From positions 79,895,853-79,959,852 of the forward strand of contig CP092879.1 of assembly GCA_030710605.1 (NCBI GenBank): a stretch of DNA of 64,000 nt, written 5' to 3'. The DNA comes from Cordylochernes scorpioides (lineage: Eukaryota; Arthropoda; Arachnida; Pseudoscorpiones; Chernetidae). Positions 1-64,000 of this stretch are shown in pieces. The notes beneath the pieces were generated by a model. The model was given only the letters and a program-made list of their open reading frames with translations. It ran no database searches and was not told the DNA's origin. How positions within the stretch are numbered: the stretch's first letter is position 1; the number at the start of each line of letters is the position of its first letter. The position numbers were made by a program, and so were the translations under genes.

Positions 1-2899
1 CTACAATAACAGGACAATAAATTCTAATACCGTACTGTAGATGTAATGCTATATAGAGAGATCATGTCTTGGTAGATCTCTACAATAACAGGACAATAAA
101 TTCTAATACCGTACCGTAGATGTAATGCTATATAGAGAGATCATGTCTTGGTAGATCTCTACAATAACAGGACAATGAATTCTAATACCGTACCGTAGAT
201 GTAATGCTATATAGAGAGATCATGTCTTGGTAGATCTCTACAATAACAGGACAATAAATTCTAATACCGTACTGTAGATGTAATGCTATATAGAGAGATC
301 ATGTCTTGGTAGATCTCTACAATAACAGGACAATAAATTCTAATACCGTACTGTAGATGTAATGCTATATAGAGAGATCATGTCTTGGTAGATCTCTACA
401 ATAACAGGACAATAAATTCTAATACCGTACTGTAGATGTAATGCTATATAGAGAGATCATGTCTTGGTAGATATCTACAATGACAGGACAATAAATTCTA
501 ATACCGTACGGTAGATGTAATGCTATATAGAGAGATCATGTCTTGGTAGATCTCTACAATAACAGGACAATAAATTCTAATACCGTACTGTAGATGTAAT
601 GCTATATAGAGAGATCATGTCTTGGTAGATCTCTACAATAACAGGACAATAAATTCTAATACCGTACTGTAGATGTAATGCTATATAGAGAGATCATGTC
701 TTGGTAGATCTCTACAATAACAGGACAATAAATTCTAATACCGTACCGTAGATGTAATGCTATATAGAGAGATCATGTCTTGGTAGATCTCTACAATAAC
801 AGGACAATAAATTCTAATACCGTACCGTAGATGTAATGCTATATAGAGAGATCATGTCTTGGTAGATCTCTACAATAACAGGACAATAAATTCTAATACC
901 GTACCGTAGATGTAATGCTATATAGAGAGATCATGTCTTGGTAGATCTCTACAATAACAGGACAATAAATTCTAATACCGTACTGTAGATGTAATGCTAT
1001 ATAGAGAGATCATGTCTTGGTAGATCTCTACAATAACAGGACAATAAATTCTAATACCGTACTGTAGATGTAATGCTATATAGAGAGATCATGTCTTGGT
1101 AGATCTCTACAATGACAGGACAATAAATTCTAATACCGTACTGTAGATGTAATGCTATATAGAGAGATCATGTCTTGGTAGATCTCTACAATAACAGGAC
1201 AATAAATTCTAATACCGTACCGTAGATGTAATGCTATATAGAGAGATCATGTCTTGGTAGATCTATACAATAACAGGACAATAAATTCTAATACCGTACC
1301 GTAGATGTAATGCTATATAGAGAGATCATGTCTTGGTAGATCTCTACAATAACAGGACAATAAATTCTAATACCGTACCGTAGATGTAATGCTATATAGA
1401 GAGATCATGTCTTGGTAGATCTCTACAATAACAGGACAATAAATTCTAATACCGTACTGTAGATGTAATGCTATATAGAGAGATCATGTCTTGGTAGATC
1501 TCTACAATGACAGGACAATAAATTCTAATACCGTACTGTAGATGTAATGCTATATAGAGAGATCATGTCTTGGTAGATCTCTACAATAACAGGACAATAA
1601 ATTCTAATACCGTACTGTAGATGTAATGCTATATAGAGAGATCATGTCTTGGTAGATCTCTACAATAACAGGACAATAAATTCTAATACCGTACTGTAGA
1701 TGTAATGCTATATAGAGAGATCATGTCTTGGTAGATCTCTACAATAACAGGACAATAAATTCTAATACCGTACCGTAGATGTAATGCTATATAGAGAGAT
1801 CATGTCTTGGTAGATCTCTACAATAACAGGACAATGAATTCTAATACCGTACCGTAGATGTAATGCTATATAGAGAGATCATGTCTTGGTAGATCTCTAC
1901 AATAACAGGACAATAAATTCTAATACCGTACTGTAGATGTAATGCTATATAGAGAGATCATGTCTTGGTAGATATCTAAAATGACAGGACAATAAATTCT
2001 AATACCGTACGGTAGATGTAATGCTATATAGAGAGATCATGTCTTGGTAGATATCTACAATGACAGGACAATAAATTCTAATACCGTACTGTAGATGTAA
2101 TGCTATATAGAGAGATCATGTCTTGGTAGATCTCTACAATAACAGGACAATAAATTCTAATACCGTACGGTAGATGTAATGCTATATAGAGAGATCATGT
2201 CTTGGTAGATCTCTACAATAACAGGACAATAAATTCTAATACCGTACTGTAGATGTAATGCTATATAGAGAGATCATGTCTTGGTAGATCTCTACAATAA
2301 CAGGACAATAAATTCTAATACCGTACCGTAGATGTAATGCTATATAGAGAGATCATGTCTTGGTAGATCTCTACAATAACAGGACAATAAATTCTAATAC
2401 CGTACCGTAGATGTAATGCTATATAGAGAGATCATGTCTTGGTAGATCTCTACAATAACAGGACAATAAATTCTAATACCGTACCGTAGATGTAATGCTA
2501 TATAGAGAGATCATGTCTTGGTAGATCTCTACAATAACAGGACAATAAATTCTAATACCGTACTGTAGATGTAATGCTATATAGAGAGATCATGTCTTGG
2601 TAGATCTCTACAATAACAGGACAATAAATTCTAATACCGTACTGTAGATGTAATGCTATATAGAGAGATCATGTCTTGGTAGATCTCTACAATGACAGGA
2701 CAATAAATTCTAATACCGTACTGTAGATGTAATGCTATATAGAGAGATCATGTCTTCGTAGATCTCTACAATAACAGGACAATAAATTCTAATACCGTAC
2801 TGTAGATGTAATGCTATATAGAGAGATCATGTCTTGGTAGATCTCTACAATAACAGGACAATAAATTCTAATACCGTACTGTAGATGTAATGCTATATA
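1..2899. repeat. 79-bp satellite array, about 36.7 copies
   Basis: A head-to-tail array of a 79-bp unit (units begin at 1, 80, 159 and so on). It runs from the window edge, so it continues upstream, and breaks off near 2899. Copies differ at a few recurrent sites, for example GTACTG, GTACCG or GTACGG in mid-unit and ACAATAAC or ACAATGAC near the start. Several variants recur about 1,580 bp apart (20 units), which suggests block duplication. No open reading frame or promoter is visible. It is AT-rich non-coding tandem DNA. Confidence 0.97.
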
Positions 2900-5228
2900 T
2901 AAAATAAATTGTTAAATAGATTATACCGATCTCCAAAACACAAGCCACGTTTTTATACACTGGTTCCAATAGTTGAGATAAAAACAACAAAAATATTATT
3001 TTTTAAAATATATAAATATATTTAAATACTTGCATATATATTACATATCCTGCAATGTGTACTGCGATGTGTATCAGGTAAATTGGGAATAACCACAATA
3101 TAATTTTAAATAAAATTTATTGAAAGTAAACATTTAAAGAAAATGAAATGTAGCACAGTAGTAAGGATATAGTTCTGGTTTGTTCAATGTAGTTCCCATC
3201 ATCAGCTACAACAGGCGAGTGAAGCACAGGCCTTGGTGACGATGTCCATTTAGGTCATCACCGTGGGCTTTCTTGACAGACTGGATGGTGTTGTGGGGAG
3301 CTTTGTTGACATCTCCCTCAACCATACATAGTCATATAGATCCTATATTGGTAGCTCACTCCAATAAAGAGAAATAAATACTAACGCCATGCTGTAGTTA
3401 TATATATATATACACTTCGATATATATATATATCATATATAAACATATTGATTTTTAACAAATATATATACAGTTAAACCTGTCTATAGCACCCCCTTTA
3501 AATAGCCCCTTCCTCTCAATAGCGCCCGATTTTAAATACGTAGTACGATGCGATATTTACATTAAAAGTGACCTGTCTATAGCACCCCCTCTCTATAGCA
3601 CCCTATTTTGGTGAGTCCCAAGAGGGGGCGCTATAGACAGGTTTAACTGTATACAGATCATGTTGTTATACGCATCATATATTGGTAGATCACTACCTGG
3701 ACTTAATGCCAAGTCTCTCGAAGATTTGTGAATTTATCATTCCCTTTCGTTCTACTTTATTTATTGGAAGTTTCCATTTGTATCAGAAAGCCTGCAGATT
3801 TCATAAAGTATTTGAAAACTTCCTTTACATTGTCTGACCCAGTTCTGAATTTTCATATTTCAATCAGTTTTTGTTCTAATTGAGCTGACCTCGTCCATTG
3901 TAGCATCATTCTTTTCATTTGTAAGATCATTTTCCTATAGCCTCTCTTACAGAAGTTCCCTATGATGCGGTTTTAAAATAAAGAGGAAACCCTTTCATCC
4001 ACTTTAAGGCCGACATATTCCTGCTCTAACGAAGTAGGCTGGTTGTTGGGGAAATGTAGCTTAGAGAAATATTAGCTCCTTTCTTACAAATATTTCCTTC
4101 ATCGGCGTTAAAAAGGTTTCTAGGAGAATAACTTTTATCTCAGGCCAAATTTTCTCGTGCGCAGGTAGCAACGTTTGTTTATGACAGATCTGCACTTAGC
4201 AATAGTTTTTTTATTATTTAAATATTAAAACAACACGATAATTACTCCTTGATAGTTTGAAACGACGTCCGAGTTTCCAAGATGGAGAATACTTTATTAT
4301 ATTAAAATCCCTCATTGACAGAATTAAAAGAAAAATGATCAGAAGTACAGCAGAGCCTTATAAATTGTATAGGCGCTGAAAGAGGATAAAGAGATGGCAA
4401 AAATATGTTTTGTCCATTTTATAGACAGTTACAGTGAAGGGAACAGACATGTCGTGTATATCTGGACGGTTCCGATTTAGTTTTTTAATTTACTTTCGTC
4501 TGCCTCAATATTCATCATGTGTATCATGGGTGTCGTCGTGCTCTCCATCCAATGACAGCCGAAACATTGCGCGGCGCCAACTTGAGCCTGGATACGTCAT
4601 CACGTCCGGGGAATGAATGGATTAGCTACGGCTGGCGTCTTATCGCCATCTTGTATTCCCAAGAAACACTATTCATTTTTACTAAATCTCTTTTTTTTTT
4701 CAGGAGTTACATTTTCTATAAATACATTTCGAGCCCAATGTGTTACATCGCGAATAAACAAGACTAATACGCGAGCTACAGAGTTTCAAACTTGTTCCTT
4801 TAACACGGAACACCGTTTCTACATCTGGAACAACACTATCCACTCCTGATCAAGGATTAAACTTCGATTCTATTTTCCTCTATAAGGCTGGAGAGTGATT
4901 GTATTCCTCCCCAAGTAGTTCGCATGTCTCGGGTCTCTCCCGCAGCTCCTGAGGCATATGTGGCACAAGTTGTTTGTGTGAGCCCCTTATTGTAATGAAT
5001 TTTAATTTTCTTTTAAATAGGAATGTCAAATACACTTTCATAATTCTTTTTCTTTTTTCCAGCTTTTTGAGTCTTGTTAGAACTAGTTGCTATGTTGAGC
5101 TGAAGACGACGGATGCATTATAAAATATTCCCAATGAAGACAGAAAAGCTGAAGTTACCGGATCTCCGTCCAAGTTTAAACTTTAGTTTGCGGAGCGTCC
5201 GCCATCTTCACTTGCAGAATGGGAACTT
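2900..5228. other. AT-rich intergenic DNA upstream of pox-neuro
   Basis: No convincing gene. It contains AT dinucleotide tracts around 3400-3470 and one fold-back element (separate entry). Short open frames near 4434-4849 overlap one another, lack recognisable domains and start within simple AT-rich sequence, so I do not call them genes. The part after about 4900 may hold the pox-neuro promoter and 5' UTR, but I see no decisive core promoter motif. Confidence 0.6.
3471..3649. mobile_element. Fold-back MITE, pogo/Tigger-like ends, copy 1
   Basis: The ends are inverted repeats (CAGTTAAACCTGTCTATAG and its complement) flanked by TA on both sides, as expected of a TA-duplicating transposon. The 179-bp interior is non-coding and has further CTATAG-type subrepeats. 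A second copy lies in opposite orientation at 37383-37539 in a DIS3 intron. The CAG-start termini and TA target suggest a pogo/Tigger or mariner-type family; that assignment is inference. Confidence 0.85.
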
Positions 5229-5510
5229 GTTCAGTGGTCTAGTCCTGTCTCTAGGCCCTCGTGCTCTGAACAATTGTTCGGTGATCTAGACCTGTCTCTA
5301 GGCCCTCGTGCTCTGAACAATTGTTCAGTGATCTAGACCTGTCTCTAGGCCCTCGTGCTCTGAACAATTGTTCAGTGATCTAGACCTGTCTCTAGGCCCT
5401 CGTGCTCTGAACAATTGTTCGGTGATCTAGACCTGTCTCTAGGCCCTCGTGCTCTGAACAATTGTTCAGTGATCTAGACCTGTCTCTAGACCCCTGTGCT
5501 CGGGACACTT
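5229..5510. repeat. 47-bp minisatellite, six copies, next to pox-neuro exon 1
   Basis: Six tandem units begin at 5229, 5276, 5323, 5370, 5417 and 5464. Each carries GTTCAGTGATCTAGACC and ends in CTCTGAACAATT; unit junctions form the palindrome GAACAATTGTTC. The array ends about 60 bp before the pox-neuro ATG, so it lies in the promoter or 5' UTR. Any regulatory role is unproven. Confidence 0.93.
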
Positions 5511-5568
5511 GGTCTAACTAGACTCTGGTGCTGTGCTGACGTGTGGCTGTTGCAGCAGGAGCCCCGCC

Positions 5569-5581
5569 ATGCCGCACACAG
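5569..5581 (+). CDS. Poxn: Pox-neuro coding exon 1 (MPHT + first base of Gly)
   Basis: ATG-CCG-CAC-ACA-G is followed at once by the strong donor GTGAGT at 5582. The matching acceptor GTGCAG lies 11 kb away at 16641-16646, and the join restores MPHTGQAGVN, the start of pox-neuro proteins. The exon codes for only 13 nt, far too short for automated gene finding, and is supported by phase and by this diagnostic N-terminus. Confidence 0.9.
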
Positions 5582-8500
5582 GTGAGTAACTTCTCCTGAC
5601 TGAACTCACTGATGTTTGTCTTCGTCCATCGTTTCAATGTTTATTTCCTCTGCTGCTGATCCCGACATTCCTTTGTTCGACCCCGCTGTGCTCTGATCGC
5701 AACATTAGCCTCTATAAAAAGTCTCTTTAAAATAGACGCAAAAACTATGCGCTTTGAAATCAACGACTGACGAGGGCTATTAGCTCTAAAAATGTTCATT
5801 TCAGTGGGCGTTCTGAATTTTTCAAAGCTGGTGTTGTGGCTCTGTGCCTAAACCGAATATTATAGTCTTCAGAGACAGTCGAGAGAAGCCGCACTCTGAC
5901 CGACATTCATCTTATAGGACAATATACCGGCGGTATAACCCTAGCAGTGTGTCGCCACCATTGTTGTCCTAGGTAACATAACCTGGGTCTTATTGGATTG
6001 GAAGAATTACTAAGAGATATTCTTCGAATAAAAAACTTTAAAATTCAAACCGGTTCAAAACTATTTTGAGATATAACTGGATACATTGTTGTTGTTGTTG
6101 TCGTGTCCAATGAACAGATGTCTCCATGCATCTCTATCACAGCAGCAGCAATGTCCACTATCTTAGGTGTGTAAGTTGCTGTTCTGGGTCCATGTCAATT
6201 TTCTGCAAGGCTGCGGCCATGAGAATATGTGAGTAGGTGTACTGGATACATTGGAACTGAGTAAATGGGAGAAAATGAGAAGAAAACAGGATTTGAGAGA
6301 AGGGACAAATCAGCTGTGGAGAAACCCATAAATAGAACCATGGAGAAATCGGGAAAATAATTAAAAACTCTAAATATTGGGAAATTTGGAAACTAACGGA
6401 AGAATCAAAAGAGACATATCCTGACGTTCACGTGAACTTTTTAGATGGCAGATGGGTCTTTCTGCAGAGTAGAGCTGGAATTATTTCTCGTTTGTTTTTC
6501 ACTTAATATTTCTCTCTAATTTTATATTTTCTTAGTATCAACAGAGAATTAGCAAAATAAAAAATAAAGAACCATGCTTTTTTGGGGACTTTGGGGGTGG
6601 GATTCCACGTTTTACCACTAGAGTATCATTTATATAACTCCTGTTTAAACTCCTCTGAGAAAGAGGAGAGTATTTTTTAAAATAAAAATAACTTATTTCA
6701 CACAAGCAAAAACATCTACTGTAAATTCTGCAAACACTTCTGCCCAGTATTTGATATAGAAATTCTCTTCCGAAGACTCGGGGGAAAACCGCTGACACAT
6801 GAGGTGAAATAGATATAGAATTTGAAAATAAAAATCATTTTTAGAATTTATGTGAAATATAAAGAGAGAGAAAGAGAATAAATCAATACTTATAAACATA
6901 TTGCAAAAATGAATTGAAATTTGAAAGGCGATTGTTTTTGTTAAAAACTTTAGAAAATAAATGCAAAGGAAATGTGAAGAGGGTTGAAAATAATATTGTA
7001 ACGTATTCGTGGAATAGATAAAGAATTCAGAAGTATTTATTGATGACGTCACCTCGACTAGACAACAATAATTAATTAATTGAAAGTCCAAGCTATGGGT
7101 ACCTATAAATTGAATAAAGTTTTTTATCTATTTTTTTAATAAATAAAATTATAATTAAATATATTTAAAATAAACTATTAAATAATATCTCCGTCACAAA
7201 ATTTGAAAGAAAAATAAACAAACGAAACTTTTGTAATAAAAATTCTCGTCTGATTCAATAAGAGCAGAGGCGCGCGCGCAGCCATTTCTGTGTCAGACGA
7301 CGAGCCATAACTAAAGGCGGTGACGTCACCTAATCGGATCAACCGAACAATATTAAGCCATAAGTCGCCGAGGGTCACGCGCCATTTCCTGCGACAGGTG
7401 GCTTTAAAACGACGCTTTTATGGTCACACAGCGGTGTCAATATGCCAGGGCCTCGTAGAACAAAACAATTTCTTGTTTGGTCAGTTCCCTGGTCAAACTT
7501 GGCTGAATAACAAAGATGGTTTATTGGAAACTGTTGAAATATGTCCACAATGTACACGATAATGCCCGTTTTAAAGAATAAATTTCTTTTGTATTTATTT
7601 GTTCTATGAACAGTTTATTTCGAGAAAAAACTTTGCGAAAATATGTTTCCCGCTGGTTTGTTTCCCTTTCTTCAGTGATTTAATGCAAGAGGTTGTGTTA
7701 AAATATTTCCTCCTCCACAGCTTCCACCTGGTCCTTCCTTGACGCGACTTCTCATGTAAAGCGGAGAGTGAAGTGTGCCCTGAATGATGCTCTGACTTTA
7801 GAAAGGTCAATTTATTAATGTCTGATCAGCATATTGCGGTCTACACACACCATCATATTGCGGTCTACACACACCATCATATTGCGGTCTACACACACCA
7901 ATATGTTACGATACACTAGCGCGCCATCTGTTATCAAATTACAAAACTATTTTAGAGGCGTAATATTCTTTTTAAAATAAAACAATTTCTACTGTCCTTA
8001 CTGCAATGGAAAAATTAAAGGGAGGGCCTGGCTCATCAGTGGTGTGGAATCTACCATGGTAGATTAAACTGGCGAAACCGCTGGGAGGGTTCACCACTGA
8101 TGAGCCAGGCCCTCCCTTTAATTTTTCCATTGCAGTAAGGACAGTAGAAATTGTTTTATTTTAAAAAGAATATTACGCCTATAAAACATACCAATATATT
8201 GTCATCTACACACCACTATATTGTGGTCTACACACCGATGTATTGTGGTCTATACATACCAATATATTGTCGTCTACACGCCACTATATTGTCATCTACA
8301 CACCAATGTATTGTCATCTACACACCAATGTATTGTCATCTACACACCAATGTATTGTCATCTACACACCACTATATTGTGGTCTACACCCCACTATATT
8401 GTCATCTACACACCAATGTATTGTCGTCTACACACCACTATATTGTGGTCTATACATACCAATATATTGTCGTCTACACGCCACTATATTGTCATCTACA

Positions 8501-11500
8501 CACCACTATATTGTGGGCTACACACCACTATATTGTCGTCTACACACCAATGTATTGTCGTCTACACACCAATGTATTGTCGTCTACACACCAATGTATT
8601 GTCATCTACACACCACTATATTGTCATCTACACACCAATGTATTGTCATCTACACACCAATGTATTGTCATCTACACACCACTATATTGTGGTCTACACC
8701 CCACTATATTGTCATCTACACACCAATGTATTGTCGTCTACACACCACTATATTGTGGTCTACACACGCCACTATATTGTGGTCTATACACCACTATCTT
8801 GGGTGTGTAAAGCTGCTGTTCTGGGTCCATGTCAATTTTCTGCAAGGCTGCGGCCATGAGAATATGTGAGTAGGTGTACTGGATACATTGGAACTGAGTA
8901 AATTGGAGAAAATGAGAAGAAAACAGGATTTGAGAGAAGGGACAAATCAGCTGTGAGGGCTCCGCCCAATTTACATAGTTTGCCCCATTAACTCCTCGTG
9001 AGTAATTGTTGACCAGCGGTCAATAAAGTTATTTAATTGTCAAAATTGTCACTATATTGTGGTCTATACATACCAATATATTGTGGTCTACACGCCACTA
9101 TATTGTGGTCTATACATACCAATATATTGTGGTCTATACATACCAATATATTGTGGTCTATACACCAATATATTGTGGTTTATACATACCAATATATTGT
9201 GGTCTATACATACCAATATATTATGGTCTATACATACCAATATATTGTGGTCTATACATACCAATATACTGTGGTCTATACATACCAATATATTGTGGTC
9301 TATACACCAATATATTGTGGTCTATACATACCAATATATTGTGGTCTATACACAAATATATTGTGGTCTATACATACCAATATATTGTGGTCTACACGCC
9401 ACTATATTGTGGTCTATACATACTAATATATTGTGGTCTACACGCCACTATATTGTGGTCTATACATACCAATATATTGTGGTCTACACACCACTATATT
9501 GTGGTCTATACATACCAATATATTGTGGTCTATACACCAATATATTGTGGTTTATACATACCAATATATTGTGGTCTATACATACCAATATATTATGGTC
9601 TATACATACCAATATATTGTGGTCTATACATACCAATATACTGTGGTCTATACATACCAATATATTGTGGTCTATACACCAATATATTGTGGTCTATACA
9701 TACCAATATATTGTGGTCTATACACAAATATATTGTGGTCTATACATACCAATATATTGTGGTCTACACGCCACTATATTGTGGTCTATACATACTAATA
9801 TATTGTGGTCTACACGCCACTATATTGTGGTCTATACATACCAATATATTGTGGTCTACACACCACTATATTGTGGTCTACACGTCACTATATTGTGGTC
9901 TATTCACACCACTATTTATCATTACTCTTCACAATTCATCCTTTCATACTCCATCCCTAATGTTAGAAATAATCGTTATTTCTCCTTAAAATAAATTTCG
10001 ATTTTTCGTTCAAAAGAAACACATGCGGGATAATTTTCAAATGTCGTTCTACAATCATAAGCCGCATTATATTGTATTATGAATTATTCTATATAATATT
10101 TACGAACGGAATAATATGTCCAGGGTAGCCTAGAGGATATGGCATCTGCCCGGTAAGAGAAACACTGTGGGTTCGATTCCCATCCCTAGACACTTTATTT
10201 TTCCGTTTATCATTACTCTTCACAATTTATCCTTTCATATTCCATCCCTAAGGTTAGAAATAATCGTTGTTTCTCCTTAAAATAAATTTCGATTTTTCGT
10301 TCAAAAGAAACACCTGCGAGATAATTTTCAAATGTCGTTCTACAATATTGTGGTCAATACACCACTAGTTTGTCATCTACCCACCACTATATTGTGGTCT
10401 ATACACCACTAGTTTGTCATCTACCCACCACTATATTGTGGTCTACACACCACTATATTTTGGTCTACACACCAATGTATTGTCATCTACACACCACTAT
10501 ATTGTCATCTACACACCAATGTATTGTCATCTACACACCAATGTATTGTCATCTACACACCACTATATTGTGGTCTACACCCCACTATATTGTCATCTAC
10601 ACACCAATGTATTGTCGTCTACACACCACTATATTGTGGTCTACACACGCCACTATATTGTGGTCTATACACCACTATCTTGGGTGTGTAAAGCTGCTGT
10701 TCTGGGTCCATGTCAATTTTCTGCAAGGCTGCGGCCATGAGAATATGTGAGTAGGTGTACTGGATACATTGGAACTGAGTAAATTGGAGAAAATGAGAAG
10801 AAAACAGGATTTGAGAGAAGGGACAAATCAGCTGTGAGGGCTCCGCCCAATTTACATAGTTTGCCCCATTAACTCCTCGTGAGTAATTGTTGACCAGCGG
10901 TCAATAAAGTTATTTAATTGTCAAAATTGTCACTATATTGTGGTCTATACATACCAATATATTGTGGTCTACACGCCACTATATTGTGGTCTATACATAC
11001 CAATATATTGTGGTCTATACATACCAATATATTGTGGTCTATACACCAATATATTGTGGTCTATACATACCAATATATTGTGGTCTATACATACCAATAT
11101 ATTGTGGTCTATACATACCAATATACTGTGGTCTATACATACCAATATATTGTGGTCTATACACCAATATATTGTGGTCTATACATACCAATATATTGTG
11201 GTCTATACACAAATATATTGTGGTCTATACATACCAATATATTGTGGTCTACACGCCACTATATTGTGGTCTATACATACTAATATATTGTGGTCTACAC
11301 GCCACTATATTGTGGTCTATACATACCAATATATTGTGGTCTACACACCACTATATTGTGGTCTACACGTCACTATATTGTGGTCTATTCACACCACTAT
11401 TTATCATTACTCTTCACAATTCATCCTTTCATACTCCATCCCTAATGTTAGAAATAATCGTTATTTCTCCTTAAAATAAATTTCGATTTTTCGTTCAAAA

Positions 11501-14500
11501 GAAACACATGCGGGATAATTTTCAAATGTCGTTCTACAATCATAAGCCGCATTATATTGTATTATGAATTATTCTATATAATATTTACGAACGGAATAAT
11601 ATGTCCAGGGTAGCCTAGAGGATATGGCATCTGCCCGGTAAGAGAAACACTGTGGGTTCGATTCCCATCCCTAGACACTTTATTTTTCCGTTTATCATTA
11701 CTCTTCACAATTTATCCTTTCATATTCCATCCCTAAGGTTAGAAATAATCGTTGTTTCTCCTTAAAATAAATTTCGATTTTTCGTTCAAAAGAAACACCT
11801 GCGAGATAATTTTCAAATGTCGTTCTACAATATTGTGGTCAATACACCACTAGTTTGTCATCTACCCACCACTATATTGTGGTCTATACACCACTAGTTT
11901 GTCATCTACCCACCACTATATTGTGGTCTACACACCACTATATTTTGGTCTACACACCAATGTATTGTCGTCTACACACCACTATATTGTCATCTACACA
12001 CCAATGTATTGTCATCTACACACCAATGTATTGTCATCTACACACCAATGTATTGTCATCTACACACCACTATATTGTGGTCTACACCCCACTATATTGT
12101 CATCTACACACCAATGTATTGTCGTCTACACACCACTATATTGTGGTCTACACACCAATGTATTGTCGTCTACACACCACTATATTGTGGTCTACACACC
12201 AATCTATTGTCATCTACACACCACTATATTGTGGTCTACACACCAATGTATTGTCGTCTACACACCACTATATTGTGGTCTACACACCAATGTATTGTCA
12301 TCTACACACCACTATATTGTCATCTACACACCAATGTATTGTCATCTACACACCAATGTATTGTCGTCTACACACCACTATATTGTCATCTACACACCAA
12401 TGTATTGTGGTCTACACACCAATGTATTGTCGTCTACACACCACTATATTGTCATCTACACACCAATGTATTGTCATCTACACAGCAATGTATTGTCGTC
12501 TACACACCACTATATTGTCATCTACACGCCACTATATTGTAATCTACACACCAATATATTGTATTTATTGTTATATTGTATTTTAAATGTTACTTTAAAT
12601 ATAAGTTATGAACGGAAAAAAAGCAGAAGGGTGTGGGTTCGAATCCCGCCCCTGGACACTTTTTATTTTTCCGTTCTCCATTACTCTTCATGTTTCACCT
12701 TTCCATACCTCATCCTCAAAGTTAGAAATGTCGCTATTTCTCTTTGAAAATAAATTTCGATTTTTAAAAAAGAAACATTCGCGGTATAATTTTAATTTTC
12801 GTTTTACAATCATCAGCCGCGTTATATTGTATTTTAAATGTTACTTTAAATATAAGTTATGAACGGAAAAATACGTCCAGGGTAGCCGAGTGGACAAGGC
12901 ACCTGCCCGGTAAGCAGAAGGGTGTGGGTTCGATTCCCGCCCCTGGACACTTTTTATTTTTCCGTTCTCCATTACTCTTCATGTTTCACCTTTCCATACC
13001 TCATCCTCAAAGTTAGAAATGTCGCTATTTCTCTTTGAAAATAAATTTCGATTTTTAAAAAAGAAACATTCGCGGTATAATTTTAATTTTCGTTTTACAC
13101 ACCAATGTATTGTCGTCTACACACCACTATATTGTGGTCTACACACCACTATATTGTGGTCTACACACCAATGTATTGTCATCTACACACCAATGTATTG
13201 TCATCTACACACCACTATATTGTGGGTTACACACCAATGTATTGTCGTCTACACACCACTATATTGTGGTCTACACACCAATGTATTGTCATCTACACAC
13301 CAATGTATTGTCGTCTACACACCACTATATTGTCATCTACACACCACTATATTGTCATCTACACACCAATGTATTGTCGTCTACACACTGAGATAAGAGG
13401 ATGCCAGCGGGCGACGCTGGCATGGGACGCCGGGAATTCTGCGAGCTGGCCAGCCGGCCTGCGCGCGCACCGGGGGCTGCGCGCGCACTTTTCGAACACC
13501 GCCTGATCTCGCCGGCTGTTTACCGCGCGTCGCTACAACCTGCGGCGGTTCCTTCCATTATATATTACTCTAGGCGCTGGTGGAGTAAAAACTGTACTCC
13601 ATCTGCCTCTTATAATTGTATGTAATTTTTGGACACTTATTAAAATATAAATTATTAATTTATAGTTCTCACTGCAGCTCGAACCTTTACCCTAACGCGG
13701 TAGAACATGGCGCAGTCGACATTCGGTTAATTATAGCCGTTTTTTAAGTGACAGCTCAGTGACAATTAGTAATCAAGATGCCCTCAAGAAGGAATCGCCG
13801 ACCATCCCAAACCCCTCCAGAGAACCCTGCCTCGCCGACCAGCACCGACATCCTCAGGTCCATAGCCGCACTGTTGCAGCAGATGGCTACTCGGAATCCG
13901 ACACCGACAGTCCCATTAGGAGCTCCTCCTCACCACGCCACAAAAATCATCCAGCTTCCTAAACTGGCTTCCCCGGAGGAGTTAACGATGTCTTTTTTCC
14001 GCGATTGGAAACAACGTTGGAACGACTACGTGGACGCCCAACAAGTAGCCACCTTCCCGCTATCCACACAGCAAGTGACTTTGCGTGCCGCCCTCCATTC
14101 CGAATGGACCATCCTTTGGCAATCAGGCCGCCTTCATATTTCTACCACCACCACCCTCGATGAAGCCGTGAATGCTCTCGAGGCCTACCTACGCAAGAAG
14201 CGAAACCCCCTCCTTGATCGGCAAGATTTTCATCGTAGGGACCAACAAACCGGAGAATCGGTGGATCGCTACTTCGCAGCCCTTAAAGCTCTTGATGACT
14301 CGTGTTGCACATGAGCTGGATTTTAAGTGCAGCTCATGCGGCGACCCGTGTATTACAATATGCACAAAAAGAGCTTGTGGGAAAACGTTTGCCCTTGCTG
14401 GTTATCAACAGCAACTCCGTATCCGTGACAGGTTAATATGTGGCCTGTTTGATAAAGACCTCCAACGAAAAGTACTGGCGGAGCAGTACAATTCCGACCT

Positions 14501-17500
14501 CTCCCTGGACCGAGTCCTCTCAATTTGCATCGCACATGAGAGTGCTACCGCCGTGGGCGCGACTCTTTCACCCTCCCCAACCACCTCCCCCGAAGCCTTC
14601 ATTGCAACCAGACGTGCACCATCAACCTACAAGCATCAACAAGCCAGCTCGTCTGAAACCTCACCTAAGGCCAACCGTTTCTTTCAGAAACCCTATGATC
14701 CTAACGACCCCTGCTCCGGATGTGGGGCTAACCCAAGACACCGCCGTGACCAGTGCCCAGCAAAAGACATAGAGTGTAACAAATGCGGCATCACCGGGAA
14801 TTACGGAAGGGTTTGCCGACAACTGAAACGGAAACCCACAACCAAACCTAATATCCCGCCACCCGCAACCAGAAACAATCGGTCCCAACCAGGACCCTCA
14901 AACACAGTTGTTGCAGCTGGAGTACGCAACGAACTCATAACCATTCCGACCGATATCAACCATAAGTTACACCAAATCCGTTGGCTGGCGGACCCGGGGT
15001 CAGATCTGGATCTAATCCCAGAATCAGAATTCCTGTTACTGGATGAGCAAACCCGATCAGCACTCAACCCGAAGAACGTCCCTTGCGTAGGAGCCAACGG
15101 CATCAGCTTAAGTCCTTGTGGATCGTTCGTCGCGGCACTGCATCTCAACGGGAAAACATACAGTACTACCGTTGGAGTCTGCAAGCACCTGAACGCCCCT
15201 CTCTTGAGCAAGAGCGGATGCAAAGCCTTAGGACTTCTGCCGGATAACTGGCCCCATTCAATGATCGTCAATGCCATAACCAACGGACAAGTTCTAACGT
15301 TCCCGCCGACCCCGGTGAGAGCCAATGAGATCGATAAGCAGTCTATCCTTACCCATTATGCTAGAGCGTTCGACGACACAGTGTTAAAACCCATGCAAGG
15401 ACCCCCCATGTCTATCGAACTAGTTAAAGATGCCGTTCCTTGCAAACGCTACCGGGCATACAACGTTCCCTTTCACTGGAGAGACCCCGTCAAAACTCAA
15501 CTCGATACCATGTTGGCGAAAGGGATAATCGAACAGGTACCCGTCGGCGAAGCCATCGATTGGTGCCATCCTATGGTAGTCGTCCCGAAAAAAGGCTCAT
15601 CACAAGTCACTATACCAAATGATCTCGCCGGTGCCATCATTGGGAAAGGTGGTCAACGCATCAGGAAGATCCGGCGCGAGTCTGGTGCGGGGATCACCAT
15701 AGATGAGTCTCAACCTGGTAGCAACGAACGGGTCATCACCATCTCTGGCACGCCCCAGCAGATCCAGATGGCCCAGTACCTCTTGCAGTAAAATGTAAGA
15801 GAACATTCCTTCCGGAAGCGATACAATCGCAACGCCAAGCCACTCTCACATTTGGAAGTGGGAGCAATAGTCCTTGTCCAGGATCACCGCACAAAACATT
15901 GGACCCTCCTTGCTGAGGTTCTCGAACAACTTCCACGCGGTCGCAGCTACCTCATCCGGACCGACGCCGGACGCCTTCTTCGCCGTTATCGCAGATTCTT
16001 ACGACCTTTCGTGCCTCCACCGTACACCACCCCACCCAACTCAGCTCAACATCAGCAGACCTTATCCCCTCGAACCCGAGAACCGAACCCGCGTTATAGC
16101 AACTACGTTGGATCGGTCCCAAGTCCCAATCTCCAGGGGGGGCATGAGATAAGAGGATGCCAGCGGGCGACGCTGGCATGGGACGCCGGGAATTCTGCGA
16201 GCTGGCCAGCCGGCCTGCGCGCGCACCGGGGGCTGCGCGCGCACTTTTCGAACACCGCCTGATGTCGCCGGCTGTTTACCGCACGTCGCTACAACCTACG
16301 GCGGTTCCTTCTATTATATAATACTCTAGGCGCTGGTGGAGTAAAAACTGTACTCCACCTGCCTCTTATAATTGTATGTAATTTTTGGACACTTATTAAA
16401 ATATAAATTATTAATTTATAGTTCTCACTGCAGCTCGAACCTTTACCCTAACGCGGTAGAACACACACCACTATATTGTGGTCTACACACCAATGTATTG
16501 TCGTCTACACACCAATGTATTGTCATCTACATGCCACTATATTGTGGTCTACACACCAATGTATTGTCATCTACACGCCACTATATTGTGGTCACCACTA
16601 TAACGCCCGCAGTGACCTGCTGTGGAGCTAACAACACGACGTGCAGGCCAGGCGGGCGTCAATCAGCTCGGCGGCGTGTTCGTCAACGGCCGACCGCTGC
16701 CCGACGTGGTGCGACGCCGCATCGTGGAGCTGGCGCTGCTGGGCGTGCGGCCCTGCGACATCTCGCGGCAGCTGCTGGTGTCCCACGGCTGCGTCTCCAA
16801 GATCCTCACCCGCTTCTACGAGACCGGCTCCATCCGCCCGGGCTCCATCGGCGGCTCCAAGCCCAAGGTTGTGAACTCAGTTGTTTGTTTCAGTCCACAG
16901 AGTTCCCGCGCCACGTGTCTGAATTATTAGTCTAAATATCACCATTACCTTAACACCATCAATCTCAATCAAAATTATAAACATATTTTTAACGCCACTT
17001 TTCTATTATAAAATATATACTCTTTTTCGACAGCCCTTTTTTAAATTTTTATTGATTGCAGGATAATCGCTGTAGAGCTAAATTTTAATTATATATATTT
17101 TAAAAGAAAACTGGCGTTAAAAATATGTTTATAATTTTCATCATTGTTTTTTCCTTGCACCACACTCACACTGTGTCGTTGACTGAAGTTTGTGCACTAA
17201 AGCTGCGACATGTGCAGCAAGTGGCCACGCCGCAGGTGGTGCGCAAGATCCTGCGGCTGAAGCAGGAGAACCCGGCCATCTTCGCCTGGGAGATCCGCGA
17301 CCTGCTGCGTGCCCAGCGGGTGTGCGACGACCGCACGGTCCCCAGCGTCTCCTCCATCAACAGGATCCTTCGGAACAGCGGCCACCTGGTGGCGGAGGAC
17401 GCTCTGCTGCCCTCGGTCTCGGGTAGGTGGGCTTTTCTAGTGAGAGAAGGTAGCTCAGAGGTGGGGCTCCAGGTGGAGGACCCCCGGTGTTCCCTCCCGC

Positions 17501-17752
17501 CTACCTCGCGCCCCCCCGCCGCCCCTGCCAGGGAGCCAGCGGGCCCCGCCGCCACGCCCAAGTCCACGGGCTACTCCATCGAGGAGCTGCTCAAGCCCCG
17601 CGCTCCCAAACGTCCCGCAGGTAAGCCGGCCCTCAGTCCCAGATGTGTCAGTCACAAATGTCGTAGCAGAGGAGCTCCAGAGGTGGGGCGCCTTCCCTCG
17701 GCTGGCCCTGCCCCCTCCCTACCCCCTGCTGCCACCCGCGGACCCCCGCTGA
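5569..17752 (+). CDS. Poxn: Pox-neuro (Pax family transcription factor), five coding exons
   Basis: A nuclear DNA-binding protein; in flies it specifies poly-innervated sense organs and appendage patterning. Exons read from splice sites and phase: 5569-5581, 16647-16867, 17218-17426, 17532-17620, 17670-17752, giving 204 aa. The start is [14 protein letters not shown], the characteristic pox-neuro N-terminus, split after base 1 of the Gly codon. The paired domain (about residues 5-130) contains [20 protein letters not shown] and [14 protein letters not shown], with the pox-neuro-type [18 protein letters not shown]. There is no homeodomain. The C-terminal part has [14 protein letters not shown], matching the conserved YSIEELL motif of fly Poxn. 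The fly protein is about twice as long; here the Ala/Pro-rich middle is nearly absent, or an exon was missed. The third-to-fourth exon join (donor GTGGGC) was chosen because it keeps YSIEELL in frame. A polyadenylation signal follows at 17830. Confidence 0.9.
5582..7949. other. Poxn: Proximal pox-neuro intron 1, non-coding
   Basis: Intron sequence without a recognisable gene. At about 6165-6310 it carries a single copy of the unique spacer that recurs beside the minisatellite at 8800 and 10680 (TGGGTCCATGTCAATTTTCT and flanks), so a piece of the repeat block was copied here. Positions 7320-7560 are locally GC-richer and open in more than one frame but show no domain. Three 24-bp minisatellite units (CGGTCTACACACACC) stand at about 7829-7904. 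Confidence 0.6.
7950..8185. mobile_element. Perfect-armed fold-back MITE in pox-neuro intron 1
   Basis: The arm from about 7955 (AGGCGTAATATTC) is repeated as its reverse complement ending near 8180. The two arms, nearly 90 bp each, are almost identical and include GGGAGGGCCTGGCTCATCAG. A short central spacer holds its own dyad (ATCTACCATGGTAGAT). Diverged members of the same family lie near 39308-39392 and 39575-39665. It is non-coding and would form a long hairpin if transcribed. Confidence 0.9.
8187..8795. repeat. 22-bp minisatellite (ACTATATTGTGGTCTACACACC type), block 1
   Basis: A tandem 22-bp unit with variants at GTGGTC/GTCATC/GTCGTC and CACTATA/CAATGTA. Because 22 is not a multiple of 3 and no frame has a stop, all three forward frames stay open and encode the same His/Tyr/Thr-rich peptide cycle. 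These frames are by-products of the repeat, not genes. Confidence 0.95.
10119..10191 (+). pseudogene. tRNA-like sequence, degraded copy A
   Basis: This 73-nt segment aligns to the better-preserved copy at 12876. It keeps TAGCCTAGAGG at the A-box position and GGTTCGATTCC (a perfect B box). The acceptor stem has a mismatch (TCCAGGG/CCCTAGA) and the 3' side of the anticodon stem is disrupted. It is flanked by inverted AACGGAA/TTCCGTT, as are the other copies. Confidence 0.75.
11604..11676 (+). pseudogene. tRNA-like sequence, degraded copy B (duplicate of A)
   Basis: Identical in layout to the copy at 10119 and created by the segmental duplication of the surrounding block. It shares the same acceptor mismatch and broken anticodon arm, so the decay predates the duplication. 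Confidence 0.75.
11830..12566. repeat. 22-bp minisatellite, block in pox-neuro intron 1
   Basis: The same unit family as 8187-8795 (ACACACCAATGTATTGTC and ACCACTATATTGTGG variants), open in all forward frames and ending where an AT-rich sequence leads into tRNA-like copies. Confidence 0.94.
12621..12657 (+). pseudogene. tRNA-like 3' half
   Basis: Contains only the anticodon 3' strand, variable loop, T arm (GGTTCGAATCC) and 3' acceptor strand of the tRNA-like unit. The 5' half, with A box and anticodon, has been lost. It is preceded directly by GAACGGAAAAA, the normal left flank, so about 37 bp were deleted relative to the copy at 12876. The downstream flank repeats almost exactly 290 bp later. 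Confidence 0.8.
12876..12948 (+). tRNA. tRNA-like gene with intact pol III boxes, anticodon GGT (Thr-like)
   Basis: A 73-nt cloverleaf can be drawn: acceptor TCCAGGG/CCCTGGA (7 bp, all paired), U8-A9, D arm GCC...GGC, anticodon arm with CTGC/GCAG and loop CCGGTAA, five-base variable loop, and T arm GTGGG-TTCGATT-CCCGC. The A box TAGCCGAGTGG and B box GGTTCGATTCC match pol III consensus, and TTTTT follows. The read anticodon is GGT. Oddities: position 33 is C where tRNAs have an almost invariant U, and the gene sits inside an inverted flank (GAACGGAAAAA/TTTTTCCGTTC) in a repeat. It may be a tRNA-derived repeat rather than a translating tRNA. Confidence 0.6.
13097..13388. repeat. 22-bp minisatellite interrupted by the LTR element
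   Basis: The array resumes at 13097 and stops at the LTR retrotransposon at 13389. It continues on the far side at 16464-16594, so the transposon landed inside the array. The duplicated target CACAC is itself part of the repeat unit. Confidence 0.95.
13389..13707 (+). repeat. 5' LTR
   Basis: Begins TGAGATAAGAGG and ends GCGGTAGAACA. It has two GC-rich hairpins near the start (GATGCCAGCG...CGCTGGCAT and TGCGCGCGCA repeats) and a TATATATTA box-like site about 175 bp in. Six mismatches separate it from the 3' LTR. Confidence 0.95.
13778..14314 (+). pseudogene. gag N-terminal part of the LTR element, frameshifted
   Basis: ATG at 13778 opens a 178-codon frame typical of Ty3/gypsy gag: a basic Pro-rich start, then [16 protein letters not shown] and [21 protein letters not shown], which match the gag capsid pattern of mag-like elements. 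The frame closes at TGA 14312 just after [10 protein letters not shown]. The true continuation ([14 protein letters not shown]...) lies in the +1-shifted frame from about 14304. A one-base indel, or less likely a programmed shift, separates them. Confidence 0.85.
14304..15791 (+). CDS. Chimeric gag-pol reading frame: zinc knuckles, protease, RT N-terminus, KH domain
   Basis: An uninterrupted frame to TAA 15789. In order: a Cys-rich gag segment (CSSCGDPC); zinc knuckle 1 ([15 protein letters not shown], with Cys/His intact) and knuckle 2 ([14 protein letters not shown], where the zinc His is replaced by Asn); an aspartic protease with [10 protein letters not shown], where the usual D-T/S-G has become D-P-G; then the RT fingers region ([32 protein letters not shown]). 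RT stops exactly there. The frame then passes into a complete KH domain (15603-15788). No RT catalytic YxDD exists in the element. The fusion is open and could be translated, but the changed protease and knuckle residues suggest relaxed selection on the viral-type enzymes. Confidence 0.85.
15603..15788 (+). other. Captured KH domain (hnRNP K / bancal KH3-like), 62 codons
   Basis: Reads [20 protein letters not shown], then [32 protein letters not shown]. This is a full KH fold with the RNA-contacting GxxG loop GKGG and the hydrophobic pattern intact. From my knowledge of the family it matches the third, C-terminal KH domain of hnRNP K much better than PCBP or other KH proteins. There is no intron, so it came from a spliced RNA. 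Both junctions are in frame with the retroelement: RT PKKGSS upstream, and integrase C-terminus downstream after one TAA. The likely mechanism is template switching onto hnRNP K mRNA during reverse transcription; that step is inference. Confidence 0.88.
15792..16134 (+). pseudogene. Integrase C-terminal remnant of the LTR element
   Basis: Directly after the TAA and in the same frame, the sequence reads [60 protein letters not shown]. This is the integrase C-terminal DNA-binding domain and tail found at the end of mag/gypsy-type pol. The HHCC zinc domain and DDE core are absent. Apart from the TAA, the fusion would be open through into the 3' LTR. Confidence 0.8.
16145..16463 (+). repeat. 3' LTR
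   Basis: 319 bp, same length as the 5' LTR. Observed differences include ATCTCG/ATGTCG, CGCGCG/CGCACG, CCTGCGG/CCTACGG, TTCCATT/TTCTATT, ATATTA/ATAATA and CCATCTG/CCACCTG. Confidence 0.95.
16464..16594. repeat. 22-bp minisatellite, distal part after the LTR element
   Basis: The continuation of the array split by the retrotransposon. It ends only about 50 bp before the splice acceptor of the pox-neuro paired-domain exon at 16647. Confidence 0.93.
16647..17752 (+). CDS. Poxn: Pox-neuro coding exons 2-5 (paired domain and C-terminus)
   Basis: Exon 2 (16647-16867) starts after GTGCAG and ends at PK|GTTGTG. Exon 3 (17218-17426) opens [11 protein letters not shown] after TGTGCAG. Exon 4 (17532-17620) carries YSIEELL. 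Exon 5 (17670-17752) ends PLLPPADPR and TGA. Phases are 1, 0, 2 and 1 at the four junctions and all close. An alternative last-exon frame running to TAA 17764 is possible if a different acceptor (17680) is used. Codons are strongly GC-rich compared with the AT-rich introns. Confidence 0.88.
16971..17138. mobile_element. Fold-back MITE in pox-neuro intron between exons 2 and 3
   Basis: The left arm AAAATTATAAACATATTTTT and its reverse complement near 17120-17138 bound a 168-bp palindromic, AT-rich sequence that includes TAACGCCA...TGGCGTTA. It makes up about half of the 350-bp intron. Confidence 0.85.
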
Positions 17753-18716
17753 CTGCCCACACATAACATCGTTGTAATATAAGATTGCCTCATTTGTTTG
17801 CTCCTTTGTAAACCATCCCGTGTACATTAAATAAACTTTTATTTACAGTTTATCAAGTCGTGTGTTGATGGTGCAGCCAATCCTGGCAGGCCCAACACAA
17901 AGTTTTTATTTACATATAACTGCTGGCCAATTATACCCCGCACATAACGGTATAAACATTTTAAATTTTAACCTTACAATTATATCTGCATAAATATTTA
18001 AAAAAACACATAACCATCGCTAAAGTTTTGTGAAAAAAATCTCCACATTGTGGGAATGAATTAGGGAAATTTGGGCAATTTTAACTCATTTAAAAATCAT
18101 CGGTTTTAAAAATGTTCACGCGATATTAATCGAGGCGTTGTGTAAAAAATAAATCGATAAAAATAAAAAGTTATTTCCTCTCTAATTGCTCTGTCTTTTT
18201 ATAACCGACGGGTGTTGCGTGGTATTCAGCACATACCTGCCCGCAGCGAAGGTAAGTTACATATTGCTCGGTACGTTCGAACCAACAGTTGTTTGACAGA
18301 CGGAGGAAACGTTTGTTCTAAGGAAATGTCGAGAGAGAAACACTTTTTTAAAACCTCCCAAGAGACCTACGTGTCGTAAATGAGGTCAAATGATGGTTCA
18401 TATATCAGGAACGATGTTCAAGGATGCAGACTTCATTCCCATGATGTTTTATACTTATTTATCCTAAGCTCACTTGGACCCATGATGACCACGGTGGGTA
18501 GTTATAGGCTCTATTAAGTGCACCCCATAGCTACACATTTTCAGTTAGCGGGTGCCAGATCTGGCTACTTGCATATACTGGTGGGGTTGGACTTGTGCAC
18601 GACTCAGGGCGCCATTGAAGCAATTTAAAGCAATTGAAGCAATATCCAGGGTTGTGGTAGCAGGAGATCGACAGCTCCAACCAACCAAACCTCGCCATAT
18701 GTTTTCCTAATCCCAG
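17753..18716. other. Pox-neuro 3' end and intergenic DNA
   Basis: The polyadenylation signal AATAAA at 17830-17835 ends the likely pox-neuro 3' UTR. The rest is AT-rich. Positions about 18470-18660 resemble a dispersed repeat also seen at 37715-37990 (CATGAT..CGTGGTG, GTGCCAGA, TTGCATATAC). I see no open gene, though an upstream exon of the DEG/ENaC gene could hide here, since its first exon is preceded by an acceptor-like TCCCAG. Confidence 0.6.
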
Positions 18717-18718
18717 AT

Positions 18719-21011
18719 ATGGAACATTTTCCCAGCCCGATGTCGCGCGACCCGTTCAAGCCGTCCATCACGCCAATGGTGCCTCAGCTCGCCAAGCTGC
18801 GCGGCTGGGACCGCAGGACCAAGTTGGCCATGCTGCTGTTCTGTGTGGCGGGGCTCGCTCAGCAGGTCTTCACCTTCGTGGAGTTCTTCCTCACCTACCC
18901 CACCATCCTCACCATCAGCATCGAGCACCCGGCCTACATGGTGGCGCCTGCCATGACCAACTGCTTCCGTTACGGGTGCGTCGTTCAATTGCCGTGTCCC
19001 ACCGCCGTGTAAGTCACTGTCGTGTAATTGATAGTGTAAAGTCACGGCCGTGTAATTGTAAAATCACGCTGCCGCGTGTATTCCACTGACTTAGCTGCGT
19101 CCAGTCTCTACGCCACGCGGTACTGTCCGGACTTCCCGGACCACTGCCGCAACAAGAGTGAGGAGGAGTGGGAGGTGAGTCCACGCAGCCTCTAGGTCCG
19201 TACCCACGACGGCGGAGTTCAGGTGGACCCCGACAAGCTCCGCTGGATCAACTCCCGAGGCTCCAAGGACCTCATCCTGAATTACACGCCGAGCATCATG
19301 GAAACGCTCTACTTCCAGAACCGGGCCTGGGACAACCTGGACTTCATCAACGGGTGAGACTCGCTCTTCGTTCTGACACCCATTGGATGACACAGTCGAT
19401 GTTTTTTACCATTAAGAGCAGATGCCTCATACAGAAGCACCGTATATCGATTGCCGCTACAATCTAACGCCGAAAGTGCAGAAACAACTCCCTCAAGATG
19501 CTGATGGTGGACGAGCGAGGCAACCGTCGCGTCTGCTTCATCATCAACCACCACCTGAGAGCCATGGACAGCCCGCCGCTGGAGATCCCAACCACTCCCT
19601 GTGAGTCCGCCACGCGGTCGGCGTCCGTGTGACTTGACGCCTTCGCAGGGGAGATGCACTACTTCTTCCGCAACCTGGTCCACATGGCATTCTACCACGA
19701 GAGCCTCGACCTCATGAGCCGGGCCTACGACGACGTCGCAGCTCTTCACTCGCCCTACGGCTTGGTGAATCCCTTTTTTCAGGGCTTCAAGGTCGTTCCT
19801 GATGAGATCAACGTCCTTCTCGCCCGCGTGGTGAGAATCCTCGGCAGTTAACGACGTCAGGAGCTAAAGATTGAGTCAATTTACGCTTAGCTTAGTATAT
19901 GTTCTAAGGCGCGTTTCACACCAGTTCATATTTCCCCGCTTAAATGTAATATACGCTACGTGACATACATGACGTGTGTGTGGTCCCAGACTGAGATCCA
20001 CTTGCTCAAGTCCCCCTACAAGACCGACTGCATGGACTACCTGGGGGCAGCTGGGAGCGGCCGGCCTCTGTCGCAGCAGGTCAGGTACCTGATATGGCGG
20101 TGTGGGCACCTCATGTAACGGTGTGTGTGCCTCAGATGTGCCGGGATGAATGTATCTTCCAAAAGGTGCACATTGCTTGTAGATGCGCCCCTGCACACGT
20201 GCTCTACCCCAACAGCGAGCGGTTCTGTGAGTCAGGTACTGTGGGGCCGCCCCTGTCCAATTCCACCAAGGGCGTATAGTCTGACGTGGGAGCTGTTCTC
20301 TCCGATCCTAAATCTGGATTCGTCAGATAAAGTGACCACCGACTTGAGACTCACGCCAGTGTTGGCCATCTCAAGATCCTGTTAAGCCAACATCTGTGTG
20401 ACAACTGTTGTGTGACAGAGGAGGACGCGGAATGTCTGGAGCAGGTCGATGTCAATGAGTGCCACGACAAGTGCCGGCGAGACTGCGAGTAAGACCCCCC
20501 ACCTGTCCCAAAGTTGGGCCACGACCCAGTGTTGGTGCAGGACTCTGCAGTTCGACTTCATCCGCCGCAGCCTTGAGTTGGAGCACACGGTGGGTATCAC
20601 CTCCGCAGTGTCATCCACTGTGGTCACTTGCTTGCCCAGATCGACCTGTTTATCGAGTTCACCAACGTCCAACTCGGCAAAGATCCCAAACTGAGCGTCA
20701 ACCTCTTCGATATTGATTGGTGAGTCAGCAGTTCGATGGCAGCGCCACATTCGCCCTGGTGGTGGCAGCCGCAGCATGGAGATGATCGCCATGGGGTTCG
20801 ACAAGGTGGAAAAAATCGTCTACCGGTACACGCCGAAGATCGAGGTGGGTGAAGCCATGTAGTGTTCCAGTGACCCATGGACTGCTGCGTGCAGCTGGTA
20901 GAACTGTTCTGCTACGTGGGAGGCTACCTCGGGGTGTGGCTGGCCTTCAGCATGCCGGACCTGTTTGACCTGAGCCTGGCGCTGTGCCGGCACATGGGAT
21001 GGGCAGCCTGA
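18719..21011 (+). CDS. DEG/ENaC family cation channel subunit (pickpocket-like), 12 exons
   Basis: A plasma-membrane subunit of a trimeric amiloride-type sodium channel. Exons: 18719-18975, 19105-19174, 19223-19353, 19482-19600, 19649-19830, 19990-20079, 20136-20235, 20419-20488, 20541-20589, 20640-20719, 20769-20844, 20895-21011; 446 aa with all phases closing. TM1 is about residues 36-57 (LAMLLFCVAGLAQQVFTFVE). The Cys-rich extracellular part includes HLLKSPYKTDCMDYL and CRDECIFQKVHIACRCAP, classic for the family. TM2 is about 410-430 (ELFCYVGGYLGVWLAFSM), where the selectivity G-x-S appears as A-F-S. An acceptor-like AG just before the ATG means an upstream exon may exist; the HG gating motif usual before TM1 is not seen. 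The stop codon lies in the first degenerate unit of the minisatellite. Confidence 0.87.
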
Positions 21012-24000
21012 GTCACTCTCACTGAAGTAGACCTTGACTAATGGGCAGCTTGAACCTCACTTCACTGCAGTTGACCTGGATGTATGGGCAGCTTGAGCTC
21101 TCTACACAGCAGTAGACCTGGATGTATGGGCAGCCCGAACCTCTACACAGCAGTAGACCTGGATGTATGGGCAGCTTGAACCCCACTTCACTGCAGTAGA
21201 CCTGGATGTATGGTCAGCCCGAACCTCTACACAGCACTAGACCTGGATGTATGGTCAGCCCGAACCTCTACACAGCAGTAGACCTGGATGTATGGGCAGC
21301 CCGAACCTCTACACAGCAGTAGACATGGATGTATGGTCAGCCTGAACCTCTACACAGCAGTAGACCTGGATGTATGGGCAGCCCGAACCTCTACACAGCA
21401 GTAGACCTGGATGTATGGGCAGCCCGAACCTCTACACAGCAGTAGACATGGATGTATGGGCAGCCCGAACCTCTACACAGCAGTAGACCTGGATGTATGG
21501 GCAGCCCGAACCTCTACACAGCAGTAGACCTGGATGTATGGGCAGCCCGAACCTCTACACAGCAGTAGACCTGGATGTATGGGCAGCCCGAACCTCTACA
21601 CAGCAGTAGACATGGATGTATGGGCAGCCCGAACCTCTACACAGCAGTAGACCTGGATGTATGGGCAGCCCGAACCTCTACACAGCAGTTGACCTGGATG
21701 TATGGGCAGCCCGAACCTCTACACAGCAGTTGACCTGGATGTATGGGCAGCCCGAACCTCTACACAGCAGTAGACCTGGATGTATGGGCAGCTTGAGCCC
21801 CTCTACACAGCAGTAGATCTGGATGTATGGGCAGCCCGAACCTCTACACAGCAGTAGACCTGGATGTATGGGCAGCCCGAACCTCTACACAGCAGTAGAC
21901 CTGGATGTATGGGCAGCCCGAACCTCTACACAGCAGTAGACCTGGATGTATGGGCAGCCCGAACCTCTACACAGCAGTTGACCTGGATGTATGGGCAGCC
22001 CGAACCTCTACACAGCAGTTGACCTGGATGTATGGGCAGCCCGAACCTCTACACAGCAGTAGACCTGGATGTATGGGCAGCTTGAGCCCCTCTACACAGC
22101 AGTAGACCTGGATGTATGGGCAGCCCGAACCTCTACACAGCAGTAGACCTGGATGTATGGGCAGCCCGAACCTCTACACAGCAGTAGACATGGATGTATG
22201 GGCAGCCCGAACCTCTACACAGCAGTTGACCTGGATGTATGGGCAGCCCGAACCTCTACACAGCAGTAGACCTGGATGTATGGGCAGCCCGAACCTCTAC
22301 ACAGCAGTTGACCTGGATGTATGGGCAGCCCGAACCTCTACACAGCAGTTGACCTGGATGTATGGGCAGCCCGAACCTCTACACAGCAGTAGACCTGGAT
22401 GTATGGGCAGCTTGAGCCCCTCTACACAGCAGTAGATCTGGATGTATGGGCAGCCCGAACCTCTACACAGCAGTTGACCTGGATGTATGGGCAGCCCGAA
22501 CCTCTACACAGCAGTTGACCTGGATGTATGGGCAGCCCGAACCTCTACACAGCAGTAGACCTGGATGTATGGGCAGCTTGAGCCCCTCTACACAGCAGTA
22601 GATCTGGATGTATGGGCAGCCCGAACCTCTACACAGCAGTTGACCTGGATGTATGGGCAGCCCGAACCTCTACACAGCAGTAGACCTGGATGTATGGGCA
22701 GCTTGAGCCCCTCTACACAGCAGTAGATCTGGATGTATGGGCAGCCCGAACCTCTACACAGCAGTAGACCTGGATGTATGGGCAGCTTGAGCCCCTCTAC
22801 ACAGCAGTAGACCTGGATGTATGGGCTGCCCGAACCTCTACACAGCAGTAGACCTGGATGTATGGGCAGCTTGAACCCCACTTCACTGCAGTAGATCTGG
22901 ATGTATGGGCAGCCCGAACCTCTACACAGCAGTAGACCTGGATGTATGGGCAGCTTGAGCCCCTCTACACAGCAGTAGACCTGGATGTATGGGCTGCCCG
23001 AACCTCTACACAGCAGTAGACCTGGATGTATGGGCAGCTTGAGCCCCTCTACACAGCAGTAGATCTGGATGTATGGGCAGCCCGAACCTCTACACAGCAG
23101 TAGACCTGGATGTATGGGCAGCTTGAGCCCCTCTACACAGCAGTAGACCTGGATGTATGGGCTGCCCGAACCTCTACACAGCAGTAGACCTGGATGTATG
23201 GGCAGCTTGAACCCCACTTCACTGCAGTAGACCTGGATGTATGGGCAGCCCGAACCTCTACACAGCAGTTGACCTGAATGTATGGGCAGCTTGAACCCCA
23301 CTTCACTGCAGTAGACCTGGATGTATGGGCAGCCCGAACCTCTACACAGCAGTAGACCTGGATGTATGGGCAGCTTGAACCCCACTTCACTGCAGTAGAC
23401 CTGGATGTATGGGCAGCCCGAACCTCTACACAGCAGTAGACCTGAATGTATGGGCAGCTTGAGCCCCTCTACACAGCAGTAGACCTGGATGTGTGGGCAG
23501 CTTGAGCCCCTCTACACAGCAGTAGACCTGAATGTATGGGCAGCTTGAGCCCCTCTACACAGCAGTAGACCTGGATGTATGGGCAGCCCGAACCTCTACA
23601 CAGCAGTAGACCTGAATGTATGGGCAGCTTGAGCCCCTCTACACAGCAGTAGACCTGGATGTATGGGCTGCCCGAACCTCTACACAGCAGTAGACCTGGA
23701 TGTATGGGCTGCCCGAACCTCTACACAGCAGTAGACCTGGATGTATGGGCAGCCCGAACCTCTACACAGCAGTAGACCTGGATGTATGGGCAGCCCGAAC
23801 CTCTACACAGCAGTAGACCTGGATGTATGGGCTGCCCGAACCTCTACACAGCAGTAGACCTGGATGTATGGGCAGCCCGAACCTCTACACAGCAGTAGAC
23901 CTGGATGTATGGGCAGCCCGAACCTCTACACAGCAGTAGACCTGGATGTATGGGCAGCCCGAACCTCTACACAGCAGTAGACCTGGATGTATGGGCTGCC

Positions 24001-24648
24001 CGAACCTCTACACAGCAGTAGACCTGGATGTATGGGCAGCCCGAACCTCTACACAGCAGTAGACCTGGATGTATGGGCAGCCCGAACCTCTACACAGCAG
24101 TAGACCTGGATGTATGGGCAGCCCGAACCTCTACACAGCAGTAGACCTGGATGTATGGGCTGCCCGAACCTCTACACAGCAGTAGACCTGGATGTATGGG
24201 CAGCCCGAACCTCTACACAGCAGTAGACCTGGATGTATGGGCAGCCCGAACCTCTACACAGCAGTAGACCTGGATGTATGGGCAGCCCGAACCTCTACAC
24301 AGCAGTAGACCTGGATGTATGGGCAGCCCGAACCTCTACACAGCAGTAGACCTGGATGTATGGGCTGCCCGAACCTCTACACAGCAGTAGACCTGGATGT
24401 ATGGGCAGCCCGAACCTCTACACAGCAGTAGACCTGGATGTATGGGCAGCCCGAACCTCTACACAGCAGTTGACCTGGATGTATGGGCAGCCCGAACCTC
24501 TACACAGCAGTAGACCTGGATGTATGGGCAGCCCGAACCTCTACACAGCAGTAGACCTGGATGTATGGGCAGCCCGAACCTCTACACAGCAGTAGACCTG
24601 GATGTATGGGCAGCCCGAACCTCTACACAGCAGTAGACCTGGATGTTA
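21000..24648. repeat. 41-bp minisatellite (GACCTGGATGTATGGGCAGC), roughly 85-90 copies
   Basis: Unit of 41 bp, with 43-bp variants (CTTGAGCCCC or CTTGAACCCCACTTCACTG in place of CCCGAACCTC). The first recognisable unit overlaps the last codons of the channel gene (GGATGGGCAGCCTGA). The array runs unbroken to 24648. Variant units are interspersed in runs, showing repeated local amplification. Long open frames on either strand here are repeat artefacts. Confidence 0.96.
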
Positions 24649-24654
24649 TGCACA

Positions 24655-24660
24655 AATAAA
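24655..24660 (+). promoter_or_regulatory. Polyadenylation signal after the 41-bp array
   Basis: AATAAA lies within 10 bp of the last repeat unit. I see no AATAAA between the channel stop codon (21011) and here, so the minisatellite may be the channel's 3' UTR. Confidence 0.5.
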
Positions 24661-26377
24661 AACATTGCTTTTGCGCATCAGGAAATTTTTGTCACAATTG
24701 CAGCACAATTTCTCTCCTTTTTAACGACACTGAAAATGTCCCCCGGGATGATATACTGAAAATGTCCCCCGGGATGATATACTGAAAATGCCCCCCGGGA
24801 TGATATACTGAAATATAGGCTTTCATAATGAGCTTATCCCCTTACATATCCTTTACACAAAAGAGAGCATTGTTATCAGTTGTTTATCTTTTCCCTAAGT
24901 GTATTCGGTTGAAATAGACAGAATTTATATGAATGCTAATATAAAAAAAAGACTTGTGGTGAATAAGAAATATATATTTTACAATGTAATTCACTTGAAA
25001 GTTTTATGCCATTTTGTGGCCCTCACATACATTTTTCCACACACACCTTTTAACAACTGCTTTTGTCTCCTGTTTCCAAACTTGCCAAGAGTCACATATG
25101 CTCAAGCATTATTTCAAACTGCTCCATTTTGATCATCTACATAAACACAATGTCTTGTGATGCACAATTTCAACTTGGAAACTGTACTGGGATTTGAGAC
25201 TTGTTTTCAGCGATTGCTCATGTGTGTTGTGTGATCTAGAAGGAAGAAGACATCCAATAATCCCTCTTTCCACCTCCTTGGAAATACAAGCAAAAATGGC
25301 AAAAAAAAAAAAAAAAGTAATCTGCTTCGAATATCATTATGCATTTAAAATATAAATATTTACAAGTCTTCTAAACTCAGGTTTTATTATTTTAGTATAG
25401 CTCTGATCAGGCCAAGGTTCCTTTATTTAAAATTAAATAATGTTACAAATAATTGAATCTTCATCGTGAGTGAGCAAGTAGAAAATGCTGAAACAGTCAA
25501 ATTTATATTTGAAAAATGCTTTCATACGACTTGAATAAAAAAAGAGTGTGTAGGAAGGCTGATTGATAGAATAGATAACTCTGTATCTTGTGATAGTCAG
25601 TTTATTCCCAGGTTTTAGGTAAACAGCTATCAGTTAAACATATATCTCACTCTTACCTTATGTTTATAAAGGTAGAACTTTAATAAGGCTTCGAGAACCG
25701 GCTGTCATTCTAGATCTGTTAGAAGAATGAGCTAATATATATTTAAAAAAAAAAAAATAGAAGGTTATAAAAAAAGTTTTTAAATAAAAAAAAAAAAAAA
25801 AGAAGAATGGGCTAATGTTCTTGTTTTTTTTTTAGTTTTCTAAGTCTTTCAAAAATAAAATGCTAAAAATAATTGAAGAATATCAAGAATTTTTTTAACA
25901 ATTAAATAGGAGCACACACAATTGGGGGCTTTCGTTGCATTTTTTGAAGTAAACTAAAGAATTAAGACGAAGTGAATCTTCAGACACCTGGTGTTCCCAA
26001 AATGGAATTTTTCTGGAAGAACTCCAGTGTGATAAGGTACATTTTTGGATTATAAACACAAGGGAATAAGACCAAATCCAAATAAATAGTGTGTGATGTT
26101 TTGGTAACAACATTACTGATTTGGTCTTGTCTGTCTGTCCAATCTGTTGAGTACAAGTAACCACACTCTATGGCTCTGGCACCTTGTAAGTGCAATGTTG
26201 GTCTGCTTCTACAAGTGTAGACATGTGAGATTGCAGTACTCACCATGTGAGGGTGTACTAGGCAGGGAGTATACTCACCCCAAGAACTAGCTACCAGACA
26301 ACATGTCAATCACACAACAGCTGGGAGTGGCGGAAACAGTCAAAGTGACAGTTAAAAGAGATAACTACACACAATAG
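24661..26377. other. Intergenic region between channel gene and DIS3
   Basis: AT-rich, with long A and T runs (25300, 25750-25800). Three tandem 26-bp units (GAAAATGTCCCCCGGGATG) occur at 24732-24810. A degraded member of the DIS3 intron fold-back family lies at about 26033-26140. No coding region is convincing. Confidence 0.65.
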
Positions 26378-26383
26378 TTTATT
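26378..26383 (-). promoter_or_regulatory. DIS3: DIS3 polyadenylation signal
   Basis: AATAAA on the minus strand, 29 bases past the DIS3 stop codon at 26412. Confidence 0.6.
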
Positions 26384-26411
26384 GTTTGTTTACAAGATGG
26401 TGGATGAGTCT

Positions 26412-29400
26412 TCACGATGTCTTCTGCTTCTTTGTGGGTGGCTGGCTATCCTTCAGCTCTGGAATCTGCAACACCAGGATTGGGTTTCTACAAGGTAGCT
26501 TGGCAACTAGAGGGAGAAAATTATTCCTGCACATTACATAGGAGTTCTGATGTATTCCAAAAGTTTAGCCATGACACCACATTTACATATGGCACATCAC
26601 ATCTACATAACCAACATCTACATTACCAGCCAATTAGAGGCCAAGTACTGAGAGACCAATCAGAGCTTACCTCTGGCTTGATGAGCTCCATCCGTAGCTT
26701 CTGCCGCTGGAGGTTGGAGTCGTCCACAGAGAGGGAGATGGTTACGGGGTCGAACTGTCGGATGACAATGTCCCGGATGGTCTGGGTGTTCTCCTTCTCA
26801 TTGTAGCAGAAGGGGGACGGCTGCCCGGGCTGGCTGAGGTACAGCGTGGACTCCAGCCCGTACTTGGGCACCAGCACCTGCAGCGCGTTCTCCTTCACAA
26901 ACAGTACGTAGCCCTCCTCTTCATGCGGCTTCTCTTTGAAGTAGATCTGGCAACACAGCAGGCATCGGTGAGCCACCACAACTCAACGGGGGTCTGACTC
27001 ACCTGAGTGTAGAGGGCCACGGAGGAACGGCCGGCATACTGGGCATTCTTGTGGCGGTAGTTGAGGTTGTTGCAGATATCCTGCGCACACAACAATGCAA
27101 CGGTTAAACTGGCCAATTATTAAATGAAACACCAATAAGGTCACTGCATTCTTTTTAAATGAGCCCAACTTTTTAAATCAGCTTACGTCAATTTCAAATA
27201 TAAGAGCTCTACTTCAGCCACACATGTTTTAATGTCTGATCCATCAATGCTGCTAATTGTACACTGGGCCACACACCTGGATCTTCCTCTTGTTCACCAG
27301 CTGGGGGTAAGTGGTGTCTGCGCCGATAGATGCCGCCAGCATGCGGTGGACTATGACGTCAGCGTAGCGGCGGATGGGAGATGTGAAGTGGGTGTAGAAG
27401 GGAACCGCCAAGCCGTAGTGGAAGAACTCTGGTTGCGTCTGCGTGCCTGAGGAGAAGTAGAGAGCCTGGGTCATGCACCGCGTGGCGACCATACGCAACA
27501 TGACATTGAAGTAGGGATGCTCAGGCAGAACCGCGGCATCCAAAGAATCTGCCAGCTCCTTTCCTGAGGAAACTTTGATTTCAAAATTCTGGACACACAC
27601 AACTTGATGAACCTTGTGACCAACTCAGGGCCTGGAACCTGTGGGTCTCTTATAAGTTAGCCTGGGTCTGAAGCTTTCTGTGGGTACAGGTCCTGTGCTG
27701 GGAGCCACACAGAGGTAGAAAAACCTTCATTTTAAAAATTATCATTAGTAAATATAATTTTAAACATTTTATATTTTTTTTAGCTGCAGTCCCTGTACAG
27801 CATCTAGAACCTGGCCAAACGAGGTTTCAATGGTTCTATACACTCTTGCTTATAGCAGACCTTGGACCCGCCGGCCTTGGTGAGAGGCTCGAAGTTGGCC
27901 AGGGGGGGCTGTGGGTGGCGCCGCAGCAGGGCGCACTCGGGGAACTCCCGGTGGATGTGGAGGGCGACGGAGATGTTGGCCTGCAGCATGAACTCCTCCA
28001 CCATGGAGTTGGTCTCCAGCAGCTTCTTGGACTCCACATCGATGGGGTCGTGGGTCTCTGAGTCCAGGGAGAACCGGACCTCACTGGAGGCCAGCGTCAG
28101 GGCTCTGCACAGCACAGTGTCAGCTCCTGGCACAGCTTGTGACTTGTGTGGCAACTCACCCGTTGTCAATCCTTCTCCGCTTCATTATCTTGGCAAGACG
28201 GTTGAGTCCGCGCAGTCCCAGTGTGACGTCGTCATTCATGGTTACGTCATCAATCCTCATTTGGGCTTCTCCGTAGGTTAGCGCGGCCTGCGCGACAACC
28301 TCAGTCAGATCAGAGGCTAGCATTGCGCAGGACACTACTCACCCTGGATCTGATGATAGACTTGCCAAAGGTGGTGCTGACAATCTGGGCATCCGGCGTC
28401 ATCTCCCACAGCACAGAGAAGGCAAACCTGGACAGCCGCAGGGTTGAATGGGACGATGTCAGCTGAGCCGTGCAGTCTCTTACCTTTCCTCGTTGCCTCG
28501 GAGGGAGCAGAGGTTGGAGCTGAGCAGATCCGGCACCATGTCGATCCTCTGCACAGCCGCCACAATGTCTCCCCGTTGTTTGACCAATGTGGCCGAGTAG
28601 CATGAGAATGTTTCAGTGGAAGAAGGGTTGGGTTCCAAAATATATTCTGAGAAATCAAGATCCAACTATCCAAGTGTTACCTTGTTGACGAGGTAAACAG
28701 TGGTGCCTCGAGACTCCGCCTCCTTGTCGATGGCTGTGTTGGGCCGGATGAAGTGGGAGACATCCGCAATGTGGACTCCAACCTGCAACACCCGGCCAGA
28801 TGGATTTGAACCGGACATCAAATGTATAGAAAATAAAAATCCCAAGATTCCAGGCTAAGATGTACCTATGGAGTTGATTGGATGCAGCCAGACTGAAGTC
28901 AGTTTTAAATGAAGCGTTTTAAAAGTGAATTTTAGCATTGAGATTTGTTAATGTTTGAGAAAGACAGAAGAGACATTTTAAATATCTCTCAACTCATTAA
29001 ACAAGTGGTTGATGGGGTTCAACAAAGCTAGGAATGTAGGAAAACATTTTAGAATGACATAGCTTCAAAATGCAGGATAGACTCACGTTGTAGTTGCCAT
29101 TGTCGAGAGGGCAGCAGTGGAGAGCATCATCAATGTCTGTGCAGCCAGGCGGGTCTACGCTGCAGATGGCAATGTGGCGCAGGTCGCGTCGCACCTTCTC
29201 ATCCTGATACCACACAAACAGCAGGTTGACTTCCAGGTGCTGAGTCTGTCTAGTGGGTCCCAGGTAGAATGGCTGGGATGGCTCACAGCTCAAAGTGAAG
29301 ATGTATAGGTTCAGCCAACTATCCCAACATTTCTGAAATATTATTGTGGGAGAACATTTCTTAAATATTATTGTGGGAGAACATTTGTGAAATCTCACTG

Positions 29401-32400
29401 AGGTGAGGAGTGTAAACAACAATCCTACCTCTGGGGTGACCTTCCAGTCCGGGCTGGGCAGGCAGGCCAGGACTGCCGGAGAGAACGGGTCATGGGGGAT
29501 GTCATGTTCCAGCAGCAGGACCTCATTCTCTGTGTTCCTCTCTCCCACGGGCCCCAGCGCGCGCACGTAGTGGCCCCGCGGGTAGTATGAGTCCCTGGGC
29601 CAGCGGTCAATGGCCACCACCAGCCGCTGCGAGGCCAGTCGCTCCGCCTGCCGGGTCTCGATCCTCACCTTGGTGATCCTACGTTCGCTGGGAATGAACA
29701 GGTGTCTGGTGGCCTGCACACAGGGGTACAGCAATTGGTCATTCTGGCAGAAGTGATGCCAATCCAACTTACATCCTTCAAGGCAGTGGACTGGAGCATG
29801 CCACAGTACGGCCTCCAGTTCCTCTTCACAATCCCGACAACCTTGGCCGTGGTCATCTTCTTGGAGCCCTTGGAACTCTGGAGGATTTTGTCCTGGGACA
29901 TGAGCCAACTTGTTAACACTTGTTGTCCACATTGCTACACTAGAGCAGTATTACATGTGTGCTCTTTAAATCACACATCAGATAAACAAAAGAATTCCTC
30001 CATTTATAAGCTTGCTTTTTCTGTGGTGGTGGCACAAACCACTAGATAAGGGCAGATTAGGTTTGAATCAACAAGCTGGACAACCACCAGTAACAGAGAA
30101 CAACATAGAAGTTGTGCTTGTCCCTCAACTTTCATTGCAACAATTCTAACCAAAGGAACACCTGGAAACCAACAAGAGAACCTACCTCCTTGCCTGCCAC
30201 CTCCTCCTCCACCTCCGTGGCCTCCAGCACCAGCTCCGACGGAGAACTCCATTGCTCCTTCGGGAGTAGCTCCACAGCCACAAGGTCATCGTGGACTGCG
30301 CGGTTCAGGTGGAGCCTGCCCTGGATCAGCACCTGGACCACCAAGTTGAGCAAACTCAATGAAACAACTGGAGGTCCCAACCTACCGAGTCCTGAGAGCC
30401 CTCCTCCTCCGTGTCCATCTTCGAGTCCGCTCCTGATGACAGGAAGACAAAACCCTCCAGGTAGTTGGTCCGGCTGGCCTGGAACTTGCCCTGGTGGTAC
30501 TTGCCTGCGCGGATGCCGCGCAGCAGTTCAGCCAGAGGCAGGTGTTCTGGGTACAGGATCTTCTTGCCCTGAACCAACATGTTCCATCATAATCACAAAT
30601 TCAGTTCAATCTTGTGATGGCAGTTTATTTCACTGTTTGCTCATCTTCAGCCGGCTGGGGCAAATCTTCCAACAGCCAGTACAACTTGAGTCCTCATATT
30701 TTTAAAAAGTAACAAAAGATTTCAACTTTTTTTCTTAACAATTTCAGGGCTAAAATTTTTTTTCAAATTTTGATATGGTAGAGTCTCTCGTGAGCGACCG
30801 CCCTTATAAAGCACAAATGGTGAATTTCCCTTGTAAGCCTACTATAACAAGTCTTCCATGAGTCTCTGTGAAGGCCAACAACCACTGGGGAAAAAAAGGA
30901 TTTTTGGTCTCTCATGAGAGACTGTTAAAAAATAAACTTTGATTAATAATTAAATAACAATGTGTCCATGCTGCAAGGACTTACAAATTCCTCGTCGGAG
31001 GAGAGGTGGGCCAGCTTGTCCACCAGGTGGGGGAGTGAGGTGATGCTCTTCACGTAGTCTGAAACTGCACAGCCATCACATCAGTGAGACAGTTTTACTC
31101 AACATTGATACAAGGAATTGAATCTCTATCTGAGAACTGCTTGCTACAAGGTGTACAAGTACAGTAGCACAATTTCCCCCTTTATATTTAAAGTGTTTGT
31201 TTCTAGTAAATCCCAACAGATAAAACATTTTTCATGTCTAGTTGATTCTTTTTTTTTATTTCATTTAAATAAACCGCTGTTAAAATTCGTTATATTAACT
31301 TTGTAAAAATAAATGAAAAACTCTTTAATCTAAGTAAGAGGAAACTGATCCCAGTATCTGAGAGAGGGCATCAACACAAGAATAGAGAAATATCCATATT
31401 TTGATCCAGAAAATGATGATAAAATATCAATGTATTTTTATCATCATTGCAAATACCACACTACAGTTAAACCTCCATAAGCAGACACTCCTTCTAACAA
31501 ACACCTCTATACAGAGAACAGTTTTAACTCAGTTCTGTCTTTAAAAAAACACCCATTTCCTTTATCCTATAACAGGCTATATACAGTCTAACACAATAGT
31601 AGAGCCATGCCTTCCTATTATAAATTCAAACCAATTTTCAGCAAAATACTATATGTCCATAAAATTGATAAGGCACAATTTGGATTATAGATTATAAACA
31701 AAAGGTAATAAGACCAAATCCAAATAAATAAATAGTGTGTGACGTTTCGGCAACAGCGTTGTTACCATCTTCAGACAAAAGTACTGAATTTGGTCTTATT
31801 ACCTTTTGTTTATATGTCCATAACTTAATCAGGAAAATGTTTTTATTTTTTATTTAGTGTAGTGGTGTTTTATTATCATGACCAGAGGAAATAAAAGATT
31901 GGAAGTATTTGAAATGCGGATCCAGAGGATGGGTTGACAGGAATGCTGAAGTCTTGGGAAGAAGGCCTGGTGAAGGTCATCAGAAGGAGAGAATAAATTG
32001 ACTCATGGTTGAAATGAATAGAAGAGGAATGGAAGCATTGAATGGAAGAAACAAAGGGAAGAGTTCAAGAAAAACCTTGCAGCCAGAGCTGAAGAAGTCC
32101 GATGAGACCGGGCAGAGCCTGCTGCTCTGTGTGGTCAACTTACAGTTGTAAACCTGGAGATCTTCTGCCACGGCAATCCTCTTATTTTCTTGGTCATTGG
32201 TCAGCAGGATTATTTTTACATTCGGATGTAGGTGGGTTTGGTACCAGCTGGCAACTTTGCGAATGGCTCTGTCGTTGCGGTCGTTGGCTGACTCTCCTTT
32301 GACCCGCTCCACAAAGGTGTCCCTGTGCCATCAATATAAAAGTCATTAACAAAAAATAATCTTGAATCAACAAAACGGTGGCACCAATGCCATTGAAATA

Positions 32401-35400
32401 TTACATTTACTTCACTGTGTTACAACTTCAACCCATAATGTTCCATTTTTATTGGTTAAAATCACAAAATATTTTGTCTGGATGAATTAAACCAATACGG
32501 CACAACAGTTGGATTTAAACAGAACCCAGAGAACAAACCCTCTGTTGTCACAACAGTTGGATTTAAACAGAACAAACCCTCTGTTGTCAGACAGTTCTGT
32601 GCAACAATGCCTTCCAGGAATGACCCCACAGCAGGAACATCTGTATTAGAGAATGGTGAGACTTTATTGTATTTCAGCATGCAGGAAATGTATAAATAAT
32701 GAATCATGTTCTCCTCAATAAGTTTGTGGATTTTAGTAAATTATTAAAGGGGGTTGAGATAAGAAAGAAGAAGATTAAAGAAAGTTGGGTGGAGAATGTG
32801 ATTTTCAAAGACTGTCGATTGTTTTGTTAAAACCACACATGTAGTGGAACTGTAGTCTGGTCAAACCTGACAGAGACCAGCATCAACAATGAACCAAGCC
32901 AAGATTGGCCAACTGTTGCTCAACCTCAGCTTCCCTATAGAAGCAGAAAGTCCTAGTTTTAAAAATGGGTGTTTTAGTAAAAATAGCTTGTTGTTAGCTT
33001 CCATCAAGTTGGACTGTTGGTGACCACATGGACAAATATCCTTCAATTTGATCTGAAATTTTGTTCATATAGTGTTCTTCACAGTGCTTGATACAGAGGT
33101 GGTTTGCCTTCTTCTGTCTATGTCCAAATAAATTTGGCTCTTCCGTCTTCTGGGAAGATTTCTCCCCCAAAGACAAGAGTGTCCCTCTTCATTTCAAGAA
33201 GGAAGTCAAAAGCTTATCTCAGCTTTCATTCGGTCCTCTTTTGTGTCAACCATCCCATTAGAATGTTGCCGACCAGAGTTGTACTGGGAGGTACAAATAG
33301 GAGTTTTCCATTAACTGGGATTGAGACAAATGGAATTCCTCCTCCAATACTTGGAGGATGGGAAATTTAGAGAAATAAGAGTGAGAAAGCATTTGGTATA
33401 AAGAGTGAAAAATAAAAATTAACATAATACAAGGTAACCTAGTAGTTCTAGCTAGTAGAGGCGATCAATAAATTCAACAGCAAACACATGAATTTTGTCT
33501 CAATAAGGAACAAGGGATAGTAGAGGCTGTGGTGGGAACAGGCTGACAAAATCTCTGGAGCCCCACAGTACAAGTGCAGACAGGAAAGTTGGGTTCAAAG
33601 TTGCAACAGTACAAGTGCAGACAGGAAAGTTGGGTTCAAAGTTGCAACAGTACAAGTGCAGACAGGAAAGTTGGGTTCAAAGTTGCAACAGTACAAGTGC
33701 AGACAGGAAAGTTGGGTTCAAAGTTGCAACAGTACAAGTGCAGACAGGACAGATGGTTTAAAGTCGCAACAGTACAAGTGCAGACAGGACAGATGGTTCA
33801 AAGTTGCAACAGTACAAGTGAGGACAGGACAGATGGTTTAAAGTCGCAACAGTACAAGTGAGGACAGGACAGATGGGTTCAAAGTTGCAACAGTACAAGT
33901 GAGGACAGGACAGATGGGTTCAAAGTTGCAACAGTACAAGTGAGGACAGGACAGATGGGTTCAAAGTTGCAACAGTACAAGTGAGGACAGGACAGATGGG
34001 TTCAAAGTTGCAACAGTACAAGTGAGGACAGGACAGATGGTTCAAAGTTGCAACAGTACAAGTGAGGACAGGACAGATGGGTTCAAAGTTGCAACAGTAC
34101 AAGTGAGGACAGGACAGATGGGTTCAAAGTTGCAACAGTACAAGTGAGGACAGGACAGATGGGTTCAAAGTTGCAACAGTTCAAGTGAGGACAGGACAGA
34201 TGGGTTCAAAGTTGCAACAGTACAAGTGAGGACAGGACAGATGGGTTCAAAGTTGCAACAGTACAAGTGAGGACAGGACAGATGGGTTCAAAGTTGCAAC
34301 AGTACAAGTGAGGACAGGACAGATGGGTTCAAAGTTGCAACAGTACAAGTGCAGACAGGACAGATGGTTCAAAGTTGCAACAGTACAAGTGAGGACAGGA
34401 CAGATGGTTCAAAGTTGCAACAGTACAAGTGCAGACAGGACAGATGGTTCAAAGTTGCAACAGTACAAGTGCAGACAGGACAGATGGTTCAAAGTTGCAA
34501 CAGTACAAGTGCAGACAGGACAGATGGTTCAAAGTTGCAACAGTACAAGTGAGGACAGGACAGATGGTTCAAAGTTGCAACAGTACAAGTGAGGACAGGA
34601 CAGATGGTTTAAAGTTGCAACAGTACAAGTGAGGACAGGACAGATGGTTCAAAGTTGCAACAGTACAAGTGCAGACAGGACAGATGGTTCAAAGTTGCAA
34701 CAGTACAAGTGAGGACAGGACAGATGGGTTCAAAGTTGCAACAGTACAAGTGAGGACAGGACAGATGGTTCAAAGTTGCAACAGTACAAGTGAGGACAGG
34801 ACAGATGGGTTCAAAGTTGCAACAGTACAAGTGAGGACAGGACAGATGGTTTAAAGTTGCAACAGTACAAGTGAGGACAGGACAGATGGGTTCAAAGTTG
34901 CAACAGTACAAGTGAGGACAGGACAGATGGGTTCAAAGTTGCAACAGTACAAGTGAGGACAGGACAGATGGGTTCAAAGTTGCAACAGTACAAGTGAGGA
35001 CAGGACAGATGGTTCAAAGTTGCAACAAGAGAGAAGATTACTTGTGATGCTCATTGGTGAAGACGTAGAAGTGGCGATCTGGCTGGTCGATGAGGGTGCG
35101 CAGGCGCACGTAGGTCGGCGTATGGCGGTGCTTGACCTCCTCCACCACTGTCTGCGGGACCACCACGTTCTTGAACACGGGGTCCTCCAGCACGTCCAGC
35201 TACACAATATTTGGTTTACCACAGAGTATAGTATAATTCAGGTAGGACAGGTGGTTCCTCAATGTGGTTTCTTAGCCACAGAACTCTGGGGTTTTAAAAC
35301 TTCATATATTGGATGTGTGTGTGTATATTACTTAAATCAAAATTATGTTTAAATGTAACAGTAATGGAGTTGGTCCAATTTCAATAAAAGAAATAGCAAT

Positions 35401-38400
35401 GTGTGACCTAGGTCAGTGACCAAAGGTGTCTCAGGCAGATTCTGCTGCAAACATGGGACGCCATTTTGTTGTTGGTACATGGATGGGTCAGTTTGTACAG
35501 TAAACACATGGAGGAAGCATTTCCCAGTTTGGTTTACTTGCACCCACCGGTTGTGCAAGACTTGGGGGTTCAATCCCAGTATTCAGCACAATTGTGCTGG
35601 GAGAACCCATCTCCTAGCCAAAATACAAAACTTTGAAACCAAATTCTTGATATGAGAAAAAAGGTCAGCAATTAGGTCACCACCTAGAACTGAGGGTAGA
35701 ATTGATCCATCAATGTCCTCCAGTAGTTTATGGTATTTACAAGCCAATGTTTACACCTTGTTCAATATTTAAAAAAAAAAATTCACATAACTATTCAATA
35801 TCTTATTCAAGGTAATAAGATCAATTCTAAATAAATAAATAGTGAGTGACGTTTTAGTAACAGCGTTGTTACCAAAACATTGTACACTATTTATTTGGAT
35901 TTGGTCTTATTACCTTTAAAAAAAAATAAAAAATTGAATAAATTTTTTAATATTTGCAGAGTTTCTTTATCAAGTTACCGGCTTTCCTCCCAATTATAAT
36001 TTTATTTGCATCTATAGTCTTATTACCTTGTAATCTCTAATCCAAATTGTGCCTTATCAGGGCTTTCATTAATGTTAGTTTGTTATAAGAAAAAATATAA
36101 TTCTACATTTTTATCAATTTTAAAAGATGTTTGAGAAGGAGAGAAAGACCACATCAGGGGTTGTTGTTCACAGGGTGGGGGTGTCAATGGGGGTAACAGT
36201 GGTTACTTTTGAAACATAAGGTGACCAAATCCAAATAGATAAATAGTGTGTGACATTTCAATAACAGCATTGTTACCATCATAGTAATGAATGGTCTGAT
36301 GATGGTGACAACATTGTTACCAAAACGTCACACACTATTCATTTATTTGGTCTTATCACCTTGTGTTTCTAATCTATAATCCAAATTGTACTTTATCATA
36401 TTCTTAATTTTGTAAATTCCTATAGATAGATAGAGTCAAACACCTCACTACAACAACATCACATGGGACCCAGATTTCATTACCTCCATTGCTGGGGAGA
36501 TCCAGAGAGATTTGGCCAAACCTGAAACACAGCTACCGATTGGCTGGAGCAGGCGACACAATTCAAATATTCACTGTGGGTTAGAGTGAGGTTTAATTGT
36601 GGCCAAATCTCTCAGGATCTCCATGCAGGAATTTTAGCCAATTTGGACTTGGCATTATGATGTTAGAACCATGCTGTTAAACTGTGCCTTTGCCAGTCCC
36701 AAGCCCGGATGAAAAAGGAGGGGAACAGTAACAAGCTCGCTAAAAAACCTGGGCTCAGCTGACCCGGCTGATAGTACCCTGTAAGGTCTCCAAATCCAGG
36801 AACACAGAATGAGCAGTGTTTTTACTCCATGTTAGGAGCGGCTGCACATGGCGTTGGTTCCTCATGTCAGAGGCGGCTATTTCTCTTGGAGCTAAGTTGG
36901 CCTGCCACTGAGCAGTGCTCCCAGGCTTAATGACATTCTACTCCACCCAGTCATGATGGTTTGTGGAGATAAGAAAGAAGAAGACCGTGCTGCTCTTATG
37001 GAGAGATTCCACTGGATTTATATTTTTGAAATTCTATTAAATAACTTTTTAAAATCATATATTCCGGAGTACTTTTGGTTGAAAGTAACGTTTCATCCAC
37101 AATTCTAGGATGCTACAGCAGCTCCCTACAATCCTGAGTGAGTGGAACCAATAACTTTTATACCAAATCTCATCAACTTTAATAAAACTTTTTTTTTTGT
37201 TGCTTATCCCTAGTACACGTGGTACAGGCCATGATAATCATGGTGGGTAGTTAGCGACTGCTAACTTAAACTATACATATATAACGGACGCATGCGTCCG
37301 AAAGCTTGCTAATAAAGTTTGCACAAGATACTCCTCTTCAATCTCCATTTTATTTTGCTGTATATAAACTCTAAAATACATACAGTTAAACCTGTCTATA
37401 GCGCCCTCTTGGGACTCACCAAAATAGGGTGCTATAGAGAGGGGGTACTATAGACAGGTTGCTTATAATTGATGTAAATCGCATCGTACTATTTAAAATC
37501 AGCGCTATTTAGAGGGGGCGCTATAGACAGGTTTAACTGTATATTGAAAACCACAAGGCAGTGTAATAAAACTAAATGTCCTGAGTGACATCCTTTAATC
37601 CCAAAATGCCCCAATCAATATAAATATTCATCTAAAAGTGCATAATCCTAATATATGTCTCTTTTGTGGTTTGAATATAGCTTTTATAATTTTCTAAATA
37701 ATTATTGGTTTTAATTATCCCTAGTACACGCCATGATAATCGTGGTGAGTTGGCAACTACTGTAAGAACACGACATGTCTACACATGTGGAGAAAGCAGT
37801 TGACTTGGGCACTTAGTGTGCCAGAGCCCTGTTTGGTTGCTTGCACATACTTTTGCAAAAATCAGGGACTATTGGAGCAATTTTTTTATTAGAAAAAAAA
37901 AAGCCCAATGTGGATTTGATCCTGGGTTGTCAGAAATTGACATCTTATACCCCTGGTCCACCAACCTCCGTGGAAAACATCAATTCAACTATTTAAACAT
38001 TGTTAGATGCCACAACACACAACTGGGCTGCTAAAAGGGCTTTAGGGCCCACCTCATTAGGTCACTAATTGGGTATTAAATGTTATTTTTTGTTAATATG
38101 GGAGGTGGGAGGATGCCTTGTAGTGTTATCTCTACCCAACTTCCATTCCCCCACCCATAAAAAAAAAAAGACTAGTTTTGATTGGCTCAAAACATTACAC
38201 ATTGAGGTGGCCATTAAAGTTAATATCAAAAGACACACTACTTAATACATATTTTACACTACATCGTTCATCATAATTACAAAGACCAATTATGTACAAT
38301 TACCTGATGTAGAATCACATTGGTGTCAGGAACTATGTAATGAAACGTTGGTATTAGGGTACTCTTGCTTTTTCCTTCGCTTTCAAGTTTGCAAAGTTCC

Positions 38401-38587
38401 TGAAATCAAAATCGTGTTAAATAATTTTCGATATCTTTTGGTTTCATATTTTTTTATTACATACTTGATCACATTCTTCACATATTGCCGAACTACAAGG
38501 TATATCTGACCGCAGATAATGTTCCCTGACAATTTTTAAAACTTTGCCTTGTTTGGTTTTAACAGAAAATGTACGTAAAGAAATCAT
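26412..38587 (-). CDS. DIS3: DIS3 (Rrp44), catalytic subunit of the RNA exosome, 19 exons
   Basis: A 3'-5' exoribonuclease and endonuclease of the exosome. Exons 5'-3': 38465-38587, 38304-38399, 35042-35199, 32144-32322, 30985-31064, 30386-30568, 30186-30332, 29773-29892, 29429-29713, 29087-29203, 28681-28782, 28484-28548, 28343-28427, 28160-28287, 27861-28104, 27277-27588, 27003-27080, 26671-26946, 26412-26465. All phases close to 943 aa (human about 958). Domains: CR3 cysteines C31-x4-C36-x2-C39; PIN about 62-185 with acidic D66, E94, D143, D169; two cold-shock folds; RNB with [13 protein letters not shown] (D474, D480, D482, D483) and [17 protein letters not shown]1 about 830-925; basic tail PPTKKQKTS. 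The donor at 27860 is GTCTGC, weak but required by frame. Nothing indicates loss of function. Confidence 0.96.
31663..31815. mobile_element. Fold-back repeat in DIS3 intron 4, with hammerhead-like core
   Basis: Ends ATTATAAACAAAAGGTAATAAGACCAAAT and its complement bound a short element. On the minus strand the middle reads CTGAAGA, a 7-bp stem with loop ACGC (GGTAACA/TGTTGCC), then GAAAC and GTCACACA. Relatives lie at 35808-35925, 36217-36400 and, degraded, at 26033-26140 and 36017-36062. Confidence 0.75.
32323..33564. other. DIS3: DIS3 intron 3, distal part
   Basis: AT-rich intron sequence. A roughly 45-bp segment (ACAGTTGGATTTAAACAGAAC ... CCTCTGTTGT, abbreviated) occurs twice at about 32503-32590. 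Short open frames have no recognisable domain and I do not call genes. Confidence 0.6.
33565..35027. repeat. 40/41-bp minisatellite in DIS3 intron 3, about 36 copies
   Basis: Unit ACAAGTGAGGACAGGACAGA plus TGGGTTCAAAGTTGCAACAGT. Variants: GTGCAG for GTGAGG, AGGAAAGTTGGG at the left end, and TGGTTC (40 bp). The array stops 14 bp from the DIS3 exon 3 splice donor (35041 on the minus strand). Units contain GTGAGG on the plus strand only, so they do not create donor sites in the DIS3 transcript. Confidence 0.96.
36217..36400. mobile_element. Best-preserved fold-back element of the DIS3 intron family
   Basis: Two inverted arms, each beginning near GACCAAAT and reading through AGTGTGTGAC toward a central CATAGTAATGAATGG. 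The right arm contains CTGATGA, a stem (GGTGACAACATTGTTACC) and AAAACGTCACACA; the left arm carries its complement with substitutions. It is non-coding. Confidence 0.8.
37383..37539. mobile_element. Fold-back MITE, pogo/Tigger-like ends, copy 2
   Basis: The same termini as 3471-3649 (CAGTTAAACCTGTCTATAG and complement), TA on both flanks, inserted in DIS3 intron 2 in the opposite orientation. At 157 bp it is 22 bp shorter than copy 1. Confidence 0.85.
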
Positions 38588-38810
38588 GTTTTTAAAATCA
38601 AGAGATAAACTATTATTATTATCTAAACATCACAATATATTTTGTTTTCAAAATAAAAACACGCGATCAAAATAAAATAAAAACATATTTATTGTTTAAA
38701 TTATTTATTTCAATGAAAATAGCTGTTAAAAAACAACATTTTAAAATTTTCATTTTTTAAATTTAATATTTTATTTTGCAATAATATTATTAATTAATTA
38801 AACGGTGTAG
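38588..38810. other. Upstream region of DIS3
   Basis: Strongly AT-rich sequence between the DIS3 ATG (minus strand, 38587) and a LINE remnant. The promoter should lie here, but I see no clear core element. Confidence 0.5.
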
Positions 38811-38859
38811 GCCCCGCAGTCACCTCCCTAACCAACACAGCTAAAGCTGCACGATCACT

Positions 38860-39235
38860 GCACCTCCTTCCAGGCAGAATCACTTGCTATTCTTCATGCA
38901 ACCAGAGCTATCCAGCTCATGTCAAGACAACCAACATTAATTGCTTCTAATTGCCTTCCAACCATTTGTAACCCAGAACTTCCGATAGCAGAGATAGTTC
39001 GTAAATTATCTAAATTTAAAACCCTGCTGGGTTAGAGGCCACAGAGGCATAGAAGGCAATGAGCACGCGGATTGATTTGCCAAGGCAGCAGCTCATTCCA
39101 ACCTGCCGCCATCTTATTTCACTCTATCTAAAACGTTTGTTCGAGCCCGTAGCGAACAGTATCTCCTCCAACTTTGGAACAACACTTTATGCCACAGATC
39201 ACTCCACAGGAAATCTTAGGAGAGTTGGCTGAGGA
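38860..39235 (+). pseudogene. LINE RNase H domain remnant
   Basis: Reading across frames gives FQAESLAILHATRAIQLM, then a stop-containing middle, then GIEGNEHAD*FAKAAAHSNL and SEQYLLQLWNNTL. This is the ribonuclease H domain carried by R1/Jockey/I-type non-LTR retrotransposons (FQAE..AI and GNE.AD.LAK motifs). An internal stop and a frame change show it is dead. No RT is present nearby. Confidence 0.75.
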
Positions 39236-39307
39236 GCTTATGATGTTGGCTCAACATTTTACAATAAACACCTACAGTATATATATGTTTTAAAATATGA
39301 TTCATTT

Positions 39308-39665
39308 GCGCGCCATCTTTGATAAGAAATTTTAACTATTTTGATAGGTATGATGCATTTCAAATAAAACAATTCACTAACTTCCTTACTGCAATTAATT
39401 TTCATCATCTTTCATGGATGTATCTTTTTTTAAAGTTTAATACAAGTATATACTTGAAAGAGATTTTTCAAAATAAAGTTTCTGTAACTTTTCTCTTTCC
39501 TAGAGAACGTTACTCTCACCAAGTAACACTATGAAAAACTAAATTAAAATTGAGATTAATAAATGTTAGCTATTTTTGACGCGTATTATTCTTTGTGAAT
39601 TTGAACAATTTTCTACTGCTCTTACTGCAATGATAAAATAATGGAGGGCCTGGCTCATCAGTGGC
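39308..39665. mobile_element. Diverged relative of the 7950-8185 fold-back MITE
   Basis: Left part (GCGCGCCATCTTTGATAAGA, then ACAATTCACTAACTTCCTTACTGCAA) and right part (CTACTGCTCTTACTGCAATG, GGAGGGCCTGGCTCATCAG) match the intron-1 element and its flank. The copies are rearranged and decayed. Confidence 0.6.
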
Positions 39666-39859
39666 TCATCTACCTTACCGCTGTTATATTTTATTTAGCT
39701 GTTTTTATTTTATACCGACTCTGAAGCTATATTATTGGAAAGGGTATTTTAAATGAACTATGGATATTGAGAGGACAGTAAAATACAATTATTAAAATAT
39801 TAATATATACAGTTATCAGCGTCATGCATTCTTTCTTAATTCTGTCACCGTTTGCTTTT

Positions 39860-39912
39860 GGTTCAGTGGTAGAATGCTCGCCTGCCACGCGGGCGCACAG
39901 CCCAGCCGATGC
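39860..39912 (+). pseudogene. tRNA-Gly pseudogene lacking the 5' acceptor strand and T arm
   Basis: GGTTCAGTGGTAGAATGCTC and GCCTGCCACGCGGGCG are canonical tRNA-Gly(GCC) sequence, followed by CACAGCCCAGCCGATGC, where the T arm has been deleted. The left flank (AATTCTGTCACCGTTTGC) and right flank (TTTTTTACAATTTTTAAAAC) match those of the complete copy at 40652. Confidence 0.8.
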
Positions 39913-40009
39913 TTTTTTTTTTTACAATTTTTAAAACTCATTTATATTATGAAAATATATGTGCTTTTCCTGTCTATGTACAGATTTATGGTCTATGTAC
40001 ACAAGTATA

Positions 40010-40560
40010 CAAGTATGTATACAAGTTATTTGCAAATTGCGTTGCAAATTTGCCCTTTCGCTCGCAAGCAGCGCCTCTAGCGGTGAGGATGGGAGGTAAT
40101 ATCAGCTGACCTAATGGACATGTAAAACGTGTTTTAACAGGACAAAGAGAAAAATCTGGAAATATATTTTTCGGATTTTTAGTCAAGAAAAATAAATTGA
40201 CAGGTTCAGGGAAAAAAGTAGTTGTTTTTTTATTCAGAAAATGATGATGACAATATTGCTGTATCATATTTGATTATCAGATACAAAATTATATCCTGAA
40301 AAAATCCAAAAAGCAGAGACCACGGGTGAAGCCAGTTCATTTTTAGTATGCAGGAACAAAATTCTACCAGAAAAACATTCATTCGAGCAGAAGACACAAA
40401 GACAGATCATCTCTTTATAAAAATATCGCTTCTCAGACACAAAGTTTGGAGCGGGACGTTTCACAAGAATGACATCCACGGCGCCAATTTACAATTGTAA
40501 CGAATAGTATTTGAATAAAAGCATTTAATACCCGGGCGTTGCCTGGGTCATTCGGCTAGT
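40010..40560. mobile_element. Repeat with Helitron-like 3' end, copy 1
   Basis: Shared with 40938-41455 (AGTTATTTGCAAATT start, CAGCGCCTCTAGCGGTGA, GCATTTAAT). Only this copy keeps its right end: a GC-rich hairpin (CCCGGGC-GTT-GCCTGGG, 40531-40547) followed by TCATTCGG-CTAG and T. A hairpin some 8 bases before CTRR, with T after it, is the classic Helitron 3' terminus. A 5' TC end is not identified. Both copies contain a conserved 71-codon minus-strand frame of unknown meaning (40264-40479, 41185-41400). Confidence 0.5.
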
Positions 40561-40651
40561 ACAAGTATCAGAGTCATCAATCAACAATCAATTCTGTCAC
40601 CGTTTGCTTTTGTGAATGGAATAAATACCCAAATATGGCCATTTCTTATAA

Positions 40652-40722
40652 GCATCGGTGGTTCAGTGGTAGAATCCTCGCCTGCCACGTGGGCGGCCCG
40701 GGTTCGATTCCCAGCCGATGCA
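40652..40722 (+). tRNA. tRNA-Gly (GCC)
   Basis: 71 nt from GCATCGG to CCGATGC-A: 7-bp acceptor, D arm GTTCAGTGGTAGAAT, anticodon loop CTGCCAC with anticodon GCC, and T arm with GGTTCGATTCC. A T run follows as a pol III terminator. Compared with the usual animal tRNA-Gly(GCC), there is CC for GC after the D arm, GTGGG for GCGGG, and CCCAG for CCCGG (one T-stem mismatch). It is embedded in a local repeat, so it may be an amplified or decaying copy. Confidence 0.8.
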
Positions 40723-40937
40723 TTTTTTTTTACAATTTTTAAAACTCAATATATTTTTATTAAAATATACAAGTATTAGAGTCATCAATTCTGTCATCGT
40801 TTGCTTTTGTGAATGGATGTTTTTACGTAATATACGTAAAATACGTAACTAATATGACTGAAATTTTAGCAGTATTTTTAGTAGAATCTGGAAAAACTTA
40901 TATTGAATATTTCAGGTCTCTATCCTGAATATTCTTC

Positions 40938-41455
40938 GAGTTATTTGCAAATTTGAGTTGCAAATTTGCTCTTTCGCTCGTAAGCAGCGCCTCTAGCGGT
41001 GAAGATGGGAGGTAATATCAGCTGACCTAATGTACATGTAAAACGTGTTTTAACAGGACATAGAAAAAAATATGGAAAAGATATTTGTCGCAATTTTAGC
41101 CAAGAAAAATTGATATTGACAGGTTCTGGGCAAAAATAGTTGTTTTTTTTTTAGTCAGAAAATGATTATGACAATATTGCTGTATCATATTTGATTATCA
41201 GATACAAAATTATATGGGGAAAAATTCCAAAAAGCAGAGACCACGGGTGAAGCCAGTTCATTTTTAGTATGCAGGAACAAAATTCTAACAGAAAAACATT
41301 CATTCGAACAGAAGACACAAAGCCAGATCATCTCTTTATTAAAATATCGCTTCTCAGACACAAAGTTTGGAGCGGGACGTTTCACAAGAATGACATCCAC
41401 GGCGCCAATTTATAATTGTAACGAATAGTATTTGAATAAAAGCATTTAATTGGGT
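40938..41455. mobile_element. Helitron-like repeat, copy 2, 3' end missing
   Basis: Matches 40010-40530 closely (CAGCGCCTCTAGCGGTGA, AATATCAGCTGACCTAATG), then diverges after GCATTTAAT, where TGGGTAAAACCCGG and the LTR of the next element begin. Confidence 0.6.
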
Positions 41456-41466
41456 AAAACCCGGTG

Positions 41467-42031
41467 CCAACTTACTGTATGACATGATGTACTGCTAAGA
41501 GCCAAATAAAATATGGACTGTATGTCAGACAGACAGAGAAAACAAGGAGATAATACGATTATAGATATTAATAAACGATTGCACTTAGGCCTAGAGTTAA
41601 GAGGAAAGATTTCTATCTCGCATCATTAGCGCTAGGTCAACGACACTTTTATTACAGAGAACTCCAAGACAAAGGACCCCGGAGTTGAATTCGCTGAAAA
41701 CAACTTTATTTAGGTCAATGCTCCATCCTCACATTTTCTGTTATAACAATCAAAGATGGCTTCCCAGTCGTTTGGACCAATCAAGGCGATTCTTCATCTT
41801 CCATGATGTAATGAATGACCAATCAGAATCTCACTAGAGGTCACGTGACACCATTTGACTGTGGAAGCCTCAGTAGCGTCTCCGCAGTCTCATCCGTACT
41901 AGACGTGTCTTCTGATCCAGCGTAAATCGCGGGGCGTAAGCTCACTCTCCTCCATGCTCTCTGTCTGTCAGCATCGGTTCCCTTGACCAACCTATCCTGT
42001 GTCCTCACTCCTGCCATCACGACGGCAAAAT
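41467..42031 (+). repeat. 5' LTR of the Ty3/gypsy element
   Basis: About 565 bp beginning CCAACTTACTGTATGACATG and ending near CATCACGACGGCAAAA. The 3' LTR has an extra GAGTCTCATCCTC-type duplication and several substitutions. Confidence 0.85.
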
Positions 42032-42311
42032 TCACCAATCCAATCCCAACTTCCAGTTGACAGCACCTTCGCTGTCACAACTACTACAGAGAAAACGGAG
42101 AATAGGCAAGATTCTCCACAGAGAAAGAGAGTCGACAGGATAAAGTATAGAAGGACAAATAACCGAAAAGGAAGGGCCGGAAGGATCAAAAATAGAACGG
42201 GCCTCCGAACGACACTCTACACCAGGGGATGTAAACGGAGTCTGTCGCCTCGCCGAGGCGCTCGTTCAGCTGACCGCCGTCCTCGCCAACCTGAGAAGTA
42301 GTCCACAGAGA

Positions 42312-43085
42312 GTGGATAGGGCTGAGATCCACTGCGAACCCTACGAAGGTAATTACCCAGCCACAACCTTCTTTCAGGCCTATGATAGACAATGCGACCT
42401 GGCGTTCCTAACTCTGTCAGAAAGGCTCGCAAATCTCCCGCGCTTCCTTGAGAAAGGCGTCCTAACTCTGTTCAGGAATCTGAGGCTCGATGCCCAGTCT
42501 TACATGCAGGCCAGACAGACCCTCATAGACTTGTACCCCGAAACCAATGAAGCGTCGTACGCGAAATTCTTCGCCATCAAATTGGCGGGGCATCATAGTC
42601 TCGAGGACTTTTACCGAAATAAGTGCGCCATGGGCCTTCAGCTGGGTCTCCCACAAGAAGTGCTACTTGAGACGCTGACAGAGGGCCTTCCAGCTTCCGA
42701 CCAGCGTCTAACCCGCGTGGCAGCCCCAAAATCTCTAAGCGAGTGGTTCGACGTGGTGTCGCGTGTTCGCGGAGACAACGCTCCACCACAGAGGCAACAA
42801 GACGCCCTCCCGAACATGCCGGGACCATTCCACAGCACACCTCAACGCGGCAGAACTGCTGCAGCACCGCCCTCACCTTGCCGCCACTGTGGAGGTCCGC
42901 ATTGGAATGCGGATTGCCCCCACAAGAAGGGGCACCTTAGTGCACGTGCGATGCACCTCGGCACAAGTACAAGGTCTGACCAAAGACAGACAAGGCTGGA
43001 ACCATCCCGGGAATCCAGACCAGCCCAAACCAAGGAGAGCCAGGTAGGCACCCCTGCCTCCTTTCGTCCAACAGCTAATTGTTAG
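42312..43085 (+). CDS. gag protein of the Ty3/gypsy element
   Basis: 257 codons from ATG 42312. The capsid-like region includes FLTLSERLANLPRFLEKGVL, QTLIDLYPETNEASYAKFF and LGLPQEVLLETLTEGLP. Near the C-terminus is a zinc knuckle CRHCGGPHWNADC (C-x2-C-x3-H-x4-C). An arginine-rich stretch upstream (from about 42120) may belong to the same protein in another frame. Confidence 0.75.
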   Translation: MDRAEIHCEPYEGNYPATTFFQAYDRQCDLAFLTLSERLANLPRFLEKGVLTLFRNLRLDAQSYMQARQTLIDLYPETNEASYAKFFAIKLAGHHSLEDFYRNKCAMGLQLGLPQEVLLETLTEGLPASDQRLTRVAAPKSLSEWFDVVSRVRGDNAPPQRQQDALPNMPGPFHSTPQRGRTAAAPPSPCRHCGGPHWNADCPHKKGHLSARAMHLGTSTRSDQRQTRLEPSRESRPAQTKESQVGTPASFRPTANC

Positions 43086-43465
43086 ACTTTACCTCCAACC
43101 CTGTTGACACGGGTGCGAGCCTTAACATAGTGTCTCAAAATATGTACCAGTACTTAAATAGAATTAAAAAACTAAAAATAGAACCCCAAATCACCCCCAT
43201 AAACTCCATAGCAGATACCATAACCCTAGGACGAGTGACCACGACAGAGAGATTCCATATATTGGACGCCCCTCTGCCGTTTGAAATACTATCCATTAAC
43301 ACTATAAAGAATTTAAAATTAAAAATAGATTTTGAAAGAGGCACTATGATACAGCTCTGCATCCCTTTGCCACACGCTACCTACCACTTTGTATGTGTCT
43401 CTCTCCGGCGAATGTACCTATTGGCAATGCCAAGCGGAAATGTTGAAGGCCAACCCAACATATAA
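43079..43465 (+). pseudogene. Aspartic protease fragment of the Ty3/gypsy element
   Basis: NPVDTGASLNIVS carries the D-T-G-A active-site motif, followed by a retropepsin-like fold pattern to LKIDFERG. It overlaps the end of gag by a few bases in another frame. RT should follow but does not. Confidence 0.7.
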
Positions 43466-43895
43466 GCCTCCCGCACCTGGCAACCAATACGCGCATTCGT
43501 TGAACACGCATGTAATGTCACACTCTTTGGCCATGTCTACTTTCGTCTCATGCCCACCGCGCAACTTTCACCAACCTCATGCACGAAATGCATCAAACCC
43601 AGGTGTCCCAAAGACACCAAAAAACTTTTTTCAGCATGCCCAACACGCAGCATCACCTTACACACCATGCCTTGCTATACACCATGCCCAATGTCCCACA
43701 TGTAATACTCAAATGGAATACAATCGCTCTAGCCATGTACCACCAGTGTCCCCCACACTACGTCGCAATGCTACCACCTACAATAGTGACAACACCTCAC
43801 AACACGATCCCACACGTGTACACACCTCCGCACATAACATTCATCACAATGCCCTTCAAAATCATATCGCCGGTACCACCACACCACTCACGCGA
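43466..43895. other. CA-rich segment where RT should be
   Basis: About 430 bp rich in CAC/CAT/ACA, open in two frames (His/Asn/Thr/Pro-rich). One other frame is Cys-rich (SPTSCTKCIKPRCPKDTKK). It has no RT motif (no YxDD). It could be decayed sequence, a foreign insert, or a replacement by recombination. Confidence 0.5.
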
Positions 43896-44473
43896 AACAC
43901 AGACATCATACACGCCATCCAACCACCACACAACCGCAAAACATTACAGTCCTTCCTAGGTGCGGTGAACGTACATCCCTAAATAACCTTCTCAAAAAGG
44001 ATGCAACATGGGCCTGGGATGAAGCGTGCCAAGCGGCATTCAACGCTCTAAAGGACTCCCTCACCACACATCCAGTCTTACACTTTTATCAGGATGGTCT
44101 GCCATGCCAGATTTACTGTGACGCCTCAACACTCGGCATAGCAGGTATCCTCAAACAGGTCCACCCTGATGGGAAGACTTATCCAGTCCAGTACTTCAGT
44201 CGTGCTCTGCGTACACATGAGCGGAATTATACCATCTCCGAACTAGAATGTCTCGCAATTGTCGAGAGCGTGGAGAAGTTCCGTGTGTACCTGATGGGTA
44301 GAAGATTTACAATATTTTCTGACCATCACGCATTGCAATGGCTGAAGACGATCAAAAACCCGTCAGGCAGATTGTTTAGATGGAGTTTGAGATTATCGTG
44401 TTACGAGTATGAAGTCCGCTACATAAAAGGCGCGCAACAACATGAAGCGGATCTCCTATCCCCTATCCCGTAA
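43896..44473 (+). pseudogene. RT connection and RNase H domain of the Ty3/gypsy element
   Basis: First the end of RT (IIHAIQPPHNRKTLQSFLGAV), then after a frame change at about 43980 NLLKKDATWAWDEACQAAF, IYCDASTLGIAGIL, SELECLAIVESV, FSDHHALQWL and HEADLLS. The four RNase H acidic residues (D of CDAS, E of ELEC, D of SDHH, D of EADL) are present, but the frame is broken upstream. Confidence 0.85.
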
Positions 44474-45598
44474 CCCGTTTTGTGGTTTCTTAGACGCCAA
44501 CCTTATTAAGAGCCACCAACAACCCGCTCCTTCTGGAGAATCCAAACTGATCCTTGATCGCAACGGACTCCACACGATGACTCGCAGGGGAGTGACCAAA
44601 GTTGTCATCCCTGACACTCTAACAACTGATCTATTAAACACCGTACACGCCCGCTACAACCATCCAGGCATATCACAGATGACCAGGCTGATATCCGCAC
44701 AGTACTACTGGAAGGGAATGTCGAAAGACATTGCCAAGGCTGTTAAAACCTGCCCAATCTGCCAGTTGACAAAACCTTCTCGAGGCCCTACATTCGGTGA
44801 ATTAGGAAAACTTCCTTTGGCCACACAACCGTTTGACTTAGTTTCTCTCACACCATCGCTGGGTTTGCTAAATATGGTAATACCAAGACCTACCTTCACG
44901 TAGCCGTAGATCACCTCACGAGATACGCGTGGACGGTAGCGTCTAGGTCAACTAGCATTCACACCTACCAGCAGGTTATTAAAAAGGTATTGCAGGATGG
45001 AACGCCGAAACGTTTACTCATGGACAGAGCCCCTGCCTTTACCTCTCACAAATTTAAGAGATTCCTGCTTAACAGGAATATCCATCCTCTCATCACCACC
45101 AGTAATAACCCCCAGGCCAACGGCTTGTGCGAACGCCTGAACGCCACCTTAACAGGCAAACTTAGGTTACTACATTTGGAGAATCCTAAGATCGCATGCA
45201 CCAAGCTGGTCACGCGCGTTACAACGGTGTACAATAACACGCCCCATTCAGTTACTAGATTCCCACCTATCCACCTGATGTTCGGCACCTTACCTCCTGA
45301 GCTCACAGAACACATTACACCCTACCCTGAACTCGACCCAGCTCGTTGAATCGCCCACGAGCGGACACAAACCAAACACTTACGTGACAAACGCACATTT
45401 GACAAACAACATAAAGCACCACACTTCGAACCCGGAGATCTCGTCCTAGTCAAAATTTACCAACATCCCAACACAGGTAAATTGTCCCCATATTTCACAG
45501 GTCTGTACGAGATCTTAGAGATTGTTTCACCTAATGTAGTGAGAATCAATAGACCCAACCTACCCTTGAATCGAAAAACGACATTGACATGTCAATAA
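44474..45598 (+). pseudogene. Integrase of the Ty3/gypsy element, frameshifted
   Basis: The zinc domain HARYNHPG...CPICQ is intact to about 44850. A frameshift near 44855 leads into the catalytic core: HVAVDHLTRYAW (first D), LLMDRAPAFTS (second D) and NNPQANGLCERLN (E). A TGA at 45347 interrupts the frame before the C-terminal domain (DLVLVKIYQHPN, then the GPY/F motif SPYFTGLYEI), which ends at TAA 45596. Confidence 0.85.
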
Positions 45599-47567
45599 AT
45601 TACAATATTACAACGAAAACATACGTTACATCGCACCACCTACAATAGCCAACACCCGTTCTTCACATGGCTCAGCGACTCTGAATCCTTTCAGACACCT
45701 GACACCCGATTTATTCCAACATAACGAGAGACTTCTCGAGGCTAATACCAGCCAACCCTTCCGACATCTCACACCAGATCTCTTCACAGCCACAGCCTGG
45801 TCTAGAGACCATTACCACTTCGATTCCTTCCAACCACCAATGTAATGTTGCATCACCACGCAATGTTCCCCAACATGTACCACCCTTCCAGGCTCTTGTG
45901 ATTCAGAACAAAAACCATCCCGCACAACCATAACTAATCCCAACCCATCTCCTACACTATCGAGAATTTTACACAACGTAAAAACTTTCAAACTTTTTCA
46001 TCTGATATTTATAATCAGTCTCTTAACTCTACCTAACTCCACCCTACCCGTAGTAACCCTCCTGTACCTTAGTACCTAAACGTTACCATCCTCCCGTCTA
46101 TACCAGCTTCAAGAAGCTATCTTCTTGATAACCATCTCACTGTTAACGCTGACCCACCAAACAATTAAAGACATTCTACAAAATATGCGAACCGTTATAA
46201 CCAACAGTTATACATTGGTCGCCCTCATCCTTGAGATTCTAGGAGAGAGTTTCCAAGACCTTTTCCCGGACACACCGATAACCCAATTCACGCACATACA
46301 CCCATCTACCACCACGCTACGACCCACCACCTTTTTGAAAAAACTAGAAAGAGAAAAATAATAATACCAAAAATGGATCTAACGCCATCTTAAATGACCA
46401 GCATCCCCCAAAGCCACCAGATCGCCAGCTAGAAATTAGGTCACAGTTCCGCCAAACCAAAAATAGATCGCCTCCCCCTCGCGCGGCGTATGTAAACACC
46501 CCACCCTGGGCGTGTCTCTTCCTCCCTCGTGTAGCATATGGACGCACACTTTACATTTCCATTTGAGTAAAAGGGCATCATTTTAACTTTTACACTTTTT
46601 TTATCTTATTTATCTTTATTAACTCAATTATTTTTATTGTATTATAGTCCCATTATTTTCCCATTTTTAAATATTACTTATGTTACCCATCCACTATCTT
46701 TTATATATAACTAACTAATATGATATAACCTTCATGTAATCATTTTTATTTTTACAATATCCAAATGTCCCAACAGTGAGTACACATACCAGTGTCCAGA
46801 AAAACCTGTTTTTGCAGCTCGTCCTCAATGTCCTTTATGTCACGTCAAATGTTTCTCATACTAGTTCCTCGAATAACTCAGCGATAGATAACATAAGGAA
46901 ATATGTCGTTTTCAATTTTTTTAACTCCCAAAGAGTATAAATTTCAATGTTCAAACTCCGAAAGAGTATAAATTTCAATGTTCAAACTCCCAAAGAGTAT
47001 AAACTTCCTTTTTTTTTAAATTATTATTGAAAGTTTTTTTTCTTGCACATATAAGCACCTAGCCTGTGCATGGTTTTTCCACATGCTTCAGCCTTCAGGA
47101 TATTATATAGCGGCTATAAATTTAACCGTATGTCACCTGCCAATCCCAAAGATTGGACTGTCCCTATCGAGTCGCAACCCGCAAAAAGGGGTTCGCTCTC
47201 TCCTGTCCTCGACAGACGTCCTCGTACTTCATGAGCACTAATCCAGCTGCCTAAATAAAACGGTCACGGTCTGACACTGCGCCACCACCACACCTGTATA
47301 TAACCTTACCAGTCTTTTTTTTTTTAATTATTTACTACTAACCTTTTCTACCTCAATCGACCACCTATTGCTCCTTATCTCAGTACCCCACATTCCCTAT
47401 AATCACAGCATAACGACCCCATTAATCAGTCTGAATACTGAGATCGACTCCACAGAGCTTAGAACCCCTTCTAACCTCTCCATTCGTTGGGGGGACATCT
47501 CTGATAATTTAAAACCCCAGTCATTCTACCATCTCCCTGCCTATGTCCAACCACCTTGTACCCTGTA
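45599..47567. other. 3' region of the Ty3/gypsy element, no recognised gene
   Basis: About 2 kb where some gypsy elements have env. Open frames at 46125-46361 and 47368-47583 show no signal peptide plus transmembrane layout that I can defend. A 27-bp unit (AACTCC..AAAGAGTATAAATTTC) is repeated three times near 46925-47000. Nothing else is recognised. Confidence 0.5.
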
Positions 47568-48143
47568 CCAACTTACTGTATGACATGATGTACTGCTAAG
47601 AGCCAAATAAAATACGGACTGTATGTCAGACAGACAGAGAAAAACAAGGATATAATACGATTATAGATATTAATAAACGATTGCAGTTAGGCCTAGAGTT
47701 AAGAGGAAATATTTCTATCTCGCATCATTAGCGCTAGGTCAACGACACTTTTATTCCAGAGAACTCCAAGACAAAGGACCCCGGAGTTGAATTCGCTGAA
47801 AACAACTTTATTTAAGTCAATGCTCCATCCTCACATTTTCTGCTATAATTATCAAAGATGGCTTCCCAGTCGTTTGGACCAATCAAGGCGATTCTTCATC
47901 TTCCATGATGTAATGAATGACCAATCAGAATCTCAATAGAGGTCACGTGACACCACCGACTGGGGAAGCCTCAGTAGCGTCTCCGAGTCTGAGTCTCATC
48001 CTCATCCGTACTAGACGTGTCTTCTGATCCAGCGTAAATCGCGGGACGTAAGCTCACTCTCCTCCATGCTCTCTGTCTGTCAGCATCGGTTCCCTTGACC
48101 AACCAATCCTGTGTCCTCTCTCCTGCCATCACGACTGCAAAAT
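47568..48143 (+). repeat. 3' LTR of the Ty3/gypsy element
   Basis: About 576 bp, matching the 5' LTR from CCAACTTACTGTATGACATG to CATCACGACTGCAAAA. The next base begins the repeat called A below. Confidence 0.85.
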
Positions 48144-48231
48144 CTGTTGAGTTCCCGGTTTTGGATAGTTGAAAAGGGAGGGTACACGATGTGACTTATT
48201 AAAAGTTTCCTTACTTAAGTATATATATATA

Positions 48232-50951
48232 CACTTCGTTCTCTTTTTATGCGGTTTTTTTTTATGCGGTTTTGGAGTTATGCGGTGCAAGAAAAAACAA
48301 ATTATTCGAATTTCGAAAAAAAATTTTTTGGTGATTCACTTTTTCTGAAAACGAATAAGAATAACAACTACAACTCTACTATTACGCAATCAATACAAAG
48401 AAAGAATTTTGTAACGTCCTGGTTGTATGTTAAGTTATCCAACAAACAGTAGAGGGGAAGTTCCAATTGTCTTTTATTCCGCGCCTGCCGGTGTCTTACA
48501 CAACTCGTGCAAAACCGAAATCAAAACTGAAAACCCGCCGGCGTGCCAGCTGCCGTTACAAATTTCTTTTTTCTTTTATTGACATGTTTCCTCTTGATTT
48601 GTTCTTAAAAACAAAAGAGACAAAAACAAAAATACCTCGTTAAAATTGCGTGTTTTTATGCTGCATTTTGTTTTTGTATGAAACTAATTTAAAAAAGTCT
48701 GCATATTGGAAAGCATTAGAAAATAAAACTTGGTGAAAGAAGGTTACTACCGAAAACCGGAAGATAAATTTACTCAAGTGAATTGTAAGTTTTTTTGAAT
48801 AATTTTAGTGCGTAATTGTACATTAAGTTTTTCCATAATTTTTAGTCCTCTTAAAGAAAATGTGTGACAATAATAAAAAACAAAAAAGAAGTGCAATTTC
48901 GCTAGAAACCAAAATTATAATTCTCGATTGCTTGGCGAAAGGAGAAAGATCAACAGCAATAGGTAAACGTTATAATTTAGGCGAATCTACTATAAGAGCA
49001 ATTTAAAAAAAATGAAGCGGCAATAAGAAGATCAGTCAGATCTGGTACAAATTTGAGTTCTAAAATTTCATCATATTCAAGAGGCACTTTAATAGAAAAA
49101 ACAGAAAAGGCTCTCGTAATTTGGATTGAAGATTTAACTCAAAAAAGAATTCCGTTAGATGGACATTTAATCAAGATGAAAGCCCTTAAATTTTACAAGG
49201 AGTTAAAAGAATCAGAGCCATCTACATCTTCACGTGAAAGTAATCCACAATTCTCTGCCAGCACAGGGTGGTTAACTGGTTTTATAAAAAGGCATTCTTT
49301 TCATAATCTAAAAATAAAAGGTGAGGTGGCTTCTGCAGATGAAGAAGCTGCTAGAAAATATCCTGAAAAGTTGGCTAAAATTATTAAAGATGGAGGATAT
49401 TGTGCCCACATCAAATCTTCAATGCTGATGAAACAGGATTGTTTTGGAAAAAAATGCCAACCCGTACTTACATTGCAAAGTCCGAAAAAAATGCCAGTGG
49501 TTTTAAAGCTGCTAAAGATCGAGTTACTTTATTGCTGTGCAGCAATGCATCTGGCGATCGAATGTTAAAACCGCTGCTTGTAAATCGATCTTTAAAACCA
49601 CGTGCATTAAAAGGAAAAGACTTAAATACACTGCCCGTACATTGGATGGCAAACAAGAAGGCCTGGGTAACAACGGCTATTTTCACTGAATGGTTCAATA
49701 AATGCTTCGCACCCGAAGTAGAAAATTATATGAAAGAGATGGGTCTCGAATTTAAGATCTTATTAATTCTTGACAATGCACCAGGTCATCCAAACTTAGA
49801 GCATCCAAATATAAAGGTAGTTTTTTTTCCCTCCAAACACAACGAGCCTAATTCAACCATTAGATCAGGGAATTATTTCAACATTTAAAAATATTATGTA
49901 AAATTCACTTTCCAATTCATTTTCGATAAACTGGAATCCGATACAATAACAGTTACTGAAGTTTGGAAACAATTTAATATCTTGAACTGTGTAGATCATG
50001 TTGCGTTAGCAATTGCCGAGATAAAATCACAAACTTTAAATGCATGTTGGAAAGCTGCTTGGCCTGAATGCGTATCAAAGAGAAATGAATCAAATAGAAC
50101 AACAATAGTAACATCAGATATTATTTCAATTGCTAAGGAAATAGGTGGGGAAGGTTTTGATGATTTTGGCGAGCATGATATAGAAGAATTGCTTGTGGAC
50201 GAAGCCCTAAATGATGATGATATTTTGGAAAGTATGGTAGATACTACTAAAGATTTCGAAACAGTGTGTGTAGATAGCGAACTGGAAGATGTTACTCCAC
50301 TGGACGAAAAATTACTTCGGGAAGGCCTTCAACTTTCCGGTAAATTGGAAATTCTTTTTATTCAAAATGATAATGATGTAGAACGCGCCTTAAAATTCCA
50401 ACGTGATCTGAAATTTTGTATGTCTGGCTACAGAGAACTCTACAAAGAACTAGTCAAGCCATCACAGCGTTTGATTACTGACTACCTTGTCAAAGAAAAA
50501 AAAATCACTGAAGTTCCTAAAGAAGCATTACCATGTAGATCTGATGACGTAATTTTATCTTCAAGTGATGAAAGTGATCTTGCACCAATCCACAAACGGG
50601 TTCGCACATTATCAGACAGCGAATAATGATGAAAACATTCTTAATATGATTTTAAATAAAGTTTTGTTTATGTTTTTTTTTTTTTACATATTAAGTTTTG
50701 TTTTTGTTATTAACACACATATGTGCCATTTATTAAAATATGATGAGAAAAAAATTAAATCTTATTATTTATAAATCTTTTTTTATGCGATTTCTGGTGC
50801 ATTTTAAAACATTATTTAGGTTTTATGCGATTTTTTAAATAAATGGAACGTATCCATCATTTTACATATAAATGTATGTCTTTTTTTGTGCGATTTTTTT
50901 TTATGCGGATTCCCCTGGAACGCATCTACCGCATAAAAAAAGAACCAAGTG
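48232..50951 (+). mobile_element. Tigger/pogo-type DNA transposon, full length but inactive
   Basis: 2,720 bp with inverted termini CACTTCGTTCTC and GAACCAAGTG (extended complementarity through TTTTATGCGG/CCGCATAAAA), flanked by TA. The uninterrupted sister of repeat A at about 60750 shows the empty site. Subterminal TTTTATGCG motifs are repeated several times at both ends. One transposase gene lies inside. Confidence 0.92.
48860..50626 (+). pseudogene. Tigger transposase pseudogene
   Basis: Starts MCDNNKKQKRSAISLETKII with a CENP-B-type helix-turn-helix (STAIGKRYNLGESTIRAI), then a stop near 49003. The frame shifts into STGWLTGFIKRHSF (second DNA-binding domain), then again to the DDE core: FNADETGLFW, LLILDNAPGHPN and LIQPLDQGIISTFK, the three catalytic Asp. 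The C-terminus is acidic and ends RVRTLSDSE. At least three frame disruptions (about 49003, 49420, 49850) and an internal stop make it non-functional. Confidence 0.9.
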
Positions 50952-52500
50952 TATAGCAATTTAGGCCAACAACCCCATGTATATAACCCGCAGCAAGACC
51001 TTAATGTTGTATAATAGCAGCACAGCTGTCAGTGATGCACTATCGGCATATGTCTTTACATCATCACATGTAATGCAATTTGTGCAAACAGGATAAATAA
51101 AATAAATAAAAAAGAAAAGGGGGGAAAAACTCCGTAATTGATTAAGAGTTGAGCTAAAGCAAGGATCGAGCATATAATATTGTCAGAACAATGATCTAAA
51201 GATGGAAACAGCCGCGACACTATTATACAATTTCATCAGACAACCCATGAAATCGTTATTAAATTGGGCAATCTATAAAACACTGAAACACAGACACTCG
51301 CGGCAATGTATGTGGCCGGTAATTTATGGGAGACTTGATTATTAGTAACATTCCCTTCAAATAGGTAAGAAACATACAACATTTCATTTAAACAGTGGGA
51401 ATAACACCATAAGGCAAATTATGTATGAAATAGGTAACAGAGGAAACAAGAAAATTTCTCTAGATATTTATTTAAATATCTTAAAATTTGGGAACATGTC
51501 TATACTGACGAGATATGCTATTTACATAGTAAAATTTAGATAGAGGTGACCTGAAGTTACTTTATAGCCCTTTAGGGCCCATGCGAAATCTAGGTTGGCT
51601 ACTACACAAAAGGGGGGGGGGAAGGCGCTAAGTCATAATGACAAATGGCTTACCTTTTCTCGAAAGTGCCGGCAAAGGTTTGGTCTCCTGTCTGCAGACT
51701 GTCCTTTCACTGAGCGACTCCGATCGAATCTCCTGCCTTTTCGCAAAGAACCTTCTTTTATTCATCTCTCTCTCCATTTTCATTCGCCGAAAGAAACACC
51801 AATCAAAATGGCCAACGGCTCCAGTATCAATTTCATAGACGCCCCAGGCCTCATCAAAATAGAACATATAGTATTACCAAAACAAAAAATCTAAAGAGAG
51901 AAACAGCCACGGCACTAGTGTAAGATTTCAGACTCCAGGCCTCTTCCATCAAATTAGAACATATAGTATTACCAAAACAAAAAAAATCTAAAGAGAGCAA
52001 CAGCTACGGCGATAGTGTAAAATTTCAGACGCCAGCCCCCCCCTTCCACATGGATTGAAAAACCATCCTCCCTTTTTCTCGGGACGATATATATATATCG
52101 CCCCCCTCCGTCTTAGCTATAAATCGACACAGGCCCCTTTTCACTTGAACTGTAATATAACGCTTTCCTTTCTCGGGAAGGATATTTTATAAGGTTCAGT
52201 CCTTTAGAGATCTTCCTTCTCCATTTTTTTTTCTGGTCACCTTTACCTAAATTTTTGGTGAGGGGAATATATGTACATATGAAACAACAGTTTCCAGCTC
52301 GGATGTCTCTGGATGTCTTCTTCTTTACCAGGCATCAGCTTTCGGCATGGAAGTCTGGTGTCACCAAGTGTCTAAGTTTCTGGGCAAAAAAAATGGTCTG
52401 TAAGTCTATGTGGGAGGGAAGCCATGTATCCATTTGATTTGATTAGACATACGCCTTCTGTTGGGGTATGGTTACAAAAACGTGCCCCAACAATCCTCCC

Positions 52501-55500
52501 CCTGCCAAGTAATGAACAAATGCGTTTGTGCTATTCATTATTCATCTGCCTTTCATCAGTTACTATGAAAGCAGGCCCATTTCTAGCAAAATGCATTTTC
52601 CATTACTAGGTGAAGCCAGGTGTACCGAAACCTATAGGGAAGATAAGGCTAATCAAAATGATGGTATGCTATTCTAGATGTTTATTATTCCGAACATTAG
52701 TGGGCATTGTGCATCCTGGCAAAGGGGTTTTTATGTGTTATTATTCTGTCAGCACACTGTTGTCAACATAGGTCATGGGGGACAGTCATATCATATGTAT
52801 GGAAGTAAGCAAGGTCATCTGTCTTACCATTCATGGGTATATATACCACCCTTCCACTTTCTTCTTTGGCCTTGAGGAGTAGGCCCTCCTTGTGGTAAGT
52901 CCTCTCAACCCCATCCTTGCCTCTTGTGGTGCTGGATTCATTGCTACCTTCTTTCTGCTAACAATACAGTTAGAACATTTCCCTATTACATATTATATAT
53001 AAAAAATTTGGGCGCCAAGAAGTCGTTTAGAAATAACTGACTAGTCCAACTCCTAAAACATGCCAGCATCTTTATTTAAGTACCAATCAAGACATTCGTG
53101 TGGTATAGTTATACATATACAATCAAAGGAAAGGATAATTATAGTTAGCTGAAAGAAATATCTTGATACATAATGATTAGCCTATGACATGATGACTTTT
53201 GCTAAATAAAAAAAAAAGGTTACAGAAAACAAATTGTGAAAGTAATTATTAAATAAGGCACGAAATATGTAATGATAAAATGAATCCTTACATGTTATAT
53301 GATGGGTATAATATATATATTGAAGAAAACACGTATCATGCAGATAGTGATTAAATATGATAAAAATCATCCCATGATAGATGATAAAGAAAACTACTAC
53401 AAAATTATATATGATGACAAAATATATATACTTATACAAGTAAGGCGGATAAAAGACAATAAGGATAAAATAGATCATGCCTTGAGGGAAGAATAAGCCA
53501 TGACAACATGTTAAAAAAAAATCGCAACATGGCCGGTAAATATTACTAATATCATGAATATCAAAGGAAATAAAATTGTTGAAATGAATAGCATATGATT
53601 ATAATATAATATATATGATATAAAATAAAAACATATTCAATAAGAAAATGAAAACACATTATATATATTTGTGCGCTGAAGGTTCAAGGTTTAGTATCTC
53701 AGTTAAGTTTTTCAATCTTATTCAGTCTGGAATCACGAGTTGGTCACTGGGTAATATTCGTCTATCCCGATCCTACTGGAGGGTGTGTTTTCTCTTATGT
53801 GTTAGATTCCTCTGTTACAATACTCTCAACTCAGATGGGTACGTCATTTAGAATCTTGGTCAAATGGAACATAGCCCAGACCTCTATTAAACTACACAGT
53901 CCATTTAAATCTAGGGTGACAACCGTATGAAGAAAGCTCTCTGTTTAACAGAGAAACTAATCAACTTCTCCCATTTTGTTTGTGACTCCGTTTACCTTGT
54001 CTCTGGGGTGTGTACAGTTCAGCTACCTCCCCCTTCCAAGAAATTCATATTACTTTCATCTACTAATATACCCTCTATTCATTGACCTGAATCCTACAAA
54101 TCTACATCTTATAAATTTGAATTTTATCAATCTGAAATTTTGGTTCTTTTACAAATTCCTTCAGAATTCTACTCCCTGTATAACTGCTCTTAATTCTACT
54201 GTCCTCAATACAACACTTCTAAAACTTTGACTCATTGGCTCGTTCTGGCGTCTCGTTCGCGGTCCTTATAGTTAACTAATACTTTAAAATCTTATCCTAT
54301 CATGAAACGAGTTTAAACTCGTTGAAGGTCCTAATAATTACTTATTCTGCCTCTCGAATCGGTCTTATGCTCGAATTCATTCCAACAAAACGTATGGCAG
54401 GGCGAATCCTTTATTAGAAGAAACTTCCGCTAGCTATGGGGGATCAAACTGGTACCAAAAAAATTCAATAGACGGAAACTACTTCGTCTAGAATAACTGG
54501 GCAATCTCTGCCTACATGCCAATCTTACAGGACCTCCCGTCTGGCATACCCTCGCTCCAGCCACGCTAAAAACGTCGAAACTACGGTGTCAGATCGGTTA
54601 CCCAAGGTCGCGCCGTTATACCCCAGGCTATACGGCATGGCTAAAACAAATCCCCCATCCTGCATAAAATTCAATCTATACCTCTTCGTTTCCTCTAATG
54701 AGGAGAAGTTTTGTGGGTTGCCTGGTCTGATCATAACCTCCCACAACCTTCCAGTCTGAGAATCAAGATATGATCATTATCTACGACTCTTAAAATTCAA
54801 GTTGATATAATGAAATAGAGTAACTGATTACCCTAATAAAAGAAATCAATATTTGCACTCCTCTAAAAGGAGACCTAACAAAGTGGAGCGAATATTTTCC
54901 CAACAATAGAGTTTTTACAGTCCTGTGAGGCTATCGTTCCTAACAAAATTCGAAATAAAAAATAAAATAAAATAAAAATCGATCCTATTGAAATCCTTAA
55001 CCCTATTCTAATGTATTTTTGGATTAACAGTATGTTAGACTTTAACTTTGTGGTCGCATTCATTGATCATTACATTCACTCTCTCATTCACGATCGCATT
55101 CAAACTAGAGTTAGACTCTATCATAAAAACCAAAATACTATAATATCATTATTAATAGGCCTTAACAATAATGAAAATCTTCCAGGACAAAATGTGAAAT
55201 CAAATAAAATAATAAAATTAAAACAAATTGGGAACTAAAGCCCTAGGTTACTCAAAAGAAAATGCCTCTGTACAAGCTCTATATATACTAATACTTTATA
55301 CTCGATAAATGATTGTTAACAATAATTGTTAACAATTCTAAGTAATCTGGAAGCTAACCTACTAAAAAAAATCAGTGTAACTTCAAAAACTGCCCTTGCC
55401 TTGACACCAAGCGACTTTTCACGACAATTCTATAAAGACACACACAAATTATAATGGCGAATAAAGGACCATTAAACATGACACCTCATAAAAGCGGATT

Positions 55501-55657
55501 GAGTCACTCCCCTAGCCACCGTGGGTGAAGTCACTTTCTTCTTACTTCCTCGTGCGTCTGCCCCTTTTGCAGTAGTCCGACCTCAGCACTCTATTGAAAG
55601 ATGGATTTATAGGGTTTACGATTCACTACCCAACACTAACATTCTCAAGTGCTTTCC
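52501..55657. other. AT-rich sequence between repeat A and the gap
   Basis: Mostly AT-rich (AT tracts at 53300-53420 and 53590-53630). Small frames (54525-54746 minus, 53976-54230 plus) have no recognisable domain. It may be further Penelope-like or unrelated repeat sequence. I cannot identify a gene. Confidence 0.5.
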
Positions 55658-55757
55658 NNNNNNNNNNNNNNNNNNNNNNNNNNNNNNNNNNNNNNNNNNN
55701 NNNNNNNNNNNNNNNNNNNNNNNNNNNNNNNNNNNNNNNNNNNNNNNNNNNNNNNNN
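55658..55757. other. Assembly gap (100 N)
   Basis: Exactly 100 N, the usual placeholder for a gap of unknown size. It abuts the outer edge of the left palindrome arm. Confidence 0.99.
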
Positions 55758-58700
55758 CTAGAACACATGTTAAAAAAAAACTGCAAACTGTTTAAAGTTC
55801 ACCATAACACTAAGACATATTTGCTATTTAATATATAACCTAATATTGTAATTAATAAAGACCTATCTATATTAAATAGTGTATACTGTTGCCGAAACTT
55901 ATGTAAATCAGCTTACACAAACCCCCAGTGCATAATATGTCTTATTTTAAAAGGGATAGTTCTATCGAGGCGATATTGCGGTCGACAGCTACGCTTTATA
56001 CATTAAATGTACTTTCTTCCATCAATCTTTATCTACTATTTACAAAACTCTTTATCCAACTTTTTTCAATACTTTCTCTTTCAACATCTTTCTGCATCTT
56101 TCTATCTCTCTCTCATCAACATTCAACGCTTTCTCACTCTTTCATCATCCTTCATCATCCTCGACGCCTTTCAACTTACTTCCATCGCATCTCTCTTCAA
56201 CGCTTTCAACACATTTCATCTCTTATTCATCACCTTATAACACAGTTCAGCGCCTCTTTCATCATATTTCATCGCCTTTTCATCACTTTCATCACCTCTC
56301 TTCCATCGTTTTTAACACATTTCACTACCTTTTCATCCCTCTGGTATTTCCCTGAAACCCGTCATCGGGATCTGGATCCCGATCTATTATCACTCTTAAT
56401 TTTGAACTACTCTATTCCAACAGCCTATGACCTTTAAGCTTTATAACTCCATATACACTCGGCAGGGTAGTTACCTTGTTAAGAAAACCTATAATGTCAT
56501 AGATCATTTAGAGAGAGAACATAACAAATTTGTGCGAATAGTTTGCTTCAACTATTGATTGTAAGCCTATTAAACTCGTTCTCTTTAGGTTGGCTCGCTC
56601 ATTAATCTTCAATCTACGTTCAATAGTCATATTGAGTTCACATGGATGCTAGATGTAAACTGTATCAAAAATAGTGTAGTTTTCTAGTTTCCGAATTATA
56701 TGACAGTTAAAAAGAAAAAAACAAACATTCTGGAAATATCTCGCACTGGCTACTATAAAAAAAAAAATTGAATGGGGTACATCTCTGATCTTACAGGATA
56801 CCTCATGGCTCATAGAATTGAATCGCTCATTTCTCACTAAAATATTCACACAGGGTATGGAGGTCTCCAGCGGTTCTATAGCTATTGGTCAACTAAATTA
56901 ATTAATGGCAGGAATTGAAGTTAGTTTAAATGCTCATGTGCTGTTTTGTCATGCGTCTTTATGTCATCTGCAAAGGAAAGTGTCGCCTCAAAGGACCTAA
57001 TTCTGGGACTAACATCCGTTGCACATTTCAGGAAGGAGTGGTCGTCCATACAATAGCAAGATATCATTTTGCTGCCAATGTACAATGTTGAGCATTTTCC
57101 ATGTCGTCATTTGTCGATCCCCAATCTTCTAGGGTATTTCTTTAAGCATTTCTCGATGTCATTTAATGCTCCATGCGATCCCGCCCGGCATTCAATAAGT
57201 AAGTATTTGATCGTACCACCTCCAGGAGACCATCCCATTGCGGCCGAATCATTTCCACCCAACTTATAACGCCGTCCATATCGCGTAATTGAAATTAGTG
57301 TAAAACTCAAAGAATAAGACCTTAATCTCTTAATTCTTTACTAATTTCAGTTGGCTCAACATAAATCTTCTCAATTATTAATTTAGTACAGTGGCGTGAC
57401 ATGTCACACTTCTTCTAGTTCTTTCGCAAGCTCGATTAATCCCAGTGAAAGCCAGTTCAGGCGTCAATCCCGTGCTAACCCGTCATGCATGACTTCAAAT
57501 TTGGAAATTATTAGACCTGAATATTTGCAGTGGCATCTGCTTCCACTGAAAGTATTTAAGACACAAGGCTGCCTCTTTAAACCACTGTCTTTACTCCCAC
57601 ATGCCTGTGTAAACTTTAACCATGACCTTATCAATTCCCAAAATTCTGCCTATCGAGTATCCTGAGAATCAATGTTCTTCTTGTCTACGGCGGATTAACA
57701 CAATAATTGTTCCCTAGAGTTATCTGCGTCGAGTGGTCAGTCTGTACTACTAATTCTCCACTCTAACTCCAGGATTCCTTTATCTACTCAGGCTGTTCAA
57801 AATTTTTCAAGACAGTTGTTCAAATCTCCAATGATAATCTGCTAAATTTCGATAATTATTGAAATTCTCATTAAACAGACTAACTACACCTTCCTGACAC
57901 AGAAGTGTCCAGCATCAAGATATGGCGTACTGCCCATTTCTTCATTTGATGACTGTGTCAAATTACAGCTGAAGAAACATACTAAGCATATAACTGGTTT
58001 AAATTTCATGTAATCTCATCATGCCTTCTGCTGGAAAATATTTACTGTAAAAATTCAATACTATCAAGATGGTTTTATTTGTCTTCATCCAAAAAAAAAT
58101 GTTTCAGAAATAGAATCTTGGAAATCTCTACTAAAGACAAAAATTATACATTTGTCAATTCAGGGTAACCTTCCCTTGTCAGAGTGTATACAGGATATTT
58201 AAGATCATATGCAGTTGGAGGCATCATGAAAAAAAAAAAAAAGTCGGTTGCCTGACGCGTCTTTTTATGGTGATCAAATTTCTCTCTTCACGGGTACGCT
58301 AACTGGATCTTCAATTCTATTTTCACCTTAAGGCTCATATATCTGGATGCACAGGCTAGTATGATTTGATAGAAAGCGCTATTAAAATGAATTTAAGATA
58401 TTTGTATCCAGCAATAATTATCAGAACTCACCTCTGCTGTGAGAAAATTATATCAGAGCTATGATGAAAAAAAAATGCTAAGTCATTTCAGTAGACTACT
58501 GTAAAACACTGATCACCGTTCTAAATTTGAACCATGGGAAATCCAACCTCATTTCTCATACTGTATATAATAATTTGAGAAAGTAAAATAAAGAAATTGT
58601 AATCAATGGTGCTCGCAACAGAATTCAAAATGATTGAGACACAGAACATTATAAATAATGTCCAGCAAGCAGGATACCAAACCATCTTTATATTACAACA

Positions 58701-59163
58701 TTTCCACAAAATATCTATAGGGCGATATGTTACATTCCATACTCACAAACATCTATAACAATAGCCAACTACTTAAGAAACTCTGGCATCCAAACGTATT
58801 ACTGTAATTTCCCTAACATAGGCTCCACCATAAAAGTCCGCTATCTAAAATAATCCTACTATCATAAAACCCACTAACCAAAACAGAGAATAAAAGGCAA
58901 TATATTCCGTAGAGTGTAACAGCTGCCAAGTAATACGCAGGTGAGACAGGAAGGAGAGTCAGCAATAGAATATATGAACATAGACGCAACGTTATTAATC
59001 AAGACAATAGGTCTCTAATTTTCCAATACTGCAAAGGAACAGGTCACACTTTCGCATTAGGAGAACCTAGAATACATTACAATAACATAAACAGCAAATA
59101 TCAAAGGCTTATAATTGATTTTCTATTATTCAGAAAACACAATAGCATTAATAGAAAATAGAT
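55758..59163 (+). mobile_element. Penelope-like sequence, left palindrome arm
   Basis: Reverse complement of 61146-63807 at high identity, starting CTAGAACACATG and ending at the GIY-YIG C-terminus (AACACAATAGCATTAATAG). It is longer than its partner because of an insertion at about 58194-58910 that splits the GIY-YIG region and is flanked by AGAGTGTATACAG / AGAGTGTAACAG. A GAGGATG-type low-complexity stretch (about 56080-56330, TTTCATC repeats) is present in both arms. Confidence 0.8.
58194..58910. mobile_element. Insertion of about 0.7 kb inside the left-arm GIY-YIG domain
   Basis: Absent from the right arm. It is bounded by near-identical 12-13 bp direct repeats (AGAGTGTATACAG and AGAGTGTAACAG), consistent with a target duplication. 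The content is AT-rich with no recognised coding sequence or terminal repeats, so the element type is unknown. Confidence 0.6.
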
Positions 59164-59169
59164 TTGCCC

Positions 59170-60830
59170 GAAACATATGTTGGGGCACGTTTTTGTAACC
59201 ATACCCCAACAGAAGGCGTATGTATAATCAAATCAAATGGATACATGGCTTCCCTCCCACATAGACTTACAGACCATTCTTTTTGCCCAGAAACCTAGAC
59301 AACAGATGACACCAGACTTCCATGCCGAAAGCTGATGCCTGGTAAAGAAGAAGACATCCAGAGACATCCGAGCTGGAAACTGTTGTTTCATATGTACATA
59401 TATTCCCCTCACCAAAAATTTAGGTAAAGGTGACCAGAAAAAAAAAAAAAGGAGAAAAATGGAGAAGGAAGATCTCTAAAGACTGAACCTTATAAAATAT
59501 CCTTCCCGAGAAAGGAAAGCATCACATTACAGTCCAGGTAAAAGGGGCCTGGGTCAATTTTAGCCAAGACGGGGGGGGGCGATATATATACCATCCCGAG
59601 AAAAAGGGAGGATTGTATTTCAACCCATGTGGAAAGACGGGGGGCTGGCGTCTGAAATTTTACACTATCGCCGTAGATGTTGCCCTCTTTAGATTTTTGT
59701 TTTGGTAATACTATATGTTCTATTTTGATGAGGCCTGGGGCGTCTATGAAATTGATACTGGAGCCGTTGGCCAATTTGATTGGTGTTTCTTTCGGCGAAT
59801 GAAAATGGAGGGAGAGATGAATAAAAGAAGGTTCTTTGCCAAAAGGCAAGATTCGATCGGAGTCGCTCAGTGAGAAGGACGATTTTTAGACGGGCCTGAG
59901 ACGTAGAGGAGACCAGACCTTGCCGCCGCTTTCGAGAGAAGGTAAGCCCCTTGCCATTATGGCTTAGCCCCCCCCTTTTTTTTTTTTTTTTTTTTTATTT
60001 TTCGAACAGAAGCTAATCTATTTAGATTCTGAATGGGCCCTAAAGGGCTTTAAGTGACTTAAAAGGAGTGTTAGGGTTCGTATATTTTGTCCCGCTAGAA
60101 TAGATGGAGATCTAGGTTTCCCCCCCTTTTTGTGTAGTAGCCAACCTAGATTTCGCATGGGCCTTAAAGGGCTATAAAGTAACTTCAGGTCACCTCTATC
60201 TAAATTTTACTATGTAAATAGCATATCTCGTCAGTATAGACATGTTCCCAAATTTTAAGATATTTTAAATAAATATCTAGAGAAATTTTCTTGTTTCCTC
60301 TGTTACCTATTTCATACATAATTTGCCTTATGGTGCTATTCCCACTGTTTAAATGAAATGTTGTATGTTTCTTACCTATTTGAAGGGAATGTTACTAATA
60401 ATCAAGTCTCCCATAAATTACCGGCCACATACATTGCCGCGAGTGTCTGTGTTTCAGTGTTTTATAGATTGCCCAATTTAATAACGATTTCATGGGTTGT
60501 CTGATGAAATTGTATAATAGTGTCGCGGCTGTTTCCATCTTTAGACCATTGTTCTGACAAAATTATATGCTCGAACCTTGTTTTAGCTCAACCCTTAATC
60601 AATTACAGAGTTTTTTTTTTTCCTGTGAATGTGATGATGTAAAGACATATGCCGATAGTGCATCACTGACAGCTGTGCTGCTATTATACAACATTAAGGT
60701 CTTCCTGCGGGTTATATACATGGGGTTGTTGGCCTAATTTGATATATATATATATATACTTAAGTAAGGAAACTTTTAATAAGTCACATTGTGTATCCTC
60801 CCTTTTCAACTATCCAAACCGGGAACCCAT
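59170..60830. repeat. Repeat A, inverted copy without Tigger
   Basis: Reverse complement of 48144-48231 joined to 50952-52500. It preserves the TATATATA site into which Tigger inserted in the other copy. It forms most of the spacer between the two Penelope-like arms. Confidence 0.85.
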
Positions 60831-61145
60831 CAATGTCGCCCGCCGCGGGGCTCGAATTTAGTATATGTTTCTTCCCCCATACTTTAGAAATATATACCTA
60901 ATGAAAAGCCATACTATTTTTAAGTATTGGTGAAGTAGTCCACGCATCCTGAGATTAACAGTCTATTATAAATCGTGAATTTTAATTTATGCTTTCCGTT
61001 TCACTGGCATTTTATCAGGCAATGAAAGTTATGTTGAGGCGGTGTATACCGCATCTCTCGCCGCTGTCTTTTACGATTCACATTGTTTGTGGCAAAACCT
61101 TAATATTATCATTGATTTCTGATATCAAAGTAAAACGTCTATGGG
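60831..61145. other. Unique spacer between repeat A and right arm
   Basis: About 315 bp found only here in the window. It follows the GIY-YIG stop codon when read on the minus strand and may be the native 3' UTR of the Penelope-like element. No gene is seen. Confidence 0.5.
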
Positions 61146-63807
61146 GCTATTTTCTATTAATGCTATTGTGTTTTCTGAATAATAGAAAATCAATTATAAG
61201 CCTTTGATATTTGCTGTTTATGTTATTGTAATGTATTCTAGGTTCTCCTAATGCGAAAGTGTGACATGTTCCTTTGCAGTATTGGAAAATTAGAGACCTA
61301 TTGTCTTGATTAATAACGTTGCGTCTATGTTCATATATTCTATTGCTGACTCTCCTTCCTGTCTCCCCTGCGTATTTGGCTTGGCAGCTGTATACACTCT
61401 GACAAGGGAAGGTTATCTTAAATTGATAAATGTGCAATTTTTTTTTTGCCTTAAGTAGAGATTTCCAAGATTCTATTTCTGAAACATTTTTTTTGGATGA
61501 GGACAAATAAAACCATCTTGATAGTATTAAATCTGCAGTATACATTTGCCAGCAGAAGGCATGATGAGATTACATGAAATTTAAACCAGTTATATGTTCA
61601 GTATGTTCCTTCAGTTGTAATTTGACACCGTCTTGAAATAAAGAAATTGGACGGTGCGCTATATCTTGATGCTGGATATTTCTGTGTCAGAAAGGTGTAG
61701 TTATTCTGTTTAATGAGAATTCCAATAATTATCGAAATTTAGCAGATTATCATTGGGGATTTGAACAACTGTCTTGAAAATTTTTGAACAGCCTGAGTAG
61801 ATAAAGGAATCCTGGAGTTAGAGTGGAGAATTAGTAGTACAGACTGACCACTCGACGCAGATAACTCTAGAGAACAATTATTGTGTTAATCCGCCGTAGA
61901 CAAGAAGAACATTGATCCTCAGGATATTCGATAGGCAGAATTTTGAGAATTGATAAGGTCATGGTTAAAGTTAACACAGGCATATGGGAGTAAAGACAGT
62001 GATTTAAACAAGATAAGAGGCAGCCTTGTGTCTTAAAAACTTTCAGTGGAAGCAGATGCCACTGCAAATATTCAGGTCTAATAATTTCCAAATTTGAAGT
62101 CATGCATGACGGGTTAGCACGGGATTGACGCCTGGACGGGCTTTTCACTGGGATTAATCGAGCTTGCGAAAGAACTAGAAGAAGTGTGACATGTCACGCC
62201 ACTGTACTAAGATAATAATTGAGAAGATTTATGTTGAGCCAACTGAAATTAGTAAAGAATTAAGAGATTAAGGTCTTATTCTTTGAGTTTTACACTAATT
62301 TCAATTACGCGATATGGACGGCGTTATAAGTTGGGTGGAAATGGTTCGGCCGCAATGGGATGGTCTCCTGGAGGTGGTACGATCAAATACTTACTTATTG
62401 AATGCCGGGCGGGATCGCATGGAGCATTAAATGACATCGAGAAATGCTTAAAGAAATACCCTAGAAGATTGGGGATCGACAAATGACGACATGGAAAATG
62501 CTCAACATTGTACATTGGCAGCAAAATGATATCTTGCTATTGTATGGACGACCACTCCTTCCTGAAATGTGCAACGGATGTTAGTCCCAGAATTAGGTCC
62601 TTTGAGGCGACACTTTCCTTTGCAGATGACATAAAGACGCATGACAAAACAGCACATGAGCATTTAAACTAGCTTCAATTCCTGCCATTAATTAATTTAG
62701 TTGACCAATAGCTATAGAACCGCTGGAGACCTCCATACCCTGTGTGAATATTTTAGTGAGAAATGAGCGATTCAATTCTATGAGCCATGAGGTATCCTGT
62801 AAGATCAGAGATGTACCCCATTCAATTTTTTTTTATAGTAGCCAGTGCGAGATATTTCCAGAATGTTTTTTTTTTTTTTTAACTGTCATATAATTCGGAA
62901 ACTAGAAAACTACACCATTTTAATACAGTTTACGTTCAGCACCCATGTGGACTCAATATGACCATTGAATAAAAAAATCGAAGACTAATGAGCGAGCCAA
63001 CCTAAAGAGAACGAGTTTAATAGGCTTACAATCAATAGTTGAAGCAAACTATTCGCACAAATTTGTTATGTTCTCTCTCTAAATGATCTATGACATTATA
63101 GGTTTTCTTAACAAGGTAACTACCCCGCCGAGTGTATATGGAGTTATAAAGCTTAAGGGTCATAGGCTGTTGGAATAGAGTAGTTCAAAATTAAGAGTGA
63201 TAATAGATCGGGATCCAGATCCCGATGACGGGTTTCGAAGAGACTTCAGAGGGATGAAAGAGGTGTTGAAAGTAATGGAAGGGCGATGAAATATGAAGAA
63301 AAAGGCGTTGAACTGTGTTATAAGGTGATGAATAAGAGATGAAATGTGTTGAAGGCGTTGAAGAGAGATGCGATGGAAGTAAGTTGAAAGGCGTTGAGGA
63401 TGATGAAGGATGATGCAAGAGTGAGAAAGCGTTGAATGTTGATGAGGAAGAGATAGAAAGATGCAGAAAGATATTGAAAGAGAAAGAATTGAAAAAAAAA
63501 ATTGGATAAAGGGTTTTGTAAATAGTAGATGAAGATTGATGGAAGAAAGTACATTTAATGTATAAAGCGTAGCTGTCGACCGCAATATCGCCTCGATAGA
63601 ACTATTTCTTTTAAAATAAGACATATTATGCACTGGGGGTTTGTGTAAGCTGAATTACATAAGTTTCGGCAACAGTATACACTATTTAATATAGATAGGT
63701 CTTTATTAATTACAATATTAGGTTATATATTAAATAGCAAATATGTCTTAGTGTTATGGTGAACTTTAAACAGTTTGCAGTTTTTTTTTTTTAAACATGT
63801 GTTCTAG
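61146..63807 (-). mobile_element. Penelope-like sequence, right palindrome arm
   Basis: Inverted partner of 55758-59163. The minus strand encodes a GIY-YIG domain at its end (separate entry). No RT catalytic motif is recognised in the rest, so the element is 5'-truncated or the RT is badly decayed. Confidence 0.8.
61147..61545 (-). pseudogene. GIY-YIG endonuclease domain of a Penelope-like element
   Basis: 132 codons. SVYSCQAKYAGETGRRVSNR and IYEHRRNVINQD match the GIY-YIG nuclease carried at the C-terminus of Penelope-like retroelements (the YxGxTGR core with conserved Arg and a downstream E-H-R helix), and the tail FLLFRKHNSINRK resembles their C-terminal end. In the left arm the same region is split by an insertion. 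It is a fragment, since the RT expected upstream is not readable. Confidence 0.8.
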
Positions 63808-64000
63808 TGCTAAGTGTTGAAAGGAGCTTTAACACCATGTTTCAGGGTTTGTGTGTTATTTGTCTCAACCTTGTCTTTGTGCAGAATACCGTCTCACAAC
63901 CTTACTGTAGTGTTTGTTGCCATCTTTAAAGATCTTCACAATTTGTTTTAATATTAGTGTGTCATTTAGAGAAAATTGTCACAACCTTATCCTTGTATAG
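63808..64000. other. Sequence beyond the right arm
   Basis: AT-rich, no recognised feature. A short motif (CACAACCTT, CTTGTCTTTGT-type) recurs three times. Confidence 0.4.

Follow-up and report, generated by a model that had tools for sequence, protein, structure and literature searches.

Oncogene-transducing retroviruses are replication-defective and helper-dependent, and carry a host coding sequence in place of their own. The element described here resembles them in that host coding sequence replaces its own and helper functions would be required, but it is a germline retrotransposon without envelope, and the acquired domain is a KH RNA-binding domain. Capture of host genes by LTR elements is already known, as outlined in the sources cited here, from Bs1 and from metazoan LTR retrocopies. 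Reviews on Bs1 of maize (PMC13317346, PMC5408686) describe an LTR element with host-gene pieces in a chimeric reading frame; it is a plant element with pieces of three genes (H+-ATPase and two others), whereas the present chimera contains one complete RNA-binding domain, has a donor and a parent known at the DNA level, and is found in many recent copies. Metazoan LTR-mediated retrocopies (Tan et al. 2016, as reported in PMC5408686) are attributed to switches of template, at microsimilarities, from element RNA to an mRNA packaged with it or the reverse, a feature that the chimera appears to share; the same source presents them as gene retrocopies, whereas the chimera has become an element family that multiplies and whose reading frame is open across the insert. 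A further precedent is given by bdelloid elements with extra ORFs, for one type of which the authors favour inter-element exchange over host capture (PMC5408684).

The window (the whole stretch of DNA analysed, 64,000 nucleotides from the pseudoscorpion Cordylochernes scorpioides) contains at positions 13389-16463 an LTR retrotransposon, recognized by paired TG...CA LTRs and target duplications and probably of Ty3/gypsy type. It is a derivative form, considered as non-autonomous because a complete reverse transcriptase (RT) and integrase of its own are absent. All its features lie on the + strand. The 5' LTR (13389..13707, TG...CA) and the 3' LTR (16145..16463) are each 319 nt long and differ at 6 positions (1.9%), close to the 2% given in a preliminary description of this DNA. 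CACAC is found on either flank, which is possibly a 5-bp target duplication, ambiguous within a CACAC-rich minisatellite. The primer-binding-site region, read from the sequence (13708..13732), begins with TGG immediately 3' of the 5' LTR and is followed by the 5' part of gag (13778..14314). Two CCHC-like motifs at 14694..14840, without Pfam match, are presumably nucleocapsid zinc knuckles. The active-site motif of the protease region (14850..15329) is DPG, the usual motif being DTG or DSG; over 69 loci, DPG was found in 49, DTG in none and neither in 20, and two models that lack KH, P0123 and P0125, have DPG too.

An N-terminal fragment of RT (15330..15602), terminating in PKKGSS, is followed directly and in frame by a KH domain (15603..15788) with an intact GxxG loop (IIGKGG), which forms the end of the open frame 14172-15791. 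An in-frame stop codon (15789..15791), present in the window copy alone among the copies examined, precedes the C-terminal tail of integrase, which extends through the polypurine tract (15819..16144). Pfam scans of four pieces detected KH-type families only; RT, RNase H and integrase core were not found in these pieces. The protein of the window copy itself is broken, because a frameshift interrupts gag near 14300 and a stop stands directly after the KH domain.

The insertion site consists of 22- to 24-nt minisatellite arrays (CACACCACTATATTGTGGTCTA type; 8148-13390 and 16464-16600). A Paired-box (PAX) coding sequence (16616-17763; Pfam PAX in two pieces, E 8.7e-42 and 3.8e-17) begins about 180 nt past the 3' LTR, which places the element just upstream of a Pax gene exon. 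tRNA-like genes are present at 10119-10191 and 11604-11676, both within a unit duplicated at 1485-nt spacing, at 12875-12950, in repeats adjoining the minisatellite, and at 40652-40722. The window also contains a second, different retroelement remnant with RNase H domains (42144-44473). An array of 41-nt tandem repeats and, on the minus strand, an open frame of repetitive sequence are found at 21060-21973 and 22588-23511.

The preliminary description had reported the KH domain, joined in frame after PKKGSS, and had assigned it from family knowledge to hnRNP K KH3; the observation was confirmed and the assignment is supported. The domain matches Pfam KH_1 (E 1.4e-22; KH_2 just above cut-off), and the nearest solved structures are those of hnRNP K KH3 (PDB 7cre, 1zzi, 1j5k), with which 62/62 residues are aligned (E 4e-23 to 6.1e-23). 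The best 120 matches of a protein search are nearly all arthropod hnRNP K, with at most 85% identity; the highest-scoring one is a nematode multi-KH protein, 56% identical. Together with the DNA match to the host gene described below, these results agree on hnRNP K KH3 and rule out another KH family. The domain of the element differs from that of hnRNP K in being separated from KH1, KH2 and the rest of the protein, and in being part of a fusion with what remains of Gag-Pol. C-rich RNA or single-stranded DNA is the ligand of KH3 in hnRNP K.

Another protein search gave three C. scorpioides proteins that match the element stretch, wholly or in part, at 97-99% identity, and two that are more distant; public protein models with identical junctions derive from the same assembly and are not independent support. 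One chimeric copy carries the name HNRNPK in public protein records, so that annotation is affected. The C. scorpioides hnRNP K protein itself was absent among the best 120 matches in each of three protein searches; the recall of one of these is incomplete, as it missed the chimeric proteins P0122 and P0124, found by another.

The host hnRNP K gene was located in the genome by a KH1-KH2 query, which matched exons on contig C9 (9.9-kb locus L039). The KH stretch of the window aligns to two exon blocks of this locus. The first starts with GGCTCATCA and ends with AAATGAT, and is separated by an intron of 57 nt, bounded by GT and AG, from the second, which begins with CTCGCC and is followed by a GTAAGT splice site. 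The next exon begins, after ...TTGCAG, with TGTAAGAGAACATTCCGGAAG, and the hnRNP K reading frame terminates there. In the element the three exon pieces are directly joined and 208 of the 209 nucleotides compared with the host gene are identical. The element lacks both introns of this stretch, and the source of the insert was therefore spliced mRNA, a match which is defined by the absence of the gene-locus introns from the element. The earlier remark that the KH domain has no intron is thereby turned into an argument in favour: in the host gene, the stretch that was captured is split by two introns, neither of which has left a nucleotide in the element. By DNA-level comparison, the donor is the hnRNP K gene of the host itself, located on contig C9. 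The captured stretch (15594..15818, a span that counts the nucleotides shared at both switch points) comprises 221 nt of host origin and a 4-nt TTCC duplication, and exceeds the KH domain in length.

A parental copy was reached through the sequence upstream of a KH-less integrase tail. Parent and chimera are identical over the 49 nt shown (the last 49 nt of the RT fragment) through GGCTCATCA and then diverge, while host and chimera are identical from GGCTCATCA onward; the 5' switch point (15594..15602) is thus a 9-nt identity between the parent element and an hnRNP K exon. On the 3' side, the sequence is ...CTCAAGCGATACAA in the parent, GAGAACATTCCGGAAGGAAG in the host and GAGAACATTCCTTCCGGAAGCGATACAA in the chimera. 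The switch point AAG (15816..15818, 3 nt) is common to the last hnRNP K exon and the parental integrase, and TTCC (4 nt) is duplicated. As read from the sequences, this duplication is the reason why the KH domain and the integrase tail are in the same frame; the exact order of events at the 3' switch is a reconstruction, because only 3 nt are shared and a duplication is present.

Between GGCTCATCA and the beginning of the sequence used as integrase-tail query lie 2181 nt in the parent and 222 nt in the chimera, and the 2181 nt replaced include RT, RNase H and integrase core; as had been proposed, the KH domain stands in place of the enzyme core. The integrase-tail query, which is the chimera's own tail and hence favours chimeras, gave 590 candidates, of which 40 were scored: 34 have the KH domain upstream and 6 have parental integrase without KH. 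The RT side, read at one parental place, has no stop in 466 codons, and at one locus parental RT is followed by parental integrase, 2181 nt apart. KH-less gene models of C. scorpioides contain RVT_1 and RNase H (P0128) or the integrase core, rve (P0123, P0125). The KH domain is consequently not an ordinary domain of this retroelement clade, its KH-less relatives having RT or integrase at that place. The parent, whose copies were each read in part, is likely to be autonomous. P0123 is the C. scorpioides NIP7 model and contains protease-like and integrase sequence; an element is therefore probably inserted in the NIP7 gene.

We consider that spliced hnRNP K was captured by template switching and that the product then spread as a non-autonomous family (probability of about 0.93). 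An LTR retrotransposon, probably of Ty3/gypsy type, would have packaged spliced hnRNP K mRNA, a co-packaging deduced from the junctions. During minus-strand synthesis, RT would have jumped from the element RNA to the hnRNP K mRNA at the AAG of its last exon and proceeded back across KH3, a slip of 4 nt setting the frame; at the 9 matching nucleotides GGCTCATCA it would have returned to the element RNA. The order of these steps is taken from what is known of minus-strand synthesis. The product retains LTRs, primer-binding site, gag, protease region and polypurine tract, has lost the RT-RNase H-integrase core, and has gained KH3, which is in frame with the RT stub before it and the integrase tail after it. 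Its spread would depend on enzymes supplied in trans, presumably by the parental family, which is still present. The model of LTR-mediated retroposition, as set out in PMC5408686, fits this origin.

If expressed and translated, intact copies would produce a polyprotein of some 830 residues with the order Gag-PR-RT stub-KH3-IN tail. Of the 39 testable loci (those that could include the gag start), at least 12 have a single frame, 761-841 codons long, that extends from gag through the KH domain (12 is a minimum, as the script demanded an exact gag start), and 832-codon open frames occur at many KH places.

Selection was examined by pairwise dN/dS on 40 copies, in which pairs share branches and loci were chosen by KH protein similarity. 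Values were 0.89 for gag, 0.64 for the next stretch, 0.06 for the zinc-knuckle region (the strongest constraint among the seven regions compared), 0.44 for protease, 1.25 for the RT stub, 0.52 for KH and 1.14 for the integrase tail. In 30 loci retrieved with the KH DNA query (L001-L030), values were 0.08 for the zinc knuckle, 0.44 for protease, 0.79 for the RT stub and 0.83 for the integrase tail; these loci show no difference in the KH domain, as expected of the best KH matches, and for this reason were not used for the KH selection test. Distinct KH variants pooled from the 40 copies and the integrase-tail sample (four loci in common) comprise 10 synonymous and 12 non-synonymous changes. The synonymous excess over neutrality gives p values of 0.03, 0.05 and 0.07 at transition weights of 1, 2 and 4 for the pool, and is not significant for each sample alone (p 0.11-0.25); RT stub and integrase tail appear neutral in this variant test. 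Fisher's comparison of KH with its flanks gives a one-sided p of 0.06 for the pool and a two-sided p of 0.33 for the first sample. The KH domain has no net frameshift and no stop in 37 covered copies; net frameshifts and stops number 4 and 2, respectively, for the RT stub (37 copies) and two each for the integrase tail (38 copies), a comparison which shares the KH-similarity sampling bias. In the comparison across copies that had been proposed, KH lies below its flanks in the 40 copies; the evidence for purifying selection on KH is suggestive only, and such selection was not retained as an established fact.

The KH domain is probably a tolerated passenger in a short, efficient cis-parasite; a very small share of the probability was assigned to no reading. 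It is also conceivable, though rather unlikely, that the domain serves the element, as a Gag fusion that may aid RNA binding or packaging or may bind C-rich cDNA, and that selection keeps it. The retained GxxG loop, the 10 synonymous to 12 non-synonymous changes next to apparently neutral flanks, the lower pairwise dN/dS of KH, and the 4-nt slip that sets KH and integrase tail in one frame are consistent with such a service. Against it stand the non-significant tests per sample and against the flanks, the choice of the first sample by KH protein similarity, the weaker contrast given by flank values of 0.79 and 0.83 in the 30 loci, and the alteration of conserved KH positions in some copies. 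Also counted against it is the rejection of a link between KH3 and C-rich motifs of the element RNA: compared with 300 shuffles, TCCC and CCCC are not in excess, and ACCC is only slightly so (26 versus 21.0 in shuffles, with 29/300 shuffles reaching 26).

A still less probable reading is that the element interferes with hnRNP K, through a decoy protein or through small RNAs directed against the near-identical stretch, and so weakens a factor that silences retroelements. The match of the captured stretch to host mRNA sequence (208/209 nt) would suit this reading, which was drawn from two reports: in mouse ES cells, endogenous retroviruses are silenced by SETDB1/KAP1 in a manner that requires hnRNP K (PMC4303303), and retrocopy-derived piRNAs are reported to silence their source gene in the Plutella moth (PMC9674220). 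The KH stretch, however, is sense-oriented in the element, and antisense RNAs would require antisense transcription. We also know of no KAP1-type silencing in arachnids, which was counted against interference. The element might profit, though this is doubtful, from a working-form domain of a host silencing protein, if Gag-KH3 or the 209-nt near-identity blunted silencing or made a small-RNA defence costly. If true, silencing interference would help explain a young, numerous and defective chimera (34/40 tail places, with a query that favours chimeras).

The capture-and-spread reading rests further on the genomic copies. With the KH stretch as DNA query, 351 first-look candidates were obtained, and all 40 scored, the window copy included, match over the full length (216 nt). 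In total, 94 loci were read (30 + 39 + 25, the first 30 from the KH DNA query), of which 88 hold 89 KH copies, window copy included, and the remaining 6 are parental. Copies with the same junction, which the preliminary description had proposed to search for, were thus found 88 times elsewhere in the assembly. Copies are the best-scoring matches (40/351, 150/386 and 40/590 candidates scored), so that age and divergence estimates lean to young, well-kept copies. The copy numbers given are lower bounds. Both spliced joins are present in 89/89 copies, the 5' junction in 87/89 and the 3' junction in 88/89 (at most 1 mismatch). The copies in L040 and L043 are cut short within the captured stretch by other sequence, an insertion is found at the 5' junction in L049, and L045 is a tandem of two copies with one LTR in common. 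Capture by DNA-level recombination, or by read-through from a neighbouring hnRNP K gene, is very improbable, and nothing was found in its favour: both introns are precisely missing in every copy, for which spliced RNA is needed, and the hnRNP K insert lies inside the element rather than at the end of an LTR. DNA-level capture is thus not tenable given the spliced joins, barring an intronless hnRNP K retrogene as donor.

LTRs were compared in 39 loci (40 comparisons, the tandem L045 being used twice), which gave 34 alignments and 6 without any. The 26 alignments of at least 280 nt, a few of which extend past the LTR, have a median divergence of 0.29% and a maximum of 0.99%; 12 of them have no mismatch (three of the 12 with gaps). 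The window copy, with LTRs 1.9% apart, is older than these. Exact 5-bp target duplications, all different, were found in 18 of the 19 loci with both ends placed by script. An assembly chimera or a single rearranged locus, for which nothing was found to speak, can be set aside, as 89 copies lie over many contigs, 18/19 have target duplications of their own, and misassembly is very unlikely because of the 88 further copies elsewhere in the assembly. Between copies, divergence is higher in LTRs (median 6%) than in internal parts (0.7%; 666 pairs of 37 copies, correlation -0.34), a comparison which includes truncated LTRs and suggests LTR exchange with relatives. Two recurrent internal deletions, corresponding to window positions 15289-15538 and 15284-15587 (L002, L013, L022, L024 and L015, L025, respectively), mark sub-lineages in which more of the RT stub is lost and KH is kept, in loci picked by KH match. 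Going beyond the preliminary description, the analysis shows that the window copy belongs, in worn form, to a chimeric family of Cordylochernes scorpioides that has many copies and was mobile recently.

A literature search (titles and abstract openings, subscription papers being mostly outside it) gave no report of an LTR element that had captured KH or hnRNP K, and the titles and abstract openings of the C. scorpioides transposon literature report no such capture. As far as these searches go, what is new is the in-frame KH domain replacing the enzyme core, in a young multiplied family for which both donor and parent are known at nucleotide resolution. As hnRNP K takes part in the silencing of endogenous retroviruses in mouse cells (PMC4303303), it can be tested if the acquired domain acts as passenger, packaging aid or decoy. 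The family is a germline retrotransposon with gene transduction of retroviral style, of which the donor gene, the parent, both switch points and the near-identical offspring are found in one genome, and it shows that an enzyme-less chimera with a cellular RNA-binding domain can spread widely.
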